DNA of 34,477 bases from Terriglobia bacterium (GTDB lineage: Bacteria > Acidobacteriota > Terriglobia > Bryobacterales > Bryobacteraceae), in assembly GCA_020073445.1 (NCBI GenBank), contig JAIQFE010000045.1, positions 1 to 34,477 of the forward strand, given 5' to 3'. Positions 1 to 34,477 of this stretch are shown in pieces (position 1 is the stretch's first letter; every line of letters starts with the position of its first letter). The notes below the pieces were generated by a model. That model did no database searches, was not told the origin of the DNA, and was given only the letters and a program-made list of their open reading frames with translations. The translations under genes and the position numbers were made by a program.

Positions 1-168
1 CGAAGGACGTCCGTTGTTGGCGTAGATCCTGGCAAACTGCGGCGACATCTCCTTCAGGATCGGATCCACTAGCCCACGGATCGCTCGCAGCGGATGGTCT
101 TGTGGAATCCGTTCTTCCGGTGCGATGTAACTGAAAACTCCGTCCTGATGTTCATCTTGTCCGCGCAT
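1..168 (-). CDS. Transposase, N-terminal part (cut by window edge)
   Basis: Read from an ATG at 166-168 leftward, this gives 56 residues beginning MRGQDEHQDGVFSYIAPEER and containing IPQDHPLRAIR and a final NNGRPS. This is the characteristic start of a large IS5/IS1182-type DDE transposase family, in which the opening MRG-D block, the P-x-DHPLR motif and the GRPS motif are conserved. The remaining catalytic part lies outside the window, so completeness cannot be judged. Upstream of the start (right side) is a short sequence resembling an insertion-sequence end. The family assignment is from memory of the motif; the exact IS family is uncertain. Confidence 0.75.
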   Translation of the reverse strand, partial: MRGQDEHQDGVFSYIAPEERIPQDHPLRAIRGLVDPILKEMSPQFARIYANNGRPS

Positions 169-210
169 TACTACAAGACGTTTGCTTCTGCTTAGAGGCT
201 ACGCCCCTGC

Positions 211-233
211 AGAGTTTTTCAGCAAGCTCTTAG
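211..233. repeat. Possible insertion sequence end
   Basis: A segment containing GAGTTTTTCAGCAAGCTC lies 43-65 bases upstream of the transposase start. Short sequences with a GTTTTTCAGCA core are common terminal inverted repeats of this kind of element. The matching other end is outside the window, so this is inferred from position and base pattern only. Confidence 0.35.
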
Positions 234-365
234 TGATTACAGGAGTGCTCTGAATAATTGAGGCAAAAACCGGGTGCGAAACGGAGTCGTTTCGGGCATC
301 CATGAGGGTTCTTTATCCACTGGAAAAGACCGCCGCCGGCGGGCGGGCCAAACAACTAGGGTTGC
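221..365. repeat. Diverged intergenic repeat, copy A, with hairpin
   Basis: This stretch is an imperfect direct copy of 590-720. Shared blocks in order are CAGC(A/G)AG, TTGAGGC/TCGAGGC, CCGG-GT, TCGGG, TCTTATCC-like and GGCCAAACAAC-AGGGTT. At 277-294 it holds a perfect 7-bp hairpin, CGAAACG-GAGT-CGTTTCG. No convincing protein is encoded here: the overlapping reading frames have no recognisable composition or start signals. It may be debris of the adjacent insertion sequence or a dispersed genomic repeat. Confidence 0.5.
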
Positions 366-589
366 TCTTGCACATTCTCTCGCGACGCCATGGCTTTCGG
401 TGCCCGCTGCCAGACCACGAAGCAGCATCTCCGGCATCTCTCAGGAGTGGCACGAACCGTCCACGTCGCCAGTTCGGGACCACTGGTGGTCATTTCGTGC
501 ACGTGCGGCCACGCTTTGTGCGGGCCCAATCTTAGTACTAGTAAATATACTCGCGCGGGAGGCGTGGCCACAGAAGGGTGCTTACGAAT

Positions 590-720
590 CAGCGAGTTAG
601 TTCTTATACGGGTTCTTGAGGAATCGAGGCGAAATCCGGTGTCAAAACCCCCGCGGTTTTCGGGTATGCAGGAGATCTTATCCCAGCCAAAAAGCGCCAG
701 GACTGGCCAAACAACCAGGG
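590..720. repeat. Diverged intergenic repeat, copy B, with hairpin
   Basis: This is the second copy of the repeat described at 221-365. The hairpin is at the equivalent place, AAAACC-CCCGC-GGTTTT (644-660). Its arm sequence differs from copy A but its pairing is kept. The right part of the copy overlaps a decayed protein-like frame that continues to about 931, so the boundary between repeat and pseudogene is not sharp. Confidence 0.5.
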
Positions 721-931
721 TTACGCTTCCACCTTCCGCAGCGGTCGCTTACTTCACTCGCCCGTGTATCAGCGGGACATCGACGTCAAAGCAGGCATCT
801 ACTGGATCAATACGTCACGGCCGCTCGCGGATAAGCTGCGCGAGAAGGAGGGCGCGAACAGCGCGCGGTGGCGGGAATACTCTTTCAACGGTACGTGGAC
901 ACCCGAGGCGAAGGGTCAAGGGAATCTTTAG
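680..931 (+). pseudogene. Decayed C-terminal fragment of a histidine-kinase-like ATPase protein
   Basis: From about 680 one frame reads a protein-like string with QDWPNNQGYAS, SPVYQRDIDV, GIYWINTSRPLA and ARWREY. These resemble the C-terminal part of large ATP-binding proteins with a histidine-kinase/Hsp90-like fold. After WREYS the sense continues only in another frame, as FQRYVDT (about 882-903), so there is a one-step frameshift near 883. A stop lies at 929-931. There is no start codon or ribosome site and no N-terminal ATPase domain. The family call is a recollection of motif style and is tentative. It is clearly a remnant, not a working gene. Confidence 0.4.
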
Positions 932-995
932 GAATCACGGCGACAATCGCAGAAGTTGTCGATTGCGCCTAACTGCTGCGAGTGAAAGAGGTTGT

Positions 996-1041
996 TGGAG
1001 CGGGAGACCGGGGTCGAACCGGCGACGTCCAGCTTGGGAAA
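996..1041 (-). repeat. tRNA-Gly 3'-half fragment, first copy (possible att site)
   Basis: Read on the minus strand, this is the second half of a tRNA-Gly: anticodon loop TTCCCAA (anticodon CCC), the 3' anticodon stem, variable loop, T-arm with GGTTCGACCCC, and acceptor strand ending CTCCA. The 5' half (D-arm and 5' acceptor) is missing, so it is not a functional tRNA. An identical 46-base copy in the same orientation lies at 6189-6234. Short 3'-tRNA duplications are typical footprints of integrating elements. Confidence 0.75.
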
Positions 1042-1281
1042 ATGAGAGTCGATGGTAAATAAAGAACAACGGCGTCTATAGCGGTGAATTCAGGTCTACT
1101 GGATTCAGCAACTTCCGAAACTTCGCGTGCAGACCGGTCTTTAATGGAGTGGAAATGGAGTGGAAAGCCATCGGCGATCTGGTGGGTGAAAAGCAAGATC
1201 TTGACCAGTGCGGAGGCGAGTAGTTGCCGGAGCTTCATTAGGGAGATTTGCCTTCCCGAACCGAGCAGACTTCTCTGCCTA
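1042..1281. other. Non-coding stretch resembling the leader of the recombinase element
   Basis: No gene is apparent. The first 110 or so bases resemble the sequence right of the second tRNA-Gly fragment (6235-6360). Shared pieces include AGAACA, GCGTCTA, GCG-T-AAT and a final block around AAATGGA. This suggests that a second copy of the recombinase-bearing element once sat here and lost its recombinase. The rest up to 1281 holds nothing recognisable. Confidence 0.4.
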
Positions 1282-1872
1282 TCAGCGCTTGCGTGCCGAT
1301 GGATTCGGCAGAGGCTTCAGGTGGAACGATACGACTTCTGCCCTCGGCGCGCTGCCCACCAGATTTCGGGCCCGTAGGAGAATGTCAAAGTCCCGGATTT
1401 CTCCGCCCGCTTCCACCCTGCGGAGCCAGGGAACAAGGCGGCTGTCGTCGAATAGAAAGTCCGCAGCCGCTTCCGTGCCGGCCACGGTCATTCCGGCCAC
1501 CAGGAGAGAAATTCCTGACCCATCGGTGTGTCGGTGGTAAGTAATGATGCCGTATACTTCCTCGGCCATCTCGGCAGGGGATTTGTCAAATGTGGCAGGC
1601 TCTCCCTGCTGAGGTGCGAGGTTGACGATCCGCAGCCCGGCCGTGCGTTCGTTCTCATCTAGCCGGAAGGTTGCCTCCTTCTCGAACAATCCGACCCAGG
1701 GATTGGATTGCCGCGCACCCAGCAGGATGACGTTCCGTTCCTTCAGGTCCCCGACTCGAACATCTCTCGCATACCGGGTGACCACTCCCAGACGCGCCGC
1801 CTCGGGCCGATGTGCCAGCCGGACTGCGAATTCGAGATCGGCAATCGATGTGTATCTTCTGGTTCCGAACAT
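1282..1872 (-). pseudogene. C-terminal fragment of a regulator-like protein, 5'-truncated
   Basis: This frame encodes about 196 residues with an intact stop and a composition like a real protein, including RRYTSIADL, NVILLGARQSNPWV and GIISLLVAG-like segments. It resembles the C-terminal sensor-like region of winged-helix transcriptional regulators that are abundant in Solibacter-type Acidobacteria. The expected N-terminal DNA-binding and repeat domains are absent. The frame remains open to about position 1930, where it runs into the reverse complement of the TonB receptor fragment. The internal ATG at 1870-1872 is therefore probably not a true start. Family assignment is tentative; truncation by rearrangement is well supported by the junction. 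Confidence 0.5.
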
Positions 1873-1881
1873 GGAGATCAG

Positions 1882-3612
1882 GCTTTGATCGACCGCACTG
1901 GCGGCGGCGCCGCTCAGCTCGCCACGATCCTATCGAACAGCCTGCTCAACGAGCTGCGCGGTGGAGTGATCCAGCGCACGCAAGCCAATGCGCCCATCGG
2001 CCCGCCCGACCCCAATGGTTCGTTCATCAACATCACGGGCGTGGCTAACATTGGTTACAATCCGCTGGCGAAAACGGAAACCACGGAGCAGAGCGATCAA
2101 ATTCTGGACAACATCACCTGGACTCACGGGCGCAGCACGCTGAAGGCGGGTTTCGAGTTTGAGCACACGGGATTCGACGTCTTTCGCTCTGAGAACCGCA
2201 CGTTCACATTCGGCGGCCTGCCAGCCGCAAACGGAAGGCCCGCGGTGAGCGCGCTGAACCAGTATCTCAACACGCTTCAGCACGTCGTCGATCCGGCCAC
2301 CGGGAATCCTTACACCTACACGCAATTCGCCTGGGATGGCGGAGATCCAACGCTGAACATCGGCTTCAACTTCGTAAATTTCTTTGTGCAGGATGAGTAC
2401 CGCTTCACAAAGAGGTTGACGCTTAACGTCGGCTTACGCTACGAATCGATTCTCTTCCCAAATCTCGATCCGAACGCCCCTTACCCGCTTTCCCGAAAGA
2501 TCGACGATGATCGGAAGGACTTCGCCCCCCGTGTCGCACTAAGCTACCGCCTAACGAACGACTCCAAAACTATGCTGCGCGCATCCTACGGCATGTTCTA
2601 CGACGTTCCGCCATTGTCCATCTTCTACAACGCCGCTCTTGTAAACGGCCGCCACTTCTTGAGCTACCAGGTCGCCGGAACGGATCCTCTGGCTCCGGTG
2701 TTCCCGAACATTCCATCGGCCGGATTGTCGAGCCAGATCGTTGCACCCAACATCAACGCATTCGCTCCAGGATTCCATAACACCTACCAGCATCAGGCGA
2801 ATCTCCAGATTCAGCGCGAACTTCCCCAAGGTGTGGTCATGACCATCGGCTACAACTATGCAGCGCAACGCCACGGACTATACTCCACGAACGTCAACCT
2901 AGGCGCGCCGGTCAGCTACCTTGCGGATGGCCGGCCGGTTTTCGGTGGCCCCCGCGTGGACCCATTCTTCAACCAAATCAACCTGATCGAATCCGGTGGC
3001 AACACCAGCTACAATGCTCTGTTCGTAAACTTGAAGAGGCGACTGACGAAGGGCCTGCTCGTCAATGTCTCCTGGACTTGGTCTCACGCTTTGGCCAACA
3101 CGTTAGGCGAAGGGGGGGCAATTCAGGATCCGACGAACCTGCAGCGCGACTACGGAAATGCCGAGAGCGACGTGCGCCACTACGTCGTGGGCCAAATGCT
3201 GTACGAGCCGCACTTTAAGTACTCGAGCATGCATTGGGCCAACGGCTTCGAACTCTCGTCCACCATGCTGTACAACAGCGGCTATCCGATCAACATGACC
3301 GCTGGCAGCGATCTGAACAAAGACGGCAATCTGAATGACCGGCCGCTGTTCGTCAGCCGCAACGGTTTCACTGGCCCCTCCATCCTACAGGTGGACGCCC
3401 GATTACAGAGAACGTTTGTGCTCCGAGACCGCTACCGCTTGATTGGAATGTTCGAGACCGAGAACCTGCTGAACTCCACAAACGCCAGTTGCAGCACGAC
3501 GGGGGGATGCACCGGTGCCGTGATCAGCACAGCCGGCGCGGCCGATTTCGGCCGGCTCACTTCGGCGCGTACGGCCCGGAACGTCCAATTCGGTGTGAAG
3601 TTCACTTTCTAG
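1882..3612 (+). pseudogene. Oar-like TonB-dependent receptor, C-terminal beta-barrel only
   Basis: About 575 residues form the outer-membrane barrel end of an Oar/carboxypeptidase-regulatory-domain TonB receptor. The strand-like segments NFVNFFVQDEYRFTKRLTLN, LRASYGMFYD, YNALFVNLKRRLTKGLLVN and the closing VQFGVKFTF (terminal Phe, the assembly signal) are all present. The usual signal peptide, N-terminal CarboxypepD-like domain and plug (roughly the first half of an approximately 1,000-residue protein) are missing. The open frame extends leftward to 1708, but that part is only the complement of the regulator fragment at 1282-1872. Without a plug or export signal it should be non-functional. 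The S1/P1-like gene follows 10 bases after its stop, so the two probably shared an operon before truncation. Confidence 0.8.
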
Positions 3613-3622
3613 GGAGCACATC

Positions 3623-4651
3623 ATGATCAACAAGACTGCTACTCGCTTGGTTCTGGCTGTGATGTCGTTCACGACCCTGCAGGCCTGGGGTCCTCGCGGG
3701 CATGAGAGCGCGAATCGGGCCGCCGTCAAATCGATCCCGGACGATGGCCCGGTCTTTCTCAGAGAGTTCGAAGACTGGATCGCAAAAACCGGTCCCGTGC
3801 CGGACTCCTGGCGGGGGAATTCGGAACCGTATTCCAAGATCTTCGAAGACCCCAATCACGGATGGTTCAAGGAGCAGTTTGCCTTCATGAGAACCGTTCC
3901 ACGGTCGCGCTACGAGTTTGTCCTGCGTCTTTATGATGAGTATCTCCGCATCAAGGATAAGGACCCGGACCGCGCGGCGCTGACAAACGTGCGGTGGACA
4001 GGCACGATGCCGTATGCCGCCATGGAAAACTATGACCGGATGAAGTCCGCGATGCGAGCCTATCGTCGCGCGGTTTCCGACCAGTCTCCCGAATCCCAAC
4101 AGCAAGCGCGTTTCCTGGCTCAGGACATCGCATTTTACATGGGCTGGCTGGGCCATTACACCGCCGATGGAGCGCAACCGCTGCACGACACCATTCACCA
4201 CGACGGCTGGCAGGGACCGAATCCGAAGCAGTACACCACGGATCCGCGGGTCCACGGCCGCTTTGAGAGCTCGTTCGTGGACCTAATTAAGCTCACTGGC
4301 TCCGATCTGGTGCCGATCATGGAGAAACCGCGAGTCTTGGATGATCCGTTCGCAGCGATTCTGGCGCATTTGGACGATGCATCGACGCATGTCGAGGAGG
4401 TCTACATTTTGGACAAAGCCGGCGCATTTGCCGATCGAATGAACGAGCCCGCGGCAAGGCTGGCTCGCGGCCAGCTGGCCAAAGCGGCAGCCTTGCTCCG
4501 CGATCTGACCTATACAGCGTGGCTGGAGAGTGCGAAGCCGGCTGCCTCCGGCGGTGCTGCGTCCAATCCCGTCAGCCGCGCCAATCCGCGGTATAACCCC
4601 GAGACCGGCACTGCCGCCCCCGGCTCCCCGGTCAGGATAAACAATAAGTGA
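3623..4651 (+). CDS. Secreted S1/P1-nuclease / zinc phospholipase C-like protein
   Basis: This 342-residue protein has a signal peptide (about residues 1-21) cleaved just before Trp22. That gives a mature start WGPRGHE, the hallmark of the S1/P1 nuclease and phospholipase C fold, in which the N-terminal Trp and the nearby His bind zinc. Further likely ligands are DPNH (76-79), GHYTADGAQPLHD (177-189, with His178, Asp182 and His188) and His192/193. The reaction would be hydrolysis of phosphodiester bonds in nucleic acids or phospholipids outside the cytoplasm; the substrate cannot be told. It starts 10 bases after the TonB barrel stop, and its own stop overlaps the next start (GTGA). The tail after about residue 310 is Ala/Ser/Pro-rich and probably disordered. 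Confidence 0.75.
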   Translation: MINKTATRLVLAVMSFTTLQAWGPRGHESANRAAVKSIPDDGPVFLREFEDWIAKTGPVPDSWRGNSEPYSKIFEDPNHGWFKEQFAFMRTVPRSRYEFVLRLYDEYLRIKDKDPDRAALTNVRWTGTMPYAAMENYDRMKSAMRAYRRAVSDQSPESQQQARFLAQDIAFYMGWLGHYTADGAQPLHDTIHHDGWQGPNPKQYTTDPRVHGRFESSFVDLIKLTGSDLVPIMEKPRVLDDPFAAILAHLDDASTHVEEVYILDKAGAFADRMNEPAARLARGQLAKAAALLRDLTYTAWLESAKPAASGGAASNPVSRANPRYNPETGTAAPGSPVRINNK

Positions 4652-5904
4652 CGCACCGCATTCTGCTTGTACTTTGCATCCTGTGCGCTGCGGCACCCGC
4701 CCAGACGCAGCGCACGGAGCCCCTGCACACGCCGCCGCTGCTGGAATCTCCGGTTCAGGACAAGAATTTCTACCTGCTTTCGATGCTCGAAAGGACTCCG
4801 GCCGTAAAAGATGCCGTGAAGAACGACCCTGTGCTGGCACGAATCGCGTCTACGCGGCTGGCGGCTCTCGACGGCTCCTCTCAGTCCTGCAAGCTCGATC
4901 TGGACTGCTACTCAGCCGTTTTCACTTGGAGTGATTCCCAGTCGCGGGAGGCAGCGACGGCGCTGGGGGACCTCTATCGCTCTTCGGTGGCCGTAAGAAG
5001 TCTGGTCGACGGACCGCTGCGGGATAGCGGCATGTATGCTCGCTTTAACAATCTTCCTGGCGATCAACTGCTCGATCAGGCATGGTCTGAATGCGTGCGC
5101 GGGATGAACCACATGATCGCGGTCTACGGGCTGGGCAAGGCGCCGCGCTATCCGGCGATCGATTCGATGACCTACGATGCTAAATCCGCAGCCTGGCAGC
5201 ACGACGTGCAGAGCCTTACCGCGGTACTGGAAGACGACCGAGCCAGCCTGGAGCTCTTCTTTTCGCCTTCGCTGCGGTTCGCCACCGAACTTCTGTGGTT
5301 GAATCATCGGGACGGGGCTGGCCGCTACGAACCGATCGAAGCGGGGGAGAATGCGGCCGCCTTCCGTCGCGTGAAATCGGTGGATTGGGGCAAGTATCCC
5401 TACTCGGTTATCGTGGTTCCGGGCGCCGGAAACGATAGGCCTGGCGTTCGGCTTTCTCCGGGAGGCAAGCTGCGAGACGAGATCGCGGCGAAACATTTCC
5501 GTGAGGGGAAGGCTCCGTTCGTGCTGGTGTCCGGAGGCTTTGTTCATCCGGAGCGGACGGAGTTTTCAGAGGCGGTGGAAATGAAACGGGACCTGATGAC
5601 CCGGTTCGGTATCCCCGCTGACGCGATCATCATCGACCCGCATGCCCGCCACACGACCACGAACATGCGGAACGCGGCGCGATTGATGTATCGATACGGC
5701 ATTCCGTTCGAGAAGAAAGCTTTGGTGACAACCGATCTGGCTCAGAGCCAATACATCGAAAATCCTGCGTTTGCGAAACGGTGTATAGACGAACTTGGCT
5801 ATGTCCCCTTCGCGCTACTGGGGCGTGCCTCGTCGTTTGATCTGGAGTTCCTGCCTCGAGTTGACTCCTTGCACGCGGACCCACAGGATCCTCTGGACCC
5901 ATAA
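4648..5904 (+). CDS. YdcF/ElyC-like (DUF218) secreted protein
   Basis: This 418-residue protein starts at a GTG that overlaps the TGA of the preceding gene, indicating translational coupling. A short hydrophobic signal sequence (residues 4-18) ends in AAAPAQT. The first 240 residues are helical and unassigned. From about 250 the sequence matches the DUF218/YdcF Rossmann-like fold: SVIVVPGAGNDRPG, a central LVSGGFVHP, the acidic EAVEMKRDL, and ARHTTTNMRNAARLM. The function of this family is mostly unknown; some members act in envelope biogenesis. The pairing with an S1/P1-like protein and a TonB receptor suggests an extracytoplasmic scavenging role, which is inference. Confidence 0.75.
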   Translation: MTHRILLVLCILCAAAPAQTQRTEPLHTPPLLESPVQDKNFYLLSMLERTPAVKDAVKNDPVLARIASTRLAALDGSSQSCKLDLDCYSAVFTWSDSQSREAATALGDLYRSSVAVRSLVDGPLRDSGMYARFNNLPGDQLLDQAWSECVRGMNHMIAVYGLGKAPRYPAIDSMTYDAKSAAWQHDVQSLTAVLEDDRASLELFFSPSLRFATELLWLNHRDGAGRYEPIEAGENAAAFRRVKSVDWGKYPYSVIVVPGAGNDRPGVRLSPGGKLRDEIAAKHFREGKAPFVLVSGGFVHPERTEFSEAVEMKRDLMTRFGIPADAIIIDPHARHTTTNMRNAARLMYRYGIPFEKKALVTTDLAQSQYIENPAFAKRCIDELGYVPFALLGRASSFDLEFLPRVDSLHADPQDPLDP

Positions 5905-6188
5905 GCGGAGCAGGCGGGCCGGGTCCAAAGTCTTGCCGCAAATCAGCCGACTGAGCGGTGGGGCCGCTTACTCGAACTGGATCGCTCGCACTTGGCCGTA
6001 TAACGCGCTGCTCGTTAAGTGACCAAGTGTTTGCCGATCGATGAGGAGCTTTCGTCCGCCTTGACGTCCAGGGCGGTTGGCTGACATTCCATCCCATGAA
6101 ATCAAGCGATTAGAGTCCGTACACTCCTCTTCACTCCGATAAGAACTTGGTTCGCAGATGAAGATGCGCGGCTAACTCACTGAAAAAA
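5905..6188. other. Intergenic stretch without recognisable gene
   Basis: No frame here has both a credible start and protein-like composition. A short string SNWIARTWPYNALL ending at a stop (6020-6022) looks somewhat protein-like and could be debris of an older gene, but it is too short to identify. The stretch ends at the second tRNA-Gly fragment. Confidence 0.4.
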
Positions 6189-6234
6189 TGGAGCGGGAGA
6201 CCGGGGTCGAACCGGCGACGTCCAGCTTGGGAAA
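6189..6234 (-). repeat. tRNA-Gly 3'-half fragment, second copy (possible att site)
   Basis: This is identical over 46 bases to 996-1041 and in the same orientation. It covers the anticodon loop through the acceptor end of a tRNA-Gly (anticodon CCC) on the minus strand, with no 5' half. It lies 113 bases before the start of a serine recombinase, the arrangement expected for an attachment site next to its integrase. The flanking sequence right of this copy is similar to that right of the first copy. Confidence 0.75.
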
Positions 6235-6346
6235 TTACGGGCCGTTTGAAAATACAGAACATTGCGTCTACGGCGCTTAATCCTGATAATCCCAAGCTCT
6301 CCAGTTTCCAACATCCTGGTCCAGGCAGTTCGTTATTGGACTACAA

Positions 6347-7089
6347 ATGGACCAGAGAAACCAAGCATCACAAGCACGACAACAAGGGAGCCGAAGCGCA
6401 GCCCTGTACTTGCGCGTTTCCACGGCCTCCAAAACGAAGCAGGGTGACGCGGTCAACTTCGTTCAGAACCTGGAAGTACAGGAGCAGCCCCTCCAGGACT
6501 TGATCGCGCAGCGGGGCTGGACGCTCTACCGAGTCTACTCTGACCGGGCAAGCGGAGCCAAGGAAAGACGGCCCGGCCTCGATGCGCTCATGGCCGATGC
6601 CCGTCGCGGGTTATTCGATGTGGTCATAGTCTGGCGATTCGACCGATTTGCCCGAAGCGTGAAGCAGCTCGTCCTCGCCCTGGAAGAGTTCCGCGCCCTC
6701 GGTATCGATTTCGTGTCTCACCAGGAAGCTGTGGACAGCAGTACTCCCCTGGGCAAGGCGATGTTCACTATCATCGGCGCGATGGCGGAACTCGAACGGA
6801 ACATTATCCGGGAGCGGGTCCTCGCCGGGATGGAACACGCCCGCCGAAACGGAACCAAGTCGGGTCAGCCGATGGGCAGACCCAAAGCCGTATTCAATCG
6901 CGAAGAAGTCGTCAGGCTTCGGCACGAGGGTCTATCATGGAGACAGATTGCTAGCAAGTTGCGAGTAGCGCTGCGACTGTACGGCGGGCATACAAAGAGT
7001 GGAAGGCTTCACAAGCTGCTCTCAATGGGGAGGCAGATTCCCCAGAACTCCCTGCCACGCTGGTCGATCAGGGCTCTTTCACCCGGTGA
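6347..7089 (+). pseudogene. Serine recombinase (resolvase/invertase family), frameshifted
   Basis: The N-terminal catalytic domain is intact. YLRVST carries the nucleophile Ser25, and YSDRASGAKERRPGLD, VIVWRFDRFARS and GAMAELERNIIRERV (the long E-helix) follow. Next comes a GRPKA linker and a helix-turn-helix start, GLSWRQIASKLRV. After Val207 (about 6966) the expected continuation is found only in another frame (6967 onward: SAATVRRAYKEWKAS), ending at a TGA at 7087-7089. One base is apparently missing. The frame that stays open to 7357 is therefore not the natural C-terminus. The full protein would be about 247 residues, like small resolvases. Either the gene is inactivated, a recoding event occurs, or the sequence has an error. 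It sits beside a tRNA-Gly fragment and probably mobilised this region. Confidence 0.85.
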
Positions 7090-7492
7090 AAGTGGGCTGC
7101 GTCTGAGCGGTCGTGTTGACCAGCAGCTAGCAAGAATCGTGTGTCTAAAAGCGCTTGGCAGGTTTTCCATCACGCCCTCACCCGTCGATTGCCGTCTGAT
7201 AGCCACGTGGCAAGCGAACGCGCCTAATCGAAACCGTTTCCGCACAGACGTGACAGGTTCCCAGGATAGTTCTGGGTCCGCCAACATCCATTCCCTATTC
7301 TTCTTTGTGGGGAAACTTTGCCAACTCATGCAAGTGGCTGTCGAAGCATTCTCTTAACGTGGCGATCATGGTAAGCTGCTGTACACAATTGCTCTCTATG
7401 CCGCTGGCGCTTATGCAGATTCCAGTGCTCGCGAGCAAGGCGTACGGAATGGAATCGAGAGTAGAATCCACGACTGACAGCAGGAGGGCTAC
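7090..7492. other. Stretch after recombinase without convincing gene
   Basis: The open frame continuing from the recombinase and a 68-codon frame at 7305-7511 have no recognisable features and no good ribosome site. I see no tRNA, repeat or clear terminator. A ribosome site AGGAGGG at 7482-7488 belongs to the next gene. Confidence 0.4.
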
Positions 7493-7882
7493 TTGCAAGC
7501 GAGCGTCGTGAATCTCTTGGCAGGTTGGGTTGGGATGCTCTTAGGCGTCGCAACGGGCGCAACCATTGGTTTGTTTTTCCACAATGACGAATGGCTGGGT
7601 GGGTATGGCTCTTACCGCAGAAGACTGGTGCGACTCGGTCACATTTCCTTTTTCGGGCTCGGATTTCTCAACATGATGTTTGCATTCAGTGTTGCCCCGC
7701 TAAATCTTCGCGACGCTTGTTTGACAGTCGCATCGTGGTCGCTAATCATCGGGGCCGTTACCATGCCCGTGTGCTGCTTTCTTACCGCTTGGCGTAAGTC
7801 CTTTCGCCATCTTTTTCCGATCCCGGTGCTTGCTACATTGAGTGGCATCCTCGCCATTCTCATCGGTCGGGGGCTTGGATGA
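7493..7882 (+). CDS. Small four-helix membrane protein, unknown function
   Basis: The start is a TTG at 7493, chosen because a strong AGGAGGG lies 4 bases upstream and the first membrane helix follows directly (LLAGWVGMLLGVATGATIGLFF). About four hydrophobic segments are visible, near residues 7-28, 49-68, 78-100 and 107-126, with a basic loop RRRLVRLGH between the first two. I do not recognise the family. Its TGA overlaps the ATG of the radical SAM gene (ATGA), so it is probably co-translated with it and may be a membrane partner. A homologous role cannot be inferred from sequence alone. Confidence 0.65.
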   Translation: MQASVVNLLAGWVGMLLGVATGATIGLFFHNDEWLGGYGSYRRRLVRLGHISFFGLGFLNMMFAFSVAPLNLRDACLTVASWSLIIGAVTMPVCCFLTAWRKSFRHLFPIPVLATLSGILAILIGRGLG

Positions 7883-9231
7883 AGCTCGGCTTGATTGCCA
7901 TGAGTGGGATACGAGCTCACAACCCGGAACTCACTGCGCTCGGACTCACGCTGCCAGGTTTTGTTGAGCGGAATCGTGTCATTGCCTCGTTACCTAGTCT
8001 CAGCTTGCTTACCCTGGCAGCGCTCACTCCGCAGTCCGTGGACACGCGGTATCTGGAGGTTCATGATATCTCCAAGATCAACGGAGTGCCTGAGGAATTC
8101 GATGCCGTAGCGATCTCCAGTTTCTCTGCGCAAATGCGGGATGCCTACACTCTGGCCGACCGCTACCGGGAGCTTGGAACAAAAGTGATCCTCGGCGGCC
8201 TTCATGTAACCGCCATGCCGGAGGAGGCACTGGGACATGCGGATTTGATTGCTCTTGGAGAGGGTGAGGTCGTTTGGCCGGATATCGTTTCTACGCTACA
8301 AAGCCAAACAAGCCAATCGCGCCGAATCTACGACGCGCGAAATTGTAGTTTTGATCTGGGCTTCGCGCCTGTACCAAGTTATGAACTGCTCGACCTGGAG
8401 CGGTACAATCGGCTCACCGTACAAACTCAGCGGGGCTGTCCTTTCCGCTGCGAGTTCTGTGCCTCTTCGATCCAGATCTCGCCAACTTATAAACTCAAGC
8501 CCACGGATCGAGTGATGGCGGAGATTCGTCACATTAAGTCATTATGGTCGCGGCCCTTCATTGAGTTCGCCGATGATAATACCTTCGTAAATAGACCCCA
8601 TTCGAAGCGATTGATGAGGGCGCTTTCTAAGGAGCAGGTTCGCTGGTTCACAGAGACAGACCTATCGGTGGCAGATGACGCCGAATTGCTTAGTCTGATG
8701 CGTGATAGCGGGTGCGCTCAAGTTTTGATTGGCTTCGAAGGCACTACCTTCTCGGCGCTCGACGGCTTGGAACAGCGGTCTAATTGGAAAGCCAGACAGG
8801 TGGACCGATACCTGGAGGCGATCGGTCGCATTCAGAGCTATGGCATCACTGTCAACGGATGCTTCATCTTGGGGCTGGATGGAACCGGCCCGGATTCCTT
8901 CGACGAGATCGCGCGATTCGTTGCCGAGAGCGGCCTCTACGACGTGCAAATCACGGTCCAAACTGCGTTTCCAGGCACGCCCCTCTACGCCCGGCTGGAG
9001 AGTGAAGGCCGGATTTTGCGGGACCGCGCCTGGGAGTTGTGTACTCTATTTGACGTCAACTTTCAGCCCACAAACATGACGGCCGCGGAGCTGGAAGCGG
9101 GATTACGAGACCTTGCCAAGCAACTCTATTCCAAGGAGTGTGCCGAGGCGCGCCATATGAATTTCATGCACAAACTGCGCCGCGCCTCGCGAGCCAGAGG
9201 TGATCAACGAAGGGAGCTTCCGGATGTCTAG
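7879..9231 (+). CDS. B12-binding-domain radical SAM protein
   Basis: This 450-residue protein has a cobalamin-binding Rossmann-like N-terminal domain (about 1-150, with ISSFSAQMRDAY, KVILGGLHVTAMPEEAL and LIALGEGE). The radical SAM core begins at GCPFRCEFC, where Cys187, Cys191 and Cys194 form the CX3CX2C iron-sulfur site. Later TIM-barrel pieces are EFADDNTFVNR, VLIGFEGTTFSALD, VNGCFILGLDG and TAFPGTPLYARL. Members of this class perform methylations, ring closures or rearrangements using SAM and sometimes cobalamin; no substrate is evident. It overlaps its upstream and downstream neighbours, both small membrane proteins, by 4 and 8 bases, so the three form one translational unit. A lipid or membrane-linked substrate such as a hopanoid or quinone is possible but is inference. 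Confidence 0.88.
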   Translation: MKLGLIAMSGIRAHNPELTALGLTLPGFVERNRVIASLPSLSLLTLAALTPQSVDTRYLEVHDISKINGVPEEFDAVAISSFSAQMRDAYTLADRYRELGTKVILGGLHVTAMPEEALGHADLIALGEGEVVWPDIVSTLQSQTSQSRRIYDARNCSFDLGFAPVPSYELLDLERYNRLTVQTQRGCPFRCEFCASSIQISPTYKLKPTDRVMAEIRHIKSLWSRPFIEFADDNTFVNRPHSKRLMRALSKEQVRWFTETDLSVADDAELLSLMRDSGCAQVLIGFEGTTFSALDGLEQRSNWKARQVDRYLEAIGRIQSYGITVNGCFILGLDGTGPDSFDEIARFVAESGLYDVQITVQTAFPGTPLYARLESEGRILRDRAWELCTLFDVNFQPTNMTAAELEAGLRDLAKQLYSKECAEARHMNFMHKLRRASRARGDQRRELPDV

Positions 9232-9601
9232 CTTTTGGGTAAGAGTAGTGTTTATGATTGCTGCCATCTACGACGGCGGCCTGGGTCTTGCCTTCTTGTT
9301 TTTCGGCTCGGACATTTTCCGGATTGCCAACGTAACTCCGCCGAACGACCTCGGGTATATACAGTTCCCCGCGCTGTTGCTCGTCGTCTTCGCAGTGATG
9401 TTTTTTCACATTTCCCGGAATCCTCCGAAACACCGCGAACTCATGTTGTACGGCGCCGGCCTCAAGGCTTCGTATGTCGGTGTCGTCTTTTGGCATCAAG
9501 TGAGGGGCGGAATACCGATGCTATGGATCCCTTGGGCTTGGGTGGACCTTGTCTCCCTGATTCTTTTTCTGGGCGCCTGGAAGCGAACTTCCACCAGTTA
9601 A
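9224..9601 (+). CDS. Small membrane protein downstream of radical SAM gene
   Basis: About 125 residues with roughly four hydrophobic segments: VRVVFMIAAIYDGGLGLAFLF, FPALLLVVFAVMFFHI, LYGAGLKASYVGVVFW and WAWVDLVSLILFLGAW. The ATG at 9224 is preferred over the in-frame GTG at 9200 because GAAGGGAG precedes it at good spacing and the first helix then starts near the N-terminus. It overlaps the radical SAM stop by 8 bases. The family is not recognised by name; similar four-helix proteins occur as DoxX/DUF4345-like membrane proteins. A helper or quinone-related role is speculative. Confidence 0.7.
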   Translation: MSSFWVRVVFMIAAIYDGGLGLAFLFFGSDIFRIANVTPPNDLGYIQFPALLLVVFAVMFFHISRNPPKHRELMLYGAGLKASYVGVVFWHQVRGGIPMLWIPWAWVDLVSLILFLGAWKRTSTS

Positions 9602-9874
9602 CAGACGATGCGGAAAGGCGGGGGCGGTTGGGAGAGACTAATCCGCCCGGCAGCGTGGTGTTGCCGACTCCACACTGTCGAGATGATCGGTAGGCGCCGG
9701 ATTAGGATTCCGGACGAGTCGGGCTACTCGGAATATCATCCCAGCCTGCCTAAAGGGGGCGCTGGCGCTCCTTCGATAATCAACTAATTCGAAGCACGGC
9801 GGACACCATCCGGAAGCAGTGCCGAAAGCACACCGTTCTCGCACTGCCGGAATGGACCAAAGCCGCACATCGCA
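9602..9874. other. Convergent intergenic region
   Basis: This lies between the plus-strand cassette and the end of the minus-strand KAP gene. I see no gene, tRNA or strong hairpin followed by a T-run. Confidence 0.4.
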
Positions 9875-12101
9875 TCACCCCTCGTTTAGCGGGCGTCGTT
9901 CATGTATCACCCTAAACTGTCGAATGATGGTTGTCTCCCAGGGCGTGAGCGCCGTTCCGGCCACAGCGAGACCGCCTTGGCCAGTATCAGCGATACTCAG
10001 AATCGCGCGATCCACATCAGCAGGGTCGGCAACAAGCGAAAGATCTTTGTAATGCTTATCTTGGAAGTCATTGCCAACGAATGGCGCTATAACAAACTGC
10101 GATTTCAACAGAGCTACAGCTTGATTAGGATCTCTGGCGAGATACTGACGCATGTGCGCGTGCACATTTTCTGGCCCTGCAGCCTTCGACCAAAGGTGCA
10201 GAATGAAAAGGTATTCTTGGGAAAACGCTGGAAGCAACGGTCCTCGGCCAGCTTGCAACGCGATCCGTTCGACCAAGGCCGCCTCAACTGCCTGGAGTTC
10301 CTCCGGACTGAATGGTGGCTCGCTGAGTTCATCGCGAAGTGGCCTCATCCAACCCAGGCACTCGCGGGCAAAGGATAGAGGTACCGCTATTGAGACAATG
10401 TCGCGCGCTTGGGCAAGCCTAGCTGCTGAATCAGGTAAGCGCTGAAGCAGCGTACGAATTAGAATGGCAGCCTGAGCAATCGGCGTGAGCCAAGGAATAT
10501 CGCCATGAATCTCCGGGATGTCAGTCCCACAACGAGCCACCACGCGCGCTAAACGTTGGGCTAGATCAGGCTCCATCTGACCAACCCGTCCTCTCATCTT
10601 AGAAATCAAGGTGCTGACGTTGGCTGGCGTGAGGATCTGGCGAAACCGCTGATCCGCGTCGGCTCCACTAAGCTGTCCAAGGTCGATCAGGAACTCATCG
10701 ATTCGCTGGTCAGCAATATCGCCTTCTGGAATGGAGCACGTTAGATAGCGACGCAGGTAATCCGCCGACGCCACCCGTTGCTCCCGGGACCATTGTTCCT
10801 CGTTGCGATGACCAAACTGTTTTGAACGAAATAATTCAGCTACCTGCGGAAAGAGCTTCTCAATCAAACGCTGTGCGTCGTCGCGTTCTTCGATAGAGAG
10901 CTTCGAAAACGTCTTCGCCAATAGTTCCAGGCTCGTTTCGTCAAGGTCCTGGAGAATCATGGGTGGGCGGCTGCCAGTAAAGCTTTCAGGCGACCTGCGG
11001 ATCTCCGAATAGAGCGAAGGGTAGAAGACTTTGACCCCCTCCAAAAGCATCACATCTAGCTGATTAACTTCTCCCGCGAGGAGTGGCATGGAAAAGGCCA
11101 GCGCATTCGCATAGCGCTTTGCGGTCCTTGGCGTGTCGAGCCTTGGCGCCAGGTACAAGAGAAAATTAAGTTGAAAGTCGCGCTCCGTTTCAGGAAGGAG
11201 TTCAATCCGAACGGCTTTCAAAGCACAATCGACGTGCCCCAGGCAATAATCCCGTAGCGCATCCGGATCTGCTCTCGGCAAGTTCAGTGGGACTTGGACG
11301 ATCTTTTCCAGGAAGCTTTGACCAGCGTCGAGATCTCCTGATCCGTATGCCTGCCCAAGTGCTTCGGCGACCATATCTTGATCGAAAGCCAAGACATAGG
11401 AGGTGTAGTTGAAATCCGCAGTCAGCTTGATAAGGCGGAACAGCGCGTGAATCTCCCGGCGGTCTAGCCGGTCGATGTCGTCAACGAGAATGACGACCCT
11501 CTTACGTTCTTCCATCAGTATTTGCTCAATCCGACGCTTGATCTCATCCAAGCTGACCGCGGATAGCGATGTACCTAAATCGGCAAGGGCTTGCCCGGCG
11601 GAAACTTTGACACCTTGAACATCCATAGAAGCGATGGCCGCCAATCCACCGTACTGAGACAACAGTTCTCCCACGCGCTCTTTACCAGTTGTGAGGGACC
11701 GTTTCAGTACGTCGGCCAGAGTGTCAAAAAAGCTTCTCAGGAGCATTCCTTCGTCTGCAAATCGCCATGGATTGAACCGGACGCTGGCGATGCTCCGGCG
11801 GCCTACCAGCTCTCCCTCGATATAGTCGAGTACTGTCGTCTTTCCTTCACCCGATTTGCCATAGATTGCAATGACAAGGCTACTGGGGTCTCCTCGCCGC
11901 GCCAGCGTTTCGGCCACACGCTTCGCGAGGTAGCCGTCGGAAGCGGTCTTCGCTGGGGTTGCTGGCGGGCAGATCCGAAAGGTATTCGTCGCCACCTGAG
12001 TCAGAATCATCCGAGGCGTCTCCAGGTTCCACAGCTCCCGAGCGGAGCCCCGCATCAGCAGTGACAGGAGTGTGAAACCAATTCTTGATGCGTTTCCACA
12101 T
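9875..12101 (-). pseudogene. KAP-family P-loop NTPase with apparent N-terminal frameshift
   Basis: The main frame (from 12055, 726 residues) contains Walker A GKSGEGKT (66-73), the KAP hallmark FNPWRF (94-99), Walker B VVILVDDIDRLD and later PRTAKRYANAL. KAP NTPases often sit in prophages and defence islands and can be membrane-linked. A better start is MWKRIKNWFHTP at 12099-12101 in another frame. It runs to SNPSEDRF, which belongs directly before YLAKRVAETLARR of the main frame. The switch lies near 11927-11940, implying a small indel. If real, this breaks the gene just before the P-loop; if a sequence error, the protein is about 740 residues and intact. No partner genes are next to it, and no transmembrane pair is obvious. 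Confidence 0.75.
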
Positions 12102-12543
12102 TGGGTTCGCCTTGACTATCGTAACTTGCTGGTGTCCGGGGTTACAGTCTATCTAGCAGAAGTCCCAAACGCCAATCACGATATTGATAGTCCGTTCGGA
12201 TCAGTGAGAACGCGCGAGCAAAAGGATGATGTTTCTGACAACGATTCCGAGTTCGCGATAGAACGCGCGTTTCTCGTGGCAAAGCGACTCCTCGTTGCCT
12301 AGGGGTTTTGCCACGGGTGAAGGCTAAATGAAGAGAATGCTGCGCGTCTCCTCGATGCTCGCGGATCCTAGTGTCGGAGAGACCGAGACCGACAAATCCC
12401 CGTACTATTTACCGACCGTGCTGCCCCGTTGTCATGTAACCGCACGGCTGCATGACAACTCTAACGGCACCCTTCCAATGCCTCGTGGGTTTCCGTGATT
12501 CGTTTGATACGCTAGGAGCCATTGCTCGTGTCGAGCGAAATGC
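12102..12543. other. Divergent intergenic region, KAP gene / LysR gene
   Basis: This 440-base gap must hold the promoters of the leftward KAP gene and the rightward LysR gene. A 76-codon frame at 12072-12302 has no supporting features. I see no clear inverted repeat with the LysR T-N11-A pattern that I could place with confidence. Confidence 0.4.
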
Positions 12544-13461
12544 ATGCACTTCCGAGGACTCGATCTCAATCTCTTGGTGGCCCTCGATGCCCTGATCACC
12601 GAAAAGAGCATTTCCCGCACCGGCGAGAAGATTCACCTTAGTCAGCCCGCCGCCAGTGGAGCCCTCGCTCGCCTGCGTGACTTCTTCAAGGACGATCTCC
12701 TCGTTCCAGTGGGACGCAAGATGGTCCTTACTCCTCTCGCGGAAGAACTCGCCCTGCCGGTGCGTCAACTGCTGCTGCAAGCCGAAGCTATTATCCACCG
12801 CAGTCCGCACTTTTCCGCTGAAACATCGCAGCGCACCTTCCGTCTGGTCATGTCCGACTACGTCGCCACCGTGCTAATGAGCCGCGCACTCCCGGAAATC
12901 CAGCTGCAAGCGCCCGGCATCGCTGTCGAAGTGCTTGTTCCGTCCAACCGCTCCGATCGGCTGGATCGGGGCGAAGCGGACCTGATGATCATGCCCAAGC
13001 AATACCTATCGGGGGATCACCCATCTGAGCCGCTCTTCGCGGACGAATTCGTCTGCGTCGCCTGGGCCGGCAACCAGGAGCTGCGTGGGCGCACCATTTC
13101 CATGCGCAACTACCTGCGCCTGGGTCACGTCGTAGTCCGTTTTGGAGAGCAGCAGCAAGTGCCCGCATTCGAGGAAAAGTTCATGGAGCACTTCAGCGAG
13201 GCCCGCCGCATTGAAGTCGTCACCACCGGCTTCACGCTGGTCCCGCAGCTGGTCGTGGGCACGACTCGTATTGCGACAGTCCACCGCCGGCTCGCGCAAT
13301 TCTACGCAAAACAGTTGCCGATAAAGATTCTGAAACCGCCCATCGAGATTCCGCCAGTGGTCGAATCGATGCAGTGGCACTCCATTCGAGACGGCGATCC
13401 CGGCCTCAAGTGGCTCCGCCGGATTCTACACGCGGCCGTTGCCGAACGCCCGATTCGCTAA
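12544..13461 (+). CDS. LysR-family transcriptional regulator, NodD-like
   Basis: This 305-residue protein opens with MHFRGLDLNLLVALDALI, the start typical of the NodD/LinR branch of LysR regulators. The winged helix-turn-helix covers about residues 20-65 (SISRTGEKIHLSQPAASGALARLRD). The effector domain begins near 95 (RTFRLVMSDYVATVLM), ends around 290 and includes GEADLMIMPKQY. It would bind DNA as a tetramer and respond to a small, often aromatic, ligand. Its stop is 2 bases from the stop of the convergent two-domain MBL-like gene, so it is not divergent from that operon. Its target is unknown. Confidence 0.9.
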   Translation: MHFRGLDLNLLVALDALITEKSISRTGEKIHLSQPAASGALARLRDFFKDDLLVPVGRKMVLTPLAEELALPVRQLLLQAEAIIHRSPHFSAETSQRTFRLVMSDYVATVLMSRALPEIQLQAPGIAVEVLVPSNRSDRLDRGEADLMIMPKQYLSGDHPSEPLFADEFVCVAWAGNQELRGRTISMRNYLRLGHVVVRFGEQQQVPAFEEKFMEHFSEARRIEVVTTGFTLVPQLVVGTTRIATVHRRLAQFYAKQLPIKILKPPIEIPPVVESMQWHSIRDGDPGLKWLRRILHAAVAERPIR

Positions 13462-13463
13462 CG

Positions 13464-15335
13464 TTATTTTCTGGGCGGCTGCTTGAGGCTTTGATACACG
13501 GCCGTCACGAACATCTGGGTGGTCCACGGGCCGCTGTTCGCGCCGTAACGCCGATCGTAGTCCGTGGTGACCTTGGCCGCCAGCACTTGCTCGAGCGAAG
13601 CGCCGCTGGCGATTAACGCCTTCACCCGGTCGCGGACGATGGCCACCATGTCGCGGTATTCCACGACCTCATGCTCGTCGCACAAGTACCCACGCCCCGG
13701 CACCACCAGTGTTCCACCTTCTCCCGAATGTTCAAAAACCGTGCGGTCAAGGATGGCGTCAAGCGCATTGATCTCGCCCTGAACACTGCCTCCGTTGGCG
13801 ACGTCAATGAACGGATACTGCGTGGTATTAAAGATGTCGCCGGCGACGATGATGTCGGCGCGCCGGAAGTGGACGATGCTGTCGCCATCGGTGGAGGCGT
13901 GGGGCATGTAGAACATTTCGATGCTGTCGCCATTGTGGAACTGCCGGCGGCGCTCGGCGAGGTAAGTGTCGATGGGCCACGAATCCGGAGCGGTGGGCGG
14001 GTTATTGCCGAGTGAGCCGGTCATTCGTGCGGCGACGTTTTCGTGGGCCATGATTGTGGCCGTGGCGCCCACACCCGGCGAATTCAGGGCAAGGAAGGTT
14101 CCGACCACGCTCGGATCGGAGCCTGCGTTCTTCAGGGTTTGGTTGCCGCCGGTGTAGTCAGCGTGGAAGCTGGTGTTGGCGATGTAGCGGATGGGTTTCG
14201 TTGAGATGCGGCGGATCTCGGCAAGAACTTTGCTGGTGAGCTTGCCTGTGCCGGTGTCGACAACGAAGGCTCCCTCGTCACCAGTTTGCACAACGATGTT
14301 CGAGCCGTCGCCGACCAGCATGTAAACGTTGTTGCGGATCGGTAGAACGTGGATTTCTCCGTCGTGGGGATCGGGGTCGACCGCGACGCTCGTGGCGGAC
14401 GGTCCGGGCGCTGGATGAGTCAATTCACGAGCCTTGGCGTCGGAGACTGAGGCGAGTTTGGCTTCGAATTCGCGATAGAGCGTATCGGGACCGCCGAGTG
14501 CCCCGATCAATGGCACTTGGTTCTTCTTGGAATACTCGTCGAGATAGGGGTGCGCGCCAAACAGGTAGTTGGGCACCTGGTCCGGGGCGCGGCCAACGAT
14601 CTGCTCGCTGTCGTCGCATGGGAACAACCAGGCACCGGGATCCGTCGGCTGACGGTAGAAATCTGTGGTGCGAATCCACGGCTCCGAGAGAAAGACAGGA
14701 TCGTTGACCACGGAAGTATACGTAATGTGATCGCCGTGCCGCACGAAGAATTCGGTGAGCGTTGCCTGATCGCTTTCAGGAAGGCCGTTGCGGCGAAACC
14801 AGCCTTGTTTGAGATGGGTGGTCTCGACGCGCAGGGCGTTGCCGACGAAGGTGCCGGTCGAGAAGCCCATATAAGTATGGGGTGCGTAGGCAGGCGGATG
14901 GGGGCGGTCGTCCATCCAAAAGACCCGGTGCCCTTCGAAGGTCTGCGAGTACCAATGAATTGCAATCAACGTGCGGAGTTTAGGGTCGCGCTCTTCCCAC
15001 ACCAGGGTGTTGCCGATGGAGCGGACCGAATAGGGCGCGACATAGCCGTCGCACTGATGGAAGCGCGAAGTTAGCCGAGAGGTGTCGTATGAGAGAGCCC
15101 ATAATCGGCCGGCTTCGTTGATGGGGATGCCGCCGTAGTCCACCAACTCAGGACCGGCGCCGCGCTCAGCTCCGTCCTCCTGCATGTTGCCCGTCCAGTA
15201 TCCGGAAAAGTCCACGGCGGGGGCGGGTCCACCTTTGGCGGCGCCTCCGGCCGGGGCTTGGGCATCCAGTAACCACGCACCGGCGACGCATCCGAGCAAG
15301 ATGAGACTCAGACGAAGAACCTTCATGATCGCCAT
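13464..15335 (-). CDS. Two-domain secreted protein with degenerate MBL fold
   Basis: The start at 15335 (MAIMKVLRLS) is preferred over 15353 because AAGG-TAGG precedes it and it follows the upstream stop by 2 bases. It gives 623 residues. A signal peptide (about 1-26) is followed by an Ala/Gly/Pro/Lys linker. Residues 40-300 form a beta-rich domain related in style to the neighbouring genes at 15338 and 17046 (VDFSGYWTGN, PINEAGRLWAL). Residues 325-600 are MBL-like: NVYMLVGDGSNIVVQTGDEGAFVVDTG, then SFHADYTGGN (389-398) where HxHxDH is expected, MPHASTDGDSIVHF and IIVAGDIFNT. The first and last metal-binding His are Ser and Tyr, so normal two-metal catalysis is doubtful. It is the last gene of a coupled five-gene operon and probably acts in the periplasm. 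Confidence 0.8.
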   Translation of the reverse strand: MAIMKVLRLSLILLGCVAGAWLLDAQAPAGGAAKGGPAPAVDFSGYWTGNMQEDGAERGAGPELVDYGGIPINEAGRLWALSYDTSRLTSRFHQCDGYVAPYSVRSIGNTLVWEERDPKLRTLIAIHWYSQTFEGHRVFWMDDRPHPPAYAPHTYMGFSTGTFVGNALRVETTHLKQGWFRRNGLPESDQATLTEFFVRHGDHITYTSVVNDPVFLSEPWIRTTDFYRQPTDPGAWLFPCDDSEQIVGRAPDQVPNYLFGAHPYLDEYSKKNQVPLIGALGGPDTLYREFEAKLASVSDAKARELTHPAPGPSATSVAVDPDPHDGEIHVLPIRNNVYMLVGDGSNIVVQTGDEGAFVVDTGTGKLTSKVLAEIRRISTKPIRYIANTSFHADYTGGNQTLKNAGSDPSVVGTFLALNSPGVGATATIMAHENVAARMTGSLGNNPPTAPDSWPIDTYLAERRRQFHNGDSIEMFYMPHASTDGDSIVHFRRADIIVAGDIFNTTQYPFIDVANGGSVQGEINALDAILDRTVFEHSGEGGTLVVPGRGYLCDEHEVVEYRDMVAIVRDRVKALIASGASLEQVLAAKVTTDYDRRYGANSGPWTTQMFVTAVYQSLKQPPRK

Positions 15336-15337
15336 AC

Positions 15338-16108
15338 CTACCTTGCGTCGCACGGCTGCGGGTTCCAGCCGGCGGCATCCGCCTGTTTCTTGAAGTGCAC
15401 GCTGTACCAGTAGGGCCCGTTCAGGTAATCCGGATCGGTGACCTCGACGCTGACGACGAGCAGCGCGGGCCCCCCTGGGATCTCCTGGCGATCATAGTAT
15501 TCGGTGAAGGTCGCCTTCGCACCATACGGCACGCCGTTGCGCGCGAGGTAGCCGGGGCTTGCCTGCGTGGTGACGACTTTCAGAGAGCCTCCACCCCCGC
15601 CACCGCGTCCTCCCAGCGTGAAGCCGGTGAGAGCCGGCGTGAGACGATCCCAGGAAGCAACGGAGACACCCTGCAGGCTCCCAGCTTGGCCGCTTGGGGT
15701 TCCGAAGGAGAGCATGCGAGTCTGGGCGCCAGCGTCGGATTCGATCTTGAGGTTATTCCCTTCCCAGGTAATGTGAAGGCGTCCGGGCATGCGAAGGATG
15801 CCGCCGACCCCGTAAGCCTTGCACGAGTTGGCTGAGGCCGGATCCCAAGCGGCAGCCTCGCGGCGGCCGGCCGCGCTGACCGGGATGCTGCCAACATCGC
15901 CTTTCGCCGCGGGATGGATGCGTTCTTTCCAGTCTTCCGTGATCTGCGCGACCCAGTACCCCGTGGGATCGAAAAGGGCGGCCGCGGGTCCACCGCGTCC
16001 GGGCCCGCCGCGTCCTCCACCGGGGCCTGCGCCAGGTGGTTGTGCGCTGAGGACGCCTGCGAGGGCGAGCAAAATCGTTCCCGACGTGGCGAGCGACCAG
16101 CGCGACAT
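15338..16108 (-). CDS. Secreted beta-rich protein, unknown function
   Basis: The start ATG at 16106-16108 shares a base with the upstream stop (TGATG), so it is translationally coupled. It gives 256 residues. A signal peptide ends near LSAQPPG and is followed by a strongly Gly/Arg/Pro-rich stretch. The body contains PTGYWVAQITEDWKERI, LHITWEGNNLKIESDAG and PYWYSVHFKKQ, with a second poly-Gly block near residue 170. The GYW opening, the NLKIE strand and the closing section on test-like values resemble the N-terminal domain of the next gene, so the two may be related domains. No enzyme motif is visible. Confidence 0.7.
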   Translation of the reverse strand: MSRWSLATSGTILLALAGVLSAQPPGAGPGGGRGGPGRGGPAAALFDPTGYWVAQITEDWKERIHPAAKGDVGSIPVSAAGRREAAAWDPASANSCKAYGVGGILRMPGRLHITWEGNNLKIESDAGAQTRMLSFGTPSGQAGSLQGVSVASWDRLTPALTGFTLGGRGGGGGGSLKVVTTQASPGYLARNGVPYGAKATFTEYYDRQEIPGGPALLVVSVEVTDPDYLNGPYWYSVHFKKQADAAGWNPQPCDAR

Positions 16109-17049
16109 CAGTTCCCCTTGCGAATGAGCTGCGCCTGGCTGCATTCGGACATGACATTCAGGAACGCCGCGTAGTCGCTCTCTTTAATGACGAACGGGTG
16201 CGGGTCCTGCGCGCCGCGTTTCTTCAGCTGCTCCAGCCGGGCGGCGAATCCATCCATCAGCGGGTGATTCTGGATCTCCACGTCGACATGGTTGTCCGCG
16301 GCGATGCGCGCATACTTCTGGATCGACTTCACGTAATCGCGCAGGCCATCAGTGGTGACGAATCCGGCAGTTAATACCGTGCCGCCGAACAGTCCCGCCG
16401 TGTGCTTCCGCCCTTTGTCGAACACCGGAAAGATCAGCGCTAGCGCGCCGGGCGTATGCCCCGGAACCAGCACCGGCAGGATCATCGTGTCGCCGAGCGT
16501 GATGGGTTTCCCGTCAGTGACCACTTGGTCCCGGCGCGGGGCCGGAGCAGCGGCAGCCTTGCCTTTGGCCTGGGGCGCGTCGAGCAAATCCCAGTCTGCC
16601 GCCGAAAGAAACACCTTCGTTTGGTAGGTGTCCTGGAAATAGCGAGCTGCGCCGAAGTGATCCGAGTGTCCGTGCAGCACGATGATGTAGCGTACCTTGG
16701 CAGGATCAAACCCGAGCGCTTTGAGACCGGGAAGAAGGACGGATTGGATCTGCTCAGGGTATCCGGCATCGATCAGGATTAGCCCTTCGCTGGTTTCAAG
16801 GATGTAGACAGCGGTGCCGACGCTCCCCACCACCGAGAGATTGTCAAACAACCGCGTCGGCTCAATCGCGGGATCCGTCGGGCGGTTCGGCATCGACGAT
16901 TCCGCGCAGAAGTAATTCGCGGCCTCTGTCCACCTGGCCCCCGCCGCGCTCTTCGCCCGTGCAAGGTGGTCTTCCAGTGTTCCCTGTCCTTGTGCGTTGC
17001 CAGTGAGCAACCCGAGCCCCATGGCGGCCAGCCATTTCGCCGTCCTCAT
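16108..17049 (-). CDS. Secreted MBL-fold metallo-hydrolase (subclass B3-like)
   Basis: This 313-residue protein has a signal peptide (about 1-22). The MBL core includes GTAVYILETSEGLILIDAGYP, the metal motif HGHSDHFGA (126-134, HxHxDH), LVPGHTPGALAL with another ligand His, and the late IQNHPLMDG His. All expected zinc ligands are present, so an active hydrolase is likely; the substrate could be a lactone, beta-lactam or other ester. An Ala/Pro/Lys insert (APQAKGKAAAAPAP) interrupts the region after ADWDLLD, compared with the paralogue at 22749-23765. Stop and start overlap with both neighbours (TGATG and ATGA), showing tight coupling in the operon. Confidence 0.88.
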   Translation of the reverse strand: MRTAKWLAAMGLGLLTGNAQGQGTLEDHLARAKSAAGARWTEAANYFCAESSMPNRPTDPAIEPTRLFDNLSVVGSVGTAVYILETSEGLILIDAGYPEQIQSVLLPGLKALGFDPAKVRYIIVLHGHSDHFGAARYFQDTYQTKVFLSAADWDLLDAPQAKGKAAAAPAPRRDQVVTDGKPITLGDTMILPVLVPGHTPGALALIFPVFDKGRKHTAGLFGGTVLTAGFVTTDGLRDYVKSIQKYARIAADNHVDVEIQNHPLMDGFAARLEQLKKRGAQDPHPFVIKESDYAAFLNVMSECSQAQLIRKGN

Positions 17050-17843
17050 TGTTTGGATTCCTTGCCGCCCGCAACGTCTCTGACGCGCTGGTTAAACTTG
17101 TATTCCTCGGTGGGCACGCAATAGATCTGCTCGTCCCATCGTTTCGACTTCTCCCGATCGATGCGGAAGACCTTCGTGTCACTTACCCATGGGCGCGTGT
17201 AGGTCTCGGGATCGGTTAAGGTCATCGTCAACTCCAAGGTATCCCGATCGCGCCGCCGGTAACGCTCCTCGAGCCGCATGTTCTCACTATGCGGGTACCC
17301 GAATTTGTCGAGCCACGTCCGGTCATCGAACCCTATGCTGGAGACCGCGAATACGTCGCCGTCCCAACGGCCGATCGATGTGCCGTTCCAGTTAGGATCC
17401 ACTTCGTCGGCAGACGGCAGTTCCCGGCCGTCCGTGAATACCTCGCGCCAGTCATGGTGCCACTCGAAGAACTGAATCATCCGCCCGGGCACCTGGACGA
17501 TCTCCATCGTCTGGTGCGGTGAAATCACTTCCGTGTTCAACAGCCGAGGAATCCCTAGTGGATCGCACGTCCCCATCGGATCGTTGCCGACCGCCGGTGG
17601 CACTGCACGCGGACCATACCCCGGTTTGTTCTTTTCGAAGCGCGCCTTGCCGGCGGCCGTGAATGGAGCTTCTTCCGTCCCTTGCGTCGGACCCTGGCCG
17701 GACCACACATTACTGAAGGTCTGGAACCGGCTGGTCCGATTCCAATGCCCCGACAAATCGTGCGGATCGAAATCCCGAGCGGCCTGTGCGCACACCACCA
17801 GATTGGATGCCGCGGTGATCGCAACTAGCTCGGCCCATCGCAT
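17046..17843 (-). CDS. Secreted beta-rich protein, unknown function (265 aa)
   Basis: The start MRWAELVAI at 17841-17843 is chosen because it shares one base with the upstream stop (TGATG) and is followed by a signal peptide ending VVCAQA. The longer open frame upstream is only the shadow of the DUF6152 gene. The mature part begins DFDPHDLSGHWNRTS and contains PFTAAGKARFEKNKPGYG, NDPMGTCDPLGIPRLL, FEWHHDWREVFTDGR and a long strand-rich end. Proteins of this look are frequent in Acidobacteria beside DUF6152 proteins. A lipocalin-like or ligand-binding fold is possible; no catalytic motif is seen. Its stop overlaps the MBL gene start by ATGA. Confidence 0.75.
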   Translation of the reverse strand: MRWAELVAITAASNLVVCAQAARDFDPHDLSGHWNRTSRFQTFSNVWSGQGPTQGTEEAPFTAAGKARFEKNKPGYGPRAVPPAVGNDPMGTCDPLGIPRLLNTEVISPHQTMEIVQVPGRMIQFFEWHHDWREVFTDGRELPSADEVDPNWNGTSIGRWDGDVFAVSSIGFDDRTWLDKFGYPHSENMRLEERYRRRDRDTLELTMTLTDPETYTRPWVSDTKVFRIDREKSKRWDEQIYCVPTEEYKFNQRVRDVAGGKESKQ

Positions 17844-18274
17844 CACTGCTTCCCTTTCGCCGCGCCCGGCGCCCCACCGCCGCCCGGCGCCACCGGCCAG
17901 TCCTTGCCGTTGATTTTCAGCTCCTTTGCCAGACACGCTTTCGCGCCCACGGCTCGCGGCGGATTGCAGACCAGCACAATTTGATCGCCTGGCTTGAGAG
18001 TCGTGCGCGTCCACCCTACCTTCATGTTCTTCATCATCGAGGGGGTCGGCAGCAGTTCTGCCGCCCAATGCACCATTTCCCCGGTTTCGCTTTTGACATC
18101 GAAATAGATTTGCGGATGCGGATTGATGAACTCCCACTCTGTGACTGTACCGGCGATGGTTATCGTCCGGTCCGTGTGGTAGGAAACGTTGCTTCCATGG
18201 TGAGCTACTGCTGAATGCGCGATCGCCAACAGTAATGTCAGGACAGACAAGATACGGGAATTACGGTGCGCCAT
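17843..18274 (-). CDS. DUF6152 family secreted protein
   Basis: The start MAHRNSRIL (ATG at 18272-18274) is chosen so that the signal peptide (LSVLTLLLAIAHSAVA) is N-terminal, giving 143 residues. The mature protein opens AHHGSNVSYHTDRTITIAG, followed by VTEWEFINPHPQIYFDV and VCNPPRAVGAKACLAKE. This is the conserved pattern of DUF6152, a small OB-like periplasmic family with an N-terminal His pair that could bind metal. The C-terminus is a Gly/Ala/Pro/Lys tail ending GAAKGKQ. It is the first gene of the five-gene cassette, so its promoter should lie in 18275-18334. Confidence 0.85.
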   Translation of the reverse strand: MAHRNSRILSVLTLLLAIAHSAVAHHGSNVSYHTDRTITIAGTVTEWEFINPHPQIYFDVKSETGEMVHWAAELLPTPSMMKNMKVGWTRTTLKPGDQIVLVCNPPRAVGAKACLAKELKINGKDWPVAPGGGGAPGAAKGKQ

Positions 18275-18334
18275 GTTTCCGCCAGTATAGGCCGGGGGGC
18301 TGGTACCGCAGAAATTGATTGTGGCGATGGGAGC

Positions 18335-18351
18335 CATTCGTCAGACGAATG
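18335..18351. repeat. Perfect palindrome CATTCGTC-A-GACGAATG
   Basis: Two 8-base arms with a single central base lie between the stop of the esterase gene (18381) and the promoter region of the DUF6152 operon. It is followed by GCTACAG. There is no T-run, so a classical terminator is not evident. The form suits a dispersed extragenic palindrome or a weak terminator for the esterase transcript. Confidence 0.5.
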
Positions 18352-18380
18352 CTACAGCCAAACTGCCTGTGCGGGGACGC

Positions 18381-19268
18381 TTACCTGGTGCGGTCCTTGA
18401 AGAACTTGAAGATCTCCGGCATGCTCTGCGTGATCACAGTCCCGTGATCGGCGCCCGGTAGTTCCATATACTTGAAGTCCTTCATCTTGAGATCGGTCGC
18501 GGTCTTCGCCCAGCGACGGCCGACATCGGTAGGAACCACGGTATCCGCATCGCCATGCGCCAGGAACAACGGCATCTTGTCCTTTACTGGGGCCAAGCTT
18601 TCGGGCTGCATAAGGAACGCGGCTGGAGCCATGGAAGCAACCGCCGCCCACTGGTCGACGTACTTCGGTCCGAGGAACAAGGCTCCGGCGCCGCCCATGG
18701 AGTGGCCCATCAGGTAGGTGCGTTTATCATCGACGTTGAATTCTTTACGCACGATCGCCAGGACATTCATGACATCTTTCTCGCTGAGCTCGGCTAGATT
18801 GGGAGGTTCGGGAGTGGGCGGTGGACCGCCTTTTGCAGCACCAGGTCCTTTGCCTTTGCCCGGGCCGCCGTTCATGACGATCACCGGCGAGCCGTACCAG
18901 CCTTGCGTGTTGTAGCCCATCGGGCCGACCAAAATGTAACCGCCGTCCTCCGCCAGATCCAGCGCGTTGCCGCGTAGCAAGGAGTTACCATCGCCGTAGA
19001 CTCCGTGGAGCGCCACAATTAGCGGAGCCTTCTTGTTCTTGGTGACTTTGGAAGAGACGAACAACGCGTAGGGCAGCTCTTCGTTCGTGTCCGCGAAATG
19101 ATAGGTCCGCTGCTGCACGCGCGGGTCCGGTGCTTTGGCGACGCCGCCCTTCGGCGCGCCGCCGGCCTGGGGCTGTCCGAATATAGCGGGCGCCTGAATC
19201 AGCGAATAACTCAGAAACAGTGCGAGGCTCAGCGAGCCCAGCGTCGCGATCTTCCTGGTCATGTTCAT
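18381..19268 (-). CDS. Secreted alpha/beta hydrolase (PHB-depolymerase/feruloyl-esterase-like), paralogue 2
   Basis: This 295-residue protein has a signal peptide (about 5-31, ending in IFGQPQA). The alpha/beta hydrolase core includes APLIVALHGV (oxyanion strand), GYILVGPMGYNTQGWYGSP, the nucleophile elbow GHSMGG (Ser190), HGDADTVVPT (likely Asp242) and GADHG (His275). It probably hydrolyses ester bonds of an extracellular polymer or phenolic ester. An insert rich in Gly/Lys/Pro (about 134-155) separates two core strands. It lies 14 bases downstream of a close paralogue, with which it shares most motifs, so the pair arose by tandem duplication and is probably co-transcribed. The ATG at 19260-19262 is an alternative start. 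Confidence 0.85.
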   Translation of the reverse strand: MNMTRKIATLGSLSLALFLSYSLIQAPAIFGQPQAGGAPKGGVAKAPDPRVQQRTYHFADTNEELPYALFVSSKVTKNKKAPLIVALHGVYGDGNSLLRGNALDLAEDGGYILVGPMGYNTQGWYGSPVIVMNGGPGKGKGPGAAKGGPPPTPEPPNLAELSEKDVMNVLAIVRKEFNVDDKRTYLMGHSMGGAGALFLGPKYVDQWAAVASMAPAAFLMQPESLAPVKDKMPLFLAHGDADTVVPTDVGRRWAKTATDLKMKDFKYMELPGADHGTVITQSMPEIFKFFKDRTR

Positions 19269-19282
19269 TTGGGTCGTCTCTC

Positions 19283-20275
19283 TTACTTCTTGTGCTTGGC
19301 GAAGAACTCGTAGATGGGCTTGAGGCCGGATTCAATCACCGGACCGTGCGTGATGCCGGGCTGTTCAATGAATTCGTACTTCATCTTCAATTCCTTCATG
19401 TCGTCGACCCAGGCGTGGGTGTTCGTAACCGGAACCACCTCATCGATGTCGCCGTGGACAATCATCACAGGAACTTTCGCGTCCTTCATCGGCTGCAGTG
19501 TCTCCTTGCGGGTTTGCCAGAACGCCGCCGGAGCTTCCGCGGCGACCGCCGCAAACATGTGGGGGTATTTGGAACCCAGATACAGCGCGCCAGCGCCGCC
19601 CATCGAGTGGCCCATGATGTAGATCCGCTTGTCATCGACTTTGAATTCCTTGCGGACCATGGCGATCACGTTCATTGTGTCTTTCTCGCTCAACTCCCTC
19701 AGATTGGCCGGCTGGTTGCCGCCGCCGAAGCCGCCAAATCCCTTGCCCTTGGCGGCACCGCCCGGGCCCTTCGCGGCTGCATCGGGAGCAGCAGTTGCCG
19801 CATTCGGGGCTGCGTTGGGCGGCCCATTCGGAGTACCCGGGGCCGCATCTGGAGCGCCTTTGCCCTTGCCCCGGCCGGGTCCGGCGCCGACGGGAGAACC
19901 ATACCAGCCGCCGGTGTTGTAGCCCATGGGAGCCACCAGGATGTAGCCGGCTTCTTCGGCAAGATCGATTGCAGTCTTGCCCATCATGATGGTCTGTGGC
20001 GCGCCCAGGCCGTGTAGCGTCACTACCAGGGGGGCCTTCTGGTCCTTCTTCACTTTCGAAGATACGTAGAGCGAGTACGGCAGATCCTCATTGGTGCCTT
20101 CGAAGTGATAGGTCCGGATCTGCGCACGGGGATCCTGTGCGAATCCCTTGCCGCCACCCTTGCCTTTGGCTCCCGCTGGGGCCTGCGCTTGGGCAGTATC
20201 GGGGATCGACAGCGTCAGCCACGCGGCGAGCGCGCCGCAGGCCACGACGCTCGCTGTCCGAATCCAGATTCTCAT
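19283..20275 (-). CDS. Secreted alpha/beta hydrolase (PHB-depolymerase/feruloyl-esterase-like), paralogue 1
   Basis: The start MRIWIRTASV at 20273-20275 is chosen because AAGGAG lies 6 bases upstream and a signal peptide follows (ending TAQAQAP), giving 330 residues. The triad is Ser224 in GHSMGG, Asp278 in HGDIDEVVP and His310 in GITHG. Core motifs match the downstream paralogue nearly one to one. Between the strand ending GWYGSP and the helix NLRELSEKD there is a roughly 55-residue Ala/Pro/Gly/Asn/Lys insert (about 130-187). The paralogue has only about 25 residues there, so this loop is expanding by low-complexity slippage. An extracellular esterase acting on a plant or microbial polymer is likely. 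Confidence 0.87.
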   Translation of the reverse strand: MRIWIRTASVVACGALAAWLTLSIPDTAQAQAPAGAKGKGGGKGFAQDPRAQIRTYHFEGTNEDLPYSLYVSSKVKKDQKAPLVVTLHGLGAPQTIMMGKTAIDLAEEAGYILVAPMGYNTGGWYGSPVGAGPGRGKGKGAPDAAPGTPNGPPNAAPNAATAAPDAAAKGPGGAAKGKGFGGFGGGNQPANLRELSEKDTMNVIAMVRKEFKVDDKRIYIMGHSMGGAGALYLGSKYPHMFAAVAAEAPAAFWQTRKETLQPMKDAKVPVMIVHGDIDEVVPVTNTHAWVDDMKELKMKYEFIEQPGITHGPVIESGLKPIYEFFAKHKK

Positions 20276-20455
20276 GTATTCTCCTTGGGCCTCCGGTGCA
20301 AGTTGTCCCGTTGATTGTACAGCGGGCGCCCCGGGGAACTCTAATAACGAATCGCTATCAAACCAGAGGTATTCTGAATGATTCCCGTCGGCCCAATTCC
20401 GCCCGCGCACTTTTGCCGGCGGGAGGTTATCGCTGCTAGAATCCCAACGAACGAC

Positions 20456-21934
20456 ATGAGACACGCTCTACTTGCCTTAGTCTGGGGTTCGGCCTCCCTG
20501 GTGCTTGCGCTCGACGGCGACGTCGGGATTCATGATCCATCCACTGTCGTTGTGGCTGGGGGGAAGTTTTACACTTACGGAACCGGCGGAACTTCGCTGG
20601 TTTCCGACGACGGTTGGACGTGGCGCAAGGGGACCGCGTTGCCGCTTCGACAATTGGCTCCGGATGTGATTCACATCGGGGACCGCTATTACCTCTACAC
20701 GGCGGCGAACAGCGGCCAGACCAAGGCGGACGTCAGCATGATCTGGACGAAGAGTCTTGACCCTGGCTCGCCGGATTACAAGTGGTCCGCACCTGTTGTC
20801 GTCGCTTCGTCGGACGGCATTGAAGACGCGAATGCCATCGATCCGGGTATCTTCCTGGATCCCACGGATGGCCGTTTATGGCTGACTTACGGTTCCTATT
20901 TCGGGTACATCCGGCTTGTGGAGATGGATCCGAAAACCGGAAAGCGACTTCGTCCAAACGAGGTGCCGCGTAATATCGCGATCAATTCGGAAGCCTCTGT
21001 CATGATCTACCACGATAGCTGGTACTACCTGCTGGTGACGCACGGCAGCTGCTGTCGTGGCGCGGATTCCGGGTATAACATCCGGGTGGGCCGTTCGAAG
21101 AAGGCGACGGGTCCGTTCGTCGACAACATCGGCGTGGATATGATCCAGGGCGGGGGGAAGTTGTTCGCGGGCTCGGGCGGGCGCGTGATCGGCCCTGGGC
21201 ATTTCGGCTTGCTGGACCTTGGCGACGGAGTGCAGAAGTTCTCTTTGCACTACGAGGCGGATCTGGATCGGGGCGGCGCAAGCGTGCTGGATATTCGTCC
21301 TTTGTTTTGGAGAGACGGCTGGCCTGTGGCGGGCGACAACGCGAAAGAGGGGACGTACCAGATCGAATCTCTGCGTACGGGCACGGTTCTCGAACTGGCT
21401 GTCGAGGGCGTGCCGGTCGGTGGCCGGCGAACCGGCCGCGGTGGGGGGCGCGGCGGAGCGCCCGTAACGGATGGAGGACCCGGAGGCTTGTTTGCAGGGA
21501 CCGGAGGTGTGATTCCTCCGCAGGATCCCGCCGCGGTTTCCGCCGCCTGGCCCAAAGGCAACCTGGACCTGCGCATGGGGAATTACATGAGTCAGGCGCA
21601 GCAGAAGTGGACCATCACACCAGTGACCGGCAGTGGCGGCTACCCCGGCGCGCCCTATTTCAAGATCACGATCGCGGGCACCGATCGAACACTCGCCGCT
21701 ACCGCGGAGGGCGAACTCGTAGTGCTTCCTGCCTTCAACGGATCACCTAAGCAGTTGTGGCGGTTAGACCAGCTTGCCGACGGATCCTGGAGCATCATGC
21801 CGAAGTCTGGGCCGAAGTCTGTATCTGGCCCGGAAGGACCGCTGAGTCTGTCGGCGGTCGGCAGCAGTTTTGCGACATTGGCCAAGTTCGATCCGGCCAG
21901 CGAGAAACAACGCTGGATCCTGAAGGCTCCCTAG
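20456..21934 (+). CDS. Secreted GH43-like glycosidase with C-terminal trefoil-like region
   Basis: The start at 20456 (MRHALLALVW) gives a signal peptide directly and 492 residues; the upstream in-frame extension lacks one. The five-bladed propeller of family GH43 is recognisable by HDPST with the base Asp27, NAIDPGIFLDP with Asp129 and the acid Glu179 in INSEASVM. GRLWLTYGSYFGYIRL and YYLLVTHGSCC are also typical of arabinan-degrading members. After about residue 315 comes a Gly/Arg-rich linker (GRRTGRGGGRGG), then a QQKW / KQLWRLD / KQRWIL pattern characteristic of a ricin-type beta-trefoil sugar-binding domain. It probably cleaves arabinan or arabinoxylan outside the cell. The next gene starts 8 bases downstream. 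Confidence 0.88.
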   Translation: MRHALLALVWGSASLVLALDGDVGIHDPSTVVVAGGKFYTYGTGGTSLVSDDGWTWRKGTALPLRQLAPDVIHIGDRYYLYTAANSGQTKADVSMIWTKSLDPGSPDYKWSAPVVVASSDGIEDANAIDPGIFLDPTDGRLWLTYGSYFGYIRLVEMDPKTGKRLRPNEVPRNIAINSEASVMIYHDSWYYLLVTHGSCCRGADSGYNIRVGRSKKATGPFVDNIGVDMIQGGGKLFAGSGGRVIGPGHFGLLDLGDGVQKFSLHYEADLDRGGASVLDIRPLFWRDGWPVAGDNAKEGTYQIESLRTGTVLELAVEGVPVGGRRTGRGGGRGGAPVTDGGPGGLFAGTGGVIPPQDPAAVSAAWPKGNLDLRMGNYMSQAQQKWTITPVTGSGGYPGAPYFKITIAGTDRTLAATAEGELVVLPAFNGSPKQLWRLDQLADGSWSIMPKSGPKSVSGPEGPLSLSAVGSSFATLAKFDPASEKQRWILKAP

Positions 21935-21942
21935 GGCGACAC

Positions 21943-22632
21943 ATGCGTACGTTTAAACGCGATGCTTCTTCTCTTGTGGTTGTTCTGGCGGCTGCAGCGG
22001 CCCTGCTGGCGGGTGCGATGACTGGCGGCGCTGCTGCTGTTCCCGCCAGTACTCTATCGCCGCCCAAGACGGCGGAAATGAAACCCGGACCCGATGGTTT
22101 CATCCGGCGCTGGCTGCTGCTGGAACCGATTCCTGCAGCAGGACTCACGGACAGCATTGTTCAGGCCGCGGTGAAGAAAGGCCCCTTTGTGAGCGAGCTC
22201 ACGGCCGTCCCACGCGATGGGGAGACGGTGGACATGGAAAGTGCGCAACTCACCTGGCACGCAGTGGACACGTCCAACTACAACGTAAACTTGTTTCATT
22301 TCGCGCGTTCCCTGGACAAGAACACTTCCAATGTTCTGTTCTGGGTAGTGACTGTGGTCCACGCCCCGCGCGAGATGCGGGATGTCCGGCTGGCCATAGG
22401 CTCCAACGCAGCCTCTGTGTGGTGGGTGAACGGTCAAGAGGTGATCGGGATTTATGGAGATCGCCAGACCGTTATCGACGACGGCGTGTCGAAGCGCCTC
22501 ACGTTAAAGAAGGGTGCCAACGTGATTCGCGCGGCCGTGGTCAATGGTGGAGGAGCCACCGATTTTTGTGCCCGGATTCTCGACGCCAACGACAAGCCCC
22601 TAACGGACTTCGTGGTGAACCTACTGAAATAG
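21943..22632 (+). CDS. Secreted beta-sandwich protein, possible carbohydrate-binding
   Basis: The start ATG at 21943 lies 8 bases after the glycosidase stop; GGGCGAC precedes it. The 229-residue product has a long Ala-rich signal sequence (about 10-36). Its mature part reads GFIRRWLLLEPIPAAG, LTWHAVDTSNYNVNLFHFA, RDVRLAIGSNAASVWWVNG and GANVIRAAVVNGGGATDFCARI. The pattern of VRLAIGS, VWWVNG and L-KGANVI is that of galactose-binding-like domains that present a hydroxyl-bearing face for sugars. It lacks hydrolase motifs and most likely assists the upstream glycosidase. Family membership is inferred from motif style. Confidence 0.7.
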   Translation: MRTFKRDASSLVVVLAAAAALLAGAMTGGAAAVPASTLSPPKTAEMKPGPDGFIRRWLLLEPIPAAGLTDSIVQAAVKKGPFVSELTAVPRDGETVDMESAQLTWHAVDTSNYNVNLFHFARSLDKNTSNVLFWVVTVVHAPREMRDVRLAIGSNAASVWWVNGQEVIGIYGDRQTVIDDGVSKRLTLKKGANVIRAAVVNGGGATDFCARILDANDKPLTDFVVNLLK

Positions 22633-22679
22633 AGTCCCGGCCCACACCGATATCAAGGAAGTTTGCGGCTCAAGATTGT

Positions 22680-22697
22680 CCTCATGTATACTGCAGG
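22680..22697. promoter_or_regulatory. GTATAC operator-like motif 1
   Basis: The motif CATGTATACTG with flanking CCT and AGG arms lies 52 bases before the start of the MBL hydrolase gene. It matches motifs before three other transcription units, one of them the GntR/FCD repressor itself. TATACT could also act as a -10 hexamer here. Confidence 0.5.
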
Positions 22698-22748
22698 CGA
22701 TCCGCTGACGAGCTCCGCAACGAATCAACACGAGGTGACTAATCCGCC

Positions 22749-23765
22749 ATGCGAATGAACGCTACGATCTTATTCCCACTGTGCCTGAGTACCTTGCTGG
22801 CGCAAGATACCGGAACAGCGCACAAGGCCGCTGCCACAGCGCTCCTGAATTCGAATAACAGCGGTGCGGCGCGCCTGGCGTGCCCAGCTACAATCGGCCC
22901 GGTGTCAACCGCGAACTCGCCCGGTGGTCCAGGCCGGGCGGGAGGCCCTCCAGGCGGCGCGGCGAAGGGTGGCGGTGCGGCGAAGGGCCGTGGGCCGGCT
23001 GCGACTCCGCCGAAAGAGAACTGGTACGCCGAGGGCGGCCAGGTGTTCGACAACCTCTACATGCTGACCACCAAAGTGAACAGCGCGTGGGCCGTGAAGA
23101 CCAGCCAAGGGATCATTCTGATCGACACGCTTTTCGGTTACGCCGCGCAGGACGCGATCGTGGATGGACTGAAGAAGGTGGGCCTCGATCCGGCTGACAT
23201 CAAGTACATCATCGTGAGCCATGCGCATGGCGATCATGACGGCGCCGTCAAATTCCTGCAGGATACGTACAAGCCGCGCATCATCATGGGACCGAAGGAT
23301 TGGGAGCTTTCCGCCCGCGAGGCCGATCCTCCGCGTCACGACATTGAGGCAACGGATGGGCAGAAGGTGACGCTGGGCGATACGACGGTCACCATCTACA
23401 TCACCCCAGGCCACACCGGCGGCACGCTTTCCGTGCTGGTTCCCGTGAAGGACCACGGTCAGCCGCATCTTGCCATGGAGTGGGGCGGAACGGCGTTGAG
23501 CGGCGGGACTTCGAAGGAAATGCTGGAGTCCTATATCTCCAATGCGAAACGATTGAAGGACATCAGCGATGGCGCGGGCGCTGACGTCATCATCGTCAAC
23601 CACACCGAGTACAACGATGCACTGAACCGCTTTGAGCGGACCAAGGCGCGGAAGGCCGGCGAGCCTAATCCGTGGATCGTAGGCAAGGGAGAGGTCGAGA
23701 AGTACCTCACGGTGGTTGAGGAATGCGCGAAAGCCTGGCTGGCTATCGGCGACGGGCGTCCGTAG
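22749..23765 (+). CDS. Secreted MBL-fold metallo-hydrolase (subclass B3-like), second copy
   Basis: This 338-residue protein has a short signal peptide (about 5-18, ending LLAQD). Residues 57-90 form a low-complexity Gly/Ala/Lys/Pro stretch. The MBL domain includes NSAWAVKTSQGIILIDTLFGY, the ligand motif HAHGDHDGA (158-166), ITPGHTGGTLS and the late VNHTEYND. All metal ligands appear present. It is a paralogue of the MBL gene at 16108-17049: both have an FLQDTY/YFQDTY helix and a DW motif, but this one lacks the Ala/Pro insert after DW. A GTATAC motif upstream suggests control by the GntR regulator near 31 kb. The substrate is unknown. Confidence 0.88.
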   Translation: MRMNATILFPLCLSTLLAQDTGTAHKAAATALLNSNNSGAARLACPATIGPVSTANSPGGPGRAGGPPGGAAKGGGAAKGRGPAATPPKENWYAEGGQVFDNLYMLTTKVNSAWAVKTSQGIILIDTLFGYAAQDAIVDGLKKVGLDPADIKYIIVSHAHGDHDGAVKFLQDTYKPRIIMGPKDWELSAREADPPRHDIEATDGQKVTLGDTTVTIYITPGHTGGTLSVLVPVKDHGQPHLAMEWGGTALSGGTSKEMLESYISNAKRLKDISDGAGADVIIVNHTEYNDALNRFERTKARKAGEPNPWIVGKGEVEKYLTVVEECAKAWLAIGDGRP

Positions 23766-23852
23766 GGAAATCCCCGACCAAGCCCAGTGTGGATACGAGA
23801 ACACTAAATCGGCACAAGTCGAGTCGGGCCTGGTTCGGCAGGAACCAGTGGA

Positions 23853-23873
23853 TACAGGATGTATACACCTGTA
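23853..23873. promoter_or_regulatory. GTATAC operator-like motif 2 with TACAGG/CCTGTA arms
   Basis: TACAGG and CCTGTA form perfect inverted arms around the 9-base core ATGTATACA. This lies 82 bases before the alpha/beta hydrolase start at 23955. The same arms recur at the gntR/capA promoter (31330-31353) in the opposite order around a related core. Confidence 0.6.
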
Positions 23874-23954
23874 CAATCTAGGGATGCGTAAGTATGCGCC
23901 CGGCCTAAGCCGCCAGTGCTGCCAGTGCGCGGAAGATCAAAAGGAGGCTTCACA

Positions 23955-24896
23955 ATGAAATTCGCTGTTGCACTATGTTTAGTGGCTGCGTGTGCGTGGG
24001 GACAGGAGGGAACGGGAGCGTTCCCGGCAATCCTGGAACAAGATCCGAGTCTCCCGACGCACACGGTGTATCGGCCGCAGGACCTCTCCAAAGTGAAGGG
24101 GAAACTCCCCATCATTGCGTGGGGCAACGGAGCCTGCGTCAACAACGGGCTGTCGCACCGCAACTTCCTGATGGAGATTGCGTCGCATGGCTACGTGGCG
24201 ATCGCTATCGGACCTCCGATCGCGCTTCCGGCTCAAGGCAAGGGCGCTCCGAATGGCGGCGACGGCAAGCAGGGCGCGCCGAAAGGGGATGCTAAGCAGG
24301 GTGCCCCGAAGGGCGATGGCAAGCAGGCGGCCGCGGGTCCAGCCACGAAATCGTCCCAGTTGCTCGATGCCATCAACTGGGCGTTAGCCGAAAATAGCCG
24401 GAAGGGCAGCCCGTATAACGGCAAACTGGATGCGTCGAAGATTGCGGTGATGGGAATGTCGTGCGGGGGGATTCAGGCCTACGCGGTGGCGACGGACCCG
24501 CGCGTCAAACTCGTCGGCATCTTCAACAGCGGCATCTTGCCCGCGCCCAGCGGCCCGGGAACGCCGGCCATGGAGGACGTGCGCAAGGACCAGTTGGACA
24601 AGCTGCATTCGCCCATTTTCTATGTGACCGGGGACAAAACCGACATCGCCTATGAGAACGGCATGGACGACTTCAAGCGAATCACCAAGGTGCCCGCGAT
24701 CCACACGTTTAAAGATGGCGTCAGTCATGGCGGCACCTACAGCCAGCCGAACGGCGGTGATTTTGCGCGGGTCGCCGTGGCGATGCTGAACTGGCAGTTG
24801 AAGGGCGAGAAGAGCGAATCCAAGATGTTCCTGAGCGCGAATTGCGGCCTGTGTCAGGAGGCCGGCTGGCACGTAGAGACCAAGGGGTACAAGTAG
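23955..24896 (+). CDS. Secreted alpha/beta hydrolase (cutinase/PETase-like group)
   Basis: The start ATG at 23955 has AGGAGG 7 bases upstream and a signal peptide (MKFAVALCLVAACAWGQ); the longer upstream frame is not needed. The 313-residue product has LPIIAWGNGACVNN (oxyanion region), GMSCGG with nucleophile Ser169, GDKTDIAY with Asp230 as likely acid, and GVSHGG with His258. The closing NCGLCQEAGW could form a disulfide. Between the second and third core elements there is a Lys/Gly/Ala/Pro repeat of the unit KQGAPKGD (about 97-126). It probably hydrolyses polyesters or lipids outside the cell. A strong inverted repeat upstream suggests repression by the local GntR protein. Confidence 0.83.
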   Translation: MKFAVALCLVAACAWGQEGTGAFPAILEQDPSLPTHTVYRPQDLSKVKGKLPIIAWGNGACVNNGLSHRNFLMEIASHGYVAIAIGPPIALPAQGKGAPNGGDGKQGAPKGDAKQGAPKGDGKQAAAGPATKSSQLLDAINWALAENSRKGSPYNGKLDASKIAVMGMSCGGIQAYAVATDPRVKLVGIFNSGILPAPSGPGTPAMEDVRKDQLDKLHSPIFYVTGDKTDIAYENGMDDFKRITKVPAIHTFKDGVSHGGTYSQPNGGDFARVAVAMLNWQLKGEKSESKMFLSANCGLCQEAGWHVETKGYK

Positions 24897-24943
24897 GAGG
24901 CGGGATTGGTGGAGGGTACTCGGGTCGAGCCTGTGTGCCCTCA

Positions 24944-25986
24944 TTAGTTTGTGCTGTCGTACATCGTGATCTTGACCCCCCCATTCGCTATCCCGGGATT
25001 CGAACTCAGGAATTTGCCGGTGTTGAGATAGGCGTAGGGGCTGTCGACGCGTGCCTCGAAAATCGGAACCAAGCCGCCGGTGCTGGTGGTATTGCGAACG
25101 ATAATGATCTCGCCGTCCGATGCTTGCCACAGGTAGCGCGCGTCGATGGCTGGAGGCCCGGAGAGATTCTGATAGTCCGCGCCGCCTGAAAGAACTTTGC
25201 CGGTGATTCGTCCGCTCAGGTCGCCGCCAGTGATGGGAATGATGTTGCGGTTGCCGCGCTTGCTGGCCCCCACCCGTTGAGACGGGCTCAGTCCGACGGA
25301 TTCGACGATCAGTTCCTTGCCTTGCTTCTCATCGGCTCCCTTCATGCGGTTATTCCACGGCTGCGGCGGAGCATCCGACGGCTTGACGATCCGGGTGACA
25401 CTGGCCGCTCCAGTGGGAATCGCGACGGACGAAACATCGTAAACACGGACCGTGAGCGTCTTGGCATTTTCATCCAGAATGCGCTGCGCAACGTACTTGC
25501 CGGAGTTCATCCACTCCGCTGAACTTCCATTGGGAGCCTCAAAATCCATGGCATGCGGACGTCTTTTGAATCCGCTCCCACACCCGCGTTGCGCGAATAG
25601 ATATACTTCCCGTCGCTAGTCTTGAAGACGAAGATCTGCTCCACCTCCACCGTGCCGTTGGAGAGCGTGAGTTCGAAGTCCAAAGCGCCGGTCATCACCG
25701 TGCCCGTGAATTTCGGGCCGGTAGTCGTGCCCTCCAGGGCGACGGCCACGCGGCGGTTTCCGTACTGCGTCTTACCGATCTTCGCCAGCCGATCGAGCTT
25801 CAGCTGAGTTTCGAAGATCAAGGAGCCGCTTTCCGGATTGGGAATACCGTCCTTCATGCCGCAATCCCACGAGCCGTGCGGAAGGAGCACCTTCGCCTTA
25901 CTCTGACCTTTTGCCAACTGCACTGCGGGACCCGCAATCGCAGCAGCCCCGGCCGTCAGGAGAAACGTGCGTCTGTCACTTTTCAT
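24944..25986 (-). pseudogene. Tat-exported double-DUF3237 protein, split by a frameshift
   Basis: The N-terminal frame (25986 to about 25550) starts MKSDRRTFLLTAGAAA, a twin-arginine signal, followed by one DUF3237-like domain ending KYIYSRNAGVGADSKDVRMP. The natural continuation MDFEAPNGSSAEWMNSGK is found in another frame from 25549 and leads through a second domain (PITGGDLSGRITGKVLSGG, GEIIIVRN, YLNTGKFLSSNPG) to a stop at 24944. One base appears to be missing at about 25549-25553. DUF3237 proteins are small beta-barrels of unknown function that often occur in degradation loci. Undamaged, the protein would have about 346 residues. It is either a recent pseudogene or a sequencing artefact. 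Confidence 0.75.
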
Positions 25987-26028
25987 GTGGAAATATTTGC
26001 TCCTTCGCGCAACCTGTGTTCGAGACCA

Positions 26029-26946
26029 CTACTTCTTTCGTTGCCGGTCGAAGAAATCGAACACCGCGGGCAACACCAGGGCCACCATCCGGCCATGATC
26101 TGCCTCGACCTCCATGTATTCCAATGGAAATCCCTGCGACTTCATCCAGGCCTGCATCGCCCGGCTTCCCGCCAGCGAAGGTGTCGCTCCCGTGCCTTCG
26201 GTCATGAACACCGGCATCTTCCGCATGCGATCCCACGGATACGTGGACTCCTCCACAAATGGGCCAGACATGGGAGCAATCGCCTTCCAATACTCCGCGT
26301 ACTTCGCTCCGAGATACCATACGCCGCCGCTCCCCATCGAATGGCCCATGAGGAACATCGAACCGCGGTCGACGGGATACTCATTGAGCACCATCTCCAG
26401 GACGTTGATCACGTCCTGCTCGCTGCGTTCGAGAGTCTGAGCGTTCTGCACGCACGCGGTGGTCCGCTGCTGCGCAGCTGTTTCCGCCTGGCCGAACACG
26501 GCGGGAAGCCGCAGGCATGTTCCGTACGCGCCCATAGGATTCCAACCCAATGGGGACACCAGCAGGTAGCCATGATCTTCCGCGAGCTTCAGAAGCTGCT
26601 TGTTGTTCTGATCCAGATACTGGCTCTCATTACTGCCTGCGCCGTGCAGCATTATCACCAGCGGCAGCTTCGCCTTGCCATCCCAAGTCGTCGGTACATA
26701 GACGCGATAGGCCAGATCGGTCTCGGTGCCAGGGAATCGATACGTTCGCCGCTGGTCGCCTTTGGCCTGCCAGCCTGGGCTGCCCGGCTTTGCCAGGGAC
26801 TTCGCCAATTGCTGCGATTGGGCGATCTGGGTTTTGGGCACTAGCTTGGTCCCGAACGCAATCACCCCATTGTCCTGCCCGACCGCGTTCTGCACCGCTG
26901 CGAGCAGTGGAAACAGAACGACCAGTTTCAACAGCGCCTTTGTCAT
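26029..26946 (-). CDS. Secreted alpha/beta hydrolase, third esterase paralogue
   Basis: This 305-residue protein has a signal peptide (about 5-23, ending AVG). Core motifs are LPLVIMLHGAGSNES, GYLLVSPLGWNPMG and GHSMGSGG with nucleophile Ser203, followed by a His in EADHG (284). In place of the HGD-D-VVP acid loop of the two paralogues near 19 kb, this one reads MTEGTGATPSLAG, with no Asp, so the catalytic acid is missing or relocated. It lacks the Gly/Lys-rich insert of its relatives but has a Cys-bearing loop (about 140-166). It is divergent from the MFS transporter gene with only 71 bases between, so a shared control region is likely. Confidence 0.83.
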   Translation of the reverse strand: MTKALLKLVVLFPLLAAVQNAVGQDNGVIAFGTKLVPKTQIAQSQQLAKSLAKPGSPGWQAKGDQRRTYRFPGTETDLAYRVYVPTTWDGKAKLPLVIMLHGAGSNESQYLDQNNKQLLKLAEDHGYLLVSPLGWNPMGAYGTCLRLPAVFGQAETAAQQRTTACVQNAQTLERSEQDVINVLEMVLNEYPVDRGSMFLMGHSMGSGGVWYLGAKYAEYWKAIAPMSGPFVEESTYPWDRMRKMPVFMTEGTGATPSLAGSRAMQAWMKSQGFPLEYMEVEADHGRMVALVLPAVFDFFDRQRKK

Positions 26947-26989
26947 GTCGAAAAGAGTGTAACAGCCATAAAAGACAGCCGCAAGCCGA

Positions 26990-27010
26990 GTGTATCCATC
27001 ATGTATACTT
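26990..27010. promoter_or_regulatory. GTATAC operator-like motif 3, upstream of MFS operon
   Basis: The core ATGTATACTT, preceded by a GTGTATCC half-like element, ends 8 bases before the GTG start of the transporter gene. It lies between divergent genes, so it could act on both. TATACT at 27004-27009 would suit a -10 hexamer for a transcript that begins at or very near the start codon. Confidence 0.55.
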
Positions 27011-27017
27011 ACCCGGA

Positions 27018-28247
27018 GTGAATCGAAACTGGATAATCTCCGTCGCCGCCGTCATTGTGGCGATGATGGCCATCCAGATGGCAAGCCTCGGTTTCTCGCC
27101 GCTATTGCCGGCGATTCAGCAGGATCTAGGGGCATCCTACTCTCAGATAGGGCTGTTTACCGGCATGTACGGCATCATCGCGCTGCTGGTTAGCTTGCCC
27201 GCCGGCGTGTTCGCAGCCCGCATCGGTGAGAAGCGCGCGCTTCTGATCGGACTGGCCGTCACGGCCGCCGGACTTGCCGCTCTCTCGCAGGCCACTCGCT
27301 ACGACGTCGCTCTCGCGTTTCGCGCTCTTTGGCTGATCGGTTACCGTACCGCCTTCATCGGCGTGTTTACCGCAATGGCGATGGTGACACCGGAGCAGTA
27401 TCGAAGCCGGACCATGGGCATTCTCGGCGCTATGGCGGCCTTCGCGTCAGTCATCGGAGCGCCATTCGGCACCCGAGTGGCAGTCTGGCTCGGGTGGAGG
27501 GGCGGCATTCAAGGGTACGCCGCAATCACTCTCCTCGGCGCGATCGTTTTCGGCCTGCTGTACCATCGCCAGCGCTCGCAATCGCCGGGCGTTGCCGGAC
27601 CGCCTGGGACTTCGCCGCACGGTGCTTCAATGACGCGTGCCGGCGCGGTCTCGGCTCTTCGCAATCCGATCATCTGGAGCATGATTCTGTTGGGCCTCAT
27701 CAACATGGGAGGGTTCAGTGTGACCTTTTTCGTGCCGTACGCGGTGAAGTCGGTCTTCGGCATGGGGGCTCAGGACGCCGCGTCGATCATCAGCGCCAGT
27801 TACCTGGTGAGCATCCCGCTGAATCTGGGCTTCGGCTATCTGTGCGACCGGTATTCCCGTTGGAACTTGATGATCTGGCTTGCGGTGCTTCTGGTTCCCG
27901 CCAGCTTTGCAGTCATGTCGCGAGACCTTCTGGTCTTCCGAATCGCCGTCGCTCTGATTGTCTCCTTGGGCCACGCCGCCACCAACCAGATCTATGCGAT
28001 CGGTAGCTCCCTGTTGCCGAAGGAAGAGGTCGGGAAGGGAATGGGAATCGTGGGATTGGGGAGTGGGATCTTCGGGTACCTGGGACCGCAGATGCTGGGG
28101 TATCTGCGGGATGCAACCGGAGGCTTCACGGCGGGGTGGGTTTTTGTGGCCTGTGCCGCGGTGTTGGCCCTTGGCGACCTCCTGATTCTGCGGAGGTACA
28201 GCCTCAAGCGGCGAGCTTTGTATCCAGAAGAGATACAAGTCGCATGA
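27018..28247 (+). CDS. MFS transporter
   Basis: The start GTG at 27018 is chosen because it places the first membrane helix (WIISVAAVIVAMMAIQMASLGF) at the N-terminus; the longer open frame upstream is the shadow of the divergent esterase. The 409-residue product has about twelve membrane helices and the MFS signature between helices 2 and 3 (GVFAARIGEKRALLIG). A weaker repeat of it lies in the second half (FGYLCDRYSRWNLMI). It probably imports an organic acid by proton symport. The stop overlaps the next start by ATGA, so it is co-translated with the dehydratase-like subunit and likely supplies its substrate. Confidence 0.9.
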   Translation: MNRNWIISVAAVIVAMMAIQMASLGFSPLLPAIQQDLGASYSQIGLFTGMYGIIALLVSLPAGVFAARIGEKRALLIGLAVTAAGLAALSQATRYDVALAFRALWLIGYRTAFIGVFTAMAMVTPEQYRSRTMGILGAMAAFASVIGAPFGTRVAVWLGWRGGIQGYAAITLLGAIVFGLLYHRQRSQSPGVAGPPGTSPHGASMTRAGAVSALRNPIIWSMILLGLINMGGFSVTFFVPYAVKSVFGMGAQDAASIISASYLVSIPLNLGFGYLCDRYSRWNLMIWLAVLLVPASFAVMSRDLLVFRIAVALIVSLGHAATNQIYAIGSSLLPKEEVGKGMGIVGLGSGIFGYLGPQMLGYLRDATGGFTAGWVFVACAAVLALGDLLILRRYSLKRRALYPEEIQVA

Positions 28248-29257
28248 GCAAAAATCGCATCGCTGGAATCACCTCAAACACGGTTCCCTGGGAGATTCTA
28301 CGGGCGGCCGGCTACACTCCGGTTTTACTCGAGGATGAGGCTGGACCAACTCCTCACGCGGACCGGTGGATGGAGGATGTGTTTGACCGCAGATTCCGGG
28401 TGATTTTCGATCGCCTTTGCGCGGGCGCCTGGAATCACCTGGATAGGGTGGTGATCCCGAGAACGTCTGAGCAGGAACACAAGCTCTACTTGTATCTGCG
28501 GGAAATTGCGCGCACGCAACCTGCCGGCGCGATTCCGGAACTTTATTTCTACAACCTCCTGCATACCCGCACACCGGAGTCTTACGACTACGGTTTGGAG
28601 CGGACTCGTCAGATGATGCGCGATTTCGACGTCTCCGAAGACGAACTGCGCGATGCGATCGCTGAGAGCAATCGCGCCCGTGGTTGTGTCCGGGACATCC
28701 TCCAGAAGCGGCGAGAGGGGCGCCTGGAAGGATCAGCTGCGATCGAAATGATCCGCGGATTTTATTCGGAAGATCGTGGCGTGTTTGCCAATCGCGTACT
28801 TGACCGGCTCAAAAACATGCAGGAGCCGGTTGCGGCTCATCGGCCGCACATCCTGATCAAAGGGGCGCCGGTGAAGGATGCCTCGCTGCATCACCTGGTA
28901 GAAGAAGCCGGCGGCTATGTGGTCGCGGAGGATGATTGGCGAGGTTCTCGTGCCGCGGGCGATACCGATGTTTGCGTGAACAAGGATCCAGTGACTGCAA
29001 TTGTTGAGAAGTACTTCTATGACGAGGTGAGCCCCAGGGTTCATCCAGTCGAGCATCGAGACGCTTGGTTCAAGCGCGAGATCGCGAGAGGGCATGTCGA
29101 CGGCGTCTTGTTCTATGTCCCGCTGGAGGATGACGTTCAGGGCTGGGACTATCCTGAACAACTCGCGTATCTGGAATCGCGATCGATACCGAGCGTCGTG
29201 GTGCGCGACAACGATGCACCACTCGCCGATTTCGTCGGAAGCCTCCGTCGAGAATAG
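28244..29257 (+). CDS. 2-hydroxyacyl-CoA dehydratase-like subunit A, lacking usual Cys
   Basis: This 337-residue protein starts at the ATG overlapping the transporter stop. It shows the family pattern of BcrC/HgdB-type subunits: IAGITSNTVPWEILRAAGYTPVLL at the N-terminus, LDRVVIPRTSEQEHKLYLYLRE, HILIKGAPVKDASLHHLVEEAGGYVVAEDD in the middle and VDGVLFYVPLEDDVQGWDYPEQ near the end. Canonical members use a Cys after the IP/H-T segment and another in the DDxC motif to hold a [4Fe-4S] cluster. Here those positions are Ser75 and Trp. A normal cluster in this subunit is therefore unlikely. It is followed 2 bases later by the partner subunit. The family reaction is removal of water from (R)-2-hydroxyacyl-CoA; whether it runs here is open. 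Confidence 0.82.
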   Translation: MSKNRIAGITSNTVPWEILRAAGYTPVLLEDEAGPTPHADRWMEDVFDRRFRVIFDRLCAGAWNHLDRVVIPRTSEQEHKLYLYLREIARTQPAGAIPELYFYNLLHTRTPESYDYGLERTRQMMRDFDVSEDELRDAIAESNRARGCVRDILQKRREGRLEGSAAIEMIRGFYSEDRGVFANRVLDRLKNMQEPVAAHRPHILIKGAPVKDASLHHLVEEAGGYVVAEDDWRGSRAAGDTDVCVNKDPVTAIVEKYFYDEVSPRVHPVEHRDAWFKREIARGHVDGVLFYVPLEDDVQGWDYPEQLAYLESRSIPSVVVRDNDAPLADFVGSLRRE

Positions 29258-29259
29258 TC

Positions 29260-30525
29260 ATGGCGCAGAAGCAACTGACATCGACGATCGCGGCGTCGGA
29301 AGGCCAAAAGGCCTGGTTCGCCTCGCTGCGCGACCGAGTCTTTGAAACTCGCGCAGCTTATGCCATCGGCCAGGCGGACATGCCGTTCGAGCTGTTTCAA
29401 ACGATGGACGTGCCCATGGTCAGCAATCAGTGGTGGGCCGCCGTGGTGTCCGCGAAGAGATTGGCTCCTTATTATCTGGACAAGCTGAACGAAGCCGGCT
29501 TTCACAAGGGGTTGTGCCGGTACTGCAGCCTGTCCATGGCCTCGACGGTGTTGGGTGACACCAGTCAGGCTCCGTGGGGTGGGCTGCCGAAGCCGGCATT
29601 GCTCGCGGCTCGCCTCACGTGCGATTGCGTGCAACGGGTTTTTGAAACCTGGGCTGTGCATTTTGGCGCGGAGTTGATTCTGTTGGACGCTCCCGCGGCG
29701 ACGCATCTGCCGCCACGATGGTGGGAGCAGAGCCGGCATCATTGGCGCGAACTGTTCGAAGACCATAGGTTACAGTTCATGGTGCGCCAGTTCGAGCGCT
29801 TGATCGCATCGCTCGAACGGATCTCCGGACGGAAGTTCGATCCGGATCGATTACGTACCTTGATGGAGCAAGTGAATCGTCAGGAGGAGTACTTCGAAGA
29901 GGCGAAGCTAGCGATTTGCAACGCGCCGAAGACACCGGTTCGGATGCACGAGCAGATTACAAACGTCATGGCGGCGCAGTGGCAGCGAGGATCGGACTGG
30001 GCTGTCTCGCAAGCGAAGGCCTTTCGCGATGAAGTGGTGAGCCGAGCGGAACAGGGGATCGCTGCCTGTCCAAACGAGCGCCTGCGGATCATGTGGGTCG
30101 GCGCCGGCCTGTGGTACGACCTGGATTTCTACACCGCTTTTGAAGAATCGCACGGGGCCGTGTTTGTCTGGTCGATGTATCTGGCGTTTGGTCCCGATGG
30201 ATACATCCGCTATGGCTTGGATGATCCTTTGTTGGCGCTGGCCAGCCGCACGGTCAGCATGAACGAACAGCTGCATAATCCGCCGTGGGCCAATGAATGG
30301 ATTGTGGAACAGGCTCGCAGCCACCGGATCGATGCTGCGTTCGTTTTGACGCCTCTTGGAACGCGCCCCTCGGCAACGGGAACGCGTTTCGTCGAGATCG
30401 CTTTGGAAGAGGCGGGAATTCCGGTCTTTTCTGTTCATGCGGACATGGTGGACGCCCGGCTCTGGGATGCGAAGAAGATGCGCCGGGATGCGTCCCGTTT
30501 CCTGGATCAAGTGGGGCGCCGATGA
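29260..30525 (+). CDS. 2-hydroxyacyl-CoA dehydratase-like subunit B
   Basis: This 421-residue protein starts 2 bases after the first subunit's stop. It follows the second-subunit pattern: LPRYYL-like APYYLDKLNEAG, HKGLCRYCSLSMAS (Cys86 and Cys89), GGLPKPALLAARLTCDCVQRVFETWA (Cys121 and Cys123), and a late VWVGAGLWYDLDFY-like segment. Unlike subunit A it retains Cys residues where a cluster could bind. The required ATP-dependent activator (BcrA/HgdC type) is not in the window and would have to be supplied from elsewhere. It converges with the gntR gene, whose stop lies 8 bases away. It probably forms a heterodimer with the product of 28244-29257. Confidence 0.82.
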   Translation: MAQKQLTSTIAASEGQKAWFASLRDRVFETRAAYAIGQADMPFELFQTMDVPMVSNQWWAAVVSAKRLAPYYLDKLNEAGFHKGLCRYCSLSMASTVLGDTSQAPWGGLPKPALLAARLTCDCVQRVFETWAVHFGAELILLDAPAATHLPPRWWEQSRHHWRELFEDHRLQFMVRQFERLIASLERISGRKFDPDRLRTLMEQVNRQEEYFEEAKLAICNAPKTPVRMHEQITNVMAAQWQRGSDWAVSQAKAFRDEVVSRAEQGIAACPNERLRIMWVGAGLWYDLDFYTAFEESHGAVFVWSMYLAFGPDGYIRYGLDDPLLALASRTVSMNEQLHNPPWANEWIVEQARSHRIDAAFVLTPLGTRPSATGTRFVEIALEEAGIPVFSVHADMVDARLWDAKKMRRDASRFLDQVGRR

Positions 30526-30533
30526 CGGATGGT

Positions 30534-31298
30534 CTAGGTCAGTTCCGCGCGGATCTGGTCCATGAAGGACTCGACGTCCTGGGGCACCGCCGCTTCTCGT
30601 TCCCGTTGGTCGAACTCATTGAGACGGCTCTTCTGACTCTTAAGAATATGGCGATGAACGCAGTCGGCCGCGGCTTGCGGATCGGCTGCTTGCAGCGCAC
30701 TGATCAGATCCAGATGATCGCGGTTGATCTGCTTCAATGTGGCGATATTGTGACCTCCACGGCGAGCTGCGAAAATGCGGATCAACTGCCGGATTCCGGC
30801 CAAGGTCTTGAGGCTGCGTTGGTTACCTGCAAGCTTCATGATGTAGGTGTGAAACGCAAGATCGGCTACCTCGAAACGTTCCATCTGTTTTTCGTCCAGG
30901 ACCGGCTTCCGGCTGGCGTCCAGCTCCTTGATCAGCGAGGTGAGGGCCGAAGCGATGGAGCGAAGGTCGCGAATCTCTGTGGGCGACGGCGCGCGTCCAG
31001 CGACCGTGCGCGCGGCCAGGCCTTCCAGCGCTTCCCGCATTTCAAACAATTCCCGGATGTCGTCCCGGTCGAGAGTGATCACCACCACGCCGCGCCCGGG
31101 GACCGATTCCAGGAGTCCTTCACTAACCAGTTGCCGGATCGCTTCACGGGCAGGTGTCCGGCTGATGCCCAGTTCCTTGGAAATGGTGACGTCGGAAACG
31201 GGTTCTCCGGCGCGAAATTCGCGGGTCGAGATCTTGCGCTGGATGTGATGGTAGGCCACCTCGCGCCTCGGTCTGGAAGCCTGGGATGCTTTGGTCAC
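30534..31298 (-). CDS. GntR-family transcriptional regulator, FCD subfamily
   Basis: The GTG at 31298 is taken as start; the frame extends to a TTG at 31343, but that codon lies inside the operator-like palindrome. The product of about 254 residues has the winged helix-turn-helix GntR domain (AYHHIQRKISTREFRAGEPVSDVTISKELGISRTPAREAIRQL region, ending ESVPGRGVVV). An all-helical FCD effector domain follows, with LFEMREALEGLAAR, DLAFHTYIMKLAGN and DHLDLISALQAADPQAA. The metal-binding Asp/His set (D..H, H in DHLDL, H in CVHRHI) appears to be present. FCD regulators usually repress catabolic genes until a carboxylic acid binds. It is divergent from capA and likely controls itself and the motif-bearing units. 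Confidence 0.9.
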   Translation of the reverse strand: MTKASQASRPRREVAYHHIQRKISTREFRAGEPVSDVTISKELGISRTPAREAIRQLVSEGLLESVPGRGVVVITLDRDDIRELFEMREALEGLAARTVAGRAPSPTEIRDLRSIASALTSLIKELDASRKPVLDEKQMERFEVADLAFHTYIMKLAGNQRSLKTLAGIRQLIRIFAARRGGHNIATLKQINRDHLDLISALQAADPQAAADCVHRHILKSQKSRLNEFDQREREAAVPQDVESFMDQIRAELT

Positions 31299-31329
31299 GG
31301 TTTCTAGTGATTCTATCAGTGCATTTGGT

Positions 31330-31353
31330 CCTGTACATGCCAATGTATACAGG
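31330..31353. promoter_or_regulatory. GTATAC operator-like motif 4 in gntR/capA divergent promoter
   Basis: CCTGTA and TACAGG form perfect 6-base inverted arms 12 bases apart, with an ATGTATACA core on the right side. It lies between the GntR gene and the divergent CapA-like gene, the usual place of an autoregulatory operator. The same arms and core recur at 23853-23873. Confidence 0.65.
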
Positions 31354-31376
31354 TTTTCGGAATCGGAGGCATCCTC

Positions 31377-32516
31377 GTGGGTGAGCCTTTAACTCTGCAG
31401 ATGGCCGGCGACTTGATTCTCGATGAGCCCAATCCCGACGCTCTGTTTGATCTGGCACGCCATCAGCTAAAGGCGTGTGACGTCCTCGTGGGGCACGTCG
31501 AAGTTCCTCATACGGCACGGGGTATAGAGACGCATTTCGATGTTCCGGCACCGGCCAGCGATCCGGCGCATCTCGCTGCCCTGCAGCGCGCGGGATTTCA
31601 CGTGGCGACACTGGCCGCCAATCACATCGCGGACGCGGGACCGAATGGAGTGGAGGACACGATCGCCGAACTCCGCCGCCTGGGCCTCGCGACCACCGGC
31701 GCGGGCATGAATCTGACAGAGGCAAGGCAACCGGCGATTGTCGAAAGGCAAGGACTGCGCCTGGGATTTCTCAGCTACAACTGTGTGGGACCGCGCGAGT
31801 CCTGGGCCGGAAGAGATCGAGCTGGTTGCGCGTATGTACACGTCTTGACGCATTACGAACTGGACCATGCATCTCCGGGCGGTCCACCCACGGTATACAC
31901 GTTTGCCGAACCAGACACGCTTGAGGCTATGGCGGCCGATATAGAAGCGCTCCGGCAGAAAGTCGACGTCCTGATGGTTGCCCTGCACAAGGGCCTCGGG
32001 CACACACCCGCGACCGTCGGCATGTATGAACGGCAAGTCGCCAAAGCAGCGATTGATGCGGGAGCCGATGTGGTAGTGGGCCATCATGCCCACATTCTGC
32101 AGGGGATGGAGGTTTACAAAGACCGGCCGATCTTTCATGGACTCGGCAATTGTGCGATCGCTACCAAAGCGCTGAACGTCGATGGAAACTCCAGCCCGGA
32201 ACGTCGCGCGTGGGCCGAACGCAGGCGGAAGTTGTTCGGTTTTGAGCCGGACCCCGAGTACACAACTTATCCGTTTCATCCCGAGGCGAAGAACGCCATC
32301 CTCGCCTACTGTGAGGTGGATCGCAGCGGAGTCCGGACCGCCGGGTATCGCCCGTGCTTCGTGAACCGCCACTCCCAGCCGGAAGTGGTGGGAAATGACG
32401 AGCGCGGACAAGCAGTCGCGCGCTACGTTCAGGACGTCAGCGCACGAGCAGGGCTGAACGCCGCGTTCGAGTGGACTGGCGATCGGGTCCAGTTTTACCG
32501 CAGAAGGAATTTATGA
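31377..32516 (+). CDS. CapA-family (poly-gamma-glutamate synthesis-type) phosphoesterase
   Basis: This 379-residue protein starts at GTG 31377 with GGAGG 7 bases upstream. CapA/PgsA metallophosphoesterase motifs are present in order: LQMAGDLILDEPN, LVGHVEVPHTA, VATLAANHIADAGPNG, LRLGFLSYNCVGP, and GADVVVGHHAHILQGMEVYKDRPIFHGLGN. There is no signal peptide or membrane anchor, unlike capsule proteins, which suggests a cytoplasmic enzyme with a calcineurin-like metal site. Relatives occur in catabolic operons with unknown reactions. It overlaps the CoA-transferase start (ATGA), so the two act together. The precise role is unknown; capsule synthesis is unlikely here because no capsule genes are nearby. 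Confidence 0.85.
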   Translation: MGEPLTLQMAGDLILDEPNPDALFDLARHQLKACDVLVGHVEVPHTARGIETHFDVPAPASDPAHLAALQRAGFHVATLAANHIADAGPNGVEDTIAELRRLGLATTGAGMNLTEARQPAIVERQGLRLGFLSYNCVGPRESWAGRDRAGCAYVHVLTHYELDHASPGGPPTVYTFAEPDTLEAMAADIEALRQKVDVLMVALHKGLGHTPATVGMYERQVAKAAIDAGADVVVGHHAHILQGMEVYKDRPIFHGLGNCAIATKALNVDGNSSPERRAWAERRRKLFGFEPDPEYTTYPFHPEAKNAILAYCEVDRSGVRTAGYRPCFVNRHSQPEVVGNDERGQAVARYVQDVSARAGLNAAFEWTGDRVQFYRRRNL

Positions 32517-33748
32517 TGTCGCAACCGCGTCCACTCGAGGACATCACCGTTCTCGACCTCACAACGGCCTTGGCCGGACCGTACGCCACGTTTCTGTTGG
32601 CGGGCCTGGGGGCTCGCGTCATTAAGATCGAGAACCCGGCGGGGCCGGATTCCTGCCGTGCGAACGCTCCCTACATCGGTCCCGAAGGACCGCATTTGAC
32701 ACGCCAGCACCCGGATGATATTTCCGTATCCGCTATCAACCGGCTTCGCGGCAAGAAGGCGGTGACTTTGAACATGAAGCATCCGGGATCCCGCGCCGTG
32801 TTCGAGAGGCTCGTGAAGAAGGCCGATATGCTGGTCGAAAACTTCAGCCGCGGCGTGCTGGAGCGGTTGGGCGCCGGCTACGCTGACGTGCATCGCATGA
32901 ATCCCCGGCTGCTGTACTGTTCGATCACTGGATTCGGGAGTCAGGGCGAAGGCTCGGGGAAAGCGATGGACGCCATCATCCAGGCGCTCAGCGGCGCAAT
33001 GATGACTTCGGGCGCCGCGGGCGATCCTCCTGTCCGCGTTGGTGTTCCGTTCGCGGATTTGTGTACCCCTCTGTTTGGAGTGATCGGGCTTCTTGCGGCG
33101 TTGCATCAGTCGCAGCGCACGGGACTGGGGCAGCACATCGACGTCTCAATGCTGGGCGTGATGACGTCAATGGTCGCTTCCGAGCCGTTCGATCTGCTGG
33201 AACGCTGCGGAGTGCCACAGCGCACGGGACAGACCGTGCCTCGTCTGGCGCCCTTCGGAGTTTATGCGACAGCGAACGGCTACGTGGCGATTTGCGCGCC
33301 TACGGAAGCGTTCGCTTCTTCCCTGTTCCATGCGATCGGCCGCCCGGAATTGTGCGATGACGAGCGATTCCGGACTCGCGACGCTCGCGTCCAGAACGTC
33401 GCCGAGGTGGATCGTGTGGTCGGCGAATTCACCGCGGTGCGTCAAACAGCGGATGTCGTCGCGATCCTGGCGCAGGCTGGCGTCCCGGCCGCCGCAGTTC
33501 GCAGTCCCGCGGAAGCGGTGCGAGACCCGCAGGTGGTCGCCCGCGGAGAAACCGTCCGGCTGCAGCATCCTGGCGTGCCAGACGCTGATGTCTATGGGCC
33601 CGGCCTTCCGATCGTGTTCTCCGGCTCGGCAACCGGCTTCGATCAACCGCCGCCGGGCATCGGCGAGCACAATGGCGAAGTCTATGGAGACCTTCTGGGT
33701 TACACGCAGTCGGAACTGCGTGAACTCCAATCCACAGGTGTCATCTAA
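32513..33748 (+). CDS. CaiB/BaiF-family (class III) CoA-transferase
   Basis: The start MMSQPRPLED at 32513 overlaps the previous stop by ATGA and has AAGGA upstream; the longer frame is a shadow. The 411-residue product has the family N-terminus VLDLTTALAGPYATFLLAGLGARVIKIE, the segment RGKKAVTLNMKHP, and GFGSQGEGSGKAMDAIIQALSG with the catalytic Asp153. GQHIDVSMLG and LAPFGVYATANGYVAICAP also match. Class III enzymes move CoA between carboxylic acids. In this operon it would activate the imported acid to a CoA thioester for the dehydratase-like pair, although those genes are in a separate transcription unit. A ribosome site GGAGGAA just after its stop leads into a truncated gene. Confidence 0.92.
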   Translation: MMSQPRPLEDITVLDLTTALAGPYATFLLAGLGARVIKIENPAGPDSCRANAPYIGPEGPHLTRQHPDDISVSAINRLRGKKAVTLNMKHPGSRAVFERLVKKADMLVENFSRGVLERLGAGYADVHRMNPRLLYCSITGFGSQGEGSGKAMDAIIQALSGAMMTSGAAGDPPVRVGVPFADLCTPLFGVIGLLAALHQSQRTGLGQHIDVSMLGVMTSMVASEPFDLLERCGVPQRTGQTVPRLAPFGVYATANGYVAICAPTEAFASSLFHAIGRPELCDDERFRTRDARVQNVAEVDRVVGEFTAVRQTADVVAILAQAGVPAAAVRSPAEAVRDPQVVARGETVRLQHPGVPDADVYGPGLPIVFSGSATGFDQPPPGIGEHNGEVYGDLLGYTQSELRELQSTGVI

Positions 33749-33763
33749 GAGGAGGAACCGGGC

Positions 33764-33921
33764 ATGCTCAACCGCGCTGCGTATTGATCCTTCTGGCCAG
33801 CAGTCTTTTTGCGGCGGACAGGGTCTCCAAACCCGGAGCGTATACGGGCTATTCCGAGTGCGTGCAGGCGGCGGAGCGGATGATACGGCGAGCATGCCGG
33901 GAAGCGATAGCCGATGCGTAA
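33764..33921 (+). pseudogene. N-terminal fragment of a secreted protein, frameshifted and truncated
   Basis: A strong ribosome site (GAGGAGGAA, 33749-33757) precedes the ATG at 33764, which reads only seven codons to a stop. In another frame the sequence continues as a signal peptide end and mature start: ILLASSLFAADRVSKPGAYTGYSE. This is the kind of opening found on acidobacterial CocE/NonD-type hydrolases, though that call is tentative. After YSE the frame runs into an unrelated string and stops at 33919-33921, so the body of the protein is gone. It was probably the last gene of the capA-CoA-transferase operon before being cut by recombination near the tRNA-like remnant. Confidence 0.45.
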
Positions 33922-33938
33922 TGTACATCCCAAAAGAG

Positions 33939-34000
33939 TGGGCGGAGGAGGACTCGAACTTGTAACCTTTCAGCACGATTTATGTGCCGTGCTTTCGCAG
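33939..34000 (-). repeat. tRNA-3'-end-like remnant
   Basis: On the minus strand the segment contains an anticodon-stem-like inverted pair (GGCAC / GTGCT around a 7-base loop). Then comes a TTCGAGTCC T-loop and an acceptor-like CTCCGCCCA end. The T-stem does not pair (ACAAG against CCTCC) and there is no 5' half, so it is not a functional tRNA. It resembles the scar of an element integrated at a tRNA 3' end. It differs from the tRNA-Gly fragments in the left part. Confidence 0.35.
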
Positions 34001-34258
34001 GACCTGAAGCGTGGTCCGTTTATTTGTTCCTAATCATCACGTCAACCAGTGACCGCCTATAGAGTCCCTGGGGAACTCGAAAAGACTTACCCAGCGTTTG
34101 TGGCAGGGCCACCCTCAGAATCGGAGACATAGCGCCTTTGTCGGGTTCGCTGCGCGGGCGCAGGAAACTGTGCCAGCTGAAAGAAGTGCCGATTCCTCGC
34201 TGGCCGCTCGCATTCTGAATACTCTGGAGCATCCGAAAACATTACCTTTCGGCTCCGT
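34001..34258. other. Stretch without recognisable gene
   Basis: A 70-codon minus-strand frame at 34020-34232 has some protein-like segments (SGQRGIGTSFSWH, SPILRVALPQTLG) but no ribosome site and no known family. It could be gene debris. No RNA gene or clear repeat is visible. Confidence 0.35.
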
Positions 34259-34462
34259 TCACGATTGTTCGTCCTTCCAGCTCCTCAGGTGTTTCTGTCG
34301 GTCAGCGCGAACGCCCCGCAGCGTCCCAACGGAAAAAACGAAGAAGCCGAGAGCGATCACAAAACGAAACGCAACTGACCAAGCCGGGTCGCCTCGGATG
34401 GCGCTTCGGAGTCCAAGCAGCGTGAATGCCCCACCGATGCAGACATACCACCAGCCCAGCAT
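34259..34462 (-). CDS. Small two-helix membrane protein, unknown
   Basis: This 67-residue frame has two hydrophobic segments (WWYVCIGGAFTLLGL and AFRFVIALGFFVFSVGTL) separated by RSAIRGDPAW, and a charged C-terminus RADRQKHLRSWKDEQS. The topology suits a small inner-membrane protein with a cytoplasmic basic tail. The start ATG lies 15 bases from the window edge, so the ribosome site and any upstream gene cannot be seen well, and the protein may start further out. No family is recognised. Confidence 0.5.
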   Translation of the reverse strand: MLGWWYVCIGGAFTLLGLRSAIRGDPAWSVAFRFVIALGFFVFSVGTLRGVRADRQKHLRSWKDEQS

Positions 34463-34477
34463 TCGCGCTCGGCGAGG

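Follow-up and report, generated by a model that had tools for sequence, protein, structure and literature searches.

Do the four copies of a short palindrome, each lying just before a gene of one hydrolase, transporter and dehydratase cluster, mark the operators of the regulator encoded in that same cluster? The question arises in a Terriglobia bacterium (GCA_020073445.1, contig JAIQFE010000045.1), a soil acidobacterium with a 6.58-Mb genome, whose positions 1-34,477 we analyzed as a whole (the window). The original prediction was that the sites define a single GntR/FCD regulon. From sequence comparison we consider it quite likely that the cluster GntR is a local, autoregulated FCD-GntR repressor of the Atu1419 type that controls gntR/capA-CoA transferase, abh1, and MFS-HgdA-HgdB through ATGTATACA. 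The genes and sites concerned are as follows.

22684..22693, candidate operator or -10 box of MBL, ATGTATACTG
22749..23765, + strand, metallo-beta-lactamase-fold hydrolase (MBL)
23849..23877, predicted operator of abh1, TGGATACA-N3-TGTATACA-N2-TGTACAAT, core ATGTATACAC at 23859-23868
23955..24896, + strand, alpha/beta hydrolase abh1
24944..25986, - strand, DUF3237 frame (24944-25549, Pfam DUF3237) and adjoining frame (25507-25986)
26029..26946, - strand, PHB-depolymerase-like esterase, divergent from MFS over the same 71-bp gap
26991..27010, predicted operator of MFS, TGTATCCA-N3-TGTATACT, core at 27001-27010
27018..28247, + strand, MFS transporter
28244..29257, + strand, HGD-D family protein, HgdA-like
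29260..30525, + strand, HGD-D family protein, HgdB-like
30534..31298, - strand, GntR/FCD regulator, likely start GTG 31298 rather than TTG 31343
31343..31352, predicted operator between the divergent gntR and capA genes, ATGTATACAG, accompanied by a second box, TGTACAT, at 31332-31338
31377..32516, + strand, CapA (PGA_cap), first gene of the divergent unit
32513..33748, + strand, CoA-transferase family III

The regulator carries both Pfam domains (GntR, 54.6 bits, cut-off 27; FCD, 71.9 bits, cut-off 24.3), and in two relatives from the same genus, G119 and G198, an in-frame stop falls at or just past the position of the TTG at 31343. The enzymes are less sharply assigned: the two HGD-D proteins score under the cut-off of all NCBIfam models listed, the PETase and Chlorophyllase models fall just under their Pfam cut-offs for abh1, and the best 25 of the 44 NCBIfam models listed for MBL are all far under theirs. 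Relatives of both frames at 24944-25986 lie beside abh1 in loci L216 and L225, and the PHB-depolymerase-like esterase adjoins many related clusters. The gene content fits the catabolism of one acid, as had been proposed.

Scanning the whole window for ATGTATAC returned the four predicted sites (22684-22691, 23859-23866, 27001-27008, and 31343-31350) and no fifth, compared with a mean of 0.09 and a maximum of 2 in 100 shuffles of the window. Genome-wide there are 30 copies, against 14 of the reversed pattern used as a control, and of 200,000 random placements of 30 points, 49 brought some four together in a span of 8,667 bp. Taking the gntR start as 31298, each of the four gaps that precede a plus-strand unit or a divergent pair holds one site, where the genome's intergenic rate gives an expectation of ∼0.004; two small site-free gaps, one convergent (24897-24943) and one same-strand (25987-26028), were left out of this count. 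By rough gene calls on fetched sequence that is 87% coding, 18 of the 26 sites beyond the window lie in coding frames and eight are intergenic. Elsewhere the motif is mostly within genes, and all four window copies are in gaps.

TGTATACA gave no such enrichment, with 11 copies in the genome, two of them in the window, and 11 for its control. Among the nine beyond the window, seven are inside frames of at least 864 bases, and those at C62 and C89 (the latter with a 474-base frame) may be intergenic; the genome-wide TGTATACA sites do not support a wider regulon elsewhere in the source genome. The C62 site is upstream of a small gene pair that looks antitoxin/toxin-like by eye.

The sites differ in their details. 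At the gntR/capA promoter, the site and its TGTAC are retained in both G119 and G198, although the surrounding sequence has changed, and the abh1 site spans a promoter-like match, TGGATA-17-TACAAT. The promoter-like matches, those used for abh1 and gntR among them, were as a set at chance level (four found, 4.1 in shuffles). The conserved partner of the core site is a second, weaker box, judged by eye, that starts 10 to 12 bp off. The ninth base, predicted to be A or T, splits by site, being A only at abh1 and gntR/capA and T at MFS and MBL. The TACAGG/CCTGTA arms noted earlier are indeed present at two of the four sites; however, the arms at 23853-23873 point opposite to those at 31330-31353, and at gntR/capA the pair is gone in both relatives, with G198 retaining one arm. 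On both grounds, we rejected these arms as the operator.

The original prediction expected the sites to be conserved in related genomes that keep the genes, and this was true where gntR was kept. The gntR/capA, abh1, and MFS sites are all present, within contig reach, in G119 and G198, the two gntR-bearing relatives in the genus, although at abh1, and at MFS in both genomes, the greater part of the gap compared is conserved, which weakens the footprint. The likely start codon of MFS is the GTG at 27018. The sites are absent from the examined loci of G210, G170, and other genera, which retain some of the genes and have no GntR in the locus; in five of five examined loci with no GntR in the fetched stretch (L108, L112, L113, L118, and L114, which is the same-genus G170), the promoter gaps lack GTATAC. 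One TGTATACA lies just beyond the end of hgdB in L114/L078, between two convergent frames. The MBL site is retained in close copies only: GTATACT is found in both G119 copies, and GTATAC is absent from the fetched loci of 78-83% MBL homologues in G210 and G089.

The tandem form of the site, a pattern built from the same sites that it later matched, has five matches, all at this cluster's promoters, in three of 23 genus genomes, and these are the three with gntR; since the three are close relatives, this co-occurrence is not independent. Outside the genus, GTATAC stands upstream of 10 of 16 related gntR genes (37.8-50.4% identity), compared with seven of 136 other genes and none of 11 gntR genes at 30-35% identity. 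In family f2, it precedes gntR in two of seven only.

Three other readings of the sites had to be weighed. That a short palindrome clustered by chance is scarcely credible: GTATAC does occur eight times in the window, half of them outside the claimed set, but neither the random placements nor the expectation for the four gaps comes near the observed arrangement, and the sites are conserved in relatives. We also think it improbable that the sites belong to another regulator encoded elsewhere, with gntR a mere neighbor. First-look scans give other GntR-like candidates in the genome (21 in one scan, 25 in another), although only the cluster GntR reaches E≤1e-20, and one distant genome (G467) has an array before abh1 with no GntR detected; against this, sites and gntR go together in the genus, gntR carries its own site, and GTATAC is enriched ahead of gntR homologues in other genera.

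The reading that deserves more weight, although we regard it as unlikely, is that ATGTATACT at MFS and MBL is a sigma-70 -10 box in near-leaderless promoters and that only abh1 and gntR/capA have true operators. ATGTATACT includes TATACT, which matches five of the six bases of TATAAT and at MFS lies 8 bases from the likely start codon; T follows ATGTATAC at five of the eight other intergenic sites in the genome and follows GTATAC in eight of the 14 copies found ahead of other gntR genes, and the MBL site in the window has no clear second box. However, the promoter scan listed neither the MFS nor the MBL site, and the MFS site has a partner, TGTATCCA, at 11 bp in a tandem arrangement confined to this cluster. 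The -10 and operator readings are compatible because the palindromes of Atu1419 can themselves coincide with a -10 box (PMC7797058).

We therefore favor the local repressor. The cluster GntR (30534-31298, minus strand) would bind ATGTATACA, often with a weaker second box about one helical turn away, in the promoter regions of gntR/capA-CoA transferase, abh1, and MFS-HgdA-HgdB. The esterase gene divergent from MFS is probably under its control too, as MBL may be with less certainty, its membership in the regulon being weak. The sites seem to overlap the -10 box (MFS and MBL, by eye), the -35/-10 spacer (abh1), or the -35 (gntR), so bound GntR would be expected to block RNA polymerase, and it would be released by a small-molecule effector, probably one of the intermediates formed in degrading the acid. 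The single regulon originally proposed is supported by rarity, conservation, co-occurrence with gntR, the GTATAC upstream of related gntR genes, and likeness to the Atu1419 operator, except for its doubtful MBL member, and it makes a regulator-operator-gene set testable for an HGD-D/CoA-transferase/CapA pathway that is present in several phyla.

Unexpectedly, the gene set is retained in a distant acidobacterial genus with what may be a different operator. Arrays of TGCATGCA are found at the Hgd/CoA-transferase promoter in four of four gntR-bearing genomes and before abh1 in four genomes, G467 among them; a single array shared by the gene set recurs there, in favor of the regulon reading. The gntR of this genus has no array immediately upstream; the array is at the far end of the CoAT-CapA-gntR unit. 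TGTATACA and TGCATGCA differ by one symmetric base-pair change beside the G contacted by Arg45, and the distant-genus GntR has His in place of Arg49 in the recognition helix. We tentatively suggest, as somewhat short of an even bet, that the regulon stayed intact in different acidobacterial families as its operator changed from TGTATACA to TGCATGCA, along with Arg49-to-His. At six of eight arrays, TTGACA occurs 34 to 36 bases past the TGCATGCA start, just beyond the downstream end of the array. This placement may reflect a change from repressor to activator in this genus. Homologues elsewhere have TGTCGACA upstream, perhaps a third operator version. Lineages with Arg49/TGTATACA and His49/TGCATGCA could be used to measure a change of the FCD-GntR recognition code under a constant regulon.

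How does this system compare with those already described? Our literature searches found no work joining GntR, FCD, operator, and GTATAC; no match to the cluster, by title and abstract, on GntR regulons or binding sites in Acidobacteria; none relevant, by title and abstract, on HGD-D with CapA; and, for dehydratases in Acidobacteria, no dehydratase term in the matches listed. The Atu1419 paper (PMC7797058) was the only one naming TGTATACA with GntR and, among the matches listed for ATGTATACAT, the only one on GntR by title. The proposed kinship with UxuR/ExuR did not hold and was rejected: the cluster GntR scored 20.8 bits against a cut-off of 442 for the NCBIfam UxuR equivalog model and 18.8 against 396 for ExuR. 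A survey whose main text does not mention Acidobacteria (PMC4494728) describes a GT-N2-AC core with extra half-sites 7 to 12 nt from the site center, resembling the arrangement here.

The closest likeness is to Atu1419 of Agrobacterium fabrum (PDB 6z74, 6za0, 6za3, 6za7, and 6zab), described as an autoregulated FCD-GntR of the VanR group that controls hydroxycinnamate genes, binds ATGTATACAT via Ser44, Arg45, Thr46, and Arg49, and has N5,N10-methylenetetrahydrofolate as its proposed effector (PMC7797058). In a phmmer alignment to 6z74, with positions counted by hand, these four contacts and the wing Gly66 are identical in the cluster GntR, and the backbone contacts Arg31 and Glu34 are replaced by Pro and Asp; the Glu34 change may not matter because Glu34 contacts DNA by its main chain. 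Given these two departures, we say that the cluster GntR works like Atu1419 and do not claim orthology. For the zinc site (Asn/Asp and three His), Asp and the first His align with 6z74, and two more His only with 7xp0. The putative operators share 8 (MBL), 9 (abh1), 9 (MFS), and 9 (gntR/capA) of the 10 letters of ATGTATACAT, and the predicted arrangement is likewise shared: the repressor would act on its own gene and on a nearby catabolic cluster, through sites that overlap the -10 box or fall within the spacer. The two systems differ in the second box, which is 109 to 190 bp off in Atu1419 and 10 to 12 bp off here, and in the genes controlled, those for hydroxycinnamate there and those for CapA, CoA transferase, HGD-D proteins, MFS, and hydrolases in this cluster.

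The original prediction placed four units under one FCD-type GntR regulator through a shared GTATAC motif. We confirmed the claimed copies of this motif, ATGTATAC, at all four positions, and found no further copy within the window, which is the entire contig C16 of a 6.58-Mb genome. The regulator gene is the following:
30534-31298, minus strand: gntR, FCD-GntR regulator
The sites precede the genes for the metallo-beta-lactamase-fold hydrolase (MBL), the alpha/beta hydrolase (abh1) and MFS, or lie between gntR and capA, one per gap, and occupy all four gaps preceding a plus-strand unit or divergent pair; no site was found in the window's two small gaps, one convergent and one between same-strand genes. 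Genome-wide, ATGTATAC occurs 30 times, against 14 for a reversed-pattern control, and when the 30 were placed at random, some four of them shared an 8,667-bp span in 49 of 200,000 trials. Checked for occurrence inside coding regions, the motif divides: the window's four sites are all in gaps, but of the other 26, 18 are in coding frames and 8 outside them by rough gene calls.

Two same-genus relatives carrying gntR, G119 and G198, retain the MFS and gntR/capA sites, and G119 also retains the abh1 site (the G198 contig stops inside abh1). Between gntR and capA, TGTAC and ATGTATACA persist in both while the flanks have diverged; the MFS and abh1 sites are weaker footprints, because most of the gap is conserved there. 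GTATACT is retained before both G119 MBL copies, one of them outside the cluster, but the site is not retained upstream of the MBL homologues (78-83% identity) in G210 and G089. The outside copy (C51, locus L173) is 97% identical and has the same GTATACT promoter element. On the 7.5-kb G210 contig, MBL-abh1-CoA transferase is present and neither gntR nor GTATAC was found; same-genus G170 has MFS, HgdAB and CoA transferase without gntR, and GTATAC is absent from its MFS/CoA-transferase gap. There is a good probability that the predicted regulon is real for gntR/capA-CoA transferase, abh1 and MFS-HgdAB, but MBL membership is uncertain. The regulon looks local rather than genome-wide.

Outside the genus, GTATAC lies upstream of 10 of 16 gntR homologues (37.8-50.4% identity); the corresponding figures are 7 of 136 for other genes and 0 of 11 for gntR genes with 30-35% identity. 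Of 64 palindromic hexamers, it shows the strongest enrichment there (Fisher P 9e-8). The second-ranked hexamer, GTCGAC, occurs in 7/16 overall and in 5/7 of family f2 (11 rows minus four near-identical ones), where GTATAC occurs in 2/7. The -10 box is a genuine confounder, because GTATAC is followed by T at 8 of its 14 sites upstream of the 16 homologues. Among promoter-like matches, whose overall number does not exceed that in shuffles (4 versus 4.1), the abh1 site falls in the spacer and the gntR box at -35; the MFS and MBL sites were read as -10 boxes by eye.

The abh1 and MFS cores each have a partner box about one turn away (TGGATACA-N3-TGTATACA and TGTATCCA-N3-TGTATACT), and GntR regulators are known to have additional half-sites at a distance of 7-12 nt (PMC4494728). 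A tandem pattern spanning both forms has 2 matches in the source genome and 5 in 23 genus genomes, every one at these promoters and confined to the three gntR-bearing genomes; because the sites themselves were used to derive the pattern, the informative part is that it is missing elsewhere. If gntR started at TTG 31343, it would overlap the gntR/capA site. In G198 and G119 an in-frame stop, TAG or TGA, stands at, or immediately past, that position, and therefore GTG 31298 is the likely start.

Scanning a species-genome collection gave 32 loci, with the CoA-transferase/HgdA/HgdB core in several phyla, often with MFS, CapA or a PHB-depolymerase-like esterase. The HGD-D proteins do not reach the cut-off of any NCBIfam model listed. 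For a GH43 protein and the next frame at window 20378-22632, relatives (58% and 51%) adjoin the same HgdAB/CapA/CoA-transferase cluster in a Saprospiraceae contig (L117); the conserved cluster may therefore extend further upstream in the window. One feature is unrelated to the regulon:
9875-12055: KAP-family P-loop NTPase

Four loci (L109, L111, L120, L121), all from a single distant acidobacterial genus, have a GntR (42-44%) in a CapA and CoA transferase unit divergent from HgdAB, and the divergent gap is largely dissimilar apart from a conserved array around TGCATGCA. A similar array lies upstream of abh1 in G405, G483, G323 and G467. A pattern spanning the arrays has matches in 8 of 15 family genomes (29 rows). 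These promoters account for 11 rows; of the 18 rows elsewhere, two are one place in G483 (C37) that resembles a further array (L202 1480-1540, a TGCATGCA site near the contig end, without an identified target gene). G483 also has a second, partial GntR copy. GntR was detected in 4 of the 15 genomes; in G467 the abh1 array is present and GntR was not found.

A single symmetric base pair distinguishes TGCATGCA from TGTATACA, and where most other homologues have SRTPxREA in the recognition helix, this genus has SRTPVHEA. Gly66 is also replaced by Asn, but TGTCGACA-type homologues share that Asn, making His49 the better candidate for the operator change; a causal link is an inference, because the corresponding Arg49 of Atu1419, the Agrobacterium fabrum FCD-GntR repressor, contacts phosphate (PMC7797058). 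Of 8 arrays in this genus (L121 6290-6340, L111 8716-8760, L216 and L225 among the loci), 6 have TTGACA directly downstream, at a near-constant distance of 34-36 bases from the start of TGCATGCA; such spacing would also be compatible with activation as opposed to repression. By eye, the palindrome GTATGCACTGTGCATAC precedes an MFS gene near a 50% GntR homologue (L079 6105-6125, G123), and is perhaps a further operator variant.

The gntR product has the Pfam domains GntR and FCD. The proposed UxuR/ExuR kinship was not supported, since all matched NCBIfam models, UxuR and ExuR included, were far below cut-off. Its best matches among solved structures are 7xp0, 7u5q and 6z74, the last being Atu1419, a repressor of its own and two further genes that binds 5'-ATGTATACAT-3', the palindromes lying on -10 boxes or within a spacer (PMC7797058). 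The Atu1419 DNA contacts Ser44, Arg45, Thr46 and Arg49 (PMC7797058) are all identical in the window GntR, whereas Arg31 and Glu34 are not. The predicted mode of action of the window GntR is that of Atu1419, not that of UxuR/ExuR.
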